Below are positions 1 to 64,000 of a stretch of DNA of 64,000 bases, in pieces (positions within the stretch are counted from its first letter, which is position 1; each line of letters opens with the position of its first letter). The stretch lies in assembly GCF_927798175.1 (NCBI RefSeq), contig NZ_CAKMMP010000003.1, forward strand, positions 451,114 through 515,113, given 5' to 3'. The notes under the pieces are model-generated. The model searched no databases, was not told the DNA's origin, and saw only the letters and a program-made list of their open reading frames with translations. The DNA comes from Paenibacillus sp. JJ-223 (GTDB lineage: Bacteria; Bacillota; Bacilli; Paenibacillales; Paenibacillaceae). The position numbers and the translations under genes are program-made.

Positions 1-161
1 CCTATTATCGTACACAAGTCGTTGAGGAAAGCGCCAAGGTGTACATGATCGCCCAGTCGGTCGGAGAACCCAGAGCGCTCACGGCTGAACAATATAAAGA
101 GATCCAATCTCTGGAAACGGAGGCGTACCGCGTCCAGCTGCTGCAGCAGCTTAAATCCTGA
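1..161 (+). CDS. C-terminal end of a probable class II aldolase/adducin-family protein (partial)
   Basis: An open frame enters from the left edge (codons in phase with position 3) and stops at TGA 159-161, giving about 52 residues. It ends with a helical stretch containing VVEESAKVYMIAQSVGEPR and TEAYRVQLLQQLKS. This pattern, with a run of E/A/K residues after a YYRT start, resembles the tail of class II sugar-phosphate aldolases such as fuculose-phosphate aldolase or ribulose-phosphate epimerase, recalled from the family rather than searched. The catalytic part lies outside the window, so substrate cannot be judged. Confidence 0.4.
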   Translation, partial: YYRTQVVEESAKVYMIAQSVGEPRALTAEQYKEIQSLETEAYRVQLLQQLKS

Positions 162-198
162 TTCGTGAAAATAAATGAAATTCTTTTTTCGACAACTA

Positions 199-226
199 TT
201 GCATATCCGCTATTACCGAGTATAAT
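199..226 (+). promoter_or_regulatory. Sigma-A type promoter for the 263-610 gene
   Basis: TTGCAT at 199-204 and a perfect TATAAT at 221-226 are separated by 16 bases. The -10 box lies 37 bases before the ATG at 263. Confidence 0.55.
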
Positions 227-262
227 ACTTGGTAAACAAACCGTAGGGGGATGCAATAAACG

Positions 263-610
263 ATGAAAACATACGATGAATTGAACTCGCTGCTTGTCGA
301 CGATTATCTGGATCTCCTGAACATGGCTGACCGGCTCGGGGATGATGAATGGAAGCAATCCATTTTGGATGCACTCCGCGAAGAGGTAGAGGCAAACCGC
401 CATCGGGATTCGCATGAGGTCAGACACGACCTCTGGGTACAGTTTGAACATATTAATGAACAAATGCATGCTTTGCTGCTGCAGTTGAAGGATACGGACG
501 AACCGAACGAAAAAGAAAAAATCATCGAGGAATTGTGGGGGCTTAAAGTCGACCGCAATGCCATTTCACGCAAGTTGGAAACGATCACCCGATCCGGTGC
601 CGGCAGATAA
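263..610 (+). CDS. Small acidic helical hypothetical protein
   Basis: A 115-residue protein without a recognisable domain. It is rich in D, E, L and R and seems almost entirely helical, with no signal peptide or membrane segment, so it is probably cytosolic. The ATG follows GTAGGGGG at a workable distance, and its own promoter and terminator make it a single-gene unit. It separates the aldolase tail from deoR and shows no link to either. I do not recognise the family; a regulatory or scaffold role would be a guess. Confidence 0.7.
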   Translation: MKTYDELNSLLVDDYLDLLNMADRLGDDEWKQSILDALREEVEANRHRDSHEVRHDLWVQFEHINEQMHALLLQLKDTDEPNEKEKIIEELWGLKVDRNAISRKLETITRSGAGR

Positions 611-660
611 TACAACAGCTTTCGCTCTAAATATATATAATCATATAGATATATACCGCC

Positions 661-705
661 AAGCTTGTCTATCCTAGCGCTATGCTAGGAGAGGCAGGCT
701 TTTTG
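661..705 (+). terminator. Intrinsic terminator after the 263-610 gene
   Basis: A long hairpin with arms around TCCTAGC and GCTAGGA, extended outward with G-U pairs, is followed by TTTTT at 700-704. Confidence 0.6.
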
Positions 706-828
706 TGCGGGAATAGTGACCCTTGCAGCGATTCATGTATAATGAACAGGACGCGTTTTCCAAGGCTTGTGGTGGGACAACGTTAAGTCAGGCATAATTG
801 GGCTTATAGTGAAGCGAGGCGAGCAGGG

Positions 829-1767
829 ATGGATTTGGAAAAGCAAAGACTGAGCATTGAAGCAGCCAAATTGTACTATCAATCGGATTACAGCCAGCAG
901 GATATCGCCGAGAGGCTCGGCGTGTCGCGCCCTACGGTATCCCGTTTGTTACAGTACGCCAAGGATCGCGGGTATGTACGCATCGAAATTATGGACCCGC
1001 TGGAGGACATCGACATCATTGCCGACGAGTTGAAAGCCAAATATGGGCTTGAAACGGCGCTGGTCTGTTTTGCTCCGATCAAAAGCGATGAAGAGATCCG
1101 GAAACACATCAGCAAACGTGCGGCCGATTATATGCATGAGATCGTGCAGGATACCGATATCATCGGCGTGACCTGGGGAACGACGATGCATGACGTGGCC
1201 CGCCAGCTGCGCCCAAAACAAGTCAAGGGCGTTGAAGTCGTTCAGCTGAAGGGCGGAGTCAGCCATTCACATGTGAATACTCATGCGGCAGAGATTGCGC
1301 ATTTGTTCGCCGAAGCCTTTCATACCGTTCCGCGGTATTTGCCGTTGCCGGTCATTTTCGACAATATCGAAGTGAAGAAAATGGTCGAAGCCGACAGGCA
1401 TATCGGAAGGATCGTGGAACTCGGGAGACAGGCCAACATCGCGGTCTTCACCGTGGGAACGGTGAAAGAGGATGCGCTTCTGTTCAAATTGGGCTATTTC
1501 AACGAAACGGAGCAGCGGCTTCTGATGGAAAACGGCGTGGGAGACATCTGTTCCCGCTTCTTTGACGCGGAAGGCCGATTGATCAGCGATGAGATCAACA
1601 GCAGAACCGTGGGGATCGATTTGGGCGAGCTGCGCAAAAAAGACAAATCGATTCTCGTTGCCGGTGGGCAGCGTAAGATCGAAGCCATCCATGCGGCATT
1701 GAGAGGACATTATGCGAACACCCTGGTTACGGACCAGTACACGGCGCAAGCACTGCTGCGAATGTAA
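829..1767 (+). CDS. deoR: SorC-family transcriptional regulator, DeoR-like
   Basis: A 312-residue protein with an N-terminal helix-turn-helix at about residues 20-42 (SQQDIAERLGVSRPTVSRLL) followed by a SorC-type sugar-binding domain carrying GVTWGTTM near residue 105 and IGRIVELGRQANIAVFTVG near 190-210. Length and architecture match Bacillus DeoR, which represses nucleoside catabolism and is released by deoxyribose-5-phosphate. It stands directly before deoC on the same strand, and a DeoR-type palindrome lies in the gap, so autoregulated control of the following operon is the obvious reading. The name rests on this context; SorC proteins for other sugars look similar. Confidence 0.85.
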   Translation: MDLEKQRLSIEAAKLYYQSDYSQQDIAERLGVSRPTVSRLLQYAKDRGYVRIEIMDPLEDIDIIADELKAKYGLETALVCFAPIKSDEEIRKHISKRAADYMHEIVQDTDIIGVTWGTTMHDVARQLRPKQVKGVEVVQLKGGVSHSHVNTHAAEIAHLFAEAFHTVPRYLPLPVIFDNIEVKKMVEADRHIGRIVELGRQANIAVFTVGTVKEDALLFKLGYFNETEQRLLMENGVGDICSRFFDAEGRLISDEINSRTVGIDLGELRKKDKSILVAGGQRKIEAIHAALRGHYANTLVTDQYTAQALLRM

Positions 1768-1938
1768 AGCCGCCGCCGAATCGCGGCAGATCCTTAAGCC
1801 GCCGTTGGAATAATGCTTGCCGGAGGCAAACCGGTTAATATAGAAAGCGGTGACAACATCTGCCAAAGACAATCGGTGGATGTTTTGTTTTTTTAGGCAA
1901 AAGATAAGTCGTATGGCAACCCAAGTTATCTTTACAGA

Positions 1939-1954
1939 TTGAACGAAAGTTCAA
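1939..1954 (+). promoter_or_regulatory. DeoR-type operator upstream of deoC
   Basis: Perfect inverted repeat TTGAAC-GAAA-GTTCAA. It closely resembles the remembered B. subtilis DeoR palindrome (ATTGAACAAAATTTCAAT). A further half site, GTTCAT, lies at 1971-1976, echoing the palindrome-plus-half-site layout of the B. subtilis dra promoter. It sits 77 bases before the deoC TTG start. Confidence 0.7.
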
Positions 1955-2030
1955 ATTGATTTTTACATATGTTCATGGTAGTGTAACAGTATGGAATTCA
2001 TCAGTTCAGAAAACTAAGGGAGAGATTCGA

Positions 2031-2705
2031 TTGAATACATCACAACTCGCAAAAATGATTGATCATACCTTGCTGCGTGCCGATGCTACGCAAAGTGAAA
2101 TCCATAAACTGACGGAAGAAGCGAAACAATATCAATTTGCTTCCGTTTGCGTCAATCCGGGCTGGGTTGCTTACGCCACCGAACAGCTTCAAGGCACTGG
2201 CGTCGATATTTGCACGGTCATCGGTTTCCCTCTGGGTGCGTCCACATCCGAAACGAAAGCATTCGAAACCAAAGATGCCATTGCCAAAGGTGCTACCGAG
2301 GTGGATATGGTCATTAACATCAGCGCTTTGAAGGACGGCAAGGACGATTACGTGGAGCAGGACATCCGTGCGGTCGTGGAAGCTGCAGCAGGCAAAGCGT
2401 TGGTGAAAGTCATCATCGAAACCTGTCTGCTTACCGATGACGAGAAGGTTCGTGCTTGCGAAGCGGCAGTTAGAGCAGGTGCTGATTTCGTTAAAACGTC
2501 CACAGGATTCTCCACGGGCGGAGCCACTCCGGAAGACATCGCGCTGATGCGCCGTACGGTGGGCCCGAATGTAGGCGTTAAAGCATCCGGCGGCGTGCGC
2601 AGCCTCGAAGACATGCAAAAAATGATCGAAGCAGGCGCAACGCGCATCGGAGCCAGCTCCGGCGTGAAAATTATGCAAGGCGGACAATCCACATCTTCTT
2701 ATTAA
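2031..2705 (+). CDS. deoC: Deoxyribose-phosphate aldolase
   Basis: Cleaves 2-deoxyribose-5-phosphate to glyceraldehyde-3-phosphate and acetaldehyde in the cytosol. Starting at TTG 2031, preceded by AAGGGAGAG, gives 224 residues, the usual DeoC length; the frame is open further upstream to 1956, but that would run through the promoter and operator. The Schiff-base lysine is K155 in [16 protein letters not shown], and the partner residues D92 (EVDMVIN) and K184 (VGVKASGG) are present. First gene of the nucleoside-catabolism run, under the DeoR-type palindrome. Confidence 0.95.
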
Positions 2706-2944
2706 GGCGAAGCTATATAAACCGCACGAATTAATCACACTAGGGCACTAGCATACAGGCCTCGTTCCATTAGCCATGCAGTAGATTCCGCTCTTTTCCA
2801 TAAGGGAACAACTCTACGCTGGCTATTTGGATTCCGGCTCTATTGTAAGCGCTTCACCTTGTTTCTGAAAGGTTAATTCATGGCAAAGCAACCTTTGATC
2901 CGAAGACTTGCATCAGGCCCAACCAACTTCAAAGGAGTGAAGAC

Positions 2945-4135
2945 ATGAAATTTCTGATCGCGATTGTCGGTTTGCTGGTGGTGTTTGGACTGGCTTATCT
3001 CGCCAGCAACGGCCGAAAGAACATTCGTTACCGTCCCCTTGCCGTCATGATCGTTCTGCAGCTAATACTTGCTTATTTGCTGCTCAATACTGAGATCGGC
3101 ACATTTTTGATCGGCGGTTTTGCGTCTGTTTTTAAAAACTTGCTCGATTACGCGAACGAAGGGATCTCGTTTGTGTTCGGCGGATTGACGACCGTCGGCG
3201 CGGAGAGCGGAGGCGTTCCGTTCTTCTTGAGCGTGCTAATGCCGATCGTTTTTATCTCGGCGCTGATCGGCATATTGCAGTATATCCGAATCTTGCCTTT
3301 TGTTATAAAATATATTGGTCTGGTATTAAGCAAAATCAACGGAATGGGCAAACTGGAATCGTATAACGCGGTTGCTTCAGCCATACTGGGGCAATCGGAA
3401 GTGTTCATTTCGGTCAAAAAGCAAATCGGCCTGCTGCCAAAGCATCGACTGTATACCCTGTGCGCCTCGGCCATGTCAACGGTATCCATGTCGATCGTCG
3501 GGGCCTATATGTCCATGATTGACCCGAAATATGTGGTTACGGCACTGGTGCTGAACCTGTTTGGCGGTTTTATCATCGCGTCCATCGTCAACCCATACCG
3601 GGTTACCGAGGAAGAAGATATATTGGAAGTGCAGGAAGAGGGGAAGCAATCGTTCTTTGAAATGCTGGGCGAATACATCATGGATGGTTTCAAGGTCGCC
3701 ATCACGGTAGCGGCGATGCTTATTGGCTTCGTGGCTTTGATTGCGCTTGTGAATGGCATTTTTAGCGCCGTGCTCGGCATTTCATTCCAGCAACTGCTCG
3801 GTTATGTGTTTGCCCCGCTTGCGTTTGTGATGGGTATTCCCTGGGGAGAAGCGGTGCAGGCAGGAAGCATCATGGCGACAAAGCTGGTCTCGAACGAATT
3901 TGTGGCCATGCTGAGTCTGACCCAGCAAACGGCGCTGTCTGCCAGAACGACAGGCATCGTATCCGTCTTTCTGGTGTCGTTCGCCAATTTCTCCTCCATC
4001 GGCATTATCGCCGGTGCGGTGAAGGGCCTTCATGAAAAACAGAGCAACGTGGTGGCCCGCTTCGGTCTGAAGCTGCTTTACGGTGCATCGCTGGTCAGCG
4101 TGCTGTCCGCGGTCATCGCCGGACTGTTTTTGTAA
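2945..4135 (+). CDS. nupC: Concentrative nucleoside transporter, NupC type
   Basis: A 396-residue polytopic membrane protein of the CNT family that imports nucleosides with cations. The order is typical: an N-terminal bundle of short helices, a [10 protein letters not shown] segment near residue 150, and a C-terminal half with [24 protein letters not shown] near 298-320 that carries nucleoside-binding residues in the family. The ATG follows AAAGGAGTGAAGAC. The 239-base gap after deoC holds TGTAAGCG-CTTCA at 2844-2856, a palindrome resembling a cre site shortened by one base; this is weak. It supplies substrates to the phosphorylases encoded downstream. Confidence 0.93.
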
Positions 4136-4165
4136 GCCGGATCATTTGGAAGGAGTGCTTCAACT

Positions 4166-5344
4166 ATGTCAACATTCAAAAGAATACACCTGATCGTCAT
4201 GGATTCCGTCGGAATCGGCGAGGCGCCGGACGCAGCGGATTTCGACGATTATGACGTCGATACGTTCGGCCACATCGCGCGTGAGCGCGGCGGGCTGAAC
4301 ATGCCTCATATGGCCAGCCTGGGGTTGTCCAACATCAAGGAAATCGAAGGCGTGGCGGTAGCGGATGCGCCGAAGGCGTTTTACACCAAAATGCAGGAAG
4401 CGTCCAAAGGAAAAGATACGATGACAGGTCACTGGGAGCTGATGGGGCTGTACATCGATACGCCGTTTCGCGTATTCCCCGACGGCTTCCCGGATGAGCT
4501 GATCCGGCGCATCGAAGAAAAAACGGGCCGCAAAGTCATCGGCAACAAGCCGGCGAGCGGTACGGAAATCATTGACGAGCTGGGCGAAGAGCATGTAAAG
4601 ACCGGTGCGTTGATCATTTATACCTCCGCAGATTCGGTGCTGCAGATCGCTGCGCATGAAGACGTCGTTCCGCTGAAGGAATTGTACGAAATTTGCGAGT
4701 TCTGCCGCGAAATCACGCTGGATGACCCGTACATGCTCGGCCGCATCATCGCACGTCCGTTCGTGGGTGAACCAGGCAGCTTCAAACGTACGGCGAACCG
4801 CCATGACTACGCGTTGAAACCGTTCGGCCGCACCGTGATGAACGAGCTGAAGGACGGCGGTTTCGATGTCATTGCGCTTGGCAAAATTTCCGATATCTAT
4901 GACGGCGAAGGGGTGACCAAGGCGATTCGTACCGTTTCCAACATGGACGGCATGGACAAGCTTTCCGAAACGATGGACGAAGCGTTCACTGGCCTTAGCT
5001 TCGTTAACCTGGTGGATTTCGACGCGTTATATGGCCATCGCCGCGATCCGCAAGGCTATGCGCAAGCGCTGGAAGACTACGATGCACGCCTGCCGGAAAT
5101 TATGGGTAAAATGACGGAAGACGATTTGCTGATCATCACAGCAGACCACGGTAACGATCCAACCTATCGCGGAACGGATCACACGCGCGAGTATGTGCCG
5201 CTGCTGGTATACTCCCCTCGCTTTGCAGGAGGCAAACGGCTGGAGCAGCGACGTACGTTTGCCGACGTAGGAGCAACCGTGGCCGACAATTTCGGCGTAA
5301 AACTGCCGGAACATGGCACAAGTTTCCTGAGCGAACTTAAATAA
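4166..5344 (+). CDS. deoB: Phosphopentomutase
   Basis: Interconverts (deoxy)ribose-1-phosphate and -5-phosphate, linking the nucleoside phosphorylases to DeoC. The 392 residues carry the alkaline-phosphatase-superfamily metal sites: [12 protein letters not shown] at the N-terminus with the first metal Asp, TMTGHWE near 90-96 with the nucleophile Thr, and ITADHGNDP near 325-334. The ATG follows AAGGAGTGCTTCAACT, 30 bases after nupC, so it is cotranscribed. In B. subtilis drm lies apart from the dra-nupC-pdp operon; here they are joined. Confidence 0.95.
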
Positions 5345-5465
5345 TCGGGAGGAGCAATGAGCCGGGGCAGTCCTGCTGCTTCGGCTTAGCTTCGCCCATG
5401 GTCGATGAAAGTCGACACACCTGATAAACGAACACAATTCATTGGTTAATGGAGGAGAACATACG

Positions 5466-6173
5466 ATGAGTACACATATTGGAGCAAAACCGGGAGATAT
5501 TGCGGAAACGATTCTGTTGCCGGGAGATCCTTTGCGGGCAAAATACATTGCGGATACGTACCTTGAAGACGTGGTGTGTTATAACGAGGTGCGCGGCATG
5601 CTTGGTTTCACGGGTACATATCAAGGAAAACGGATTTCGGTGCAAGGTTCGGGCATGGGCATTCCTTCCTTCGCGATCTATGCGAACGAGTTGATCCGCG
5701 ATTATGGCGTTAAAAACCTGATTCGCGTGGGCACTTGCGGAGGCATGCAGGAGCACGTTCGCGTTCGCGATGTCATTTTGGCCCAAGCGGCTTGTACGGA
5801 TTCCAGCATGAACAAGCTGGTGTTCGGCGGATACGACTTTTCTCCAATCGCGACGTTCTCTCTGCTTAAGGCCGCATATGACCGCGCTACCGAAAAAGGC
5901 ATGAACATTCATGTCGGCAACGTGTTCAGCTCCGATTCCTTCTATCGCGACGACCGTTCCGTGACAGAAAAGCTGATGCAGCACGGCGTATTGGGCGTGG
6001 AAATGGAAACGACAGCACTGTATACGATTGCAGCGAAGTTCGGTGTAAACGCGCTGACGATCCTTACCGTAAGCGACCACTTGTTGACAGGCGAAGAAAC
6101 GTCGGCCGAAGAACGCCAAAAAACGTTCAACGACATGATGGTTGTCGCCCTGGATACAGCCATTACGCTGTAA
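5466..6173 (+). CDS. deoD: Purine nucleoside phosphorylase, DeoD type
   Basis: Phosphorolysis of purine (deoxy)nucleosides to base and pentose-1-phosphate. The start at ATG 5466 follows GGAGGAGAACATACG and gives 235 residues, the normal size of hexameric DeoD. Visible are [13 protein letters not shown] near 18-30 (phosphate site), RVGTCGGM near 87-94, [10 protein letters not shown] near 178-187 (ribose site) and SDHLLTGEE near 203, where the catalytic Asp follows Ser. The 121-base gap from deoB shows no obvious terminator, so it is probably one operon. Confidence 0.95.
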
Positions 6174-6219
6174 GTATGACACCAATTCACAATATAAACT
6201 TCAAAGGAGAGATTAGGCC

Positions 6220-7521
6220 ATGAGAATGGTAGACATTATAGCCAAGAAACGCGATGGGAAAGAGCTGACGACGGCCGAGATCGATTTTGTCGTTCAAGGA
6301 TATACCCAAGGCGAAATTCCGGATTATCAAGTCAGTGCATGGGCGATGGCCGTGTATTTCAATGACATGACGGACAAAGAGCGTGCTGACCTTACCATGT
6401 CCATGGTGAATTCCGGCGAAACGATCGACCTTTCCGCCATTGAAGGCATCAAGGTAGACAAGCACTCCACCGGCGGCGTAGGCGATACAACGACATTGGT
6501 GCTGGCACCTCTTGTAGCGGCATTGGACGTGCCTGTAGCCAAAATGTCCGGACGCGGCCTGGGCCACACCGGCGGTACTACGGACAAGCTGGAATCCGTT
6601 GCCGGTTTCCACGTCGAGCTGGAAAAAGAAGAGTTCATCCGGCTTGTGAACGAAAACAAAGTTGCGGTCATCGGACAAAGCGGCAACCTTACGCCTGCGG
6701 ACAAAAAGCTGTACGCATTGCGCGACGTGACGGCAACAGTCAACTCCATTCCATTGATCGCCAGCTCGATCATGAGCAAAAAAATCGCCGCCGGCGCTGA
6801 CGCGATCGTGCTGGACGTCAAGACGGGCGCGGGCGCGTTCATGAAAACCGCAGAGGACGCCAAAGAGCTTGCGCACGCGATGGTCAGCATCGGCAACAAT
6901 GTCGGCCGCAAAACGATGGCGGTCATCTCCGACATGTCCCAACCGCTTGGATTCGCGATCGGGAATGCGCTTGAAGTGAAAGAAGCCATTCTGACGCTGC
7001 AAGGCAAAGGGCCGAAAGACCTTGAGGAACTGTGCCTGGCACTCGGGCGGCAAATGGTGTTCCTCGCAGGCAAAGCGGATTCGCTGGAAGATGCCGAGGA
7101 AAAACTGAAAGAAGTCATCCGCAATGGCAAAGCGTTGGAGAAGTTCAAGCAGTTCCTCGCCAATCAGGGCGGCGATGCTTCGGTCGTGGATCATCCGGAA
7201 CGTCTGCCCCAGGCTCAATATCTCATTGAAGTGCCTGCGGATAAAGATGGATACGTAGCGGAAATTATCGCTGACGAGATTGGTACGGCGGCCATGCTGC
7301 TTGGTGCCGGACGCGCAACGAAAGAATCCGAGATTGATCTGGCCGTTGGCCTGATGTTGAACAAAAAAGTGGGGGATGCCGTCAAAGCGGGCGAATCCCT
7401 TGTTACGATCCATGCCAATCGCGAGGATGTCGCAAGCGTGATCGAGAAAATCAAGGAAAACATTACGATTGCCGATCATGCGGAAGCTCCGGTATTGGTA
7501 CATGGTATAGTAACCGAATAA
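6220..7521 (+). CDS. pdp: Pyrimidine-nucleoside phosphorylase
   Basis: Phosphorolysis of uridine, thymidine and deoxyuridine; together with DeoD it completes purine and pyrimidine salvage. The 433 residues match the family length. The phosphorylase signature is at about 83-120 ([14 protein letters not shown], then [17 protein letters not shown]), with an N-terminal helical domain and a C-terminal barrel-sandwich part. The ATG follows AAAGGAGAGATTAGGCC, 46 bases after deoD. It is the last gene of the deo operon, closed by a strong terminator. Confidence 0.96.
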
Positions 7522-7540
7522 AAGGACGAAATACATTACG

Positions 7541-7584
7541 AAAACCGCAGGCATGGGTCTCTACCATGCTTGCGGTTTTTTCTG
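7541..7584 (+). terminator. Intrinsic terminator of the deo operon
   Basis: A stem of 14 pairs (AACCGCAGGCATGG with CCATGCTTGCGGTT, one G-U) with a 7-base loop, followed by TTTTTT. Confidence 0.85.
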
Positions 7585-7712
7585 TAGGCTCTGTTTTCTT
7601 TGGATGTTGATTTTTGGTAAAAACCGCTCACTTGCTCTGATTACAGAACAAATGTTCGTGGATATCAAATATCACCACAAGGATTATACATAGCCTTTCT
7701 TTATGATGCTTT

Positions 7713-8729
7713 TTATTGCCCCGTATCGCTATTCTGAAGTTGGTCATAGGCTTCCACCGAATCTGCGTTGGTGTAGATGTAAGGCGTCGACGGTTCAGCC
7801 ACAGGAATGACTTTGTCAGCACGAATTTCCAGCCGATCTATGCCGTCTACCTGCACGGAACCGATGCTGCCGTCGATTTGGACCCAGCTGTCGGTGGGGA
7901 AGGCCGCAGCGTCGGGCACATGGATCATAATGCCGAAGGGAGCGGCGTCCGCCGGGCAGCACATGACCAGGAAACGACCAAGGGCAAAGTGGGAATCCTG
8001 ATTCATGTCTTCATCCCGGTATACGAAGCCCGTTAACGAGATGGATTTGCCTGCAAATTGACGTTGAAACATGTCGATGGCACCAAGCGTTTCCGAGAAA
8101 ATCGCCGGATGGACCTGAATGACCTGTTCGCGGTACAGCTTTTGGGCGAGATCGGCGAACTCCTGGCTGTATTCGTCAGGCGGTATGAATTGCACTTGTC
8201 CCGCGGCAGCTGCATTGGAAGCTTTGGACGCATCCATTCTGGATGGGAGCCCGTTAATATCCTGCACCTTCATGGCGTTTGCTTCCGGCAAAGGCTCTTT
8301 GCGTCGGATTTCGGGAGGTGCGTAAGAAAGCGCCATGCCTTTCTGACTAGCCATCGCGCTGCCCAATGCAAGATCAGGCAACAAAAAGCCGAGCAGTAAA
8401 GGAAAACAAACCAATCCGTAGGTAAGGGAGGTACGAATCCATCCCGAAGGCGGTGGATGCTCGCAATCGCAATGCACATGCTTATGACCGAAAACGCCTT
8501 GCCAACCCATGATTGCCGAGATGAACAAGAGCGGCACCGGACAGCACAAGAGCAGCGGGTGCAGCGAGGGGGCCAAATAATAGTGCAGCGAATCGGTTTC
8601 GTTGAGCCGAATAATGTATATAGCCAGCGCACCGAGCCAAACGGAACGAAACAGGCTGTGCCATTGCACGCGAACTGAACGGGAAAAGCTAGTACGCATT
8701 TTTGGGGATGATCGTAACACGGCAGCCAT
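7713..8729 (-). CDS. TIGR03943-family membrane protein (YcgQ-like), partner of the adjacent permease
   Basis: A 338-residue protein with two to three N-terminal membrane segments, a short GHKHVHCDCEHPPP stretch near residues 81-94 that could bind metal, another membrane segment, and a large extracytoplasmic C-terminal domain. The architecture and its pairing with an UPF0718 permease match TIGR03943 proteins such as YcgQ. The ATG follows AAAGGAGTTGATGCC. It lies 97 bases after the permease gene on the same strand, behind a Zur-box-like site, so a role in zinc or other metal handling is inferred; no substrate has been shown for the family as far as I know. Confidence 0.75.
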   Translation of the reverse strand: MAAVLRSSPKMRTSFSRSVRVQWHSLFRSVWLGALAIYIIRLNETDSLHYYLAPSLHPLLLCCPVPLLFISAIMGWQGVFGHKHVHCDCEHPPPSGWIRTSLTYGLVCFPLLLGFLLPDLALGSAMASQKGMALSYAPPEIRRKEPLPEANAMKVQDINGLPSRMDASKASNAAAAGQVQFIPPDEYSQEFADLAQKLYREQVIQVHPAIFSETLGAIDMFQRQFAGKSISLTGFVYRDEDMNQDSHFALGRFLVMCCPADAAPFGIMIHVPDAAAFPTDSWVQIDGSIGSVQVDGIDRLEIRADKVIPVAEPSTPYIYTNADSVEAYDQLQNSDTGQ

Positions 8730-8826
8730 GGCATCAACTCCTTTCTTTTCTTCTGCGGTTCATGTATCTTCAGCTGCGAGCAGGCAAGATGCTCAGAATC
8801 TTCCGCAGCCTTAAAGCTAAGCTACC

Positions 8827-9882
8827 TCATGCAAATGCATTGATTAACCACGATCCCGCAAACACCAGAACGATGATGGCGATCGCAAGGCCAATGACAA
8901 AGCGGGTGCGGAACGTGGACAGCAGCATCAAGGTGCTTTTGAAATCGAGCATTGGTCCGAGCACGAGAAAAGACAACAGCGGCCCAAGGGCAAACGTATG
9001 TGAGAAAGCTGAAGCAACGAAGGCATCGGAAGTAGAACACAGGGACAGCACGTAGGCGAACGCCATCATGAATACATAGGACGAGATCGGCCCGTTTCCG
9101 AGGGAAATCAAGTCGGCCCGGCTGACAAAGGTTTGAATGCAGGCAGTGATCACGGCGCCAAGAACCAAATATTTGCCCATGTCGAACAGCTCGTCTCCCG
9201 CATGAATGAAAAAGCTGCGCCAGTTTTTGGGATGTTCATGATCCGAATGATCATGTCCGTTATGGACGTGCGGATGTGCCATCTTGAAGCCGGGATGCGT
9301 TCTCACCGTTGTTTGTACGGACAGTTCGTCCGGTACATTTGTTTTGCGGAGCGGATTGTGTTTTGCGAACAGATAGACGAGCCCCCCGACGATGGCCGCA
9401 ACGGCGAAAGCCAGTCCCATGCGGGCGATCACGATTTCGGGATGGGACGGAAAGGCAAGCAAGGTGGCCGTGAACACAACCGGATTTACTACAGGTCCAC
9501 TGAGAATAAACGTCGTGGCGATGTAGGCAGGCATGCCTTTGCGCATTAACCTGCGCACGACCGGAATCATGCCGCACTCGCAAATCGGAAACGCGATGCC
9601 GAGCAGGCCTGCGGCGATAATCCCCAGCACGGGGTTTTTTGGCGTCAGCCTGCGCACCATGTCTTCGGACACAAACCATTGCATCAGGGAAGAGAGCAGA
9701 ACGCCAATGAGGAGGAACGGCATGGCTTCGAGCAGGATGCTGACCAATATCGTTTTTATGCTTTGCATACTCCCGCTGTTCCAGGCTTGCTGCAGGTCCG
9801 GCGCCATGAGAACAAGTACGGGGATGAGAAATGCGCAGGGAATAAGGAAGGTAAGGAGCTTCAGATTGGCCGCCAGCTTCAT
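8827..9882 (-). CDS. UPF0718-type permease (YcgR-like) with a His-rich loop
   Basis: A 351-residue membrane protein when started at ATG 9882, which has GGAGGT at a good distance; a longer in-frame start at 9954 lacks such a site. About eight membrane segments are visible, with FPICECGMIPVVRRL near 116-130 and LSGPVVNPVVF near 150, typical of this permease family. A central cytoplasmic loop near residues 220-240 contains MAHPHVHNGHDHSDHEHPK, a clear metal-binding type His cluster. It is the first gene of a two-gene operon with the TIGR03943 protein and has a Zur-like box upstream. Confidence 0.8.
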   Translation of the reverse strand: MKLAANLKLLTFLIPCAFLIPVLVLMAPDLQQAWNSGSMQSIKTILVSILLEAMPFLLIGVLLSSLMQWFVSEDMVRRLTPKNPVLGIIAAGLLGIAFPICECGMIPVVRRLMRKGMPAYIATTFILSGPVVNPVVFTATLLAFPSHPEIVIARMGLAFAVAAIVGGLVYLFAKHNPLRKTNVPDELSVQTTVRTHPGFKMAHPHVHNGHDHSDHEHPKNWRSFFIHAGDELFDMGKYLVLGAVITACIQTFVSRADLISLGNGPISSYVFMMAFAYVLSLCSTSDAFVASAFSHTFALGPLLSFLVLGPMLDFKSTLMLLSTFRTRFVIGLAIAIIVLVFAGSWLINAFA

Positions 9883-9958
9883 CGACAGACCTCCACAATC
9901 GTTTTGTTTAAGATATATGCTTGTACCTTGGACAACATAACTGTTGGCAGGCATCTAA

Positions 9959-9973
9959 TCATAAAAATTACGA
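9959..9973 (-). promoter_or_regulatory. Zur-box-like site before the permease operon
   Basis: TCATAAAAATTACGA has the 7-1-7 layout of the Bacillus Zur box TCGTAATNATTACGA with two mismatches in one arm. It lies 77 bases upstream of the permease ATG and 70 bases from the stronger box at 10043, so the divergent genes may share control. Confidence 0.5.
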
Positions 9974-10042
9974 TTTATTGGCGTGCAAAGACATAGTGCC
10001 GTTGACATTGTATTTGCTATAAGGTATATTACTACTTGTTAA

Positions 10043-10057
10043 TCGTAATTATTACGA
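10043..10057 (+). promoter_or_regulatory. Zur box before the YciC-like gene
   Basis: TCGTAATTATTACGA is a perfect match to the 7-1-7 Zur consensus, and the symmetry continues three bases further on each side. It lies 97 bases upstream of the ATG at 10154. Confidence 0.85.
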
Positions 10058-10153
10058 TTAATAAAAGCATTCTGTTTATTATACAGGTTGAACTAAACAT
10101 TTACACGATAACGGAGAGGGCAGAAAGAATCTGGAGAAGCGGAGGAACGATAC

Positions 10154-11353
10154 ATGGAACAACGACAAGCACGCAGCCCCATTCCCGTCACCGTATTGAG
10201 CGGATATTTGGGAGCGGGCAAAACAACTTTACTGAATCATGTGCTCCATAATCGCCAAGGCATGAGAGTGGCTGTGATCGTCAATGATTTGAGCGAGGTG
10301 AATATCGACGCTGGGTTGATCCGGGATGGCGGAGGTTTGTCTCGTATCGATGAGAAACTGGTGGAAATGTCCAATGGGTGCATCTGCTGCACCTTGCGCG
10401 AGGATTTGCTGAAAGAGGTGGAGCGACTCGCTTTGGAAGGCTCCTTTGATTATATTTTGATCGAATCGACAGGGATTGGCGAGCCTGTGCCTGTTGCTCA
10501 GACGTTTACATACATCGACGAAGAACTCGGGATTGATCTGACGAAATTTACACGCCTCGATACGATGGTAACTGTGGTGGATGCAGCCCAATTTTGGCGG
10601 GATTTCTATTCAAGGGAGACGCTGATGGATCGCGGCCAGGAAGCCGGTGAAGGAGATACGCGGGGGATCGTGCACCTGTTGACCGATCAGGTCGAGTTTT
10701 GCGATGTATTGGTCTTGAACAAATGTGATTTGGTGACGGAAGAGGAATTGCTCAAGCTGGAGAAGGCGCTCCGCGCGATGCAGCCGACAGCCAAACTGAT
10801 CCGAACGACGCATGGGCGAATTGATCCGCATGAAATTTTGAACACGGGGCGTTTCGACTTCGAAAAGGCAAGTCAGTCTGCGGGCTGGGTCCGGGAATTG
10901 ATGAAGGAAGAGCATACGCCCGAGACGGAGGAGTATGGCATTCACTCGTTCGTATATCATCGCAAACGTCCTTTCCATCCCGAACGCCTGCTTCGATGGA
11001 TTGCCAAGTGGCCGGACAGCATCGTTCGTTCGAAAGGGCTGATGTGGCTTGCGACGCGCAACCATATGGCCGTTTCCTTTAGCCATGCCGGTACATCGAA
11101 GCAGTTGGCTCCGGCAGGATTGTGGGTCGGCGCGATGAGTGAGGAGGAACGTCATTTGCATTTTGGCGATACGCTGCCGAACATTCCGGATTGGGATGAG
11201 ACGTGGGGGGACCGGGTAACCAAGCTTGTGTTCATCGGCATTGACATGGACCGTTCGGAGATTGAACGGACACTGGACGAAACGCTGCTGACGGATGAAG
11301 AGATGCAGCGGAATTGGAGGGATTTGAAGGATCCGTTTCCGACGTGGCATTGA
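10154..11353 (+). CDS. COG0523 GTPase, putative zinc chaperone (YciC/ZigA-like)
   Basis: A 399-residue G3E-family GTPase. The Walker A motif is GYLGAGKTT near residues 17-25, the metal-binding CxCC motif appears as NGCICCTLRED near 74-84, and NKCDL (G4) is near 195. The C-terminal CobW domain starts around 255 (YGIHSFVYHRKRPFHPERL). Relatives such as B. subtilis YciC are induced by zinc starvation and are thought to move zinc to client proteins. A perfect Zur box precedes the gene, and GGAGG lies just before the ATG. Neighbours on both sides carry Zur-like boxes, making a zinc-starvation cluster. Confidence 0.88.
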   Translation: MEQRQARSPIPVTVLSGYLGAGKTTLLNHVLHNRQGMRVAVIVNDLSEVNIDAGLIRDGGGLSRIDEKLVEMSNGCICCTLREDLLKEVERLALEGSFDYILIESTGIGEPVPVAQTFTYIDEELGIDLTKFTRLDTMVTVVDAAQFWRDFYSRETLMDRGQEAGEGDTRGIVHLLTDQVEFCDVLVLNKCDLVTEEELLKLEKALRAMQPTAKLIRTTHGRIDPHEILNTGRFDFEKASQSAGWVRELMKEEHTPETEEYGIHSFVYHRKRPFHPERLLRWIAKWPDSIVRSKGLMWLATRNHMAVSFSHAGTSKQLAPAGLWVGAMSEEERHLHFGDTLPNIPDWDETWGDRVTKLVFIGIDMDRSEIERTLDETLLTDEEMQRNWRDLKDPFPTWH

Positions 11354-11385
11354 CAACAGAAAACAATTCAGCTACTATGATTAAA

Positions 11386-11400
11386 TAGTAATTATTACGA
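11386..11400 (+). promoter_or_regulatory. Zur box before the L33 paralogue
   Basis: TAGTAATTATTACGA differs from the Zur consensus at one base. It is 28 bases before the rpmG ATG, between the GTPase stop and rpmG. Confidence 0.75.
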
Positions 11401-11427
11401 TTTAAGAAGACGAAGGAGGCATCACCC

Positions 11428-11577
11428 ATGAGAGTCATCGTAACCTTAGCCTGCACCGAGTGCGGGGACCGCAACTATACCACCACCAAGAACAAACGCA
11501 ATCACCCGGAGCGGCTGGAAATGAAAAAGTATTCCCCCCGCCTGAAAAAAATGACGATTCACCGCGAAACGAGATAA
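11428..11577 (+). CDS. rpmG: 50S ribosomal protein L33 paralogue with only one Cys pair
   Basis: A 49-residue protein starting [17 protein letters not shown] and ending [10 protein letters not shown], clearly bL33. The ATG follows GAAGGAGGCATCACCC. Zinc-binding L33 carries two CxxC pairs; here the first (CTEC) is kept, but the second position reads KKYSPRLKK without Cys, as in zinc-independent C-minus L33. With two of four ligands it should not hold structural zinc. A Zur-type box directly upstream fits the known scheme in which zinc-free paralogues replace zinc ribosomal proteins during starvation. Confidence 0.92.
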
Positions 11578-11591
11578 ACCGGTTTGCTAGC

Positions 11592-11612
11592 TTGTACATA
11601 ACAAGTGTACAA
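11592..11612 (+). promoter_or_regulatory. Perfect dyad overlapping a possible promoter
   Basis: TTGTACA-N7-TGTACAA is a perfect inverted repeat. TACAAT at 11608-11613 could be a -10 box with TTGCTA at 11584-11589 as -35 (18-base spacer), so a bound regulator would block it. The regulator is unknown; the candidate target is the gene at 11800. Confidence 0.4.
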
Positions 11613-11660
11613 TATATTTAGCCAAGTAACAGGGGGGTAGCACCCTCCCAGAACTTTTGA

Positions 11661-11691
11661 GAGCACAGCAATGTGCTCTTTCGTTATTTTT
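11661..11691 (+). terminator. Intrinsic terminator or attenuator between rpmG and the 11800 gene
   Basis: GAGCACA-gcaa-TGTGCTC stem followed by TTTCGTTATTTTT. It may simply end rpmG transcripts, or attenuate transcripts begun at the 11584-11613 promoter. A second G/C-rich hairpin (GGGGGGT-agc-ACCCTCCC) lies just upstream near 11632-11649. Confidence 0.5.
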
Positions 11692-11799
11692 GGATTGGCT
11701 ATACCGTGTAGTTCCAGAAGAAACGATCTTGAGGCGCACAAGCGTGTTCTTGTTTTTGCATACAGCCCAATGGGCGTTTTAGTAATAGGAGGTTTGGAT

Positions 11800-12372
11800 A
11801 TGGATGAAGATGCCCGTTTAACGACCCGTTCGAATGCCGATTCTCAGGATGACAGCGATTCAGCTTCAACATTACATAACCGTTCCCGTGCGGTGGAAGC
11901 AGCAACGATCCTTCCGCCCTCGGCGGAACAGGAAGTGCTGTTCAGCAACCAACCCGCTCACCTCTGGAAAAGGCGCAGGCAAGAGCTTCTCCAGTGGACG
12001 GAACGCGATAAAACAACCGTTTCTCCCAAACGAACGACGTTATGGAATGGGATCGAAGTGGATTTCCAGTTGGTTTCTGCCTTGGATCTGATGTCTCAAA
12101 AAGGAATGCTGACCGAATATTCTTGTGCAGGAGTAAGCCCCCTCGATGAACCTGTGGACCATTCCTTGTATGCATATGTTACACTGGTACAGAATGGGGC
12201 GGCTGACCAATTCGTAGAGTTTGCGATGAACCGTATGCGAAATAGGCTGCTTGTCACACTGGATCAGCTCACCGGCCGTTATGACCTGTCATCCTTCTTT
12301 ATCGGCCATAACCGCAGTTTCTGCTGGTGGATGCAGCATTGCGCTGCGCAGTTCGAAATCCGAAACGAATAG
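11800..12372 (+). CDS. Hypothetical protein
   Basis: A 190-residue cytosolic-looking protein. The chosen ATG follows AGGAGGTTTGGAT; the open frame extends upstream to 11671 but that part crosses the terminator. The first 70 residues are polar and low in structure (DSQDDSDSASTLHNRS), and the rest seems folded, with LWNGIEVDFQLVSALDLMSQKG and a Trp/Cys-rich end HNRSFCWWMQHCAAQFE. I do not recognise a family. It lies behind a dyad-overlapped promoter and 60 bases before a membrane-peptidase gene on the same strand. Confidence 0.65.
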   Translation: MDEDARLTTRSNADSQDDSDSASTLHNRSRAVEAATILPPSAEQEVLFSNQPAHLWKRRRQELLQWTERDKTTVSPKRTTLWNGIEVDFQLVSALDLMSQKGMLTEYSCAGVSPLDEPVDHSLYAYVTLVQNGAADQFVEFAMNRMRNRLLVTLDQLTGRYDLSSFFIGHNRSFCWWMQHCAAQFEIRNE

Positions 12373-12432
12373 TCGGCTTCGTCCGTATTTTCGCGAATAT
12401 GATTGAATGGAAAGCAGGGGGTGGCACCACAT

Positions 12433-13137
12433 TTGAACAAATGGCTCAAGACGATATTGTTTTTGCTGGGCTCGGCGTTTCTTACACGTTTTATTCCGTT
12501 TTCATCGTTGTTCCGCAATTTGGATACGATGATCCACGAGTTCGGCCACGCGCTTGTTACGCTGCTATTATCCGGCAAAGTGCTGCGCATTGAGTTGTAT
12601 GCCGACCATAGCGGCGTTACGTATTCCTCGATGCTTACGCCCGGCAGGTCGATCCTGGTTTCTCTGGCCGGTTATCTGTGCGCGTCGCTGTTTGCCTGGC
12701 TGTTGTTTGTTCTTTATCGAAAAGGACGGCACATGTGGGGACTCGGGATCATGACCGCGGTCGCTGCCGTCTCGCTTCTGCTGTATGTCCGGGGAGAATT
12801 CGGCATGTTATGGCTAACGGGTTTTATCGCGCTGAATGCGGTCATCATGATTTTTGGCGCCAAATTCGCCAAGTTCTATTATCTTTTGCTGGCGTTTCTT
12901 ACGTTGGAAGAATCCGTGGTTAGCGCCATGTACGTGGGCTGGATGTCCTGGACGCACCCTTCCGCTGCGGGAGACGCAACCAATCTGGCCAGTCAGACCT
13001 TTATGCCCGCATTGTTTTGGGGCACACTTTTTGCCTTGTTTGCGCTATGGTGTGCCAAAGGAGCGTTGACTTCCTTTTTTGGCAAAAACGCCGCATCCGG
13101 GGCCCGCTCTCGCAGAGTACGACAACGCAGTGCATAG
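12433..13137 (+). CDS. M50-type membrane metallopeptidase (site-2-protease-like)
   Basis: A membrane protein of about 234 residues with HEFGH (HExxH zinc motif) within the first or second membrane segment, followed by four to five more hydrophobic segments. This is the arrangement of short M50B-like proteins in Bacillales, which often keep the zinc motif but lack a proven substrate. The TTG at 12433 has GGGGGTGG eight bases before it and is preferred; an in-frame ATG at 12403 lacks a good ribosome site. It follows the hypothetical gene at 11800 closely and may be cotranscribed. Confidence 0.7.
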   Translation: MNKWLKTILFLLGSAFLTRFIPFSSLFRNLDTMIHEFGHALVTLLLSGKVLRIELYADHSGVTYSSMLTPGRSILVSLAGYLCASLFAWLLFVLYRKGRHMWGLGIMTAVAAVSLLLYVRGEFGMLWLTGFIALNAVIMIFGAKFAKFYYLLLAFLTLEESVVSAMYVGWMSWTHPSAAGDATNLASQTFMPALFWGTLFALFALWCAKGALTSFFGKNAASGARSRRVRQRSA

Positions 13138-13195
13138 TTGAATGGGAAAAGAGCAAATCCTGCGGGCAGGGAGTAGCAATCTTCCGCCGCAGTCC

Positions 13196-13226
13196 AAAAA
13201 GCGCCCCCTTGAAAGGGAGCGCTTTT
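13196..13226 (-). terminator. Intrinsic terminator, best read on the minus strand
   Basis: AAAAGCGCCCCCTT pairs with AAGGGAGCGCTTTT across a short loop. Read leftward it has one G-U pair and ends in TTTTT, serving the DUF4363 gene. It may also stop readthrough from the peptidase gene. Confidence 0.6.
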
Positions 13227-13236
13227 CTCGTGTACA

Positions 13237-13608
13237 TTAATCGCCCAAATTTTCCCACAGGACATAAAAATAATAGATTTCTTCCATGATCGCCTTATCG
13301 TCTTTTGCGGCTACGCCACCCTTCATCCGGGCAAGCGTGCCCAGAATGTCATAAATCGTTTCACGCTCCACGCTGAACTGGATGCGATCCACGATTCGGT
13401 CCCACGCCTTCAGGGCATATTCGATTTCTGACTTGGCTTGGGTCCACTGTTTGGCTTCAACTTGTTTCTCCAGCGATTGCACCGATTCAACCAAGCGATC
13501 ATTCTCGCCCCACGGTTTTTTGAGAATCGTTCCCGTAGCCATGACGGCGCAAAAGATGAGAATCAGAACGATGGGAACCACATAGAGCAGCCACAATCGT
13601 GCTTTCAT
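13237..13608 (-). CDS. DUF4363 family protein
   Basis: A 123-residue protein with one N-terminal membrane anchor (about residues 5-27, LWLLYVVPIVLILIFCAVM) and a helical extracytoplasmic domain with ETIYDILGTLARMKGGVAAKD near 85-105, the pattern of DUF4363. These proteins frequently sit beside DUF421 (YetF-like) membrane proteins, as here, 30 bases downstream of one on the same strand. The ATG is preceded by GCAGGAGGGGATACG. Function unknown; an envelope or spore-related role is only inferred from family distribution. Confidence 0.8.
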   Translation of the reverse strand: MKARLWLLYVVPIVLILIFCAVMATGTILKKPWGENDRLVESVQSLEKQVEAKQWTQAKSEIEYALKAWDRIVDRIQFSVERETIYDILGTLARMKGGVAAKDDKAIMEEIYYFYVLWENLGD

Positions 13609-13638
13609 CGTATCCCCTCCTGCAGTGTAATCTTTCCG

Positions 13639-14367
13639 TTAGAACGGCCCTTCGTAGTCGCCCATGTCCGTTTTCTCCGTGATTTTGTCTTCGAAAAGGT
13701 CGATGTACAGTTTGTCATTGGGCAAAATGGCGGCAAAGGCGATGTCTTGGATCGTTATTTTTTTCTTTTTAAGCTGCTCGGTGAGCCAATGAATGTCCTT
13801 GTTTCGTTCTTCGAGATTTTGTTTGATCAGTACGCCGTCAATGATCAGCTCGGTCATGAGCTTGTTCGGGCTTGTCTTCATGTGCATATCCTTGGCCGTC
13901 ACCGGTTGGTTCTCCGGCTTCAGGACAACGGAGAGACTGCCGTCCGGTTCAAGAATGCCATAGTCGACCGTCGTAATGTCGAACACGTCTTTTTGCCGCA
14001 GCATCATCGTCAGTTCATCGAATTTCACGCGCATTTTATGCATGTTTTGTTCCAAAATTTTGCCGCTCTGGATCACCAGCGTAGGATCGGAGTCAAACCA
14101 TTTGGACACGGTACGATTTTTCAAGGTCACATATTGAAAAATAATCGTAACCAACGTAAATATGGTCAACGCGACGAAATGAATCCATGCTTTGGAGGAA
14201 AGGTCCGTGGCGAACGTTCCCGCAATCGAACCGATCGTAATGCCGTTTATGTAATCAAAGTACGTCAGGTTGCCCATTTGCTGTTTGCCCAGCACCCGCG
14301 TGTAAATCATGAGGGTCAGAAAAGCGATAACCGAGCGTACTGCGACCACCCATGTTTCTTCCATCAT
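13639..14367 (-). CDS. DUF421 (YetF-like) membrane protein
   Basis: A 242-residue protein from the ATG at 14367, which follows AAAGGACGGTGA; the open frame upstream to 14517 passes through the preceding terminator and is rejected. Three N-terminal membrane segments include YTRVLGKQQMGNLTYFDYIN, the hallmark of the family. The cytosolic C-terminal YetF domain follows, with TVSKWFDSDPTLVIQSGKILEQN and PDGSLSVVLK. Usual family length is 210-240. It probably forms an operon with the DUF4363 gene. Confidence 0.85.
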   Translation of the reverse strand: MMEETWVVAVRSVIAFLTLMIYTRVLGKQQMGNLTYFDYINGITIGSIAGTFATDLSSKAWIHFVALTIFTLVTIIFQYVTLKNRTVSKWFDSDPTLVIQSGKILEQNMHKMRVKFDELTMMLRQKDVFDITTVDYGILEPDGSLSVVLKPENQPVTAKDMHMKTSPNKLMTELIIDGVLIKQNLEERNKDIHWLTEQLKKKKITIQDIAFAAILPNDKLYIDLFEDKITEKTDMGDYEGPF

Positions 14368-14425
14368 CGAGAAATCACCGTCCTTTGTATACCAGCTTTT
14401 CCCGTCTCTTAACATCTTATTCCAC

Positions 14426-14460
14426 AAAAAAAAGAAGCCCGGAATGTAAATTCCGGACTT
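14426..14460 (-). terminator. Intrinsic terminator of the uxuA-uxuB operon
   Basis: Read on the minus strand, AAGTCCGGAAT-tta-CATTCCGGGCTT folds into a stem and is followed by TTTTTTTT. It separates uxuB from the DUF421 gene. Confidence 0.8.
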
Positions 14461-14550
14461 CGACTGAAACGTGAGAGCATAACGAATGATTCCGTTCATC
14501 GTGCATGGATTTGGCAAAAAGGTGCTCCGACGACCGCAAGATCTTAGGTC

Positions 14551-15414
14551 TTATACGCCGGAGTAGGCCATGAAGCCGCCGTCAACGGGAATGACGGTCC
14601 CTGTTACAAATCCGGATTGGCGTTCGTCGGCAAGCCACATCAGCGTGCCGAGCAGATCTTCCGGTTTGCCGAAACGACGCATCGGCGTATGGGAAATGAT
14701 TTTGCTGGAGCGTTCGGTCGGCGAACCATCCGGATTCAACAGCAGATTGCGATTTTGCTCCGTCAGGAAAAAGCCGGGAGCGATCGCATTTACCCGAATG
14801 CCGGATTCGGCCAGATGAACGGCCAGCCATTGCGTGAAATTATTGATCGCCGCTTTGGCCGCGCTGTAGGCAGGCACCTTGGTCATCGGGGAAGGGGCGC
14901 TCATCGATGAAATGTTGATGACCGTTGCCAGTACGCTGCGTTCGATCATTTGTCTGGCAAAGATTTGCGTAGGAATCAGCGAGCCGACAAAATTCAAGTC
15001 CATCACTTGTCGAAATCCGCTTACGCTTACGTCAAAAAAAGTTGTGATGTTTTCCTGGTGCAGGTCTTCGAGCCGAAAAATTTCATTCGTTGTATTGGCG
15101 CTGGCATGATTGCCGCCGGCACCGTTAATGAGAATGTCGCATGGCCCAAGCCGTTCAAGCACCGCATCCGCGGCCGCCTGGACGCTATCCGGCTGCGTGA
15201 CGTCGCAAGCAACGGCAATGGCTTTGCCGCCTGTGGCCGTAATGGCAGCAGCCACTTCTTCACCTTTGGATACCGTGCGGTTAAGTATCGCGACTTGAGC
15301 ACCATGTCTGGCCAGTTCCTCGGCCATCGCGCGGCACAGGACGCCGGCACCGCCCGTAATGACCGCCGTTTTTCCTTGCAGTCTCGACGAGGTCTCGCGA
15401 ATGAGTTCGTTCAT
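14551..15414 (-). CDS. uxuB: D-mannonate oxidoreductase (fructuronate reductase), SDR type
   Basis: Interconverts D-fructuronate and D-mannonate with NAD(H) in glucuronate breakdown. It is an SDR protein of 287 residues, like B. subtilis YjmF, rather than the long-chain E. coli UxuB. The Rossmann motif [12 protein letters not shown] is near 21-32, NGAGG near 98-102, the catalytic Ser in NISSMS near 165, and YSAAK near 180. Start at ATG 15414, behind GGAGGGC; this ATG overlaps the stop of uxuA in an ATGA arrangement, so translation is coupled. Ends before a strong terminator. Confidence 0.9.
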
Positions 15415-16487
15415 GCTTTTGCCCTCCTTTGCAGGGAATCCCAGGCGCCCCACAGATACATAATACCCAGCGCGCGATCATAAAGGCCATATCCTGGTCT
15501 GCATTTCTCTCCCCATAAATGGCGTCCATGGTCCGGTCGGGCGTACCCCGTAAACCCGGTGTCATGGTAGGCTTCCACGATGCCCACGATGTCAACGCTT
15601 CCGTCCTGGGTCCGATGCGACGTTTCGATGAAATCGCCATTCTCGTACACTTTTACATTGCGGATGTGGGCAAAAGGAATCCGATCCTTGAACTCATGGA
15701 TCATGCCGATGATATCGTTGGCTGGATTCGCTCCGAGCGAGCCGCTGCACAATGTAACGCAGTTGGATGGACTATCATGCAAATTCAAATATTTGCGAAT
15801 GTTGTCCTGGGTCGTAATGATTTTCGGCAGGCCGAAGATCGACCATGGCGGATCGTCCGGGTGGATGGCCATCTTGATGCCAAGCTGCTCCGCGACAGGG
15901 ATGATCTCGTCCAAAAAGTATTTTGCGTTCTGCCACATATCGTCTTCCGAGACATTTTTGTATGCTTCGAACGCGCTTGTCAAGTACTGGAGACGCTCAG
16001 GCTCCCAGCCCGGCATCGTCAATTCGGAGTTTTCCGTAATGCGGCGGACCAGTTCGAACGGGTCCATGTCTTCGAGTTTGTTTTTTTCGTAGAATAGGGC
16101 GGTGGAGCCGTCCTCCATCTCCTTATACATGTCGGTACGCAGCCAGTCGAAGATCGGCATGAAATTATAACAGATGACTTTGACGCCAACCTGCGCAAGC
16201 TTTTCCATCGTTTTTTTGTAGTTTTCGATATATTTGTCCCGGGTGGGGAGACCGAGTTTGATATCTTCATGGACGTTAACGCTTTCAACGACATCCATAT
16301 GTAGTCCGGCCCGATCCGCCGCCTTCTTGATTGCCAAAATGCTCTCCATGGGCCATTCTTCGCCTGCAGGCACATCGTGCAGTGCCCATACAATGCCTTC
16401 AACGCCCGGGATCTGACGGATGTCATCCAGCGATACCGTATCGTTGCCTTCGCCAAACCAGCGAAAAACCATTCTCATGACGTTCAC
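15411..16487 (-). CDS. uxuA: Mannonate dehydratase
   Basis: Dehydrates D-mannonate to 2-keto-3-deoxygluconate, the step after UxuB. The 358 residues match the family. Visible motifs are [17 protein letters not shown] at the N-terminus, [17 protein letters not shown] near 205-222 with metal-binding His and Asp, and [13 protein letters not shown] near 305-318. The ATG follows GATGAGGTGAACGTC. With uxuB it handles glucuronic acid released by the GH67 enzyme encoded 5 kb away. A cre-like site lies 66 bases upstream. Confidence 0.95.
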
Positions 16488-16552
16488 CTCATCATTTTAT
16501 ATAGGAAAGAATACAACGCTCAATTACCATACTACCATACAAGTTTGAATGT

Positions 16553-16566
16553 TGGAAGCGCTTTTA
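16553..16566 (-). promoter_or_regulatory. cre-like CcpA site before uxuA
   Basis: TGGAAGCGCTTTTA compares with the palindrome TGAAAGCGCTTTCA with two mismatches. Its position before uxuA fits carbon catabolite repression of a sugar-acid operon. Confidence 0.5.
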
Positions 16567-16675
16567 AGGAAAAATTTGATGACATTTCCCCAAAAAAATG
16601 TGAGCTCTCTCTCATAAGTGGTCTTAACTCTTGTGGATCATGAAGGAAAGAAGTAAAATAACTACAATGGTTTAA

Positions 16676-16687
16676 ATGTTTAAACAT
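16676..16687 (+). promoter_or_regulatory. Palindrome before the ArsR gene
   Basis: ATGTTTAAACAT is a perfect 12-base palindrome, with an additional TTTAAA copy six bases upstream. It lies 34 bases before the ArsR ATG and is a reasonable autoregulatory operator. Confidence 0.4.
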
Positions 16688-16721
16688 ATCAACTTTATAG
16701 AGAAAGAAGGAAGGAAACCCG

Positions 16722-17024
16722 ATGGGACAAAAAGCACTATCCATTTTTCAATCCTGCATGCCTTTGTTTCAGGTGCTCAGCGACTCACATCGCCAATCCA
16801 TCCTGATGCTGCTGACAGAAAAGGGGAGAATGACCGTCAATGAAATTACGGAGCAATCCAGCCTCTCGCGCCCGGCTATATCCCACCATCTCAAGCTGCT
16901 GCTGGACAAAGACTTGATTTCGGTGGAGCAGCAGGGAACCCAACGCTATTATTCCGCTTCATTGCAGGCATCGGTTCAATTACTGAAGGAATTGGTGGCG
17001 GCATTGGAAGAAGAGTGTTTATAG
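16722..17024 (+). CDS. ArsR-family transcriptional regulator
   Basis: A 100-residue winged helix protein with MTVNEITEQSSLSRPAISHHLKLL near 37-60 as the recognition unit and QGTQRYYSA as the wing. Metal-binding Cys pairs typical of ArsR/SmtB sensors in the recognition helix are absent, so it probably senses something else. It lies 15 bases before the aldehyde dehydrogenase gene and so probably controls it. The ATG follows AAGAAGGAAGGAAACCCG. Confidence 0.85.
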   Translation: MGQKALSIFQSCMPLFQVLSDSHRQSILMLLTEKGRMTVNEITEQSSLSRPAISHHLKLLLDKDLISVEQQGTQRYYSASLQASVQLLKELVAALEEECL

Positions 17025-17039
17025 GGAGGAGCAGATCAT

Positions 17040-18440
17040 ATGACAAAAATACGGGAAATAACCAGCCCGGAAGTAGAGGAAATTTTGGAGCTGCAGCAGC
17101 AATTTTACCGCTCGGGCTCCACCCGTTCGCCGGAAGCTCGCATTGAACGTCTTATTTGGCTTAAGGATGCGATTCGAAAATACGAGAAACCGTTGACCGA
17201 AGCGCTGTATCAGGATCTCGGCAAAAGCGAATTCGAATCATATACGACCGAGATCGGTTTTATGCTCGACAGCATCTCGCACACGATTCGGAACGTGAAA
17301 CGCTGGGCCAAACCGAAAAAGGTCAAAACGCAGCTGGCCCTCATCGGTTCCAAAAGCTATATCATTCCCGAGCCTTACGGATCGGTTCTCATCATCGGGC
17401 CGTTCAACTATCCGTTCCAGTTGCTGATCGAGCCGCTCGTGGGTGCCGTTGCGGCTGGCAATACGGCCGTGCTGAAGGCATCCGAACATACGCCGGCCGT
17501 TTCGGCCGTCGTGCGGGACATCATCACATCGGTATTCGAGCCGGGGTACGTCCAGGTCATTGAAGGAGCCAAAGATACGACGACGGCTCTCATCCAAGCG
17601 AAATTTGATTATATTTTTTTTACGGGGAGTGTGCCCGTCGGCAAAATCGTCATGGAGGCCGCTGCCAAAAACCTCATTCCGGTTACGCTGGAGCTGGGCG
17701 GCAAAAGTCCGGTCATCGTGGACGAACATGCCGACCTCAAAGTCGCCGCGCAGCGCATTATGTGGGGCAAGCTGCTCAACACAGGTCAAACGTGCATCGC
17801 ACCGGATTATCTGCTCGTCCATGAGCGGGTGAAGCAAACGTTGATCGAGGAAATGAAGGCGGCCGTGCACAGCTTCTACGGCTCGGACGTTCGGCATAAT
17901 CGGGATTATGGCCGGATCGTCAATGAAGCCCATTTCAAGCGGTTGAGCCATCTGATCGAGCGGGATAAGGCACACCTGATTTTTGGAGGACAAACGGACG
18001 AGGCAGATCGCTTCATCTCGCCTACGCTGCTGGACGTGGAGTCTTGGGAAGCAGCGAGTATGGAAGACGAAATTTTCGGCCCGATCCTCCCGATTATCAG
18101 TTATCATGATATTGACGAAGCCATCGCAGGCATTTTGAAACTTCCCAAACCATTGGCTTTGTATCTGTTCACTTCCGATAAGCAGGTTCAGGAGAAGGTG
18201 CTGCAGGAAGTGTCCTTTGGCGGAGGATGTATCAACGATACGATTACCCATGTGGCCAACCCGCGGCTGCCTTTTGGCGGGGTAGGGAATTCCGGAATCG
18301 GCGGATACCACGGGCGATACAGCTTCGAAACCTTTTCGCATGTGAAAAGCATACTCCGAAAAAGCACGCGGCTGAATCTGCCGATCTTGTACCCGCCTTA
18401 TGCCGGCAAATTACAAACGATCAAACGGCTGTTGAAATAA
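17040..18440 (+). CDS. Aldehyde dehydrogenase, class 3-like
   Basis: NAD(P)-dependent oxidation of an aldehyde to its acid. The 466-residue length and the short N-terminus match the class 3/YwdH-like branch, which often acts on fatty or medium-chain aldehydes. Catalytic residues are visible: N123 in PFNYPF, E218 in TLELGGKSP, C252 in NTGQTCIAPD, and FTGSVPVGK near 194-202 for cofactor. The C-terminus is PFGGVGNSGIGGYHGRYSF. It forms an operon with the ArsR gene; a link to the xylan genes on either side is not evident. Confidence 0.92.
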   Translation: MTKIREITSPEVEEILELQQQFYRSGSTRSPEARIERLIWLKDAIRKYEKPLTEALYQDLGKSEFESYTTEIGFMLDSISHTIRNVKRWAKPKKVKTQLALIGSKSYIIPEPYGSVLIIGPFNYPFQLLIEPLVGAVAAGNTAVLKASEHTPAVSAVVRDIITSVFEPGYVQVIEGAKDTTTALIQAKFDYIFFTGSVPVGKIVMEAAAKNLIPVTLELGGKSPVIVDEHADLKVAAQRIMWGKLLNTGQTCIAPDYLLVHERVKQTLIEEMKAAVHSFYGSDVRHNRDYGRIVNEAHFKRLSHLIERDKAHLIFGGQTDEADRFISPTLLDVESWEAASMEDEIFGPILPIISYHDIDEAIAGILKLPKPLALYLFTSDKQVQEKVLQEVSFGGGCINDTITHVANPRLPFGGVGNSGIGGYHGRYSFETFSHVKSILRKSTRLNLPILYPPYAGKLQTIKRLLK

Positions 18441-18554
18441 GCCATACGGGTTTCGGATCAAACGAACTCGGTTTCTTAGTGCCACCCGGCAGGGTCAACA
18501 CTTAGCCATAGCGCGGCGAGAATCGACGGAAGCGAAGTGTTGCGGCCCAAAGAC

Positions 18555-19466
18555 TTATTCCGAACCAGGAGGATCCTGCCTGTACCGGGATGGGGATATC
18601 CCCGACCAGCGTTTGAACTGACGGCTGAAGTGGGCGATGTCTTTGTAACCTAGCATGACGGCGATATTTTGAATGGACAATGCCGGATTTCCGAGTAAAA
18701 TCTTCGCTTCATGCAGAACCATCTCGGACAGCATGGCGCGTGGGGATTGGCCGAATACCTGCTTGAATACGCGGTTGCAATGGGACGTGCTGATCCCGAG
18801 TTCTGCTGCAATGTCGTCGATGCCATAGTGACTGGCCGATTCATGTCCCTGTTTGAACTGCTGGCTCACCAGCCCCTGCAAACGATTGCGGATCTGATGG
18901 GCAAGCTCGATCCGGTCGTAACCGTCGGCATACGTATGCGCAACCTCCTGGGAAACGGCTTCCCAGAGGTGGCCGAACAGCTCGAACACGGCCGATTGCA
19001 ATTGCATGCGCTGCACCATGGTGCTGGCCGACGGGGCAGTGGCCGAGTTCATCAGTTTGCGCAGCACGGGTTCGATGTTTTGGGTAACGACGCTGTCGGC
19101 GCCAAACAGGACTTGTCTGATGCGGGCAAGCAGAGAGAGAAACAGCTGATCATCGATATCGAAATGCATGCAAAAATAGGTGAAGCCTTTTCCGTCAGGG
19201 CTATGGCTGGAATGAACGCTGCCCGGAGGGATCAGAAGCAGTTCTCCGGCTTTTTGCCTGTACAATTGACCTTCGATGACCATGTGCTGCTCGCCTTCGG
19301 TCACATAGTTAAGCTCGTATTGCGGGTGTTCATGGGCAGGATAGTCCCAATCGGAACCGACGCTGCGAAGATGGATGGCAAACAGGTTTACCGTCGTTTG
19401 CACGTCGGGATAGAACACTTCGTGCACGCTTTCCCCAAGCTGGGGAGGCAAATAGGTGGAAGACAT
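18555..19466 (-). CDS. AraC-family regulator of the xylan genes (putative)
   Basis: A 303-residue protein from ATG 19466, which has AAAGGAGGTCCCAC before it; the frame open to 19565 upstream lacks this. An N-terminal cupin sensor domain (PAHEHPQYELNYVTEGEQHMVIEG, about 45-68) is followed by two helix-turn-helix units, GIDDIAAELGISTSHCNRVFKQ near 215-237 and IQNIAVMLGYKDIAHFSRQFKRW near 264-287. It is divergent from the GH52 gene across a 240-base gap, the usual position for a local activator. The inducer is not evident; a xylo-oligosaccharide is inferred from context. Confidence 0.85.
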   Translation of the reverse strand: MSSTYLPPQLGESVHEVFYPDVQTTVNLFAIHLRSVGSDWDYPAHEHPQYELNYVTEGEQHMVIEGQLYRQKAGELLLIPPGSVHSSHSPDGKGFTYFCMHFDIDDQLFLSLLARIRQVLFGADSVVTQNIEPVLRKLMNSATAPSASTMVQRMQLQSAVFELFGHLWEAVSQEVAHTYADGYDRIELAHQIRNRLQGLVSQQFKQGHESASHYGIDDIAAELGISTSHCNRVFKQVFGQSPRAMLSEMVLHEAKILLGNPALSIQNIAVMLGYKDIAHFSRQFKRWSGISPSRYRQDPPGSE

Positions 19467-19564
19467 GTGGGACCTCCTTTTTTCGGGCGCATAGCCAAGA
19501 TGCAAGCTTGATTCGGCGTAACCTTCCCGCGGTGTACTGAAACATTTCTTCATGCGCCAAAGCA

Positions 19565-19578
19565 TGAAACCGCTTTAG
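19565..19578 (+). promoter_or_regulatory. cre-like site between the AraC gene and GH52
   Basis: TGAAACCGCTTTAG has a cre core with two mismatches at the last positions. Its place in the divergent control region fits glucose repression of xylan genes. Confidence 0.4.
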
Positions 19579-19706
19579 TACGATTATAAACCATCAGCCC
19601 GATTTGGGTAAATATCTGCTTGATTTGACCATGGTCTGGCCGGAAATGCCATGATAGGATGGGGCTATGAAAACGCATGCAAATCATTTGAGAGGGGTCG
19701 CATCCC

Positions 19707-21887
19707 ATGAACACATCCAAATCGATTTTCTATAATGCCCACCATGCGCCGATCGGCGCTTTTGCAAGCTTTACGCTTGGATATAAAGGAGCCAAAGGCG
19801 GTCTTGGACTCGAATTGGGCAAGCCTGCCGACGAAAACATCTACATCGGCCTTCAGGCACGGGACGGCGAACATTACGAGGCTTTGCCCTTTTTTGCAGC
19901 AACCGAAGACGAAAGTGCCCGTTATGACGTAGAAAAGCCGGATCACACTGACGCGTCGGCGGCCGAAGCGGCCAAACCGTTGGTCTCCGCGTTTCGCGAC
20001 GAGGACATCAGCCGTAAACTGACGATCGGCACGGATACATGGACCGCAGGTGATCTGACTTTCCGCATTTATTCGCCGGTACGTCCGGTGCCTCACCCGG
20101 TTGAAGGGGATGAACAAGCGCTGAAAGATGCCTTGGTGCCAGCCGTGCTGGTCGAGCTTGTATTGGACAACCGCCAGGGACAGCAAACGCGCAGAGCGTT
20201 CTTCGGTTACCAGGGCAGCGATCCATATTCCGCGATGCGTATGATTGGCGGGCCAGAAGGCGGTTCCGTGACGGGCATTGGCCAAGGGCGCCATACGGCG
20301 ATCCTTTCGAAGGATAGCGGACTTTGGCCCGCGCTCGGTTTTACGCTGGAGAAGATTTTGCTTGAAAAACACGTGGAAAATCTGGCCTTCGGCCTTGGCG
20401 GCACAGCCGCTTTGCTTATGGAAGTTCCCGCAGGAGAACAGCGCACGTACCGTTTTGCGGTAAGCTTCTATCGCGGAGGCATTGTCACTTCCGGCATGGA
20501 CACGACCTATTGGTATACCCGGTATTTCGCGAACATCCAGGAGGCGGGAACATACGCGCTGAATCGCTTCGATGAACTGGCAGCTTCGTGCGAGGAAGCG
20601 GATCGGCGCTTGGGCGTTTCCGCATTGTCCGAGGATCAGTCGTTCATGCTGGCGCATTCCGTCCACAGTTATTACGCAAGCACGCAGCTGCTCGATGCAG
20701 ATGGAGAACCGCTCTGGGTGGTCAACGAAGGCGAATATCGCATGATGAACACGCTCGATTTGACCGCGGACCAGCTGTATTTCGAATTGGCCATGAATCC
20801 GTGGACGGTACGCAATGAACTGGAGTGGTTCGTGAAACGGTACAGCTATACCGATGAGGTCCGATTCCCGGGAGAGGAAAAGACGCATCCTGGGGGAATC
20901 ACGTTTACGCACGACATCGGCGTAGCCAACGTATTTTCGAGACCCGGACATTCGGCGTACGAACTGGCCGGCATCGATGACTGCTTCTCGCAGATGAGCC
21001 ATGAGGAATTGGTCAACTGGCTCTGCTGCGCGACGGTGTACATCGAGCAGACTCGGGATCGGGATTTTGTGCAGAACATGCTGCCTGTCATCCAAGACTG
21101 CTTCCAGAGCATGGTCAACCGTGATCATCCGGAGGAAAATCAACGAAACGGGTTGATGGGCCTGGACAGCACCCGCACCAAAGGCGGGGCAGAGATTACG
21201 ACCTACGACAGCCTGGACGTGTCGCTGGGACAATCCCGTAACAACATCTATCTGGCGGGCAAATGCTGGGCGGTGTATGTAGCGCTCGAGAAGTTGTTCG
21301 CTGCGGAAAAGCTTAACGACTTGTCGTACCAAGCAGGTCGTCAAGCCGATCGCTGCGCGGCCAGCATCGCGGCGCAATTGACGGATGGCGGCTACATTCC
21401 GGCCGTCATTGCGGAAAATAACGATTCGCGCATCATTCCGGCGATCGAAGGGCTCGTGTTCCCGTATTTCACAGGCTGCGAGGGCGCATTGGACGCAAAC
21501 GGCCGCTTCGGCGCTTATTTGCAGGCGCTGCGTACGCACTTGAAGACGGTTCTTGTTCCAGGCACCTGCCTCTTCGCGGACGGCGGCTGGAAGCTGTCCT
21601 CGACGAGCAACAATTCGTGGCTGAGCAAAATCTACCTTTCCCAGTTCATCGCCAGAGAGCTGCTGGGCGTGGAGTGGGACGAAACAGGAAAAGCGGCGGA
21701 TGCCGCACATGTCGATTGGCTGCTGCATCCGGCAGAATCCTATTGGTGCTGGAGCGATCAGATTCTGTCCGGCGTAGCGGTCGGCAGCAAATATTACCCG
21801 CGCGGCGTAACATCGATACTATGGCTGCTCGAAGGCAAGGGCAACCGACTGACACAGATCTATGCAACCAAGGAGGCGGCACAATGA
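19707..21887 (+). CDS. GH52 beta-xylosidase
   Basis: Releases xylose from the non-reducing ends of xylo-oligosaccharides. The 726 residues align from memory with Geobacillus XynB2 over the full length, beginning [18 protein letters not shown]. The nucleophile is E341 in VVNEGEYRM and the acid/base D501 in [16 protein letters not shown]; both are shifted by six from the known E335 and D495. There is no signal peptide, so it acts inside the cell on imported oligosaccharides. It overlaps the GH67 gene by four bases (ATGA), so the two enzymes are made together. A very long antisense frame through it is a base-composition shadow. Confidence 0.94.
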
Positions 21888-24001
21888 GTTCAATCGTACA
21901 ATCCGGGCTGGCCGGACCGCAATATGACGCTTGGCTGGGATATCTCGCAGGAGTCCCGGGAAAAAACGGGGCTGGATCGGCCAAGGCACCGCTCTGGGCT
22001 CGCCAGGTGATTACTGAAGAAGCTCATTCGGTTGTCAAAACAGCTGCTGCAGAGCTGACGATCGGACTGGAAAAGCTGTATGGCAGCAAACCTGAAACGA
22101 CGGCTGCCGGAGATGTTCACGCATCAGCGGCAGGGATATGGATCGGTACATGGGCGGGCAGCGCAACCCTTCGGAATACGTTTACCGATGCCGAGCGCGC
22201 TTCGGTTCATGGCGAAGGTTACGTCATTCGCGAAGATGCGGACCGCGGACATCTTTACATCGGTTCGGAAACTCCCCAAGGCGTTTTGTACGGTTCATTC
22301 CATGTATTAAGAGAGCTTGTGCTTCGCATAGGGCGTCCGGATGGGGCCTCCGCGGAGGTGTTCGGCCAGATTGCCGAGCAGCCGCGCAACCTGCTGCGCA
22401 TGCTCAACCAGTGGGATAACGTGGACGGAAGCATAGAGCGAGGGTATGCAGGCAGGTCTATCTTCTATGAAAACGGGGAGATCGTATCCGACACCGCTCG
22501 GATTCGCGATTATGCACGTCTTCTTGCATCGACAGGGCTGAACGCGATCGCGATTAATAACGTCAACGTGCACCAAAGGGAAAGCCTGTTCCTGACGGAA
22601 CCATTCCTTGGCGACGTGGCACGGGTAGCCGCGGAATTCAGGGATTACGGAATCAAGCTGTTCCTGAGCGCCAATTATGCAAGCCCCATCGAGATCGGCG
22701 GACTGCATACGGCAGATCCGCTCGATGAAGAAGTGCGGGAGTGGTGGAAATCGCAGACCGCCAAGGTCTATGCGGCCATTCCGGACTTCGGCGGATACCT
22801 GATCAAGGCGGATTCCGAAAACCGTCCTGGACCTTTCACGTATAACCGTGATCATGCCGACGGGGCCAACATGCTGGCCGAAGCGCTTCAGCCGTTCGGG
22901 GGGATCGTGATCTGGCGCTGCTTCGTGTACAACTGCAAACAGGACTGGAGAGACCGTTCGACCGACCGCGCGCGTGCAGCATACGATCATTTCAAACCGC
23001 TCGACGGACGGTTTGCCGACAACGTCGTTTTGCAGATCAAAAACGGCCCGATGGACTTTCAGGTCCGCGAACCGGTATCGCCGTTGTTCGGGGCGATGGA
23101 GCATACAAATCAGGTGCTTGAATTCCAAATTACGCAGGAATATACGGGCCAGCAGCGTCACCTCTGTTATTTGATCCCGCAATGGAAAGAAGTTCTGGAT
23201 TTTGACACACATGCCAAAGGCGAGGGTTCGCAAGTGAAACGCATCGCCGACGGTTCGTTGTATGGCAGGTCCCTAAACGGCTTTGCGGCCGTTTCCAATA
23301 TCGGCGCGGATGCTTGCTGGACGGGACATCCGTTGGCCCAGGCCAATTTGTACGGGTATGGACGTCTCGCATGGAACCCGGAATTGTCCGCCGAACAGAT
23401 TGCGGACGAATGGGTGAGGCTGACGTTCGGCAGCGACGACGAAATCGTAACTATCATTACAGGCATGCTGCTCCGTTCGCTGGACATCTACGAAAGCTAC
23501 ACCGCACCGCTTGGCGTAGGCTGGATGGTTAATCCGGAACACCATTACGGTCCGAACGTAGACGGTTACGAGTATTCCAAATGGGGCACGTATCATTTCG
23601 CGGATTGCCATGGCATCGGCGTGGATCGGACGGCGAAAAGCGGTACGGGTTATGCTTCGCAGTACCATGCCGCGAATGCGGACAGATACGAATCGCTGGA
23701 AACCTGCCCGGACGAACTGCTGCTCTTTTTCCACCATGTTCCTTACACGCATGTGCTGCACTCCGGCAAAACGGTTATACAGCATATTTACGACACCCAT
23801 TTCGACGGGGCCGATCAGGCAGCAGCATTGTTGAACGATTGGAAGCGGCTTGAGGGCAAGATCGATCCGACCATATTCAACAAAGTGGCTGCGCTGCAGG
23901 AAGGCCAGGCCGAACATGCAAAGGAATGGCGCGACATGATCAATACGTACTTCTACCGCAAAAGCGGGATCGAGGATCGATGGGGAAGAACTATATATTA
24001 A
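21884..24001 (+). CDS. aguA: GH67 alpha-glucuronidase
   Basis: Removes 4-O-methyl-glucuronic acid from the end of aldouronic acids. ATG 21884 overlaps the GH52 stop and follows AAGGAGGCGGCACA, giving 705 residues, slightly longer than usual (about 680). The acid E312 in [12 protein letters not shown], and D391 ([10 protein letters not shown]) and E419 ([10 protein letters not shown]), keep the exact spacing of the Geobacillus E285/D364/E392 set as I remember it. No signal peptide, so cytosolic. Its product feeds the glucuronate route (UxuB, UxuA) encoded upstream. Confidence 0.95.
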
Positions 24002-24028
24002 TGAAGAAAAGGCAGAAGGAGGAGTACC

Positions 24029-25096
24029 ATGCGACATCAAGAGATTCCCGAAACGATGAAAGCCGCGGTCATGACAGAGCCGGGTTCGATCCGCATCGAG
24101 GAGCAGCCGGTGCCTGAACCGGCACCCGACGAAGTGCTTGTCAAAGTAATGGCAGTGGGCGTGTGCGGTTCAGACGTGCATTACTTCGAGCATGGGCGAA
24201 TCGGCAGGTTCGTCGTTGAAAAGCCGATCATTCTGGGACATGAATGCGCGGGCATCATCGCCGCCGTCGGCGCAGACGTTACGCGACTGAAAGAAGGAGA
24301 TCGGGTAGCCATCGAGCCGGGCGTCACATGTGGACGTTGTCCAGCGTGCAAAGAGGGGCGCTACAATCTCTGCCCGGATGTGCAATTTCTGGCGACGCCG
24401 CCGGTGGATGGCGCATTCGTGCAGTACATGACGATTCGGGAGGACATGGTGTTCCCTATCCCGGATCACCTCAGCTTCGAGGAAGCCGCCATGAACGAGC
24501 CGTTTTCCGTCGGCATTCATGCGGCCCGCCGCAGCAAGCTGGCTCCGGGAACGACGCTGGCCATCATGGGCATGGGCCCTGTCGGCCTGATGGCCGTGGC
24601 TGCAGCGAAATCCTTCGGCGTGGACCGCATTATCGTGACGGATCTGGAAGAGGTGCGTTTGGAGGCTGCCCTCCGTCTCGGAGCGACGCATGCCATCAAT
24701 GTTCGTAAGGAGGATGCGGTTCAAGCCATTCGTGAATTGACGAACGGGATCGGCGTGGATACCGCTTGGGAGACGGCAGGCAACCCGAAAGCGCTGCAAA
24801 CCGCCTTATACTCGCTTCGTCGCGGAGGCAAACTTGCGATCGTCGGGCTGCCCGCCCAGGACGAGATCGCGTTGAACGTGCCGTTCATTGCGGATAACGA
24901 GGTTGATATCTACGGCATTTTCCGTTATGCCAACACGTATCCGGCAGGAATCGAGTTCCTTGCTTCGGGACAGCACGACGTGATGTCGCTCATTACGGAC
25001 AGATACGACCTTGAAGAGACGCAGCAAGCGATGGAGCGGGCGCTGCACAACAAGAGCGGAAGCCTGAAAGTCATGGTATATCCAAACGGTCGATAA
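24029..25096 (+). CDS. Zinc-dependent medium-chain dehydrogenase, sorbitol/xylitol dehydrogenase-like
   Basis: A 355-residue MDR enzyme. Catalytic zinc ligands are in GVCGSDVHYFEHG near 49-61 and GHECAG near 74-79; the structural zinc loop is CGRCPACKEGRYNLC near 104-118. The Rossmann motif is MGMGPVGLMAV near 180-190, and VTDLEEVRLE indicates NAD preference. It begins 27 bases after aguA, behind AAGGAGGAGTACC, and closes the operon. A polyol or pentose substrate such as xylitol fits the context but the exact one cannot be read from sequence. Confidence 0.85.
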   Translation: MRHQEIPETMKAAVMTEPGSIRIEEQPVPEPAPDEVLVKVMAVGVCGSDVHYFEHGRIGRFVVEKPIILGHECAGIIAAVGADVTRLKEGDRVAIEPGVTCGRCPACKEGRYNLCPDVQFLATPPVDGAFVQYMTIREDMVFPIPDHLSFEEAAMNEPFSVGIHAARRSKLAPGTTLAIMGMGPVGLMAVAAAKSFGVDRIIVTDLEEVRLEAALRLGATHAINVRKEDAVQAIRELTNGIGVDTAWETAGNPKALQTALYSLRRGGKLAIVGLPAQDEIALNVPFIADNEVDIYGIFRYANTYPAGIEFLASGQHDVMSLITDRYDLEETQQAMERALHNKSGSLKVMVYPNGR

Positions 25097-25105
25097 AGAG
25101 ATGAA

Positions 25106-25133
25106 GGAAGCCCTGTATCCGGGGCTTCTTTTG
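25106..25133 (+). terminator. Intrinsic terminator of the GH52-GH67-dehydrogenase operon
   Basis: GAAGCCC and GGGCTTC form the stem, followed by TTTT. Confidence 0.7.
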
Positions 25134-25217
25134 CATTTCATGAGTCTATCAGCAGTTGGAGCTGGCCATTGTTATGTTTTTTCGATGGCCATTGCGGGCT
25201 TTTTTTCCGGCAAGGAT

Positions 25218-25245
25218 TAGACAACCTGTCATATCGTGGTATAAT
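25218..25245 (+). promoter_or_regulatory. Sigma-A promoter before the HPr-like gene
   Basis: TAGACA and a perfect TATAAT are separated by 16 bases, with the -10 box 74 bases before the GTG start. Confidence 0.5.
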
Positions 25246-25319
25246 GCTGAAAGAATTCAATATGCAACGATAGGCATACAATGGATTATCGCAACTTTTG
25301 CTGAAAGGAACTGAGCGTC

Positions 25320-25586
25320 GTGAGAACACACGAGTTTACGATTCACTCCGATTTTGACCGGGATGACCTGATCGCGGTTTCATCCCAAGCATCGCGTTTT
25401 GCCTCGGACATCTCCTTGTCATTCGTAACCACTGATCACGAGCATCGGGTGGATGTCAAAAGCTTGCTCGGCATGGCCATGCTTCCGATTCGTCACGGCA
25501 GCGTGGTCCGATTGCAGACCAGAGGGAGAGACGAGCTGGAGGCGCTGGAATACATCCTGGACGTATTGGAGAAGGGCCACTCATAG
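25320..25586 (+). CDS. HPr/Crh-like protein lacking the phosphorylatable His
   Basis: An 88-residue HPr-fold protein from a GTG start with AAAGGA upstream. In HPr the loop GIHARPA carries His15; here the same loop reads FDRDDLIA with no His, so it cannot accept phosphate from enzyme I. The regulatory serine region is kept (DVKSLLGMAML, S48, equal to Ser46 of HPr). This combination is that of Crh, the CcpA cofactor of Bacillus, although it is divergent and could be another HPr-fold protein. It is monocistronic with its own promoter, close upstream of rpmE2. Confidence 0.75.
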   Translation: MRTHEFTIHSDFDRDDLIAVSSQASRFASDISLSFVTTDHEHRVDVKSLLGMAMLPIRHGSVVRLQTRGRDELEALEYILDVLEKGHS

Positions 25587-25638
25587 ACTGGACTCACTGC
25601 AGAGCTTGCAGCCAGCATGCATCAAATTCCAGATATTG

Positions 25639-25667
25639 TTGATTTTTTATGCAAAATGGAGTATAAT
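25639..25667 (+). promoter_or_regulatory. Sigma-A promoter of rpmE2
   Basis: TTGATT and TATAAT with a 17-base spacer; the -10 box ends 57 bases before the ATG at 25725. No Zur-like box is visible here. Confidence 0.65.
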
Positions 25668-25724
25668 CGAATTTGGTTCAATTCAAGGGAACACTTACTC
25701 ACATCACAAGGAGTGAAGATAGAT

Positions 25725-25976
25725 ATGCCAAAAGCAGATATCCATCCAAAAACGCAGATCGTTATTTTCTATGACGCCAGTGCCGATTACAAGTTCCTCA
25801 GTTCTTCCACCAAACATTCGAACGAAACGATGGAATGGGAGGACGGAAACACGTATCCCGTCATTCGCGTGGACACCAGTTCCGCATCACACCCGTTCTT
25901 TACAGGCAAACAAAGAGTGGTTGACGTGGGCGGTCGTGTGGATCGCTTCAACCGTAAATACAATCTCAAAAACTAA
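25725..25976 (+). CDS. rpmE2: Type B 50S ribosomal protein L31
   Basis: An 83-residue bL31B with the expected blocks [27 protein letters not shown] and [24 protein letters not shown]. It has no CxxC, so it needs no zinc. The ATG at 25725 follows AAGGAGTGAAGATAGAT; the open frame further upstream includes the promoter. Type B L31 usually replaces the zinc-binding form during zinc shortage, but no Zur box is visible here, unlike the L33 paralogue at 11.4 kb. Confidence 0.95.
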
Positions 25977-26000
25977 ATGTTGTTGGACGTTCATACGGAA

Positions 26001-26029
26001 GCCTCGGGCACTGCCCCAGGCTTTTTTGT
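26001..26029 (+). terminator. Intrinsic terminator of rpmE2
   Basis: AGCCT-c-GGGC-act-GCCC-c-AGGCT stem followed by TTTTTT. Confidence 0.75.
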
Positions 26030-26143
26030 TGTTTTAATGGGAATAAGTGGAAAATAGATGTAAATATAAAGATTGCGCTTACACACTGTTCGGAGGTACT
26101 ATTAAGTAGATCGTTATATATACATTGGAGGAGGAGTTTAGAG

Positions 26144-26443
26144 ATGAGCATCACGCATATGGTAACGTTTTCGTTGTACGCAGGCAAGGGAACGGCTGAG
26201 GCAGAAGCCTTCTTGCAGGAAAGCAAAAATGTGCTCGAGGTCATTCCGGGTGTGGAGCAATTTCAGGTATTGAAGCAAATTAGCGCCAAAAACGAATTCG
26301 ACTACGGATTCTCCATGGTATTCGCCGATCAGGCTGCTTACGACAGCTATAATGATCATCCAGCGCATCGCAAATATGTGGAAGAGCGTTGGCTGAAGGA
26401 AGTCAGTCGTTTCCAGGAAATCGATCTGATTCAACATCAATAA
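26144..26443 (+). CDS. Dabb family (stress-responsive A/B barrel) protein
   Basis: A 99-residue single Dabb domain: THMVTFSLYAG at the start, a central helix, IPGVEQFQVLKQIS, and the end motif DSYNDHPAHRKYVEE. It is a dimeric ferredoxin-like fold with no known reaction in most bacteria. The ATG follows GGAGGAGGAGTTTAGAG. It is probably transcribed alone; the following SDR gene is 120 bases away. Confidence 0.88.
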   Translation: MSITHMVTFSLYAGKGTAEAEAFLQESKNVLEVIPGVEQFQVLKQISAKNEFDYGFSMVFADQAAYDSYNDHPAHRKYVEERWLKEVSRFQEIDLIQHQ

Positions 26444-26563
26444 TAACGGTTTGCAGCAATCATTGATTCCTAAAACGAAACCGTTTTCTATATAGTGCCC
26501 TTTACTGAGGGTGTTTTGAACTCGGATCCAGAAACAATATGACGTGAAAAAGGAGGTGCTGCA

Positions 26564-27325
26564 ATGCGTTTGGATCTTACGGGCAAAATCGCGCTTGTCA
26601 CAGGCTCCACCGGTCAGTTGGGACGTGTTATTGCACGTACACTGGCAGATTGCGGCGCGGATATCGCGCTTCATTACATAAACAATCAGGCCCAGGCCGA
26701 AGAACTTCGGCAGCAGATCGAGGCCGCCGGCCGCAAAGCCTTAACCGTGCAAGGGGATATCACGAAAGAAGAAACGTCCCTTCGGATTCGCGATGAGATC
26801 CTGGCGGGTTTGGGCCCGGTCGATATCGTCGTTGCCAATGCGGTGATTCAGTATGCGTGGACGACGGTGCTTGAACAATCTCCGCAGGATTACATGAGTC
26901 AGTTCGAGTCTTGCGTAATGCAGAGCGTGTACTTGGCCAAAGCGTTCATTCCGCACATGAAGGAAGCCGGGAGCGGACGTTTCATCGGTATCAACACGGA
27001 ATGCGCCATGCAAAATTTTGCCACGCAGTCCGCATACACTGCAGGCAAACGCGGCATGGATGGTCTGTATCGCGTGCTTGCGCGCGAAGTGGGGGAGCAT
27101 CAGATTACGGTCAATCAAGTCGCTCCGGGATGGACCATCAGCGATCGCGACCGCGCCGCAGAACCTGGTTACGATCAGGCTTACGCCGATCAAGTTCCCT
27201 TGAAACGCAGAGGCGAGGATCAGGAAATTGCCAATGCCGTCGCTTTCTTGGCTTCCGATCTGTCTTCGTTCATTACCGGGGCGTACATCCCGGTGAGCGG
27301 CGGCAATGTCATGCCAGCCATTTAA
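26564..27325 (+). CDS. SDR-family oxidoreductase with altered catalytic Ser
   Basis: A 253-residue short-chain dehydrogenase with TGSTGQLGRVIA near 13-24 (cofactor loop), YTAGK near 160-164 (Tyr and Lys of the active site) and a PGWTISDR segment. The position of the catalytic Ser, 12-13 residues before the Tyr, reads GINTECAM, so Ser is replaced by Thr or Glu. The cofactor loop lacks the acidic residue usual for NAD preference. Substrate unknown. The ATG follows AAAGGAGGTGCTGCA. Confidence 0.85.
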   Translation: MRLDLTGKIALVTGSTGQLGRVIARTLADCGADIALHYINNQAQAEELRQQIEAAGRKALTVQGDITKEETSLRIRDEILAGLGPVDIVVANAVIQYAWTTVLEQSPQDYMSQFESCVMQSVYLAKAFIPHMKEAGSGRFIGINTECAMQNFATQSAYTAGKRGMDGLYRVLAREVGEHQITVNQVAPGWTISDRDRAAEPGYDQAYADQVPLKRRGEDQEIANAVAFLASDLSSFITGAYIPVSGGNVMPAI

Positions 27326-27411
27326 TGGCGAAGTTTGTGTTTGATTTGAAATATGTTCATCATGGTGCGCTGCCCGTGTGGGCAACTGTTCCATATATGT
27401 TCCGCATATGT

Positions 27412-27442
27412 ATCCGCCTGTCTCTGCGACAGGCGGATTTTT
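27412..27442 (+). terminator. Intrinsic terminator after the SDR gene
   Basis: Perfect 11-base stem ATCCGCCTGTC/GACAGGCGGAT with a 5-base loop and TTTT. Confidence 0.85.
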
Positions 27443-27540
27443 GCGTCATCTGGTTCGGGTTGAATGATTTCGGGTATGCGAATAGGTATATCGGCGAGGT
27501 GGAAGCATAACTCATATTCAGCGAATAAAGGAGATTGTCC

Positions 27541-29268
27541 ATGAAGAAGACAGTAGCGGATGTTGTCATTAAAGCCTTGCTAAACGCAGGCGTTAAACGT
27601 ATTTATGGTATTGTTGGAGACTCGTTGAACGCGATCCTCGATTCCATTCGCCGTTCGGGTGAAATCGAATGGATCCACGTGCGTCACGAGGAAGTCGCGG
27701 CGTTTGCCGCCGGAGCGGATGCGGCCGTTGCCGGGAGCATTGCCGTTTGCGCCGGAAGCAGCGGCCCGGGGAATATGCATTTAATCAATGGTTTGTACGA
27801 CTGTCACCGGAATCGCGTTCCCGTTCTGGCCATTGCGGCACATATTCCGAGCGACGAGATTGGAAGCGAATATTTTCAATCCACGCATCCGGAATATTTG
27901 TTTCAGGAATGCAGCCATTATTGCGAGGTCGTCACCACGGCCAAGCAGATGCCGCGTTCGATTACGATGGCCATGCAGACTGCGGTGGCGCGTTCGGGCG
28001 TTTCGGTTATTGTGTTGCCGGGCGATGTTGCTGCTCTGGAGGCGGCCAATCTTCCCGTACCCGAGCATGTATTCCAAACCCCCAAACCCGTCGTTCACCC
28101 TTCCGTTCCCGAACTGCAAAAACTTGCAGAGTACTTGAATAGCGACCGAAAGATAACGCTACTCTGCGGGGCCGGATGCGCTGGTGCACATGAGCAGCTG
28201 ATGCAGCTGTGCGACAGGTTGAAATCGCCGATGGTCATCGCGCTCCGGGGCAAGGAGCATCTGGAGTATGACAATCCGTATTCAGTGGGATTGACCGGAT
28301 TGATCGGATATTCATCCGGATATCATGCGATGATGGATTGCGATATATTGCTGATGTTGGGCACAGATTTCCCGTATCGGCAGTTTTATCCCGAGGAGGC
28401 CATCGTTCTGCAGGTGGACATTCAAGCTTCGCACCTTGGCCGAAGAACCAAGCTGGATTATGGGGTGTGCGGGGACGTGAAGGCTACCATCGAAGCATTG
28501 CTGCCCTATTTGACACAAGAGCACAGCGACAAACATCTGCGCAAAAGTGTGGAACATTTCGAAAAGGTGCGTAAAGACTTGGATGAGTTGGCCGTGGGCA
28601 AACCCGGCAAAAAGCCGATCCATCCGCAATACCTTACGCAAGCGATCAGCGACGCAGCCGCGGAGAATGCCATTTTTACGTGCGACGTAGGCACGCCTAC
28701 CGTATGGGCGGCACGTTACTTGAAAATGAGCCAAAATCGCCGTCTGCTCGGCTCGTTCAATCATGGCACGATGGCCAACGCACTGCCTCAAGGCATTGGG
28801 GCGCAAGTAGCCGATCCTGGCCGGCAGGTCATTTCTTTGTCCGGCGACGGCGGATTAGCCATGCTGATGGGTGACCTGCTTACCCTGAAACAGCACAATC
28901 TGCCGGTGAAGGTTGTGGTTTACAATAATGGAGCGCTTAGTTTCGTCGAACTTGAAATGAAGGCGGCCGGTTTTTTGGAATCAGGCACCGAGCTCGTCAA
29001 TCCCAACTTTGCGACGGTGGCGGAAGCTATGGGCATCAAAGGCATTCGAGTAGAAGATCCGGCCGATGTCGAAGGAGCGATCCAGCAGGCACTGCAGCAT
29101 GACGGCCCTGTCCTGATCGACGCAGTCGTCAACCGGCAGGAACTGTCCTTGCCACCAAAAATCAGCATCAAACAAGCGGAAGGCTTCACGCTGTGGATGA
29201 TGAAGGCTGTACTTAACGGGCGTGGGGATGAGCTGATCGAGCTGGCCAAAACGAATTTGCTGCGCTAA
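27541..29268 (+). CDS. Thiamine-diphosphate pyruvate oxidase/dehydrogenase, PoxB-YdaP type
   Basis: A 575-residue enzyme of the TPP-dependent acetolactate synthase/pyruvate oxidase family. HVRHEEVAAFAAGADA near 42-57 holds the cofactor-activating Glu, CAGSSGPGN follows, a central FAD-type domain lies about 190-330, and SGDGGLAML to VVYNNG near 436-463 is the TPP motif. Of the family, it looks closest to PoxB/YdaP, which decarboxylate pyruvate to acetate at the membrane. The ATG at 27541 follows AAAGGAGATTGTCC; an in-frame TTG two codons earlier overlaps that site. It stands alone between terminators. Confidence 0.88.
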   Translation: MKKTVADVVIKALLNAGVKRIYGIVGDSLNAILDSIRRSGEIEWIHVRHEEVAAFAAGADAAVAGSIAVCAGSSGPGNMHLINGLYDCHRNRVPVLAIAAHIPSDEIGSEYFQSTHPEYLFQECSHYCEVVTTAKQMPRSITMAMQTAVARSGVSVIVLPGDVAALEAANLPVPEHVFQTPKPVVHPSVPELQKLAEYLNSDRKITLLCGAGCAGAHEQLMQLCDRLKSPMVIALRGKEHLEYDNPYSVGLTGLIGYSSGYHAMMDCDILLMLGTDFPYRQFYPEEAIVLQVDIQASHLGRRTKLDYGVCGDVKATIEALLPYLTQEHSDKHLRKSVEHFEKVRKDLDELAVGKPGKKPIHPQYLTQAISDAAAENAIFTCDVGTPTVWAARYLKMSQNRRLLGSFNHGTMANALPQGIGAQVADPGRQVISLSGDGGLAMLMGDLLTLKQHNLPVKVVVYNNGALSFVELEMKAAGFLESGTELVNPNFATVAEAMGIKGIRVEDPADVEGAIQQALQHDGPVLIDAVVNRQELSLPPKISIKQAEGFTLWMMKAVLNGRGDELIELAKTNLLR

Positions 29269-29330
29269 CGGCTTGGAGGGAAATTCCAGGCGTTATGCTG
29301 TGCATCATCATCCTATCGGATGCGTAGGGG

Positions 29331-29373
29331 GAGCGGGTTCAAAACATGTCCTGTTTTGGACGCTCTCTTCTTC
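29331..29373 (+). terminator. Probable terminator hairpin after the PoxB-like gene
   Basis: GAGCG...TTCAAAACA pairs with TGTTTTGGA...CGCTC with a two-base bulge; the tail is TCTTCTTC, poorer than ideal. The rest of the gap to 29570 is A/T-rich and shows nothing else that I can name. Confidence 0.5.
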
Positions 29374-29570
29374 GCACCATTTTTATATACTTATGAAACG
29401 AAATTATATGTACCAATATAAATATAATTTGATTTTTTTGTCGTAAGTCATTTACAATAAGTAAGTCAGGAAGGATACTTTTTTATCTTACATAGGTTAT
29501 GTTTGAGCACTGCTTCAAATCGACTTAACCATCCGATGACGAAAAACGTACAGACATGGAGGAGATCAAC

Positions 29571-30326
29571 ATGAGTCACACCGGAAAAGTAGCTATCATT
29601 ACTGGAGCAGGAAGCGGTTTGGGACAAGCTGCTGCGTTGAAGCTGGCGGAAAAGGGAGCATCCATCGTTGTCGTTGATCTCGTAGAAGAGACAGGTCGGG
29701 AAACGGTTAAACAAATCAAGGACCTTGGCGGAAAAGCCATTTTCGTTCAGGCAGACGTGAGCAAGGCTGCGGACGTGGAAAACTACGTAAAAAAAACGAT
29801 CGATGAGTTCGGACGCATCGACATGTTCTTTAACAATGCCGGAATCGCGGGCCCAGGCGTCAAATTGATCGAGCACACGATTGAACAGTTTGACAAAATC
29901 ATCGACATTAACTTGAGAAGCGTATTTTACGGATTGAAATATGTCATTACCGAAATGCTCAAAACGGGCGGCGGTTCGATCGTCAACACCGCCTCAACGG
30001 CAGGCGTAGTCGGCGTACCCGCCGTGGCTCCTTATGCGGCGACGAAACATGGCGTGGTTGGTCTGACACGTACGGCGGCTATCGAATACGGCAAAGATCA
30101 AATTCGCGTAAACGCCATTGCGCCGGGAACGATCGAAACGCCAATGGTTGTGCAATTCGGCAAGGACAACCCGGAGGTGTTCAAGGCGACCGTTGACAGC
30201 ATCCCTTCGGGACGCCTCGGCAAGCCGGAAGAAATCGCGAACCTGGTTGCTTTCCTGCTTGGAGACGAAGCTCCGTACATCAACGGTGCTGTATATCCCA
30301 TTGATGGTGCCGTAACGGCACAATAA
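29571..30326 (+). CDS. SDR-family oxidoreductase, NAD-dependent type
   Basis: A 251-residue classical SDR. The glycine motif is TGAGSGLGQ near 11-19, with VDLVEE after strand 2 suggesting NAD. NNAG near 86, NTASTAG near 138 with the catalytic Ser, and YAATK near 154-158 complete the active site. The start ATG 29571 has GGAGGAGATC before it. The substrate is not evident; the sequence is close to general 3-oxoacyl/glucose dehydrogenase-like SDRs. It is a single gene with a terminator. Confidence 0.9.
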   Translation: MSHTGKVAIITGAGSGLGQAAALKLAEKGASIVVVDLVEETGRETVKQIKDLGGKAIFVQADVSKAADVENYVKKTIDEFGRIDMFFNNAGIAGPGVKLIEHTIEQFDKIIDINLRSVFYGLKYVITEMLKTGGGSIVNTASTAGVVGVPAVAPYAATKHGVVGLTRTAAIEYGKDQIRVNAIAPGTIETPMVVQFGKDNPEVFKATVDSIPSGRLGKPEEIANLVAFLLGDEAPYINGAVYPIDGAVTAQ

Positions 30327-30340
30327 TGGATGAACAAAGA

Positions 30341-30377
30341 AAGAGAGGCGCTGTATGTGACAGAGCCTCTCTTTTTC
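30341..30377 (+). terminator. Intrinsic terminator, usable on both strands
   Basis: AAGAGAGGC...GCCTCTCTT with an inner CTGT/ACAG stem, followed by T-rich sequence. It lies between convergent genes. Confidence 0.75.
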
Positions 30378-30401
30378 TTATTACCAAGTGATTATTGTTC
30401 C

Positions 30402-31589
30402 TTATGCGGCACTTGAAGCATTTGAAGTTACTTTCCTGTGTGCGGATCGATAGGAGACCCCAACCACCACAAAAGCAATGGCGACTCCGGCTGCACCGAT
30501 CCAGGTGATGGACGATAACGATATGGCGCTGACGGCAATCCCCCCAATACCGGCACCTGCAGCCATGGAGAGCTGCATAACGGAGCTGTTCAGACTGAGC
30601 ATGATGCTGGAGGATTCAGGAGCCATAGTAACGAGATGATATTGTTGAGTCGGACCGGACGACCAGGCCGCAAAAGACCACAAAATAAGTACGGCTACGA
30701 TGGCGAATGAAGAGTGGGATGTCCAGTTTAACATCGCAAGGCTAAACACATGAAGAGCCATTCCCACAAGCAGCGTGCGTTTTACGCCTTGACGGTCTGC
30801 ACTGTAACCTCCTGCCTTGGAGCCGATCAGACTTGCAATGCCGAAGGCAAGCAAGGTGGTGCTTAACACGGCTTCACTCATGCCGGAGATTTCGATCAGA
30901 TACGGCGAAATGTACGTATAGGTGATCGAATAACCGCCCAGCCAGAAAAAGGTCACAAGCAGGGCCAAGCCGATTCGGGGCTGCTTCAAGAGGGACAACT
31001 GTTTTTTCAATGGAACATGAGCTTCGGCTTCCAATGGCGGAATGGTTGATGCAATGACCAGCATGGATAATAGGCCAAGGAACGCAATCCCTGCAAAAAC
31101 GAGTTTCCAATCCCATGAGGCGGCAACGAGCCTTCCCAAAGGCACGCCAACGATCAGGGAAGCGGTGAAGCCGGTAATGACCGTAGCAATGGCACTGGCC
31201 TGTTTACCCTCAGGGGCGATTTTGGAAGCGACGGTTAGCGCGGTAACGACAACCACTCCGGCGCCAAGCGCCATCAGAATACGGGCAGCAATAAACCATT
31301 CGTATCCTGGCAGCAGGAAGGCTAGCACATTGGCGATGACGAAAAGACCGAGGAAATAAAGCAGCAATTTTCGCCGATCGAAGCGGGAAGTCAGGGCGAT
31401 GATCACTGGAGTACCGAGGGCGTAAACGAGTGAAAATACGGTAATCAGCTGACCGGCAGCAATCAGTGAGATGTGCATCGTGGCGGCGATGCGATCCAGA
31501 ATGCCGGCAATGATATACTCGGAAGTGCCGACAAGAAAACTGACCAAAGCGAGAACAACGATTTTCAGCTGTTTAGACAACGAGATCAA
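30402..31589 (-). CDS. MFS exporter, DHA1 (AraJ/YdhP-like) family
   Basis: A 395-residue protein with twelve predicted membrane segments. The motif after segment 2 is TSRFDRRKLL, and GVPLGRLVAASWDWKLVFAGIA near 145-165 is the motif-C-like region of drug/proton antiporters. The closest recalled types are AraJ, YdhP and related sugar or drug exporters. It follows an ArsR gene on the same strand, with identical operator architecture before each gene, so expression is probably induced by the exported compound or a related signal. Confidence 0.88.
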   Translation of the reverse strand: MISLSKQLKIVVLALVSFLVGTSEYIIAGILDRIAATMHISLIAAGQLITVFSLVYALGTPVIIALTSRFDRRKLLLYFLGLFVIANVLAFLLPGYEWFIAARILMALGAGVVVVTALTVASKIAPEGKQASAIATVITGFTASLIVGVPLGRLVAASWDWKLVFAGIAFLGLLSMLVIASTIPPLEAEAHVPLKKQLSLLKQPRIGLALLVTFFWLGGYSITYTYISPYLIEISGMSEAVLSTTLLAFGIASLIGSKAGGYSADRQGVKRTLLVGMALHVFSLAMLNWTSHSSFAIVAVLILWSFAAWSSGPTQQYHLVTMAPESSSIMLSLNSSVMQLSMAAGAGIGGIAVSAISLSSITWIGAAGVAIAFVVVGVSYRSAHRKVTSNASSAA

Positions 31590-31619
31590 CCTCTTTCGAT
31601 AATAGTTTTTTGATATTAT

Positions 31620-31634
31620 TAGAAATATAGAAAT
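31620..31634 (-). promoter_or_regulatory. Direct TAGAAAT pair just upstream of the MFS gene
   Basis: TAGAAAT occurs at 31620-31626 and again at 31628-31634, the same 7-mer that forms the arms of the two inverted sites at 31723 and 32071. Confidence 0.45.
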
Positions 31635-31722
31635 AAAGACAAAGAAAAACCGCTATACCGTCCATTGAATGCATTGAGTGAGCTAACATGCTGATGTTCA
31701 TCCGAACAGCCCTATTTTCGAT

Positions 31723-31742
31723 ATTTCTAGTTTTATAGAAAT
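31723..31742 (-). promoter_or_regulatory. Probable ArsR operator between arsR and the MFS gene
   Basis: ATTTCTA-N6-TAGAAAT, a perfect 7-base inverted repeat with the same spacing as the site at 32071. Confidence 0.65.
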
Positions 31743-31756
31743 AACGATCAAAATTT

Positions 31757-32041
31757 TTAGCTGTTTAACAGATAGGGAGCATACCGCTGTACGGTGTCTG
31801 TATTCAGGCTGTAGTAGATATAGGTTCCTTTTTTTTGGGATGTAAGCAAGCCGCAATCGGACAGCTGCTTCAAATGGTGAGACAAGGTGGAAAGGGCCAC
31901 CGTTACAAGGCGGTTCTCCAGATCGGCAGGACAAAGATTGCTTTCACCGGACAAGATCTGAACGATTTTGTACCGTGTTTGCTCACCCAACGCTTTATGA
32001 ATTTTCACGGCTTGTTCCATATCAATCGGGTTATTCACCAT
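31757..32041 (-). CDS. ArsR-family repressor of the MFS gene
   Basis: A 94-residue winged helix regulator from ATG 32041 (AAGGGA ten bases before); a longer start at 32059 is possible. The DNA-binding part reads NRLVTVALSTLSHHLKQLSDCGLL near 44-67, with KKGTYIYYSL as wing. A Cys pair (C36 in NLCPADLE, C61 in SDCG) might sense thiol or metal state, though this is not the classical CVC motif. It is upstream of the exporter gene on the same strand and flanked by matching operators. Confidence 0.85.
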   Translation of the reverse strand: MVNNPIDMEQAVKIHKALGEQTRYKIVQILSGESNLCPADLENRLVTVALSTLSHHLKQLSDCGLLTSQKKGTYIYYSLNTDTVQRYAPYLLNS

Positions 32042-32070
32042 TATGGTTAGTCCCTTCATCTTTATTTCTT

Positions 32071-32090
32071 ATTTCTAGGAATATAGAAAT
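32071..32090 (-). promoter_or_regulatory. Probable ArsR operator before the ArsR gene
   Basis: ATTTCTA-N6-TAGAAAT, identical in arms and spacing to the site at 31723, lying 30 bases upstream of the ATG. Confidence 0.65.
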
Positions 32091-32202
32091 AAGATAGCAT
32101 GGATCGAGGAAAATGTAAACTCCCTGCTGAAAATTCGTCTTAGACAGCAAGGATGCATGCCAAGAGCGTAAGCATTTCCGCAGGGAGTAGGGGTGATACT
32201 TT

Positions 32203-32352
32203 TTAGTTTCGTTCAAGAGCTTCAACAACATCCTTGGCATCCTTGAGCGACAGCCTTCTTGCCTCGCGCAATTCCTTGATAGCCCTGATTGTGTTGCCAG
32301 CGCGAATAAGTTCGATCAGCCTGTGCTCCAGCGCTTGTTGATCCACAGACAA
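32203..32352 (-). CDS. Mini protein resembling the C-terminal domain of ribosomal protein L7/L12
   Basis: The frame ends LIELIRAGNTIRAIKELREARRLSLKDAKDVVEALERN, which follows the bL12 C-terminal pattern (KIxVIKxVRExTGLGLKEAKxLVE). The most likely start is TTG 32352 with GGAG upstream, giving 49 residues; GTG 32346 or an ATG about 110 bases upstream that overlaps the P450 gene are alternatives. Stand-alone L12-C-like proteins are common in Bacillales and unexplained. It lies 44 bases after the P450 stop on the same strand. Confidence 0.65.
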   Translation of the reverse strand: MSVDQQALEHRLIELIRAGNTIRAIKELREARRLSLKDAKDVVEALERN

Positions 32353-32396
32353 CGCTGCCGGCTCCGGGTTTGTTGTTGAAAGATCGGTTTCTGCTT

Positions 32397-33590
32397 CTAG
32401 CTTAGTTGAATAGGGAGGGCCTTTACCCCTCTTACAATCAGACCTGCCCGCCATTCCAGCGAATCCACGTCGGATGCAAGACGCATGTGCGGAAATCGTT
32501 TCAACAAGGTTGCAATGGCGATTTCCCCTTCCAGGCGGGCGAGCGGCGCTCCGAGACAAAGGTGAATGCCTGTTCCGAAAGCCAAATGCGGGCTCTTCTC
32601 GCGCGTGATATCGAACAGGTCTGCATCGCTGAAGCGTGCTTCGTCCCGGTTGGCCGAATCCAGCGCAACGATGACAATCTCTCCTTTGGCAATATGTTGT
32701 CCGCGAAATTCAATATCTTCCAAGGCCCAACGCGTTGTGCTGAATTCCACGGGGCCATTATAACGCAGCATTTCTTCGACGGCTTGATGGATCAACTCCG
32801 GCTGCTTGACCAACAGATCGCGCTGCTCCGGATGTTCCAGCAAAGCAAGAACGCCGTTGCCGATCAGGTTTACGGTGGTTTCGTGACCGGCAATGATGAG
32901 CAGGGCGACAACGCCAAGCAGCTCTTCTTCGGACAGTTTATCGCCCGCTTCCTCTGCCGCTACAAGCTGGCTGATCAGATCCTTTCCTGGCTCCTTCCGT
33001 ACTTTGGCGAACCATTCGGTCAAATAAGCCCTGAATGCCTCGCTATGCTCCTGAAACGTATCCGCATGCTCGGCGCTGTTTGCGTCAATGATGGCATTGG
33101 ACCAGACCCGGAATTTGTCCTGATCCTCCAAGGGTACGCCCAAAATTTCGCTAATGACGATAATCGGCAGCGGGAATGCATATTCGTCGATCAAGTCCAC
33201 GCGTTCCGTGGATGACAGATTGTTGAGCAAGTCGTCGGCAATCTCCTGGATGTGATCGCGCATGTCCGCAATGAGTTTAGGCGTAAATGCCTTTTGCACG
33301 AGTCCTCGCAGGCGTCGATGGTCGGGCGGGTCGGCGAACAGCATGTTATTCGTCATCATGGTTGCGTGTTCCGCCCCGTATCGTTTGACCACGTCCTTGC
33401 TGAATCGCGGATCTTTAAGCACTTGTACCGCATCTTCATATTGCGTGATAAGCCAGACGTATTGCCCATCGGGGAACAAGATGCGAAAAACGGGTTCCTG
33501 TTGTCTCATTTTTGCATAAACGGGATACGGATTCCGGGTGAATTCGGGCGTGAAGAAATCGGAATAATTCGAACCAGGCTGATTGCTCAA
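32397..33590 (-). CDS. Cytochrome P450, CYP107-like
   Basis: A 397-residue soluble bacterial P450. The I-helix oxygen-binding motif is AGHETT at 234-239, the ExxR motif is in EEMLRY (E273, R276), and the heme ligand is C345 in FGTGIHLCLGAPLAR. The start is TTG with AGAGGGG nine bases before it. Overall pattern and size match the CYP107 group that hydroxylates macrolides, fatty acids or other small molecules. No ferredoxin gene adjoins, so electrons come from elsewhere. The substrate is unknown. Confidence 0.92.
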   Translation of the reverse strand: MSNQPGSNYSDFFTPEFTRNPYPVYAKMRQQEPVFRILFPDGQYVWLITQYEDAVQVLKDPRFSKDVVKRYGAEHATMMTNNMLFADPPDHRRLRGLVQKAFTPKLIADMRDHIQEIADDLLNNLSSTERVDLIDEYAFPLPIIVISEILGVPLEDQDKFRVWSNAIIDANSAEHADTFQEHSEAFRAYLTEWFAKVRKEPGKDLISQLVAAEEAGDKLSEEELLGVVALLIIAGHETTVNLIGNGVLALLEHPEQRDLLVKQPELIHQAVEEMLRYNGPVEFSTTRWALEDIEFRGQHIAKGEIVIVALDSANRDEARFSDADLFDITREKSPHLAFGTGIHLCLGAPLARLEGEIAIATLLKRFPHMRLASDVDSLEWRAGLIVRGVKALPIQLS

Positions 33591-33810
33591 ATGAATATCC
33601 CCTCTCTTTGCTCGTTTGGATACAACTCTATTTTTCCAGATGCTTGGGCAATATGCAAATGTTGCTACGAATGATCCCGAATTGGTCTGGACAGGGACAA
33701 TTCTGTTACGTATTTATACGTGGATCTGTGTCCAAGGGCTTAGTATAGATGCTGATAAGAAGGACATTTCAACCATTTTTGGCGTTTATGCCTGTAGGCT
33801 GAAAAGGAGT

Positions 33811-33825
33811 ATGTTAATATAACAT
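33811..33825 (+). promoter_or_regulatory. Palindrome in the control region of the MoxR-VWA operon
   Basis: ATGTTA-ATA-TAACAT is a perfect palindrome, followed by a looser ACATA...TATGT pair at 33834-33851. It lies about 45 bases before the AAA gene and overlaps the likely -10 area, so it may be an operator. The regulator is unknown. Confidence 0.35.
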
Positions 33826-33870
33826 CAATAAGAACATACGATCTGTTATGTGAGAGGAGAAAGCTTCACG

Positions 33871-34971
33871 ATGGAAATGATTAAACCACCGGCCGAGACA
33901 TTGTACGAGGAGCAGCTGCGTGCACTGCGGGAAGAAGACAAGGGCAAGCGGCCTCCAAATTGGCTGTTATCGCCTGTGCATGTGCGGGACTTCATCATTG
34001 GGCGCGACGAGCCGGCGGTGCTGGACGGCAAGCAGGTGCCGATTACGCGAAAATTTTACGGCAACGACGTGCTGATCGAGCGGGCCGTGGTGACGCTGGC
34101 GGGAAACCGGGGGCTTATGCTGGTCGGGGAACCGGGAACGGCCAAAACGATGCTGAGCGAGCTGTTGACCGCAGCCATTTCAGGCACCAGCCTGAACACC
34201 ATTCAAGGTACGGCCGGCACGACGGAGGACATGATCAAGTACTCGTGGAACTACGCGATGCTGCTTGATAAAGGACCTTCGGAAGCCGCGCTCGTGCCAT
34301 CCCCGTTGTATAACGGTATGAAAAAAGGCATCCTGACCCGTTTCGAGGAAATTACGCGTTGTCCTTCGGAAGCGCAGGATAGCCTGATCAGCATACTCAG
34401 CGACAAGGTCATGAGCATTCCTGAACTGGATGGCGGAGTATTGTTCGCCAAACCGGGCTTCAACGTGATCGCCACCGCGAACATCCGGGACAAAGGCGTT
34501 AACGAAATGAGCGGCGCGCTGAAGCGCCGATTCAACTTTGAAACGATCAAGCCGATCAACAGCGTGAAGATGGAAGCCAAAATCATCGAATCCCAGGCAC
34601 GCAGCCTGCTGATGCATAGCGGCATCGAGGCAGAAATCAATACCGACGTGGTGGAACTGCTCGCGACGACCTTCATGGAGCTTCGCACGGGCATGAGCCG
34701 CGAAGGGTACAAGCTGGACACGCCGCAGGCTTCCATGAGCACGGCCGAAGCGGTATCCGTTTATGTGCAGAGCGCGATGACATCCCATTATTATGAAGGG
34801 AAGGACATTGCGCTCGACCGGCTGGTGCAGAACATGCTGGGTACGATCGCCAAGGAAAACGACAAGGACTTGTCCGTGCTCAAAACGTATTTTTCCAAGG
34901 TGGTCAAGGAGCGTTCCAAGGATGAAGGCATTTGGAAGCAGTATTATGAGGAGAAAAAATGGATCGGGTAA
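33871..34971 (+). CDS. MoxR-type AAA+ ATPase (YehL-like)
   Basis: A 366-residue AAA+ protein from ATG 33871, behind GAGAGGAGA. Walker A is GEPGTAKT at 86-93. The Walker B position reads ILTRFEEITR, with Glu-Glu instead of the usual Asp-Glu. Sensor 1 is VIATANIRDKG, and ALKRRF supplies the arginine-finger region. The C-terminal lid domain follows. The family pairs with VWA proteins and remodels or loads cofactors into partners. It is the first gene of the six-gene operon and overlaps the DUF5682 gene by 13 bases, indicating translational coupling. It resembles E. coli YehL in size and partners. Confidence 0.92.
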   Translation: MEMIKPPAETLYEEQLRALREEDKGKRPPNWLLSPVHVRDFIIGRDEPAVLDGKQVPITRKFYGNDVLIERAVVTLAGNRGLMLVGEPGTAKTMLSELLTAAISGTSLNTIQGTAGTTEDMIKYSWNYAMLLDKGPSEAALVPSPLYNGMKKGILTRFEEITRCPSEAQDSLISILSDKVMSIPELDGGVLFAKPGFNVIATANIRDKGVNEMSGALKRRFNFETIKPINSVKMEAKIIESQARSLLMHSGIEAEINTDVVELLATTFMELRTGMSREGYKLDTPQASMSTAEAVSVYVQSAMTSHYYEGKDIALDRLVQNMLGTIAKENDKDLSVLKTYFSKVVKERSKDEGIWKQYYEEKKWIG

Positions 34972-37358
34972 ACGCCGCGTCCGGCTTGGACATGGATGAG
35001 CTGCTGCGTCTGTTTGACACCAGCGTGTTCAATACGGACGGCGGAACCTTGTATTTTCCAGTGAGGCATCACAGTCCTGCTTGTTCCTACCATTTATTGA
35101 AGCTGATTGATTTGTATAAGCCGGATATGATCCTGATCGAAGGCCCGGAAAGCGGAAACCCGCTGCTTGGCGTCCTGGCAGACGAAGCAACAGTTCCTCC
35201 GGTCAGCCTGTATTATACGTACGAAAATGAAGACGGCAGAGATGCTTGCTATTATCCCATGCTGCGTTATTCTCCGGAGTACGTGGCCATCAGGGAGGCA
35301 GCCAGGCGCGGCATCCCGGCCCGTTTCATCGATCTGGATTACCACCACCTGGCCGGAACGCAAACCTCGGAGCGAAGGGAAGTCTCGGGCCAGGATGAAA
35401 CATTGCTCGCCGGATCGGAGTTTATTCAGCGCTTGTGTCAAAAGGCGAATTGCCGCAGCTTTGACGAGCTTTGGGAGAAAGTGTTCGAGATCGGCGGTTT
35501 GGCCAAAACGACGCGCGAATTTGTGCTGGACGTATTTACGTACTGCACATGTTCTAGAATGTGCTATACGCCGAGCCAGCTGCTGGCATCCGGCGATTTG
35601 GCAAGGGAAGCCCGGATGCGCGAACACATCGCGGAAGCCGCCGGCGCATATGAACGGGTGCTGGTGATTACGGGAGGATTTCATACCTATGGCTTGCTCA
35701 TAGAGCCAGCAGCCGCACCGGGCGGCGGAGCATCACATCAAGATACGTTACCTCAGACAGCTCCCGTATCGCATCAGATTTACCCAATGGTTTATACCTA
35801 TGCAGAGGCGGATCGGTTGAACGGTTATGCCAGCGGCATGCCTTTCGTCAGCTATTATGAATGGATCTGGGAACATTTGCAGCGAAAGAAAAACCGCCCA
35901 TACGAACGAGTCGCCGTCGATTTGCTGGCCAAACTGACGCGCAAACTGCGGAGTCGCGATGAACATGTGTCCACAAGCGACGCCATTGAAGCGTATCGCA
36001 TGATTCAGGATCTGGCGGCGCTGCGAGGCAAAACGGAAGGCGGGGTCTATGAGCTCATGGACGCGGCGTTGTCCGCCTTTATCAAGGGCGAGCTTACGCT
36101 CGCGACGGAACAGCCTATGAAAGAACTGCAGCAATTGCTGACCGGAGATGCCATCGGCACTGTGGCACCGAATCCTTTCAGCGTTCCGATCGTTGAAGAC
36201 TTTAAAGCTTGGTGCAAAGAGCTAAAACTCCAGATCGGAACGACGGGCCAGCATAAAAAGGTGTTGGATCTGTATGCGAAAAAGGAACATCGCCGATTAA
36301 GCCAGCTCTTTCAATGCGTTACATACTTGGTGCCGCATTTCGCGGAGCGGCAATCCGGTCCGGATTGGGTTGCCCGGCGCGACATGAACCTGGTTCGTGA
36401 GACTTGGGTCTATGCGTATTCATCACGCGTTGAAGCCCGTTTGATTGAAAGCTCGCTCTATGGAGGCACGCTTCGCGAGGCGGCAGCCCGCAAAATGGAA
36501 GAAGAGATGCAGGGCATTCCCGATCATCACAGCGGAGAGCTTGCCCAGCGCATGCTGCGTGCCCTGTTGATGGGGCTGCAGGATACCGCCGAACGGTTAT
36601 ACAGTCAGGTACGCGCCGCTTTGCGCAAAGACGGCCATTTCCTTTCTTTATGCGACAGCCTGCACACGCTGAACCGGATTCGTCAGCATCGCCACTTGCT
36701 CGGAATTGCAAATGATGACAGGCTGCGATTGCTGGTGGTGGAGGCATATCGAAATGCGGTGGACAAGCTGCCGCAGCTAGCCCATACGAACCAGGACGAG
36801 CACGCTGCCATCATTCAGGGATTGAAGCTGTTATCGATGCTGGCGGACTCGGCCGAACAGCCATTCGAGGACGAAACGTTCCGTTCCTACTTGAACGATC
36901 TGCTTATGGATCAGGGACTTCCCCCTCAATTGGAAGGGGTCTGCGTTGCCATATCCTCCGGGCTCGGCGACAGGCCAAAGCAGGAAATTACCCAGCGCGC
37001 TCGGTCTTATATTCGCGGTACACCGGAGCAAATGCTGCAAACCGCGCTGTATTTGCAAGGTGTTTTTGCGATTTCGCGCGATGCATTCCTGTATGAAGAT
37101 GAGCTGTTGCAGGAATTGAACTATTTGGTGGCGCAGCTGCCTACGGAGGATTTTATCGGCATGGTTCCCGAATTGCGCCTGGCCTTTACGTTTTTTACGC
37201 CGATGGAAGTTGCGTTGATTGCGGAACGGGTAGCCGGCCTCTTCCAAGTTCAGGTGGACGAGCTTTCCCTTCCCGCTATGGACGAAAGAGTGCTGGTACA
37301 GGCAAAGGCTTGGGATGAAGCGATCCGAAAGGAGTTTGAGGCATGGAAACTGATCTGA
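34959..37358 (+). CDS. DUF5682 family protein (YehM-like)
   Basis: A 799-residue protein with the family start VFNTDGGTLYFPVRHHSPACSYHL (RHHSPAC at 36-42), then MILIEGPESGNPLL near 57-70 and VLVITGGFHTYGLL near 233-246. These conserved His, Glu and GGFH positions look enzymatic and recall the EreA/ChaN/TIKI group of folds, an inference only. The C-terminal 450 residues are mostly helical repeats. No signal peptide or membrane segment. ATG 34959 sits inside the end of the AAA gene, and its own end overlaps the VWA start by 16 bases. Function not known. Confidence 0.88.
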   Translation: MDRVNAASGLDMDELLRLFDTSVFNTDGGTLYFPVRHHSPACSYHLLKLIDLYKPDMILIEGPESGNPLLGVLADEATVPPVSLYYTYENEDGRDACYYPMLRYSPEYVAIREAARRGIPARFIDLDYHHLAGTQTSERREVSGQDETLLAGSEFIQRLCQKANCRSFDELWEKVFEIGGLAKTTREFVLDVFTYCTCSRMCYTPSQLLASGDLAREARMREHIAEAAGAYERVLVITGGFHTYGLLIEPAAAPGGGASHQDTLPQTAPVSHQIYPMVYTYAEADRLNGYASGMPFVSYYEWIWEHLQRKKNRPYERVAVDLLAKLTRKLRSRDEHVSTSDAIEAYRMIQDLAALRGKTEGGVYELMDAALSAFIKGELTLATEQPMKELQQLLTGDAIGTVAPNPFSVPIVEDFKAWCKELKLQIGTTGQHKKVLDLYAKKEHRRLSQLFQCVTYLVPHFAERQSGPDWVARRDMNLVRETWVYAYSSRVEARLIESSLYGGTLREAAARKMEEEMQGIPDHHSGELAQRMLRALLMGLQDTAERLYSQVRAALRKDGHFLSLCDSLHTLNRIRQHRHLLGIANDDRLRLLVVEAYRNAVDKLPQLAHTNQDEHAAIIQGLKLLSMLADSAEQPFEDETFRSYLNDLLMDQGLPPQLEGVCVAISSGLGDRPKQEITQRARSYIRGTPEQMLQTALYLQGVFAISRDAFLYEDELLQELNYLVAQLPTEDFIGMVPELRLAFTFFTPMEVALIAERVAGLFQVQVDELSLPAMDERVLVQAKAWDEAIRKEFEAWKLI

Positions 37359-38521
37359 ATATGCATGAAGCCGCTGGCGAGTCGGCGAAACGCAGTTCAT
37401 CGGAAGCGCTCAATCGCTGGCGATTGATCCTCGGAGAATCGGCGAGCGAAGGTTTATGCCAGGCTGACGGCTTTGACGAGCAGCATTTCCAATATAACGA
37501 AGTGGATGAAATACTGGACTATTTATACAGCCGCGAATACGGGGAAGATCAGGGCTATCGGCAAGAAGGGGGCCGAGGTCCTTCCAATCTGACGGTACCC
37601 AAATGGCTGCATAAGGTTCGGAAGCTGTTTCCGAAACAGACGGTCGAGATTTTGGAAAAACAGGCATTGGACCGTTACGGACTCACCGAACTGTTGACGG
37701 ACAAAAAATTGCTTGAGTCGCTTGAACCCAATATGGGCTTGCTCAAAAACATTATGCAGTTCAAAGGCCGCATGAAGGGCGAGGTGTTGAAAAGCGCCAA
37801 AGAGATCGTGCGGCAAGTCGTGGAAGACTTGCGCAGAAAACTGGAGTCGCAAACGCGCGCCAGCATTATGGGCAAACGCTCGCGATATGCACATAGCCCG
37901 GTTCGCTCGCTGCGCAATCTGAACTTCAAGCGAACGGTGACCAAAAACCTGAAAAACGTCGATCGCGTCAATCGAAGGTTCATCATAGACCGGTTGTATT
38001 TCGACGGCAATATTCAACCGCACAATAAGTGGAACGTGATCATCGGCGTGGACGAAAGCGGCAGCATGCTGGACTCGGTAATCTACAGTTCAGTGATGGC
38101 GAGCATTTTTTACCGGCTCAATGCGCTGCGCACCAAATTGTTCATTTTCGATACCCAAGTTGTTGATCTCAGCGACCGGCTCGACGATCCGGTGGATCTG
38201 TTAATGAACGTGCAGCTTGGCGGGGGCACGCATATTGCCAAAGCACTGCGTTATGGTGAAACGTTGATCGATAACCCCGGAAAAACGATTTACATCCTCG
38301 TCAGCGATCTGGAGGAAGGTTATCCGATCCAGCACATGTATAAAGCTTGCAAAGATATTCTGGATTCGGGCTGCAAGCTGCTGGTGCTGACGGCGCTTGA
38401 TTTCAACGGGGACTCCGTCTACAACAAACATGCAGCCCAGACACTCGTCAATATGGGGGCGCACGTTGCCGCCATTACGCCCAACGAGCTGGCAGATTGG
38501 ATCGGAGAGATCATAAGTTGA
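37343..38521 (+). CDS. VWA domain protein (YehP-like)
   Basis: A 392-residue protein: a helical N-terminal domain (about 20-220) containing LNRWRLILGESASEGLC and SNLTVPKW, then a von Willebrand A domain from about 230. The MIDAS metal site is intact: DESGS at 237-241, T296 in LGGGTHI, and SDLEEG near 323. The layout strongly resembles E. coli YehP. VWA proteins of this kind bind substrates or partners for MoxR ATPases (compare RavA-ViaA and NorQ-NorD). Start ATG 37343 overlaps the end of the DUF5682 gene. Confidence 0.92.
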   Translation: METDLNMHEAAGESAKRSSSEALNRWRLILGESASEGLCQADGFDEQHFQYNEVDEILDYLYSREYGEDQGYRQEGGRGPSNLTVPKWLHKVRKLFPKQTVEILEKQALDRYGLTELLTDKKLLESLEPNMGLLKNIMQFKGRMKGEVLKSAKEIVRQVVEDLRRKLESQTRASIMGKRSRYAHSPVRSLRNLNFKRTVTKNLKNVDRVNRRFIIDRLYFDGNIQPHNKWNVIIGVDESGSMLDSVIYSSVMASIFYRLNALRTKLFIFDTQVVDLSDRLDDPVDLLMNVQLGGGTHIAKALRYGETLIDNPGKTIYILVSDLEEGYPIQHMYKACKDILDSGCKLLVLTALDFNGDSVYNKHAAQTLVNMGAHVAAITPNELADWIGEIIS

Positions 38522-38585
38522 ATGGGTCCAATTTATATAACCTTGTTTGGATGAACCATAGCTACACATTTTAAAGGAGGCATGT

Positions 38586-41500
38586 ATGATGTTAACCGCA
38601 GATCGTGCATTGGAGGCCTTGATCGAAAAATTCGCCACCGAGTGTTCGCGGGAATACTCGGTACAAACGGACCGAAGCGGCTCCATCTATGACTATATTA
38701 TGGGCAATACCGACGAATTTCCGGATATGTTGGGCAAATCGAGCCACTATGCATATTTCAGCATGGAAACGCTCATGAAAATTGGTAAAAGGGATGCGGG
38801 GGACGTCTTTTTCCGTGCCGGCTCCATTCTCATTCATCTGGAGTCCCGATACTCCCGAAATTCGTGGAGACAGGATGCCTTTTCCGTTTGTCTTGGCGAA
38901 GATGCCAACGCGTACGGATTGGGAGGCAAGACCAAAGGCAAAGATCGGATGGGGCCTGTTATTGCCCGTCTGGACAAAATTCGTGCATTTGCAGGCGAGC
39001 GCGAAATCGTGGATGAGTTGAAAAGCAGGCTGGGAGCGATTCAGACCCATCTGAAACAAAAGAAAGCCAATCGATCCAACAGCTGTTATGACATCGTAAA
39101 CGCGCTTCTTTTGCTCCGTGCCTATGCCGGCCTGAATGGCGATGCACAGCACGGCGCACAGGTTCAGCTGTTCCATCAAGGTTTGCCGGAACTGTTCCAA
39201 GCGGTCTTCGCGGGAAATGTTTCCGAGCTTCGTACGCTTTTGCACCGGATGTGCGAACCGCTCGTGGTCGGCTACATGCAGACGAAGGACAATCGATCAT
39301 GGTATGAGCTGGATCATGAATACCTTGAATCCAAACGCAAGCAACTCATCGATGAAAAGTATGCGGATACGGTTTTGCGGGAAAAAGATCGGGTATCTGC
39401 CGGCGATTTCCATTCCACGCTGCTGCTGATCAGCAGCGCTTTGTTATACGTGATCAACATCCAAGGGGGAAAGAACGCATTTCTAGAGCATCAAGACGAG
39501 CTGAGCCTCGTTTTGCTTGAGTCGATGCGAGAACTGCACGAAATCTATCCTCTGGAGGTGCGTCAATACCTGCTCGCGATGGATTACCGCGCGAAAAACG
39601 TGGATGAGCTGCTGAGCGGCTTGGTCCCGACGGACGAGCCTTATCAGCTGATCGAGCAGCTGCGCACGGATCTGTACAGTTATTTTGTGCCGTGGCAGTC
39701 GCTGGAAGCCGCCGTGTTGGCCGACACTGAGCGGGCAAAGCGCACGTATGCGCTCTCGCGCTCTGCTTATTTCAAATTATATATTCACTACGTGCTTGAA
39801 AAGCATGATATTTCGCTACCGTCCGGATCGGGAACGATCGAAGAAGCCGTCTTCGCCGCACTGGCCCATCCAACGGACGGAGGCCGGTACGGTCTGAACA
39901 TGTCCCGTTATTTGAAAGGGGAAACCTCGCTCGAGGATTATTGGAAAGACAACTTGAATCTCGGGTTGTTCACCCATTTGAACCGGGATGCCAAACGTAT
40001 TGCCAACCTGATTGCAATTACGTTCCTGCCGGTACGTTCCGAAGCGATGCGGCGGTTTGCCATCCTGATTTCCCGTCCCCAAACCGGGACGTTGGAGGCT
40101 TTGTCCGATCTCTACTCCTCCTATGCGTTCAGTGGAGAGAAGCTGCTTGATGCGTACAGCAACGATCCGGACGTGGACGATGAAAACCTGCTTTCGAGCT
40201 TGCTTCAATTGAACGGCATTCGTGAATACAGCTACCGATCGATGCCTCAGGATGAATATACCCGGATCATCGGAAACCATCTGGATGCTGCATTCAAGCA
40301 GTACAAAAACCTGCCTGCAGAAACGCGCCAGCTTGCGCTGGAAATTGCGTTTGCGGAAGATCAAGAGCTTTCGGTCGAGCAGTTGTCGCAGGCGCTTCGG
40401 TTGGGACTTCAGGATTCGTCCAAAAAAGCCAATGCGCTCGCCACGTCGCGCTTCAACCGCACGCCGGATGCGGAGCTGTACATTCACATCTATCGTGCGG
40501 AGAAAAAGGCCGGCATCAAGGAAATGGTGTTGAACGCCATTCGCGGGCTGCCTGATCCCAAAACGGCCTATCAAACGCTTCTACAAAGCGAGAAATCCGC
40601 AGAGTGGAAAGCATTGATTCAAATTCTGCTGGATACCGCCGATTTGAGCCCGGTACATGCCCATGCCGCGCTGGCAGACCAAGCCGATGCCAAAAAAGTA
40701 TCCCGTTTGAACTGGCTGTCGTTGAAGGATCTGCCTGATCTTATGGATCACGAAGGAACGCCGCTCGATGAACGAATCAAAAAATATGTACTGCTTCAGT
40801 CCATGGACTATACGGCCGCCCCGAATGAAAGCTTGAATGAAGTACGTACCTATGCCACCGTGGAATCGCTCTCCCGTTTCGCCGTTGAATTGCTGCAGCT
40901 TTGGATTCAGGAAGGGGCGCCTGCCAAAGAAAAATGGGTAATGTATCTGTCCGTGCTGTTCGGCGATTTGCAGCTCGTTGCCATTTTCAAGCGTCAAATC
41001 AAGGAATGGACCGAGTCGAGCCGGGGAGCTATTGCCGCCGATGCGGTCAGAGTATTGGCTTATTTGAAGGCTCCTGCCGCTCTAATGGCGATCGATTCGA
41101 TCAAACGTACGGTGAAAAATCGCCAGGTCAAGGGCTCCGCTGAGGAAGCGCTGCTGCTGGCCGCCGAAAATATGGGACTGACGACGGAGCAGCTGGAGGA
41201 TCGGCTGGTTACTTCACTCGGTTTTGACGAAAAAGGGACGCAGCGGCTCAGTTATGGCGAACGCAGCTTCTTGATCAAGGTGAACAGCGATTTGCAGCTT
41301 GCGGTATGGAACGAAGAAACCGGAAAATCGGTCAAATCGCTGCCCGCGCCTGCGCAAAAAGACGATCCGGAACTTGCGGCCAAGGCGAAAGCCAGCTTTG
41401 CCCAATTGAAGAAAGACCTTAAAGCCATGGTCACCATACAGTCTCAACGTTTGGAGGAATCGTTGTCCAAGCAGCGTCTGTGGACGGCGGAGGAGTGGAA

Positions 41501-42143
41501 AAACCTGTTCGTCGATAACGTGATCATGCAAAAGTTTGCGGTAGGCTTAATTTGGGGCGTGTATGAGGACAATGAACTTGCAGCAACCTTCCGCTATATG
41601 GAAGACGGCACGTTTAATACGGTGGATGAAGACGAATATGAATTGGACCCTGCCTTCAAGGTTGGTCTGGTTCATCCGCTTGAATTGGAGGCATCCGACA
41701 TTGCCGCATGGAAGACGCAGCTGGAGGATTACGAGATCAGCCAGCCGTTCGCCCAGCTTGAACGCGAGATTCATGTTGTGGACGAGGAAGATCAGGCGAA
41801 GAGCGAATATGATCGTCTGCCGGAGTCAGACCTTTCACCAACGGCGTTTCCGAAAGCTTTGGAGAAATACGGCTGGATCAAGGGGCCTGCCATGGATGGC
41901 GGTTGGTTTAACGAATTTTACAAAGAATACGGCGAGCTTGTTGCAGAGCTGCGATTCAGCGGTACAAGCATTACGTATTATGAAGGAATGGAAGACATTA
42001 CGCTCGAATCCCTGATTTTCTTTAACCCAGGGAACCAGAAACAATATTATTACAGCGACCACAAAGCGATTTCTTTGGGCAAGGTCCCGGGGCGCGTGTT
42101 CAGTGAAACGTTGTATGACATCTTGAGAGCATCGGGGCGCTGA
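38586..42143 (+). CDS. Giant DUF4132/DUF5724 protein (YehI-like)
   Basis: An 1185-residue protein, among the longest in the window. The N-terminal 700 residues form helical, HEAT-like material. The C-terminal third bears the DUF4132 block: a W-containing beta segment FAVGLIWGVYEDNELAATFRYMEDG, then VGLVHPLELEASDIAAWK and the QPFAQLEREIH motif, near 970-1060. E. coli YehI has nearly the same length. No signal peptide or transmembrane segment. AAAGGAGG precedes ATG 38586; the second ATG at 38589 is equally possible. It is separated by 64 bases from the VWA gene and by 4 from the SWIM gene. Function unknown. Confidence 0.88.
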   Translation: MMLTADRALEALIEKFATECSREYSVQTDRSGSIYDYIMGNTDEFPDMLGKSSHYAYFSMETLMKIGKRDAGDVFFRAGSILIHLESRYSRNSWRQDAFSVCLGEDANAYGLGGKTKGKDRMGPVIARLDKIRAFAGEREIVDELKSRLGAIQTHLKQKKANRSNSCYDIVNALLLLRAYAGLNGDAQHGAQVQLFHQGLPELFQAVFAGNVSELRTLLHRMCEPLVVGYMQTKDNRSWYELDHEYLESKRKQLIDEKYADTVLREKDRVSAGDFHSTLLLISSALLYVINIQGGKNAFLEHQDELSLVLLESMRELHEIYPLEVRQYLLAMDYRAKNVDELLSGLVPTDEPYQLIEQLRTDLYSYFVPWQSLEAAVLADTERAKRTYALSRSAYFKLYIHYVLEKHDISLPSGSGTIEEAVFAALAHPTDGGRYGLNMSRYLKGETSLEDYWKDNLNLGLFTHLNRDAKRIANLIAITFLPVRSEAMRRFAILISRPQTGTLEALSDLYSSYAFSGEKLLDAYSNDPDVDDENLLSSLLQLNGIREYSYRSMPQDEYTRIIGNHLDAAFKQYKNLPAETRQLALEIAFAEDQELSVEQLSQALRLGLQDSSKKANALATSRFNRTPDAELYIHIYRAEKKAGIKEMVLNAIRGLPDPKTAYQTLLQSEKSAEWKALIQILLDTADLSPVHAHAALADQADAKKVSRLNWLSLKDLPDLMDHEGTPLDERIKKYVLLQSMDYTAAPNESLNEVRTYATVESLSRFAVELLQLWIQEGAPAKEKWVMYLSVLFGDLQLVAIFKRQIKEWTESSRGAIAADAVRVLAYLKAPAALMAIDSIKRTVKNRQVKGSAEEALLLAAENMGLTTEQLEDRLVTSLGFDEKGTQRLSYGERSFLIKVNSDLQLAVWNEETGKSVKSLPAPAQKDDPELAAKAKASFAQLKKDLKAMVTIQSQRLEESLSKQRLWTAEEWKNLFVDNVIMQKFAVGLIWGVYEDNELAATFRYMEDGTFNTVDEDEYELDPAFKVGLVHPLELEASDIAAWKTQLEDYEISQPFAQLEREIHVVDEEDQAKSEYDRLPESDLSPTAFPKALEKYGWIKGPAMDGGWFNEFYKEYGELVAELRFSGTSITYYEGMEDITLESLIFFNPGNQKQYYYSDHKAISLGKVPGRVFSETLYDILRASGR

Positions 42144-42147
42144 TTAC

Positions 42148-43950
42148 GTGACGTCATTTGAACGGAAATTTCAGGCATTCGCCGAGCTTTGTACCGAAGA
42201 TTATTTGATCCGCCATGCCAATAAAGGATTGTACAAGCGTTCCTTGAAGGACATTGCCCAAGGCGTGAGTGTGCAGTACGAATGGGGAGAGACGGCCGTA
42301 ACGTGCCATCTGGGCGACGGCATCACGTGCACCTTGGAAAGCACCTTGGATCACTGGAACTGCTCATGCCCTTCGGATCATTTGTGCAAACATGTGTTGA
42401 TCTCCATTTTGTTTTACCAACAGACGCATGCCGCAGCCGAGGTGCCTGCCGATAAAGCACATAACGTTAATCCGGAACAGGCCTTGACGGAGGCGGAATC
42501 CGGATCGGTTAAGACTCATGTGGCGACTGACGGGGCTGATCGTGAGGATGCTGCTGCCCCGGAAGCCCGGTCGCGATCCCGGTTCGAATGGATGCTGCAC
42601 GCCGACTTGCTTGCTTTGATCCGATCGTACAGTGCCTCTGCCCTGGAAGAAGTCATGTTCCGCCTGAGTTATCCCGAAGACATTGAAGTCATTCATGACT
42701 CCTTGCTCACGGTGCGGCTTGTTCGGCAAAACATCGAAGTCTCTTTCACAGAAGAGCCTGGTTTAAGCAAAGCGCTATGTAAGGTGAAACAGGCTGCCGG
42801 GAATATGGCCAAACTGGAAGCATTGCTTCGTTATCGGAAGAAGCACGGACTTCACGATGCGGACACGCTTGGCGGAAAGGCATATGAAGCTAAATTCTCG
42901 CTGGAGACGGTCAAAGAGTGTCGTCGCATGTTAGCTGAAATGTTACGGGTAGGGTTAGCTCGCTTGCCAGAATCGTACATGGCCCAGCTCGAAACGTTGG
43001 CGATCACAGCCCACAGCGGCAATCTGCCGGATATCGAACGCAGTTTGCGAGGAATCCAGGGGGAACTTCAGCTTTTTCTGACCAGGCATATTCGTTTCTC
43101 CATGCCAACCATGCTTGATCGGGTCACGAAGCTGTACCTTGCTCTGCAGGTATTGGAACAGAAGCAGGTATCCACCATGCAGCAAAGCCAGCTGATCGGC
43201 AGCTTTCGCAGCAAGTATTATACAGTCCCTGATCTGCATCTATATGGACTTGGGGCAGATGCTTGGGAGACGCAGTCGGGTTATCGGGGGATCACGTACT
43301 ATTTTTACGGGCTGCAGGACCAGCAAATGTATACCTTCAGCGACGTTCGCGCCGTATATTACGAGCAACAGCAATTCCAGTTCGACGATCATTACCGTTC
43401 GACGATACCGTGGCTGCCCAACGTAAGCTTCCGGGAATTTGCAGGCGAAGAGCTGTGTTTCCACGGGATTAAGGTCAACGAAGATCGCAGACTCTCATCC
43501 GGAGAGGGAGCCAAGCTGAAACTGTTGACACGAAGGCCGGTAGAAGAGATGGATTTTGGCCCCCTTGCACAAGAGTTTTCTGCCCTTTCGGGTAGTGGAG
43601 GGCCAAGATCATATCAACTGTTCTCCATGCCTCAGGAGCAGCTTGCTCTGGTAAAAGTCACCCGTGTTTTCGATCAAGCCTATGACAAACAGAAGCAAGA
43701 GCTGACGCTTACGGTAGAGAGCGATCGCGGAGAACTGCTTGATCTGTCGTTTCCTTACGACAAGGATTGGAGCACGATGATCAGCCGTTTGGAATCCGGG
43801 CATGGCATCGCCAAGCTGGAACATTTCCTCGTATTTATGCGTGTCGAGGCCGGACGCTTGCGTCCCATCAGTTTTCTGAAAGGGCAGCAGGTGATCAACC
43901 TGAAGCTGGATGCCGGTTATGGAAGGATGGGACGGTTTGCAAGAATATAA
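42148..43950 (+). CDS. SWIM zinc-finger protein (YehQ-like)
   Basis: A 600-residue protein from a GTG start. The SWIM motif CxCx5CxH is complete in WNCSCPSDHLCKHVL (C72, C74, C80, H82), after an N-terminal region (RSLKDIAQGVSVQYEWG) that matches such fingers in bacteria. The rest has mixed helices and beta strands with no familiar domain. SWIM fingers bind DNA, RNA or proteins. It starts four bases after the DUF4132 stop, so is surely cotranscribed, and its end is overlapped by the sixth gene. It corresponds to YehQ in the E. coli group. Confidence 0.88.
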   Translation: MTSFERKFQAFAELCTEDYLIRHANKGLYKRSLKDIAQGVSVQYEWGETAVTCHLGDGITCTLESTLDHWNCSCPSDHLCKHVLISILFYQQTHAAAEVPADKAHNVNPEQALTEAESGSVKTHVATDGADREDAAAPEARSRSRFEWMLHADLLALIRSYSASALEEVMFRLSYPEDIEVIHDSLLTVRLVRQNIEVSFTEEPGLSKALCKVKQAAGNMAKLEALLRYRKKHGLHDADTLGGKAYEAKFSLETVKECRRMLAEMLRVGLARLPESYMAQLETLAITAHSGNLPDIERSLRGIQGELQLFLTRHIRFSMPTMLDRVTKLYLALQVLEQKQVSTMQQSQLIGSFRSKYYTVPDLHLYGLGADAWETQSGYRGITYYFYGLQDQQMYTFSDVRAVYYEQQQFQFDDHYRSTIPWLPNVSFREFAGEELCFHGIKVNEDRRLSSGEGAKLKLLTRRPVEEMDFGPLAQEFSALSGSGGPRSYQLFSMPQEQLALVKVTRVFDQAYDKQKQELTLTVESDRGELLDLSFPYDKDWSTMISRLESGHGIAKLEHFLVFMRVEAGRLRPISFLKGQQVINLKLDAGYGRMGRFARI

Positions 43951-44224
43951 TGCCATATTGGAACGAATCCAAAGCTGGGGTGAAGAAATGCTGCTGCGGG
44001 GACTGACCCAATTCAGCATGAAGGATGTTGACGTACTGGAAGCGATTCTTGAACAGGTAAAGCGCTTTGAGGCGTCTTTCCTGCAAGAGTTAGTGGGTCA
44101 CCTCGTGGATCAGGGGAGGAAAATGGCGCTGGGTGATGGCGATGAGGTTCAGCTCCTGGATCTGTATTGCCGCATCACCCAATATGTGAGACTTGGATTG
44201 CAAGAGCCATCCTCGTACAAATAG
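43910..44224 (+). CDS. Small helical protein, last gene of the MoxR-VWA operon
   Basis: Up to 104 residues, without any domain I recognise. It seems all-helical, with two amphipathic stretches (MKDVDVLEAILEQVKRFEASFL and GDEVQLLDLYCRITQYVRLGL). The start is ATG 43910 or ATG 43919; both lie inside the SWIM gene's end, an overlap of 32-41 bases, and neither has a strong ribosome site, so coupling is likely. It lies before the operon terminator and may be a dedicated partner of the SWIM or DUF4132 protein. I recall no such gene in the E. coli group. Confidence 0.7.
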   Translation: MPVMEGWDGLQEYNAILERIQSWGEEMLLRGLTQFSMKDVDVLEAILEQVKRFEASFLQELVGHLVDQGRKMALGDGDEVQLLDLYCRITQYVRLGLQEPSSYK

Positions 44225-44232
44225 GCAGGATC

Positions 44233-44272
44233 AAAGATTTGCAGGGGATGACTCCTCTGTAAATCTTTTTTT
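44233..44272 (+). terminator. Intrinsic terminator of the six-gene operon
   Basis: AAAGATTTGCAG pairs with CTGTAAATCTTT (one G-U), followed by TTTTTTT. Confidence 0.85.
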
Positions 44273-44358
44273 GTTGGCATTAAGTAAATTCGAGGTTTCA
44301 TTCGTATATAAAGTGAATTCGGTTTGAGCATTTAACCCTATAAGAAAGGAGGCTCACG

Positions 44359-44901
44359 ATGTCAGATCAGAACATACGGGATGCCATCGTCAGGCGTGAT
44401 GCAAATGTGATGGAAACCCTGATGAACGAATACTCCGGTCTGCTGTGGAACGTGGTACGGTCCATTTTGCGGTTAGCACCTGAAGAAGAAGTGGAGGAGT
44501 GTGTGGCAGACACCTTTTTTGCGTTTTGGCAAAACCCGGATGCATATGACCCCGAGAGAAGTTCATTGAAAAATTACTTGGCGATGGTGGCCAAACGCAA
44601 AGCGATTGACCGTTATCGTAAGTTGATGCGAGCCAAAGAGGCCAAATATGAGGAGCAAACTCATTTTCAGTCCAGCCCGGACGTGCTTACTCAAGTCATC
44701 CGTCAAGAAAATCGGGAAGAACTGGAACAAATGATAGACCTTTTTCCGGAACCCGACCGGGAAATTATGAAACGCCGATTATATGACGGTCAGAAGCCCG
44801 GCGAAATATCGGAATCCATGTCTTTGCAGCTTAGACAGGTACATAACAAGCTATACCGTTCCAAACAGCGACTCCGCACTTGGTGGGAAAATCGAAAATA
44901 A
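44359..44901 (+). CDS. ECF-type sigma-70 family sigma factor
   Basis: A 180-residue sigma factor with region 2 near residues 22-90 (LLWNVVRSILRLAPEEEVEECVADTFFAFWQ, then SLKNYLAMVAKRKAIDRYRK) and region 4 near 120-175 (LFPEPDREIMKRRLYDGQKPGEISESMSL, RQVHNKLYRSKQRLR). No region 3. Its gene is followed, 16 bases later, by that of a membrane protein of the DUF4179 type, a common ECF/anti-sigma pairing. The ATG follows AAAGGAGGCTCACG. The target genes are unknown; autoregulation is usual but I could not identify a convincing -35/-10 pair. Confidence 0.9.
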   Translation: MSDQNIRDAIVRRDANVMETLMNEYSGLLWNVVRSILRLAPEEEVEECVADTFFAFWQNPDAYDPERSSLKNYLAMVAKRKAIDRYRKLMRAKEAKYEEQTHFQSSPDVLTQVIRQENREELEQMIDLFPEPDREIMKRRLYDGQKPGEISESMSLQLRQVHNKLYRSKQRLRTWWENRK

Positions 44902-44917
44902 AGGAGGTGTGATTTTC

Positions 44918-46294
44918 ATGTCCAATCCGAATCAACCATTCACCGCACGTAACCTGGCAAACATCAAACGAAGGTTTTATGAAAAAACCGATGAGGCCGG
45001 ATTGTTACCCGACAAGCCCCATAAACAACAAGAGCCGACCCTCCGCCGAACGCGAATGCGCAAAGCCGTATCTATCCCCATCGTCGCGATCCTTTCGATC
45101 GGCGTACTTACTGGAGCCGCGGCGGCCATGAACATCGTTGATCTGTCAGCCGTTCTGCATTTCCTGGACAAAAGCCGTTTGGACATCTTGTCTCCCGTAA
45201 ACCGTTCCAGCGAGGATCAAGGCATCCGCATGGATATACTGGGTGCGGTTCGCGATGGAGATACAGCTGAAATATATGTCGCCCTTACAGATCTAACAGG
45301 CCATCGGGTAACCGATACGCTCGATGTCTATGATTTCCGTGTGACTGGTGGTAGAGCAAACAACGCGCAGTTGGTCCATTACGATGAAAAAACCAAAAAG
45401 GCCATTGTGCGATTCCTGGTTCAAGGAGAACATCTCAAAGACCGAATTACGGTTAAGATCAGTTCTTTCCTGACTGGTGCACAAACGAATGAAGATATTG
45501 ACGTGGATTTGAACTGGTCCGCATTGTTGGAACAACAAACAGAAGACTCCATCATTACTCTGGATCATCAAGAGGGGGAGATTAGCGGCATCGGCGGGCA
45601 GCAATATGAGGAAATCACGAGTCAATCCTCGATCCCTGTACTTAAGCCAGATCAAATGCATATTCCCGTGCCGGGCCTGGAGTGGATGTATATCTCCAAC
45701 GTAGGAATGGTTAATGGCAAACTGCATATTCAGATCAATCCAGATGCTGAAATGGGTACCTATAATCATGGCTATTTTTACTTTGTGGACGATCAGGGGC
45801 AGGAGCAGGATGTTCCCTTGTCTTCCATCAGCTATGGCTCCTATGAAAAAGACGGCGTTCGAATGGGTGGGGATTATGAGGAGTATATTTTCGATATTCC
45901 GGATATTCGCGAGCTCCAGCGCCTTCATTTGAAAGGAAAGTTCACCAGTTACGATGCATTCGTGAAGGGAACGTGGAAGACCACGTTTGATTTGAAGCAG
46001 AGCACCGTCAAAAAAAAGGCAAGGCTCCAGCATGCCTCTACTCATTCAAATTCAGGGCCCTTGAACGTGGAAGTCTCTGAATTAGGTGTGACGCTTACAG
46101 GGGACTTATCTGAAATCGATTCGGAGCGCCTCGATCTGCGAATTGTTATACAGGACGGAACAACCATTGAGGCCGATTCAGGGTTTGTGCAGTTGGATCA
46201 GGAAATCGTCAAATGGATCTCAACCGAAACGATCCCCGTGAGCCACGTTAGGGAGCTTATTTTGAACGGAATATCCGTTCCGCTGCACGATTAA
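44918..46294 (+). CDS. DUF4179-type membrane anti-sigma factor
   Basis: A 458-residue protein from ATG 44918 (AAGGAGGTGTGATTTTC before it). The short cytosolic N-terminus (about 1-48) is followed by one membrane segment (SIPIVAILSIGVLTGAAAAM near 52-71) and a long extracytoplasmic part of beta-sandwich type, beginning with the DUF4179-like MDILGAVRDGDTAEIYVALTDLTG. This order is that of anti-sigma factors which hold their ECF partner at the membrane until a signal arrives. The RxHxx zinc anti-sigma motif is not seen. Confidence 0.8.
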   Translation: MSNPNQPFTARNLANIKRRFYEKTDEAGLLPDKPHKQQEPTLRRTRMRKAVSIPIVAILSIGVLTGAAAAMNIVDLSAVLHFLDKSRLDILSPVNRSSEDQGIRMDILGAVRDGDTAEIYVALTDLTGHRVTDTLDVYDFRVTGGRANNAQLVHYDEKTKKAIVRFLVQGEHLKDRITVKISSFLTGAQTNEDIDVDLNWSALLEQQTEDSIITLDHQEGEISGIGGQQYEEITSQSSIPVLKPDQMHIPVPGLEWMYISNVGMVNGKLHIQINPDAEMGTYNHGYFYFVDDQGQEQDVPLSSISYGSYEKDGVRMGGDYEEYIFDIPDIRELQRLHLKGKFTSYDAFVKGTWKTTFDLKQSTVKKKARLQHASTHSNSGPLNVEVSELGVTLTGDLSEIDSERLDLRIVIQDGTTIEADSGFVQLDQEIVKWISTETIPVSHVRELILNGISVPLHD

Positions 46295-46392
46295 AAAAGA
46301 GGAAACGCTGCCAGCAAATTAAACAGCAAATGTCATATCCTGGCTTATCCCGCATACGATAGGCGTACGCGGACATAAGGGAGGAAACAGGC

Positions 46393-48927
46393 ATGTCCAT
46401 GAGCGAACCGCTATTGATTCAAATTGTGAATGAACAGCTCCCGGCAGGAGCCACGATGGTCATGATCGAGAAACCGGTCAAACACCCGGCTGTCTATGCG
46501 GCAGACCTTACCGGGGACGGCTCGCCGGAAATTGCGGCCGTATATGAGCAGGACGGGCAGCTGATGCTGCTTGTATTGACGTTTATCGCAGGCAAGTGGG
46601 TTAAAATGTCCTTGACGAAAGGCATGGGCTATGGCGTTACGCTTCTTACAGCCGCACAAGTTACTTCCACGGCACGAAACAACTTGATCGTAGGATGGCA
46701 GATCGGAGCGATCTGGTCCAAATTGTCCGTCTATGAATGGACCGAATCCGGACTGACGGATCTCGCGCCAGAGGACATGGTCTACAGCATGGCTGAAATT
46801 ATGGATATGCCTGGCCAACACGGAAGAGATGGAAAAGCCGAAATCGCATTATGGGTGCATGATACCGGAGAGGCATACCGAGTAGATGTCGTTCGCTGGG
46901 ATCACCAGCACTGGGTATCGGCCCCGGACATCTACCCGTATTACTTTCCAAAAGTGGTCCAATATTATGAACAGTTGGTACGCCAGCATCCGGATTATCC
47001 GTTCTATTGGAGTTATTTGGCGGAAGCGCAGTATCGGGCGGGGTTATGGCATGCAGCGCTTATTTCGGTACAAAAGGCCCTTAGCTTCGATCAGCCTTAT
47101 CCTTCGAGAGCGGCGCTTCTGGCACTGGAGCAACAGATTAAACAAGCGGTTGGCCATCATGGCCACCATGAGCGTGCATTGACGTGGCTGTATCCCGTTT
47201 CGGTCCGGACGACCAACGGTACCAAGTGGGGATATATGGACGCTGACGGGCGTATCCGCTTGGAACCCGTGCTCGATCGGGCGGAGGCTTTCCAACCCAA
47301 CGGGTTGGCCGTCGTTGAGAGTCGTGGCAAAGCCGGAATAATCGATCTTCAGGGGCGGTTTGTTGTTCAACCGGTTTATGATTCGATCTATCCTTTTTCG
47401 GAAGGCCGGGCAAATGCCATTGACGCCCAAGGCTTTAACATGATCGATGAACAAGGACGCGTGCTCACTTCCAGAGCCTATCCGTATATCGGCGATTTGC
47501 AGGATGGCCGGGCTGTATTTTACGAATCCATTCAAGGCCAAGCGAATACGAGCGAGATTCGTTACGGTTATCTGGATGCATCCGGTCAAGTCGCCATTCT
47601 GGCCCAATTTATGGCTGCGGGTGATTTCCAACAAGGTAAAGCTGTCGTTCAGACGAAAGAACGGGAATACGCCCTGATCGATCAACGTGGACACAAATTG
47701 GCCGTGTATCCATACGCCTATGTCGGACCGCTTGGAGAAGGGCTGCTTTCGTTTCAGCAGGAATTGTCCGGTCCTTACGGTTACATCGACGAACAGGGGC
47801 GCATCCGCATCGAGCCCAAATTCAATACGGCATTTCCTTTTAAAAACGGGCGTGCCATCGTAAGCATTGCAGAAGATTCCAATTGGAAGTATGGCGTCAT
47901 TGACCCGCAGGGGGTATATATCGTCCAGCCTTCGTATAACGACATTCGGGATTTGGGTGAACACCGGCTTGCGCTGGGCAAAGCGATCAAGGCGGAAGAA
48001 CCGTTTCTTGGCTCCGTTTATGCGATTGCAAATGCGGATGGCCGCAGGCTAACCAAGTTTGTGTATACGGGCGTGGAGGATTACAAGCATGGGCTTGCTT
48101 CCGTAACCGACGGCAAACATACCTTTCTGATCCAACTGAACGGCCAGCCGGCCGAGGGATATCCACGTGTTGAAGGAGCCGGAACGCTGGAGGTATTGGA
48201 GCCTGATCTCATCCGGGTGTTCGTCCAGCAACGCTTGTCTTATGTGAACAGGGCAGGGCAGACCATTTGGAAGCAAAATACCGTCGTTCCGCTTCGCCCG
48301 CCGTTTCGCGTCGTGGAGCGGCAGTTCAATCCGAATCCGGACTACTTTGTGTATTACCCGCAGGTCGAAGGCTTTTCGAGTCCTGCCGTTGAAAAGGACG
48401 TCAATACCAAACTCAAAGCGATGTCCGGGATAAAACCGATTCCTTCTGACCAGAAGCTTGATTATAGTTATACGGGCGATTTCGACATCACCTTTTATCA
48501 ATATAAGCTCCTGCAGCTGCAGCTTACCGGTTACAATTATCCGTTTGGCGCCGCTCATGGCATGCCGACCATGGTCTACGCCATCATCAATCTCGATACC
48601 GGGGAAATGTATGAACTGAAGGATCTATTTAAACCAGGCAGCGATTATGTCAAGGTACTCAGCGACATCGTTGGTGAACAGATTAAAAATGATCCGCAAT
48701 ATTCGTATGTGTTTCCCGATACGTATAAGGGCATCCGTCCCGATCAGCCGTTTTTTGTTACTGCGGACGCGCTCCATGTTTATTTTGCGCCTTACGAAAT
48801 TGCCCCATATGCGGCGGGATTCCCGACCTTCACGATTCCATTCGCGCAGATCCGTGAGATCATTGATACCGAGGGCTCGTTTTGGAGAGCTTTTCACGCG
48901 CCGGAACCGACGCTGTATCATCCATAA
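46393..48927 (+). CDS. WG-repeat protein with a C-terminal DUF3298/RsiV-like domain
   Basis: An 844-residue protein. Residues 1-130 form an FG-GAP-like start (AADLTGDGSPEIAAVYEQDG). From about 270 to 600 there are at least six WG (KWG) repeats such as YGYIDEQGRIRIEPKFNTAF and YGVIDPQGVYIVQPSYNDI. The last 200 residues (TGDFDITFYQYKLLQLQ... GAAHGMPTMVYAIINLDTGEMYELKDLF) match the DUF3298 domain. There is no obvious signal peptide, so its location is unclear. It begins 98 bases after the anti-sigma gene and may belong to the same regulon. Function unknown; binding or envelope sensing is inferred. Confidence 0.85.
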   Translation: MSMSEPLLIQIVNEQLPAGATMVMIEKPVKHPAVYAADLTGDGSPEIAAVYEQDGQLMLLVLTFIAGKWVKMSLTKGMGYGVTLLTAAQVTSTARNNLIVGWQIGAIWSKLSVYEWTESGLTDLAPEDMVYSMAEIMDMPGQHGRDGKAEIALWVHDTGEAYRVDVVRWDHQHWVSAPDIYPYYFPKVVQYYEQLVRQHPDYPFYWSYLAEAQYRAGLWHAALISVQKALSFDQPYPSRAALLALEQQIKQAVGHHGHHERALTWLYPVSVRTTNGTKWGYMDADGRIRLEPVLDRAEAFQPNGLAVVESRGKAGIIDLQGRFVVQPVYDSIYPFSEGRANAIDAQGFNMIDEQGRVLTSRAYPYIGDLQDGRAVFYESIQGQANTSEIRYGYLDASGQVAILAQFMAAGDFQQGKAVVQTKEREYALIDQRGHKLAVYPYAYVGPLGEGLLSFQQELSGPYGYIDEQGRIRIEPKFNTAFPFKNGRAIVSIAEDSNWKYGVIDPQGVYIVQPSYNDIRDLGEHRLALGKAIKAEEPFLGSVYAIANADGRRLTKFVYTGVEDYKHGLASVTDGKHTFLIQLNGQPAEGYPRVEGAGTLEVLEPDLIRVFVQQRLSYVNRAGQTIWKQNTVVPLRPPFRVVERQFNPNPDYFVYYPQVEGFSSPAVEKDVNTKLKAMSGIKPIPSDQKLDYSYTGDFDITFYQYKLLQLQLTGYNYPFGAAHGMPTMVYAIINLDTGEMYELKDLFKPGSDYVKVLSDIVGEQIKNDPQYSYVFPDTYKGIRPDQPFFVTADALHVYFAPYEIAPYAAGFPTFTIPFAQIREIIDTEGSFWRAFHAPEPTLYHP

Positions 48928-48941
48928 AATCAAAATCCGTG

Positions 48942-48966
48942 AAGCCATATGAACATATGGCTTTTT
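48942..48966 (+). terminator. Intrinsic terminator after the WG-repeat gene
   Basis: AAGCCATATG/CATATGGCTT palindrome followed by TTT. Confidence 0.65.
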
Positions 48967-49160
48967 GGTATGGTCAGAACATCGTCGCTCCCGCCGATTT
49001 GCTCGGACTTCATCGATACCGCACCGCGCACCGGTGGAAGAAGTGAACAGGTGAACGTTAGCCCCCATGTCGCCGTCGTACATTTTAACCATGTAACGGT
49101 ACGTAGGGACGTAACTATTTTCGGGCCGTGGGCGTTTATTCATTTGAGGTGATTTCAAAA

Positions 49161-49640
49161 ATGGCAGGGAGTATCGTTCGGCGGTTTCTGCTGCAAGGTT
49201 TGTGTTTCATGATTGCTGCATTCGGAGCTGCCTTTGCGCTGGAAGCCATTGAGGGCATGAAAATCGGGACCACGGAATACTATGGCTTAATGAATGCAGG
49301 GAACATGTATTTTCTTTTAATGCTGTTTGCCTTCGGTCATTATGTGGCGGCATTTTACATGCTGGTGGCGTTTCCGTTCTCTTGGGTCATGCGTAGATGG
49401 ATTCCAATTGTTGCAGTAAGAGCCATGATTTACACGGGGATTGGCGGATGGGGAGGCGGATGGATCTTCCATCAGTTGTACAGCGATTATTTTGTTACCG
49501 GATATGATTTGAACCAGAGTACGTCACGCTGGCTTTTTGCGATCGCAGGGCTGGTGTATGCCTTGTTGGAGTATTGGGTTTGGCATAAACCTGTGGCAGT
49601 GGACGAACGTAATCAGCGTAATCAACCCGTGATGAAGTGA
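49161..49640 (+). CDS. Four-helix membrane protein, hypothetical
   Basis: A 159-residue integral membrane protein with about four hydrophobic segments (LLQGLCFMIAAFGAAFALEA, MYFLLMLFAFGHYVAAFYML, MIYTGIGGWGGGWIF, WLFAIAGLVYALLEYWV). ATG 49161 has GAGGTGA upstream; the frame extends to 49128 but with no site. I do not recognise a family. It is between the WG-repeat gene's terminator and the ABC exporter leader and is probably transcribed alone. Confidence 0.65.
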   Translation: MAGSIVRRFLLQGLCFMIAAFGAAFALEAIEGMKIGTTEYYGLMNAGNMYFLLMLFAFGHYVAAFYMLVAFPFSWVMRRWIPIVAVRAMIYTGIGGWGGGWIFHQLYSDYFVTGYDLNQSTSRWLFAIAGLVYALLEYWVWHKPVAVDERNQRNQPVMK

Positions 49641-49769
49641 TGTATGGAACATCCAGGCTGCTAATGGTGGGTGATTGGTCATATCGGGAGAGGATTTGCG
49701 TGAAATGCATTGAATTGCGCTAACGAGAGGGATATAATGGGATTTATCTATTGAATTGAGGTGAAGTGG

Positions 49770-49799
49770 ATGTCATTCCGTATCGTTCGAAGTAACTAG
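49770..49799 (+). CDS. Possible 9-residue leader peptide before the ABC exporter
   Basis: ATG TCA TTC CGT ATC GTT CGA AGT AAC TAG encodes MSFRIVRSN, with GAGGTGAAG well placed before the ATG. It is followed by two hairpins and an ABC exporter gene at 50016, the layout of translational attenuators that sense ribosome-stalling drugs (compare the bmrB leader of bmrCD). Inference only. Confidence 0.4.
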   Translation: MSFRIVRSN

Positions 49800-49830
49800 T
49801 TCTCGGGCCGGGTCAAAACGCGTACCGGCT

Positions 49831-49857
49831 ATCAAGGGGGTGGTCTGCCCTTTTGAT
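49831..49857 (+). promoter_or_regulatory. Hairpin in the exporter leader
   Basis: ATCAAGGGGG pairs with CCCTTTTGAT (two G-U pairs) over a 7-base loop, with no T-run after it. It lies 31 bases after the leader peptide stop. Confidence 0.45.
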
Positions 49858-49931
49858 CCACGAACTGGAGCTTTGAACGGTGCCAGGCATTCATTGAGTG
49901 AAAGTCAGGACACCGACAACGGGTGGAAACA

Positions 49932-49963
49932 GGAGACGTTTGTATAAGAACGTTCTCTTTGTT
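49932..49963 (+). terminator. Possible attenuator hairpin before the exporter gene
   Basis: GAGA-CGTT and AACG-t-TCTC form a bulged stem followed by TTTGTTT, 50-odd bases before the ABC gene's start. Confidence 0.4.
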
Positions 49964-50015
49964 TGCCATCGGTCACGGGTGTGCTGGCTTTTTCTATTTT
50001 CAAAAGATAAGGGGT

Positions 50016-51758
50016 ATGAGTATTGTGTTAAAAACGTGTCTGCGTCAGTTGAAATGGTGGATACTTATCTATATAGGGATCGGTTGCGGTATTCAGTTCC
50101 TCAGCAGCTTGGGAATTGTATACTTCCAGAAGGTGCTGGATCTGGCGGTTCAGGTTCGGCATTTTGACGAAATTATGGATCACATCTGGATCTACGGGCT
50201 TTTGCTTGGCGGGATGGTCATCCTGAATTACGTCGATGAATATCCAAGCGTGCATCTGTCCAAAAGCATTACCGAAAGACTGAAGATTATGGCGTTGTCC
50301 AAAATTTCGCGAATGGACTATCAGGCTTATCAGAACCTGGGGACCGGCCAGATGATCAAAGTGATCGAAAACGGGGCGGAAGCCGGTAATGAAATCATAT
50401 ACGGTTTTTTTCTGAAAACGTTGCATGAGCTGCTGCCGACCATATTGTTCAGCTTGTTGTTTATCAGCTTTTATGACGCACGGATTATGTTGGCGATTGC
50501 TGCAGGTTATGTCGTCATTTTTATCGTGACCAACCTGATCCTGAAATTGTTGTACCGCATGAAAGAGGCCGTTCTTCGTCAGCAGGAGTCCATGTCCCGT
50601 CATTCCATACGCGGATTCATGGAGCTTGTGGTGTTCCGCACGAATAAAAGGTATGAAACAGAGCTGGCCAAGCTAAGCGCTTCGGCTCGTCGAATGATTC
50701 AACAAAGCGCGAGCATGCGCATGATCCATGAAGCTTTTTTCACGATTTTTGAATTGTTCGTCACGATCATTAAAATGATTATTCTGATTGTAGGCATCCA
50801 GAGCGTCATTCAAGGTGAATCTTCCATCGGCGTGATTGTTGCATTGTTCATGTTCATTGAGAAAATCTATTCGCCGATCGCCATTTTCAACGTGCTGTTT
50901 GTGGACTATCGCTTGAATCGGGTGACCTATCGCAGGTTTCAGGATTTCATCGAGGCGACGGAGGATCGAAATCTGAATAGCGGTCGTGAAGTACACGTAT
51001 TGGAGGGTGAAATCGAATTCAAAAACGTTTCCTTTGACTATGGGAGCGCCCGCATATTGCATGATGTTTCGCTAACCATCCCTTCAGGAACTTCCGTAGC
51101 GCTCGTCGGCTTGAGCGGAGGGGGAAAGTCCACCATGATCAAACTGATCATCGGTCTGCTGAAAAAGAAAGAAGGCGAGCTCCTGCTGGACGGCATCGAT
51201 ATTGATGATGTAAACCTGAACAGCTATTATGGCCATATTTCGTATTTGTCTCAGGACTCGCCGATCTTCGATACAACGATTCGAGGCAATATCGCTTTCG
51301 ATCACCCTGCCACGGACGAGGAACTTTATGCCATTTTGGATAAAGTAGATCTAAAGGAAAAAGTCCTGCAGCTGCCGGACGGATTAAATACGCTGGTCGG
51401 CGAAAAAGGACTGAAGCTGTCCGGCGGGGAACGCCAGCGACTGGCATTTGCCCGTGTGCTGTTTCAACGCCGAAACGTGTTGATTCTGGATGAACCGGTA
51501 TCCGCACTTGACAATATTACGGAGCAGCGCATGATGGACCTGATGCTGAGGGAGTTCCGCGGCAAAACGATCCTCATCGTAGCTCATCGGTTAAACTTTG
51601 TTCAAAACGTCGATAAGATTGTCGTCATGGATCAAGGCTCCATTGTCGCGAAAGGCCGTTTCGACGAATTGATTCGCGATTGCGAAATGTTTAGGAAGCT
51701 TTGGAACAAACAGGGGAAAGAAGACATGGAGTCTGGTGCGTCTGCTTCGTTATATTGA
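50016..51758 (+). CDS. ABC exporter, fused permease and ATPase (half transporter)
   Basis: A 580-residue type IV ABC half transporter: six membrane segments in the first 300 residues, then an ATPase domain with Walker A GLSGGGKST, Q-loop YLSQDSPIFD, signature LSGGERQRLAFARVL, Walker B VLILDEP and H-loop AHR. All motifs are canonical. ATG 50016 follows AAGGGG closely; GTG 50025 has better spacing. It may work as a homodimer, since no partner gene adjoins. Probably exports a drug or peptide; its leader suggests drug-controlled expression. Confidence 0.9.
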   Translation: MSIVLKTCLRQLKWWILIYIGIGCGIQFLSSLGIVYFQKVLDLAVQVRHFDEIMDHIWIYGLLLGGMVILNYVDEYPSVHLSKSITERLKIMALSKISRMDYQAYQNLGTGQMIKVIENGAEAGNEIIYGFFLKTLHELLPTILFSLLFISFYDARIMLAIAAGYVVIFIVTNLILKLLYRMKEAVLRQQESMSRHSIRGFMELVVFRTNKRYETELAKLSASARRMIQQSASMRMIHEAFFTIFELFVTIIKMIILIVGIQSVIQGESSIGVIVALFMFIEKIYSPIAIFNVLFVDYRLNRVTYRRFQDFIEATEDRNLNSGREVHVLEGEIEFKNVSFDYGSARILHDVSLTIPSGTSVALVGLSGGGKSTMIKLIIGLLKKKEGELLLDGIDIDDVNLNSYYGHISYLSQDSPIFDTTIRGNIAFDHPATDEELYAILDKVDLKEKVLQLPDGLNTLVGEKGLKLSGGERQRLAFARVLFQRRNVLILDEPVSALDNITEQRMMDLMLREFRGKTILIVAHRLNFVQNVDKIVVMDQGSIVAKGRFDELIRDCEMFRKLWNKQGKEDMESGASASLY

Positions 51759-52192
51759 GTTTTAGGCAGCCTGGATTTATCGGATGAAATAAGGATGTGC
51801 AAAGCCGAGGATTTTCGTAATTTGTTGCGGAAGTCCTCGGCAATAAAGAAGCTGCTGTGGATCGAGTGTACTTAGGCAAAAGCATCAAGAGATGCATCAA
51901 GAGAACAACAACGATTATCATATTTATCCATACGGAATGAAAAATTTCTCGAGGGTAATATTTATAAAAGGATACATTTATCCATATATAATCGAGAAAA
52001 ATATGATGAATATTTCTTGGTGATCGTTGGGTGAAAATTTTGGCCACATCGAAAGTGTTTTTACCAAAATGTAACATATGCACACCGAGTGAAACATTGA
52101 TTCAGGTTTTCTTTATGGGAAACATTAAATACAAAGTTGGAAAGATTATAATCTCAATCGAACTAATCGAACTTCGAAGAAAAAGGAAAGGA

Positions 52193-52270
52193 ACGGAATA
52201 ATCCAAAAACAACGGATAATCAAAAAACAATACGGAATAATCCAAAAACAACGGATAATCAAAAAACAAT
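52193..52270 (+). repeat. Two perfect tandem copies of a 39-base unit
   Basis: Copies at 52193-52231 and 52232-52270 start ACGGAATAATCCAAAAACA and are identical. Each unit itself contains two related halves beginning ACGGA(A)TAATC. A minus-strand frame through it only reads out the repeat. Confidence 0.9.
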
Positions 52271-52361
52271 ACAGCCAACAGATGCAACAGCATTCCTAAT
52301 TTTTTTAGACACTATTTCACAAAACTCGTATTTTGTACATATGTATAATACCGGTATTGTT

Positions 52362-52379
52362 GGACAAGAACTTGTACCG
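52362..52379 (+). repeat. Copy 1 of the 18-base GGACAAG element
   Basis: GGACAAGAACTTGTACCG, exact. The inner ACAAG-AA-CTTGT is a near-palindrome. Other exact copies are at 56160, 56186, 56431, 56454 and 63966. Confidence 0.85.
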
Positions 52380-52449
52380 GTACGGTTTTCTATGCCCTGC
52401 AGGAGCGTTATTTATTGCTTGAAGGTCAAGTCTTACGCGGGAGGAAAGC

Positions 52450-52518
52450 ATGAAAATTCCTGTGCTGGCACAAAACGACCGTTCCCCGGTGGAATACCGG
52501 GAAACGGTCGCAGCTTAA
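52450..52518 (+). CDS. Possible 22-residue peptide or gene fragment over a hairpin
   Basis: ATG 52450 has GGGAGGAAAGC before it and encodes MKIPVLAQNDRSPVEYRE plus four residues. An upstream frame ending LLLEGQVLRGRKA overlaps it by ATGA, like coupled genes of an operon. A 15-base-pair hairpin with one mismatch (52476-52510) lies inside. I recognise neither frame; they may be remains of a mobile-element gene. Confidence 0.3.
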   Translation: MKIPVLAQNDRSPVEYRETVAA

Positions 52519-52942
52519 AATCGTCTTTTTTTCATTGTCTACTTGACAGGGTTATGACCAAATTAGCGACTTTTGAAGTATTCTTTCTATATTCCCCAAC
52601 CTTACTATATTGAATGGTTACTACGATTATATACCTGTCGGTGCTCTGCTGGTCCTTACGAAAACCAGGAAAATGAAAAAACGGATTGCGTGTAAAAAAA
52701 CACCTCGAAATCCATTGGCACATACCTATTGTTTATATCAATGCCTCTTTACAGGTGAAACTTTCTGTCACTATTTAACGGGCTATGTACCGATTGCAGT
52801 ATACTTCCCTTCATATTCCTGATGTTAAACACACAAAAAACGTCCATCTTTCCTGAAATTAAACCAATTGTTGGATTTTATGTATAGTTTAATTCTCTAA
52901 GGTTTATGCTATTTACCAGATAAAACTTTAGTGGAGGTAACC

Positions 52943-53377
52943 ATGAATAAGAGAATGCTTCTTGTTTTGTGTTTGATTTCAATATTTGTTTATGACACAT
53001 CAGTAAATGCGGAACCCCTAAAGGTGGAAGAAAAAGGGTCTGATAATATGAAGGTGAACTTTAAGCCTCTATACGCAAGTATTTCTGGAGAATTTGAGGT
53101 TGTCACTAAAAAGATTGATGGTTCATTTGTGATATTTTACTTGTCAGATACTGACCCTGTACTAAGTCTTTATGAGAGCTATTACCATGGGCAAGAAATA
53201 AATCAATCGGACAGCACAGAACTAATAATAAAGAATGGGGTTAAGTACCATTATAGCCCATTTAGAAATAATCATGGTGGCACGCTAACATGGGTTAAAA
53301 ATAATATTCTTATTGAAATGAGTAGTTCTCATTTTAACAAAAATACCATGATGCAATATGCCTCTACTATCAAGTAA
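52943..53377 (+). CDS. Small secreted hypothetical protein
   Basis: A 144-residue protein from ATG 52943 (GTGGAGGTAACC before it). It starts with a signal peptide (KRMLLVLCLISIFVYDTSVNA, likely cut after NA-E near residue 24), and the mature part is charged with mixed strands. No Cys in the mature part. I do not recognise a family. Its A/T-rich codons differ from the core genes and fit the accessory character of the region. It converges with the 53428 gene and shares a terminator. Confidence 0.65.
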   Translation: MNKRMLLVLCLISIFVYDTSVNAEPLKVEEKGSDNMKVNFKPLYASISGEFEVVTKKIDGSFVIFYLSDTDPVLSLYESYYHGQEINQSDSTELIIKNGVKYHYSPFRNNHGGTLTWVKNNILIEMSSSHFNKNTMMQYASTIK

Positions 53378-53382
53378 AAAAC

Positions 53383-53423
53383 AAAGGATGCCAAACGCGA
53401 AATTAACGTATTGGCATCCTTTT
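53383..53423 (+). terminator. Bidirectional terminator between two secreted-protein genes
   Basis: AAAGGATGCCAA/TTGGCATCCTTT, 12 pairs, with T-runs in both directions. Confidence 0.8.
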
Positions 53424-53427
53424 GATT

Positions 53428-53937
53428 TTATTGATATGCGTAACCGTCAACTGTGAGCCAAAATCCGCCATCCATGTCATTGTTTGTATTGGATGTTATA
53501 ACAACTTGGTATGTTCTCCCTGGAACCACATTGCTCACGTTCCAGCTTCTCCCTGTTACATCTTCAGTAAAAGTTTTACTCCACATGAGGTTTCCTGTCG
53601 TAAAGTCAGTAATTGACAAGGTGAAGTTTGCTTTTTCGCCAGCGTGAACGCCTACCATTTGTACATCAGTAATTTCAAAGGATGACACACCACTGTTTGT
53701 ATATACACTTGCACCATCAAACTCATTTATGTTACGTGTTCTGACAGCGTAAGGTCCCCACTTCTTAACCGCTAGTGTTTCAAATTTGGGAGTAGCCGAT
53801 CCGATCTCTGTGACTACCAATTTGGAAGATACATCTTCAGAAGATTCAGCATAGGACGGATTTACAGGGGAGATAAACAGCAAAAATGTAAATAACATAG
53901 CGAAAGCAATTTTGTAGTTTCTGGAGAAGATTAGCAT
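53428..53937 (-). CDS. Secreted hypothetical protein
   Basis: A 169-residue protein with an N-terminal signal peptide (KIAFAMLFTFLLFISPVNPSYA, cut near residue 30) and a mature region that seems all-beta (FEITDVQMVGVHAGEKANFTLSITD, then GRTYQVVITSNTNNDMDGGFWLTVDG), perhaps a jelly-roll. No catalytic motif is visible, and I cannot name a family. It converges with the gene at 52943. Confidence 0.65.
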   Translation of the reverse strand: MLIFSRNYKIAFAMLFTFLLFISPVNPSYAESSEDVSSKLVVTEIGSATPKFETLAVKKWGPYAVRTRNINEFDGASVYTNSGVSSFEITDVQMVGVHAGEKANFTLSITDFTTGNLMWSKTFTEDVTGRSWNVSNVVPGRTYQVVITSNTNNDMDGGFWLTVDGYAYQ

Positions 53938-54256
53938 AGATTAAATACCTACTCGATTTATTGAAATATTTACCTTACAATTACAAATATATCCATATTT
54001 TGAACTCTCGTATATAGGTATATCCTACTATTTATTCGACTTGGGTTGGCCTTGTTCCGGGGCATAACGAAAGCGCCGGTAAACGAAAGTCTTCCATAAC
54101 AGGCTAAGGCAACAAGTATCTCCGTTCCACCCTCATCGAACCCCTCCCACTCCATACGTGGATCTGATAACGATCTCTGAGCTCAAATCTCAGCCCGCAA
54201 AGGAAAGCAGCGAGCGGCAGTTGCCGTTCCACATTCCATGATGACGATTGCTTATC

Positions 54257-54479
54257 ATTTGCTAACCCGCCAGAAAGACTACAAGCACTTGCAATTCAGT
54301 TTGGCCAAGCTCGTTGACCATGATCTTATACCTTCGATGCCCACCGATAGGCTGGACGTACCCAAACTCCTCGATGCTTCTCCGAAGCTTTCATATTTCG
54401 TATCGCCTGGCAGAAGGTCAAACCGAGGGTTATACGCTGCTGCTTTGATCTGATCGATTGGCACGATTCTGATGTTCAT
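54257..54479 (-). pseudogene. Broken ParB-like domain gene
   Basis: The ATG at 54479 follows TTGGAGATATATCCT and opens with MNIRIVPIDQIKAAAYNPRF, the start of ParB/Srx-like domains found with phage or plasmid DNA-modification genes. After DTKYE the frame shifts: the continuation KLRRSIEEFGYVQPI is in the next frame, then jumps directly to GGHRRYKIMVNELGQTELQV, so about ten residues are missing. With a frameshift, a deletion and early stop, it is a remnant, probably of a prophage or plasmid. Confidence 0.7.
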
Positions 54480-54547
54480 AGGATATATCTCCAATGATTT
54501 ATGGCAACTAAAAAGGACCAACCTTCTGGCTCGTCCTGATAATCGTA

Positions 54548-54637
54548 TTAGCCGTTGTGTCTTCTCAGAGCATCCTCTAAACGTTGGAATAAATCGCCAT
54601 AATGTTCTTTTTTGGGTTCATCAGTTACAATTTTCAT
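54548..54637 (-). CDS. Possible 29-residue remnant upstream of the ParB-like fragment
   Basis: ATG 54637 encodes a peptide starting MKIVTDEPKKEHYGDLFQRL and stopping at TAA 54548. A further in-frame stretch after the stop (YDYQDEPEGWSFLVAINHW) continues to just before the ParB-like start, suggesting a longer gene interrupted by a stop. It is probably part of the same decayed phage-type segment. Confidence 0.3.
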   Translation of the reverse strand: MKIVTDEPKKEHYGDLFQRLEDALRRHNG

Positions 54638-54643
54638 CCCGTC

Positions 54644-54893
54644 TTAGGTGGCACCGGTCCCGCCAGTTTCTCCAGTCGATCCAGTCAAATCAGTAGTTTT
54701 GACTGGATCAGATACAGCTATTGAAACCTGTGTTTTAGGATATTTAAGTTCTCTAATACATCTTAATGATTGATGAAGTTGAAGTAATGCATCCCCAACT
54801 TCTTTCCTAGCACGATTTGTTTTTTTTCTTTTAACAAGGTAAGTGGCTTTCCGTAATTTCTCTAATTGCTGAATTAACTTTTCTTACACACCT
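54644..54893 (-). pseudogene. Fragment of a coiled-coil protein with collagen-like tail
   Basis: A minus-strand frame without a start reads KLIQQLEKLRKATYLVKRKK, then RARKEVGDALLQLHQSL and ends TGSTGETGGTGAT, short Gly-x-Thr triplets like those of collagen-like surface or exosporium proteins. A plausible N-terminus (MNRSKRLRKRC) exists in another frame upstream, so a frameshift may have broken it. Confidence 0.3.
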
Positions 54894-56017
54894 TTTTCGC
54901 AACCTTTTCGATCTATTCATTTTTTCATCTTCCCCGACATTTTCGAGGGTGTGTGTTTATTTTATTTAAGCTCTCTAACACTCCAATTAGAATGACTAAG
55001 GTGGTCTCAATTTTATCCACTACGCGTTCATATTATTCGCCTATTTAAGAAATTTCTTTTGCCTAATCCCACCCAAATCACTGCAGGTGATATAGGCGTC
55101 ATTAAAACGATGTTCTAAATGCCAATGTGATAAAAGAGAAATAATCTCAAAAATAAATGGCTTCCAAACTACAAATCTATTCCCTTTGTGGTTAAGGACC
55201 AGTAGCACTTTAACTTTGTTGAGGATAAACATATCTCCTCCGGAACTCACACTGTGACATCCTGAGTAACCCAACCAAGATTTATTCTATCGGTAAAAAG
55301 TTTGTCAGCGGCTCGGCAGGATTTCGTCCTCAACTGTTTATCCAGACGTCTGAGAGTTAGCCACCCGCAAAGAGGAAATATTTAAGCCGCTGATAGCAAA
55401 TACAATTCCCGGCGTGGATTTTTTGGCACCGATCTTAGGCAAATCTGATCGTCTTTTGCTTTTTAACAAAATAAAACGCTTCTTTATACCTCGCATATAT
55501 GCACCCAGATCCGGATCGCATAAGAATAAGGATTGTTCACTAAAAAATATTTAAGCAGGTCTATCGAATATGTGTCTCCACAAACCTATGGGCTAGCCAT
55601 AATCCTTTCCCCAAGTCTGTATCTAAAAAGGCCACCTCACTGGGGGCATTCGATTGCGTCTATCCTTCCGGTCCCTCCCCTTCTCGCTGTCCCGCTAATT
55701 CTATCCCAGCGAGCTTCCGGGTCCTCTTCGTTAGGGGCGTAATCGATGGAAGGGGCTCTTTTCCTCGAGGCATTCGTCATTGTCGCTGTCAGAGAAATCT
55801 AAAGACTCCGTTTCGAACAGATCGTTGTATCTCTCTTCGCCTTCCCCCTCGTATTCTTCCACCGAAACGCTCAAGAACGCCTAGCTGATTACTCATGTCG
55901 GTGCGACAGTAATTGTCTTTGTAAACCGGGCGGTTGCTATCACCGTCGATAAGCAGCTCTACGTTTCTTCCTCATAACTGCACACGGAGACGGGCTTAGG
56001 GCAAGCATTTTGGATGA

Positions 56018-56194
56018 AGCTTGTGAAGTATTGATGTCCTTGATCGTCAGGCTGATAAAGATACATATTTTGATACTAATGAAGTTTATCTGCACGCGCT
56101 TTTTATTTAGATGTTCATCTAATCGGCAATCGGACGATGTTCTTGTCCATTTCGGTAATCGGTACAAGTTCTTGTCCTTCGCTCGGGACAAGAA
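56018..56194 (+). repeat. Dispersed 177-base repeat, copy A
   Basis: Matches 63824-64000 in the same direction with about eight substitutions and no gaps. It starts AGCTTGTGAAG and runs into the hairpin at 56160. Copy B is cut by the window end, so the true repeat may be longer. Minus-strand frames in both copies open with a similar short peptide (MYxYQPDDQGHQ), but no ribosome site is convincing. Confidence 0.9.
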
Positions 56195-56203
56195 CTTGTA
56201 CCG
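56160..56203 (+). repeat. Perfect 18-base-pair hairpin made of two inverted GGACAAG elements
   Basis: CGGTACAAGTTCTTGTCC (56160-56177), an 8-base loop, and GGACAAGAACTTGTACCG (56186-56203) are exact reverse complements. Confidence 0.95.
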
Positions 56204-56210
56204 ATAAAAT

Positions 56211-56235
56211 AAAAAAGCCGCTAAATTAGCGACTT
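56211..56235 (-). terminator. Terminator-like hairpin on the minus strand
   Basis: AAGTCGCTAA-TTTAGCGGCTT folds, followed on the minus strand by TTTTTT and an A/T tail. A CAAATTAGCGACTT sequence at 52559-52572 echoes one arm. Confidence 0.5.
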
Positions 56236-56284
56236 CAATGTGACCATGTTCTTGTACTTCGACAGATGGTGATTTCGTGTCGGA

Positions 56285-56302
56285 GGACAAGAACATGTAC
56301 CG
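56285..56302 (+). repeat. Variant copy of the 18-base GGACAAG element
   Basis: GGACAAGAACATGTACCG, one mismatch, followed by ATTGCCGTAT and CCTTCATTCCTG, the second module of the family. Confidence 0.8.
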
Positions 56303-56430
56303 ATTGCCGTATCTTCCCTTCATTCCTGTCGGATTTTCGGAAGTATTAAATTCGGACTTTTAAACACAGCGTGGCCTCGACGAAGTCGACCATTTTTTGG
56401 AGTAATCTTATGCTTGATTATCCATGATCG

Positions 56431-56471
56431 GGACAAGAACTTGTACCGTTAAAGGACAAGAACTTGTACCG
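56431..56471 (+). repeat. Two direct copies of the 18-base GGACAAG element
   Basis: Exact copies at 56431-56448 and 56454-56471, separated by TTAAA; the second is followed by ATTGCCGTATAGTTCCC and TTCATATTCCTG. Confidence 0.9.
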
Positions 56472-56852
56472 ATTGCCGTATAGTTCCCTTCATATTCCTG
56501 CCGGCCTTGACACTACAGCATTTTGGGATGCTAGCCGTTACGTCCGCCTCCTGGGTAAGCAGCAGCAAAAATCTGGTCGTCGATCCGGTTTACAGCCGCG
56601 TTTTACGACTCGAACGAGGTGATTTTCTGGAATATCCTGTTCTAAATCCATTAGCAGATAGAGTTGGTCCATGGCATATTGAATGTACAAAAGAAGCCCT
56701 CCTTTGAATGGTTGCTCGACACTTCCATTTTACAAAGGAACGGCTTCTTTTTCTGTCTATGATGGAATCAAGTTCGCTGTTCGCTTCGTATTTTCAACCA
56801 ACTGGAAAATATTATCACAGCACTGTTTAGGCCAGCCTATAACCCAGCCTAT

Positions 56853-57237
56853 TCACAGTTTAGAAAAATATAAAATTGCCGGCAACACCACATGATCAAC
56901 AATCTCTTCCAATTTCTGATGCGACACTAATCCATTTTCAAACATATACGTATAGCGAATTTGCTCAAAAAGAATGAGTTTGGTCGCTTTAGGTGGGAAT
57001 GTTGTGATTTCTCCCCGTTGTACGGCCCGTTGAAGAACGTAATCCATAATCTTAATATTGGAAGGGGTTGCTTCGGCCAACATCCGGCCTGTCCGTTCTC
57101 GCTCCTGCTGGTTAATCATCTCGGAAAACAGCATTTTAAACAATTTAAACGGTCCATGGTTAGACTCCAAAATAAAATGCTGACCAACATTCGTAAGCCC
57201 TACCTTTGCGATTCTTCTTGTTTCGCGGATTATACTT
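56853..57237 (-). pseudogene. C-terminal remnant of a TetR-family regulator
   Basis: Minus-strand residues such as HGPFKLFKMLFSEMINQQER, RAVQRGEITTFPPKATKLIL and HQKLEEIVDHVVLPAILYF are typical of TetR ligand-binding domains. The N-terminal helix-turn-helix is missing: upstream of about 57237 the same frame runs antisense to the MFS remnant and is meaningless. The stop is at 56853. Confidence 0.7.
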
Positions 57238-57242
57238 GCAGC

Positions 57243-58091
57243 AAGTTGCTCGATTGTGGTTGTTCTTTCTGTTGTTATGGCTTCAAGTATAGTTGCACCC
57301 GAATTAAGAGGTCGTGCAATCGGTATTATTTTTATGGGGATAAGCGCATCTCTTGTCATCGGTGTCCCTCTTGGTACATTCATCGGCGAAATGTGGGGAT
57401 GGCGTTCAACATTTGCTTTGACCGGGGCCCTTACCTTAATCGTGGCATGGGCAGTCAAACGATATCTTCCACAGGTAGCTCCACGGCCGGGAGTCCAGTT
57501 GCGAGAACAGCTTCGAACGCTAAAGGACTCCAAAATTTTATCCGCTCATTCAATCTCAATATTACAGATGACAGGCCAATTCACGATCTACGCCTACATC
57601 ACACCTTTTTTACATGAGATGATGGGGCTGTCAACGAATATGATCAGTCTTGTTCTGTTTGTATATGGATTAGCAGGTATAGCAGGAGGATGGATTGGAG
57701 GATGGTCCTCAGATAAACTTGGGAACAGCAAAACGATCTCATCACTCTCCTGTTACATGCGCTCGCTTTATTCTTGTTGCCTTATTCTACAGGTTCTATC
57801 TTTCTATTACTCATCGTAACCGTAGTCTGGTGTGCATGTAATATGGCTCCAAGTCCTGCCATTCAAAGCTATCTGGTACAAACAGCTCCGGAATCTTCGG
57901 ATATCCAATTAAGCTTTAATACATCATCTTTACACATAGGAGTTGCAGCAGGTTCAATACTTGGGGGACTGATTGTCAACCATTATTCCGTCACAATGAA
58001 TGCTTGGGTTGGCGGACTGATTGTTATTCTAGCAATCATTTCAGCCATCTTCTCCTTAAATAAACAAAAAGCATCGACCGTTCCATCATAG
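57243..58091 (+). pseudogene. Truncated and frameshifted MFS transporter
   Basis: A DHA1-type transporter lacking its first 90 or so residues: sequence begins IVVVLSVVMASSIVAPELRG, contains GVPLGTFIGEMWGWRSTFAL, and reaches WIGGWSSDKLGNSKTI. Near 57750 the frame shifts and continues in the next frame as FLLLIVTVVWCACNMAPSP to the stop at 58089-58091. Both defects make it non-functional. It faces away from the TetR remnant, as in an exporter with its divergent repressor. Confidence 0.8.
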
Positions 58092-58195
58092 GTGAATTGT
58101 AAATGGAACTCCAAATAAAGGAAAGCGTGCAATAAAGCGTGCGCAAGACTTTAAAGGGAACATTCCGGGGATTGTGGAACTTAGCGCATCGAGCT

Positions 58196-58564
58196 TTAAT
58201 TATTGGGCCTACCTTCTTTCAGCTTTATGTCAATAAAATCAACGATCTGCTGAAGCGAGGAAATTTGAATCATAATATGTTCACGTTGACTTCTTAATTG
58301 ATCCACCAGTTCAGGATAATTAACGGAATCGGAGTCGACTGAGGCAGCCAAAAATGGCCGCATAGCCTCGAGCGACATTCCCGTTTTTTTGAGGCAGGTT
58401 ATTTGCTTGATCCTATAAATGTCCTCTTTTCGATAAAAGCGATGCCTGTTTTCCTTCCGTTCTGCCCGAGGCAGCAGCATGATCTTTTCGTAATAGCGGA
58501 TTGTATCCTCGGAAATACCGATTTGCTCGGCGACTTGCTTGATCGTAAAAGTTTGTTCTTCCAT
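58196..58564 (-). CDS. MerR-family regulator
   Basis: A 122-residue regulator: FTIKQVAEQIGISEDTIRYYEKIMLLP near 6-32 (helix-turn-helix and start of the wing), HRFYRKEDI, then a long dimerisation helix ending SLQQIVDFIDIKLKEG. No Cys set for metals, so it belongs to the YcgE/NmlR-like small-molecule or stress group; these often govern an adjacent enzyme. Divergent from the hydrolase gene, whose promoter has the 19-base spacer typical of MerR activation. The ATG follows GGGAGGAGACATA. Confidence 0.9.
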   Translation of the reverse strand: MEEQTFTIKQVAEQIGISEDTIRYYEKIMLLPRAERKENRHRFYRKEDIYRIKQITCLKKTGMSLEAMRPFLAASVDSDSVNYPELVDQLRSQREHIMIQISSLQQIVDFIDIKLKEGRPNN

Positions 58565-58673
58565 TATGTCTCCTCCCTAAATTGCTGTTTTGAGCATTAT
58601 ACATTTTGGAGCCGACTCCAAGTCAATCCTATTTCCATCACTTATCCTTGGGCGATTTTTTTATTTTCGCGCC

Positions 58674-58704
58674 TTGACTTGGATTTGACTCCAACTTTTA
58701 TTAT
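58674..58704 (+). promoter_or_regulatory. MerR-type promoter of the hydrolase gene
   Basis: TTGACT and TATTAT are 19 bases apart, the over-long spacer that MerR activators correct; within it lies TTGGA-N6-TCCAA, a suitable dyad for the adjacent MerR protein. Confidence 0.7.
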
Positions 58705-58765
58705 GGGATCTGCGGGGGAAAACTCCCGACAACAATCTATCTTAAGAAGGGCAGGAACATTTATT

Positions 58766-59698
58766 ATGGAACTAAAGATTACCGCACCCTCTCCAGTCGT
58801 CTCGGTAAAGCCGATAGTGCTTCCAGCCCCGGGCCGTGGCGAGAATCTGCAAGTGAAAGTCTCCGCGCCGACGACCGGTCGTAACTTACCTATCATTGTT
58901 TTCTCACACGGTTCTGGCTCATCGTTGGAGGGTTACGGCCCCTTGGTTGACTTCTGGGCTGCACACGGCTTCGTAGTCATTCAACCCACCCATCTCGACT
59001 CAAGGACACTAGGTCTCCCTCAGGACGATCCCCGCACACCACGGATATGGCGTTTCCGAGTGGAAGACATGAAGCGCATCCTTGATCAGCTTGATTTCCT
59101 GGAATCTGCCGTTCCCGGCCTCAGCGGGCGCCTTGACCGAAGCCGCATCGCCACAGCCGGACACTCCTTCGGCGGCCAGACGGCGGGCAACTTGCTAGGC
59201 TTGCGAGTCCTCAACCCCGAGACCAAGAAGGAAGAGGACCTGTCCGACTCACGCATCAAAGCAGGCGTGCTATTCGCCACCGCCGGGCAAGGTGGGGACA
59301 GCCTGACACCGTTCGCGGCCGAGAAGATGCCGCATCTGAACGTGAGCTTCGAGCACATGACCAAGCCCACCCTCGTGGTCGTCGGGGATCAGGACGACAC
59401 TCCTAACAAATATCAGCTGACCGTTCGCGGGCCGGATTGGATGACCGACCCTTACTTCCTCAGCCCGGGAGCCGAGAGCCTGCTCACCCTTTTTGGCGCA
59501 GAACACTCACTTGGAGGGATCGCTGGTTACGAGGTTAAAGAAACAACAGACGAAAACCCACAACGAGTTGCCCTGATCCAGAAAGTTACATGGGCTTACC
59601 TTCGACATGTACTCGATATTGAGCAGACCAACTGGTCAGCAGTGAAACAAGCATTGTCCGAGACGACCCATTCAATTGGTCGAATTGAATCCAAATAA
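58766..59698 (+). CDS. Alpha/beta-hydrolase, chlorophyllase-like
   Basis: A 310-residue hydrolase. The nucleophile elbow is GHSFGGQTAG near 132-141, the oxyanion strand IIVFSHGSGSSLEGY near 43-57, an acid region is VVVGDQDDTPN near 209-219, and the catalytic His is probably in LFGAEHSLGG near 251-260. The family acts on esters; no substrate is known here. ATG 58766 is chosen because it fits the MerR-type promoter; an ATG at 58700 would lie within it. GC-richer than its neighbours, so perhaps a different origin. Confidence 0.85.
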   Translation: MELKITAPSPVVSVKPIVLPAPGRGENLQVKVSAPTTGRNLPIIVFSHGSGSSLEGYGPLVDFWAAHGFVVIQPTHLDSRTLGLPQDDPRTPRIWRFRVEDMKRILDQLDFLESAVPGLSGRLDRSRIATAGHSFGGQTAGNLLGLRVLNPETKKEEDLSDSRIKAGVLFATAGQGGDSLTPFAAEKMPHLNVSFEHMTKPTLVVVGDQDDTPNKYQLTVRGPDWMTDPYFLSPGAESLLTLFGAEHSLGGIAGYEVKETTDENPQRVALIQKVTWAYLRHVLDIEQTNWSAVKQALSETTHSIGRIESK

Positions 59699-59714
59699 AG
59701 CTCTGGAGAAAGAC

Positions 59715-59765
59715 AGTGAGCTCCCCCGCCGGCCCAATGCCTGTGAGGGAGCTCACTCTCTTTTT
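59715..59765 (+). terminator. Intrinsic terminator of the hydrolase gene
   Basis: AGTGAGCTCCC and GGGAGCTCACT, 11 perfect pairs, followed by CTCTTTTT. Confidence 0.8.
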
Positions 59766-60084
59766 CTGATCAGCACGCAAAAAATTAAAAGATTGTCGAT
59801 ACGGTTTGTTGAGGTACGTTAGCGCATAGAAGTCAACCATATCTCCAAACAGCCGTTTAATAAATTCGAGCTCGCTTTCGTTATATTTTCCCAAAAATTC
59901 GTACATTCTTTGCCTTTCCTTCACTCCTGCGGTTGCCCGTCTCTATCACCCACGCCCGGCAGCGTCAGACGGACATCGATAGACTTCACGTGGAATCATG
60001 CACCGGGACGTTGAGGACTCCACCAAGGTTATTTTTCGCCGTCATCTGTGATGCTGTTCACCGTAACATCAATAAAGCGAAATC

Positions 60085-60115
60085 AAAAGGCCGCCAGAAT
60101 CACTCCCTGGCGGCC
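60085..60115 (-). terminator. Intrinsic terminator of the AEC transporter operon
   Basis: GGCCGCCAG and CTGGCGGCC form a perfect 9-base stem; on the minus strand TTTTGATTT follows. Confidence 0.75.
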
Positions 60116-60149
60116 CAATTCACGTAAGCCGACGTACCTCATGCCGAAA

Positions 60150-61067
60150 CTAGAACCAGCCTGACCAATAAATCAGAATGGGGAGATAAAGAAAGCTTGC
60201 AGTCGTCGTGATTGCAACGTTAACCGAAACCAGTTCCTTGTCTCCCCCATACTTCTCCATTAGCACCACGGAATTAATAGCAGAAGGCATTGAAGATTGT
60301 ACAAACAATACCGATGCTTCAAGACCATGAAGTCCAAGCAGGTGAATGGTCAGCAAAGACAGAAGCGGCACGCCCACAATTCGCATGACAATAGAAATCC
60401 ACAGTTCGCGGCGCATGCTGGCACGCCAGTTTGTTTTTCTGAGTTGCATACCCAGCATGAGCAGAACGATAGCGGCATAAGCTCCGCCAATAAGCTCGAG
60501 GCCCGAATTTAAGCTTGTCGGCAACGGGATTTGGAACAAATACAGCATCAGGCCAACAACCGCAGCATAGATCAGAGGGTTCCGTACCATTTTCGCAGCG
60601 GCTTGCCGTGGACTAAAGGAACTGCGAGAGGCAATATATAATCCAAGCGTATTCACGAGTACGATATGAAGGACTACATTCGTGACTCCAATGGCGAAGC
60701 CGGCATTTCCGAATGCAAGAAGCAGCAAAGGCAACCCGTAATTATTGGAGTTAGCGAATATGGACGTGAGTTCCATCGCCCGAGATGAAGGCGTATCAAA
60801 TCGAAATAATTTCCCTACAGCAAGGGAGGCCCCCCAACAGAGAACCGTCTGAATGACAGTAAATAACGCAATGTGAGCAAATGCCGAGTTATTCAAGCCG
60901 CTACCCGAAACAGCGCTCACGATAAGGCAGGGCGAAAGAACGAACAAGCTCAAGTCCGCCAGCACCTTCGCATCAGGCGACTTGTACTTCTGATACAGAT
61001 ATCCAAGTAGACAAGCCAGCAGAATCGGTACGCTTACCGTCCCAAACAAAGAGATATAACTATTCAT
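60150..61067 (-). CDS. AEC-family (auxin efflux carrier-like) transporter
   Basis: A 305-residue membrane protein with about ten hydrophobic segments. The repeated pattern is that of the AEC family: LSPCLIVSAVSGSGLN near 45-60, FANSNNYGLPLLLLAFGN near 104-121 and QSSMPSAINSVVLMEKYGGD near 256-275. Members export or import organic acids such as malate. The ATG follows GAAGGGAA. Its gene begins 23 bases after the end of the stalk-YbhB fusion gene on the same strand, so the two form an operon. Confidence 0.9.
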   Translation of the reverse strand: MNSYISLFGTVSVPILLACLLGYLYQKYKSPDAKVLADLSLFVLSPCLIVSAVSGSGLNNSAFAHIALFTVIQTVLCWGASLAVGKLFRFDTPSSRAMELTSIFANSNNYGLPLLLLAFGNAGFAIGVTNVVLHIVLVNTLGLYIASRSSFSPRQAAAKMVRNPLIYAAVVGLMLYLFQIPLPTSLNSGLELIGGAYAAIVLLMLGMQLRKTNWRASMRRELWISIVMRIVGVPLLSLLTIHLLGLHGLEASVLFVQSSMPSAINSVVLMEKYGGDKELVSVNVAITTTASFLYLPILIYWSGWF

Positions 61068-61090
61068 GACAAGGATTCCCTTCAGTCAAA

Positions 61091-62077
61091 CTAATTTTGA
61101 TGAACAAAGCCGTCTTGCTTGGAATAGCCAAGTGAGTGCGCAAGAAGCAGCGGTTCCAGTTGTTCGAAGAATACCGGTGCTGTTGCTGGCAGTTCCAGCT
61201 TGTCGGTGTCAAGCGCATAGACGGCCAAACGGTACAGATGATCGCCAGAATAACGGGGAGGCTCTGCGCCGTAATAGCTGTTTAATTCTACAGAACCGTC
61301 CGAGAAGTGACCCGAGGCGCCTACCGTTAATCCCTGTGCCGCTACCGGAATGTTAAGTACGCTCCAATGAATGAAGTTATCTGCAATCGGGTGAACATCA
61401 TACATGACCACGGCAATGGATTTCGTGCCTTCAGGCGCGTTTTTCCAACTGACTGGCAGACTGATATTTTGTCCGGACGGCATACCGTCGTGGGCGTATT
61501 TGACCGGGATGTTGCCGTAAGCCGCGAATGCATCTGACCATGCTTGGAATCCCGATGCCGTTGACACAGAAGACGCGGTTAACATGCGGTTTGCTGAATC
61601 CCAGCGCAGTTCCAGCCCGAGGGCAACCTCAATTAGTCGGGAGGATACCATTACGCTGCCATTTTCAAGAACAACCTCATGATCCAGCTCATATCTAACA
61701 CCATTTACATTAACTTGAGATTCCCCGAGCTTCTGTGATGCAGTGAAGCCTTCACCTTCAGCAAACCAGGACTGCTTAGCGGCATCCCATTTGACAATCG
61801 CACCGGCAGCCTCGAACACAGCGCGAAGTGGGATCAGCATGCGCGTATTCACCATTTCACCTTTAGCTTCGATTTTCTTCCCATTTACCGTCAGGTTAAA
61901 TGGCGTATTCCATTTACTGTAGCTTGCTACATTGCTAGCGACATCCTTTGGGGCCGTTGATGACGTCGCGGAATTGTCCTCTGCAGCAGCGGTGATTGGC
62001 ATGGACACGGTAAATAGAAGCCCAAGAATCATTGTAAGTTTTCCGGTTATTAGTTTCGCTTTTGTCATAAAAATCAT
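61091..62077 (-). CDS. Secreted fusion of a copper-amine-oxidase-like stalk domain and a YbhB/YbcL (PEBP) domain
   Basis: A 328-residue exported protein: signal peptide to about residue 32 (MILGLLFTVSMPITAAAE), then a stalk domain about 60-170 (LTVNGKKIEAKGEMVNTRMLIPLRAVFEAAGAIVKWD), then a phosphatidylethanolamine-binding YbhB/YbcL domain (YDVHPIADNFIHWSVLNIP, then YYGAEPPRYSGDHLYRLAVYALD). The stalk half is typical of Paenibacillus surface proteins. The start is uncertain between ATG 62077 and ATG 62068; AAAGGAGAC precedes both. Operon with the AEC transporter and divergent from the PaaX gene. Confidence 0.85.
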   Translation of the reverse strand: MIFMTKAKLITGKLTMILGLLFTVSMPITAAAEDNSATSSTAPKDVASNVASYSKWNTPFNLTVNGKKIEAKGEMVNTRMLIPLRAVFEAAGAIVKWDAAKQSWFAEGEGFTASQKLGESQVNVNGVRYELDHEVVLENGSVMVSSRLIEVALGLELRWDSANRMLTASSVSTASGFQAWSDAFAAYGNIPVKYAHDGMPSGQNISLPVSWKNAPEGTKSIAVVMYDVHPIADNFIHWSVLNIPVAAQGLTVGASGHFSDGSVELNSYYGAEPPRYSGDHLYRLAVYALDTDKLELPATAPVFFEQLEPLLLAHSLGYSKQDGFVHQN

Positions 62078-62204
62078 GTCTCCTTTGAATTGAATTTGAG
62101 GTACAATGAAATTACAGCACTGTTTTGTAACATATTTTTGCGTTATCGACGATATTTATGTTATATTCACTTGTGCAGAGTTGTCAATAGGAGCGTGAAT
62201 CCTG

Positions 62205-63017
62205 ATGCTGTCAGTAGAAAAGCAAATGCTCTTTCTGTTATCCAAGGCAGATGAGCTTCAATCGCAGGAGCTTATTCGAATTTATGAGCAACGGGGATAC
62301 TCGCCCCCTTATATACGCAATGGTTTATCACGGCTGAAAAAGGAGAGCTACGTCGATACCCCTTCCCGTTCGACCTACCGTATTACAGCTGCCGGAAGGG
62401 AGTTTATTCGCTCGATCAATCGTAAACCGGAGCTTTATAACACCGTTTGGGATCGCTCCTGGCATCTTGTCTTGATTTCATTTCCAGAATCGGAACGTAA
62501 ACGACGCGACCGTTTGCGAGCGGATCTACTGCAAACGGGATTTGGACTACTATATAGCGGGATGTATATTTCACCATGGCCATACCGGGAGGAGCTATCG
62601 GAGCTCATTCAAAAGCATGATGCCGGTCCATTCGTAACCGTATTTTCCGGGAAAATGGAGCATGGGAAACTGACGGAGGATCAGGTTGAGGAAATTTGGT
62701 CTTTGGGTGAATTGACGCGGATCTACAACGAGAAACAGCTCTGGTTCGAGGAATATTTTGAACCCTTGTTTATTTCTTCATTGGAACATTTCTCTTCCGC
62801 TAAAGCATCGGAGAGTCATGCGCTGGAACTGTTTGTCCTGTTTTTGACGCTGGGGGAAACGATTAACGAGCTTTACCTATTAGATCCTATGCTGCCGCCT
62901 GAATTACTTCCGGCGAATTGGAGCGGACGATCCATCCTTCAGCGATTGACAGAGAACCTCGCCAAAATAATCGAAGCCATCCCTCCCGACTCCGCTTATG
63001 CGAAGTTTGTAAAGTGA
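62205..63017 (+). CDS. PaaX-like transcriptional regulator
   Basis: A 270-residue protein: N-terminal winged helix (LSKADELQSQELIRIYEQRGYSPPYIRNGLSRLKKESYV), the PaaX middle block with WDRSWHLVLISFPESERKRRDRLRADLLQTGFGLLYSGMYISPW near 82-125, and a C-terminal domain with LWFEEYF. PaaX of E. coli represses phenylacetate genes, but none are present here. It is divergent from the stalk-YbhB/AEC operon across 127 bases containing TAACATA-N22-TATGTTA (62128-62163), so it may control that operon. Confidence 0.85.
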   Translation: MLSVEKQMLFLLSKADELQSQELIRIYEQRGYSPPYIRNGLSRLKKESYVDTPSRSTYRITAAGREFIRSINRKPELYNTVWDRSWHLVLISFPESERKRRDRLRADLLQTGFGLLYSGMYISPWPYREELSELIQKHDAGPFVTVFSGKMEHGKLTEDQVEEIWSLGELTRIYNEKQLWFEEYFEPLFISSLEHFSSAKASESHALELFVLFLTLGETINELYLLDPMLPPELLPANWSGRSILQRLTENLAKIIEAIPPDSAYAKFVK

Positions 63018-63064
63018 GATAGAACATATCCAACTTACGCAGCAACAAAACGACTGGCATGTCC

Positions 63065-63099
63065 GACAAGGGCCATCCTTTGCGGGATTGGCCCTTGTC
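63065..63099 (+). other. Strong hairpin after the PaaX gene
   Basis: GACAAGGGCCA and TGGCCCTTGTC, 11 pairs, but no T-run follows, so termination is uncertain. Confidence 0.45.
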
Positions 63100-63136
63100 C
63101 CATGAATACCATTAAAACCCAATTGAAGTTATAAGT

Positions 63137-63492
63137 TCAGATACACTGTTCAGAAATTAAGAAGCTTGCCATCACGCCGATTAATATAATAATGATCATA
63201 TTTTTAAATGAATCTTGTATACGTACTTGTGCCACGACTCCCCCAAAGCCGTTAGTACAATGAGAAGCGCACCTGCCGCTATCCAACTTGCATACCAAAA
63301 ATCGATAATTAGAGCAGCTGCAGAAACGAGCTCGACGATACCTGTGACTACACGGAACCATTGTGGTAATCTCAATTTCTCGAATTCTTCAATTGGCGTT
63401 TTAGCACCCCTCAGTTTCCCAGAGCTCGCCATTAGAAACATAAGGATTAACAACGTTTGTAAGGTGATCGAAACAATGCTCAAAATTAACAC
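63137..63492 (-). pseudogene. DoxX-family membrane protein gene with a frameshift in a G-run
   Basis: The first frame from ATG 63492 encodes LRLPQWFRVVTGIVELVSAA and two to three membrane segments, then ends early after LTALGESWHKYV. The natural continuation, VRIQDSFKNMIIIILIGVMA, lies in the neighbouring frame and stops at 63137. Adding one base to the run of five C at 63240-63244 (G on the coding strand) would restore a protein of about 118 residues, the usual DoxX-like length. It is a recent mutation, a phase-variable tract or a sequencing error. Confidence 0.75.
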
Positions 63493-63823
63493 TCCTATTG
63501 TTCATGAATGTATCTGTTAAACTGTATTATTAGCATAGCAAGCCCACCTCAGCAAACGCTGAAAACCGGGCTCCGCTTCTAACAAAGCATGTGGATGTTG
63601 TGTGTTCCATATGGGCTTGCCGTAGTTTTATTCCCTAGGAAAAATATGCTGACGATCTTCAGTCCGTCTTAACAGAGCTATACCGGATATGCCGTCACAA
63701 AGCAATAGTTTGTATTGTGGCACCCTATGCCCATGTAAGCTCTCATATGATTAATCCTCAGTTTAAACAACGGTTTAATGAGCATTCGCCGCGGTTCTGG
63801 ACGCATTCTTCCCAAACGGTATG
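63493..63823 (+). other. Intergenic stretch without a recognised gene
   Basis: Contains only short frames. AGCAAGCCCA at 63539 and TGGGCTTGC at 63611-63619 are inverted copies that could form a loose long-range pair. Otherwise I see nothing that I can name before the repeat. Confidence 0.4.
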
Positions 63824-64000
63824 AGCTTGTGAAGCATTGATGTCCTTGATCGTCAGGCTGATAAACATACATATTTTGATACTAATGAAGTTTATCTGCA
63901 TGAGCTTTTTATTTAGATGTTCATCTAATCGGTAATCGGACTATGTTCTTGTCCATTCCGGCAATCGGTACAAGTTCTTGTCCTTCGCTCGGGACAAGAA
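63824..64000 (+). repeat. Dispersed 177-base repeat, copy B (cut by window end)
   Basis: Same direction as copy A (56018-56194), about 95 percent identical by eye. It holds an exact CGGTACAAGTTCTTGTCC element at 63966-63983, and the second arm begins at 63992 and leaves the window. Confidence 0.9.

Follow-up and report, generated by a model that had tools for sequence, protein, structure and literature searches.

In the window (the whole 64,000-nucleotide stretch of Paenibacillus sp. JJ-223 DNA that was analysed), six genes lie in the same direction on the + strand (Table 1), which confirmed the gene set given by an earlier, sequence-only reading. The overlaps of 13, 16 and 41 bases and the single 4-base gap agreed with that reading, from which an additional 64-base gap between the VWA and DUF4132 genes had been absent. 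Gene order and strand are preserved in 34/34 loci. The terminator proposed to end the run was supported by its fold z score (-3.9), and 0/200 shuffles gave an equally stable hairpin. A weak sigma-70-like match was found at 38563-38590, in the region of the 64-base gap; such matches were not enriched (6 observed vs 9.2 in shuffles). The six genes are considered a putative single transcript. For the small gene, codon positions 1, 2 and 3 carried 910, 468 and 1234 changes across the 23 loci with ungapped matches (the overlap was skipped), a substitution pattern by which the frame is judged to be coding. NCBIfam profiles gave no equivalog over the cut-off for the operon proteins.

Table 1. Features of the operon and its upstream region (positions are those of the window).
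Feature	Position	Strand	Evidence
Conserved upstream element GGACRTTTCAACCATTTTT, possible activator site	33762..33780	+	24/27 Paenibacillus upstream regions, window included
Conserved box GAACATACGATCTGTT, predicted operator, 39 bases before moxR ATG	33832..33847	+	Upstream-region conservation
MoxR AAA+ ATPase (AAA_5), YehL group	33871..34971	+	PF07728 E 2.4e-35
DUF5682 protein (YehM homologue), TraB/Tiki-like N-domain and helical C-terminal part	34959..37358	+	PF18934 E 1.3e-101
Predicted TraB/Tiki-fold domain of DUF5682, residues 28-250	35040..35708	+	Motifs PVRHHSP, LIEGP, RExxM, TGGFH
VWA_CoxE protein (YehP homologue), MIDAS-type motifs	37343..38521	+	PF05762 E 1.1e-41
DUF4132 protein (YehI homologue), predicted solenoid and C-terminal mixed domain	38586..42143	+	PF13569 E 9e-50
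SWIM zinc-finger protein (YehQ homologue)	42148..43950	+	CxCx5CxH motif; YehQ-family hhalign E 4e-12
Small helical protein, 104 aa	43910..44224	+	32/34 loci; coding substitution pattern
Intrinsic terminator, hairpin 44233-44268 and T run	44233..44275	+	Fold statistics

Blastp upheld the parallel drawn earlier to YehL, YehM, YehP, YehQ and YehI of E. coli, with identities of 48% (over 361 residues), 24%, 42%, 28% (over 85 residues) and 28% (over 430 residues), respectively. The E. coli yehL-yehM-yehP-yehQ genes with yehI comprise the same five families in the same MoxR-DUF5682-VWA order, but the DUF4132 gene lies upstream and is accompanied by a second, broken copy (the pseudogene yehH), the SWIM gene directly follows the VWA gene, YehQ contains two CxC...CxH motifs, and nothing matches the small 104-aa gene.

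In the MoxR tree the window protein and YehL fell on the same (lineage A) side with 100/100 support. Walker A of the window protein reads GEPGTAKT. The Walker B motif of AAA+ ATPases is Asp-Glu, whereas Glu-Glu occupies this place in 40/40 MoxR sequences; since YehL itself is among them, Glu-Glu is a trait of the group and does not exclude the window protein from it. The window MoxR scored under the bpMoxR Pfam cut-off (20 vs 27 bits), and the PDB sequence search with it returned Midasin alone (E 0.001). In the VWA partner, which contains the motifs DESGS, GGGT and SDLEE, the MIDAS sequence DxSGS was conserved in 35/35 matches over 300 residues; the PDB sequence search found no relative of it beyond designed repeat proteins. 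The Walker and MIDAS motifs are predicted from sequence and models.

The N-domain of DUF5682 is predicted from sequence and an AlphaFold2 model (pLDDT 85.6) to adopt the fold of the TraB/Tiki/ChaN superfamily, whose hallmarks are a pair of GxxH motifs and a conserved Glu. The His and Glu residues were conserved in 42/42 sequences, as was the second-motif GxxH; the Gly of the first motif was found in only 29/42 and is Pro in the window protein. Beyond the two His, DUF5682 conserves E107, D125 and R216, and ChaN was the commonest weak Pfam match among its members (8/44). A Foldseek search with the model gave nothing significant, and the PDB sequence search gave one designed protein (E 0.015), in the helical part. 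H37, E61 and H242, with their YehM counterparts, are predicted to form the active site. Compared with TraB/PrgY, Tiki and ChaN, with which the N-domain is predicted to share the fold and, with a variable first-motif Gly, the two His motifs and the Glu, DUF5682 has a long helical C-terminal part and the constant company of MoxR and VWA.

The DUF4132 protein is predicted, from sequence and a model with pLDDT 88.2, to consist of a HEAT-type solenoid (residues 1-870) and a C-terminal mixed domain; HEAT_2 matches were found in 21/41 of its relatives. For the SWIM gene, the Pfam match fell under the cut-off (13.2 vs 19.6 bits), but the earlier assignment held through the motif CxCx5CxH, invariant in 21/21 aligned sequences, and the hhalign profile match to the YehQ family extends over 462 columns. 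PDB sequence searches with the DUF4132 and SWIM proteins found no relative beyond designed repeat proteins.

Dedicated control of the operon, as proposed earlier, was supported, although the element that points to it differs from the palindrome proposed then. That palindrome, at 33811-33825, was rejected as operator and was present in the window only, among 35 upstream regions, while box GAACATACGATCTGTT was exact in 25/27 Paenibacillus upstream regions and one base off in the other 2. In 21/23 same-genus genomes exactly one copy was found, 1.25-1.36 kb before the DUF5682 match; of the two genomes lacking it, one has no DUF5682 and the other has lineage B (described below). With a single exact copy per same-genus genome, the box was rejected as the mark of a regulon; copies with two mismatches in the own genome were assessed solely by where they lie relative to open frames, and no regulon was inferred from them. 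Outside the genus, 5 genomes of the family contain the box; one copy precedes a DUF5682 match by 1.4 kb and four lie elsewhere. Upstream of the box, GGACRTTTCAACCATTTTT is possibly an activator site. SOS/LexA control was rejected for Paenibacillus: relative to the LexA consensus, for which we assumed the B. subtilis type, the right half-site of the operon box reads GATC instead of GTTC in all 27 Paenibacillus copies, and the recA match of the own genome has the near-canonical site CGAATGTATGTTCG 76 bases upstream. Two-mismatch matches to the LexA pattern were near background in this genome (1351 and 1396 vs 1273 and 1310 in the control).

The expected co-occurrence of the families was found for MoxR, DUF5682 and VWA, which keep fixed company; DUF4132 is found apart from the machine as well, at 6/9 of its places in 299 genomes of the phylum. 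The same gene company was present in records of Bacillota, Pseudomonadota, Actinomycetota, Deinococcota, Bacteroidota and Fusobacteriota. It falls into two lineages with different solenoids, A with DUF4132 and B with another; the A/B split is congruent, and no locus among 43 contained two solenoid types. The own genome also has a lineage B operon (contig C4), which shares the MoxR, DUF5682, VWA and SWIM families and the core order MoxR-DUF5682-VWA, but in which the SWIM gene comes first and a HEAT protein replaces DUF4132. Assignment of this protein to DUF5691 was not supported (hhalign E 0.27, hmmsearch E 0.17), and its closer match is to DUF4132 (hhalign E 9e-5); we call it HEAT. Single joined proteins exist for DUF5682 with VWA and for SWIM with DUF5691. 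The Hymenobacter fusion corresponds to two overlapping genes in a sister, whose DUF5682 annotation is split into three. A Nocardia locus where a single open frame (2125 residues between stops) spans SWIM and DUF5691 was not counted as a fusion.

The fixed company and the joined proteins support the earlier proposal that the products form one machine. Our main reading, to which we assign a probability of roughly 0.4, is that the operon products build one ATP-driven machine, with the MoxR ring and VWA activating the predicted TraB/Tiki-fold hydrolase DUF5682 and with DUF4132 and SWIM holding it on its target. NorQ-NorD, RavA-ViaA and CbbQ-CbbO likewise comprise a MoxR ATPase and a MIDAS-bearing VWA encoded together, but here the ATPase is of the YehL group, with Glu-Glu at the Walker B place, and DUF5682, SWIM and a solenoid are constant extra partners. 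By analogy with NorQ-NorD, a finger of VWA would sit in the pore of the ring, and an ATP-driven pull on a linker would insert metal into the client or open it. The client would be DUF5682 itself, with its conserved His and Glu residues binding metal, and the solenoid and SWIM protein would select the target. The predicted fold makes DUF5682 more likely to be the enzyme or the client for metal than a partner without distinctive features; this corrects the earlier reading, as does the view of DUF4132 as a predicted solenoid for which lineage B has another.

If this reading is true, a TraB/Tiki-fold enzyme joins the list of MoxR-VWA clients, and DUF5682, together with DUF4132 and DUF5691 in this setting, gains a role as part of one machine. 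The literature searched gave no role for the yehL-yehQ set, and yehL is near-universal in E. coli; the predicted active site, the defined five-part module and the two solenoid lineages make this uncharacterised operon open to direct tests. A bolder version, which we hold to be unlikely, is that the operon encodes a hitherto unrecognised kind of metallo-hydrolase, powered by ATP and working by a logic analogous to that of a protease paired with an unfoldase. Its TraB/Tiki-fold peptidase would be driven by a YehL-type ring, with Glu-Glu in Walker B, and by VWA acting as a gate, and an exchangeable HEAT solenoid (DUF4132 in A, HEAT/DUF5691 in B) and the SWIM finger would make up the targeting arm; nearly all E. 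coli would possess the ATPase gene, and one Paenibacillus cell could use two separate copies for different targets.

Alternatively, DUF5682 may be no enzyme but carry metal or haem in the manner of ChaN, serving as the donor from which MoxR and VWA load a cofactor into an unlinked client protein, much as NorQD and CoxDE load theirs. The weak matches to ChaN, a haem-binding member of the Tiki superfamily, and the CoxE family of the operon VWA point this way, and MoxR/VWA pairs are established cofactor-insertion chaperones (PMC13036017, PMC3893208). We regard this as possible but leaning towards unlikely: E107, D125 and R216 would suit an active centre, and in 10 annotated records no metalloenzyme or other gene is repeatedly found next to the machine, apart from what two sister Hymenobacter plasmids have in common, although the client may sit elsewhere in the genome. 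A conflict system against phages or invaders, with DUF5682 as effector peptidase, appears quite unlikely. MoxR-vWA ternary systems with peptidase parts were proposed as conflict systems by Kaur et al. 2020 (PMC7159879); they, too, combine MoxR and VWA with a third component of several domains, there VMAP, iSTAND, FtsH or beta-propeller, and in the text searched the words SWIM, YehL and WGR are absent. None of these third components is among the Pfam matches of the six proteins, though some may lack a Pfam model. The lineage-B MoxR of the own genome passes the bpMoxR cut-off (28.1 vs 27 bits), one copy on a plasmid has restriction-modification genes and transposases nearby, and presence in the family is patchy (102/197 genomes over the DUF5682 cut-off). 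However, a PADLOC search (library of 2023, E 0.1) gave 0 matches for the six proteins, the Paenibacillus flanks are conserved (P450 in 24/26, WG-repeat gene in 25/26), and yehL was found in 5171/5426 E. coli genomes, at 5181/5183 places on the chromosome. The toxin-like role suggested earlier thus found little support.

WGR, a PARP-associated domain, is fused to DUF4132 in one locus, and yehF, the gene of a WGR (PF05406) protein, lies near the E. coli operon. PMC8533742 reports for D. radiodurans that mitomycin C raises the DUF4132 protein DRA0166 and the WGR protein DR2173 in the wild type and not in an irrE mutant, and it states that MolR has been described as a member of the LexA regulon. 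These observations would fit a DUF4132 side that marks a DNA-damage response, with the machine acting on nucleoprotein targets after genotoxic stress. Such a role is very doubtful here, given the half-site mismatch of the operon box beside the good recA site, an E. coli region with no exact LexA site and about as many one-mismatch sites as expected by chance (10 vs 8), and a window DUF4132 with no WGR match in Pfam. That the genes are merely co-transcribed housekeeping genes with no common complex, as the occurrence of DUF4132 apart from the machine might suggest, is highly improbable in view of the same company in six phyla, the joined proteins and the congruent A/B split with never two solenoid types in one locus.

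The phage scaffold MT835988 carries MoxR, DUF5682 and VWA, and it was not counted as a phage system, being unverified and unannotated. PHROGs families match five of the six operon proteins.

The sequence-only reading had described a one-direction operon with a terminator, and this held: all six genes lie on the plus strand, and a hairpin followed by a T run stands at the end of the unit. Neighboring genes overlap by 13, 16 and 41 bases or are separated by gaps of 64 and 4 bases. Upstream of the first gene, a consensus scan detected no sigma-70-type match. A single weak one falls within the gap preceding the DUF4132 gene, and such matches were no more frequent than in shuffles. The source is a Paenibacillus: the DUF5682 protein closest to that of the window was 98% identical and named Paenibacillus hubeiensis.

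Features of the operon, its surroundings and related loci
Feature	Coordinates	Strand	Remark
Whole gene run	window 33871-44224	+	Six genes; products (Pfam): MoxR-type AAA+ ATPase, DUF5682, VWA_CoxE, DUF4132, SWIM zinc-finger protein, 104-aa helical protein
16-base box GAACATACGATCTGTT	window 33832-33847		Upstream of first gene; conserved in Paenibacillus
Terminator hairpin	window 44233-44268		Followed by a T run; closes unit
ECF-type sigma factor (Sigma70_r2 and r4_2, Pfam) + overlapping gene	window 44359-46294		Directly past terminator
WG-repeat-like protein	window 46393-48927		Downstream neighbor; named from its own sequence, not a family search
AGAACAAATGTTCG	window 7645-7658		One mismatch to LexA-type consensus
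Lineage-B operon, same genome	contig C4 241520-249722 (locus L032 11520-19722)	-	SWIM, HEAT protein, MoxR, DUF5682, VWA
LexA-like site, E. coli	locus L067 1450-1465		One mismatch

With the window DUF5682 as query, species genomes gave 55 pattern matches, which yielded 34 loci (26 Paenibacillus and 8 Brevibacillus). MoxR, DUF5682, VWA, DUF4132 and SWIM kept the same order and strand in all 34, and the small helical gene was detected in 32. Of the 26 Paenibacillus loci, 24 have a homologue of one P450 gene upstream on the opposite strand and 25 have the WG-repeat gene downstream, so the locus was inherited in place in this genus. The ECF-type sigma gene, whose overlapping neighbor is possibly its anti-sigma partner, occupies the matching place in 10/34 loci and thus looks like an optional insert.

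Dedicated control had been proposed from a palindrome at 33811, which is not conserved; the 16-base box is. Of 27 Paenibacillus upstream regions, 25 carry it exactly and the remaining two with one mismatch; its distance to the ATG is 39 to 42 bases. The box or a near form occurred in 26/197 family genomes. Among 23 same-genus genomes, 21 contained a single copy, each with a DUF5682 match 1.25 to 1.36 kb beyond it whose score falls in the range of lineage A (the machine with DUF4132), gene content being read in two of them (G000 and G066). The two genomes lacking the box comprised one without DUF5682 and one with lineage B, which has a HEAT protein instead. Other genera gave five matches, one of them 1.4 kb ahead of a DUF5682 match and the other four elsewhere. 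Such a distribution is the one expected of a dedicated operator in this genus. A canonical LexA site was rejected, as the sequence does not fit.

Because the window query favors the Paenibacillus/Brevibacillus lineage, other lineages were also sampled. The 43 loci annotated with HMMs comprised the second operon of the same genome, E. coli, four phylum-search loci from other genomes, 16 records of a plasmid collection together with a phage scaffold (from 37 matching records), and 20 family genomes hand-picked from 103 with a match. VWA was found in 43/43, MoxR in 42/43 (the exception being a 5.8-kb contig) and a SWIM hit in 38/43, in loci that were all selected for DUF5682 (the phage scaffold for VWA). 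In the phylum sample, DUF5682 was rare, exceeding its cut-off in 5/299 genomes, and DUF4132 was present in 7/299. At six of its nine phylum-sample places, DUF4132 had no MoxR, VWA or DUF5682 within the fetched stretch. At loci L092, L094 and L097-L100, DUF4132 domains lacked MoxR-VWA genes within the fetched stretch, and four of these domains belong to open frames with lengths between 1,662 and 1,734 aa.

The lineage-B operon on contig C4 is a second copy of the same kind of machine, and its MoxR exceeds the Pfam cut-off of bpMoxR. The window system was assigned to the MoxR-VWA kind. The usual Walker B of AAA+ ATPases is Asp-Glu, and Glu-Glu stands at this place in 40/40 MoxR sequences. ATPase and MIDAS motifs are present in the window's MoxR and VWA, respectively. 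In the published account of NorQ-NorD, the VWA protein reaches into the MoxR hexamer pore with a finger, and ATP-driven force on its linker is what allows metal to be inserted into the client (PMC13036017); MIDAS residues are required for an active client and dispensable for ring binding (PMC9976466, excerpt). Relatives of the fold predicted for DUF5682 include metal-dependent proteases (PMC12329661, excerpt). Because the motifs are in place and the predicted fold of the constant third protein has such relatives, DUF5682 may be the client, which the MoxR-VWA motor would load or open and the solenoid and SWIM proteins would carry to its target. Joined proteins, DUF5682-VWA in Streptomyces and SWIM-DUF5691 in Hymenobacter, agree with two half-machines, motor-client and targeting.

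The YehL subfamily of MoxR has already been named (PMC3893208, excerpt). In the literature searched, whose reach left out most subscription journals, neither DUF5682 nor any paper combining SWIM, MoxR and TraB was found, and DUF5691 was in none of the yeh-gene matches listed. Among the matches listed, yehL, yehM, yehP and yehQ all appear only in a genome announcement (PMC10652928), and one further paper has two of these names.

E. coli yehL was present in 5171/5426 genomes, nearly always on the chromosome, which speaks for a core function. The toxin-like conflict role suggested earlier found little backing, PADLOC giving no support for a defense role of the operon. A link to DNA damage is no more than a lead: in D. 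radiodurans, damage induces DUF4132 and WGR proteins (PMC8533742, excerpt), and some bacteria have WGR alongside lineage A. One-mismatch LexA-like sites in the E. coli region were at chance number; one lies directly ahead of the WGR gene yehF.
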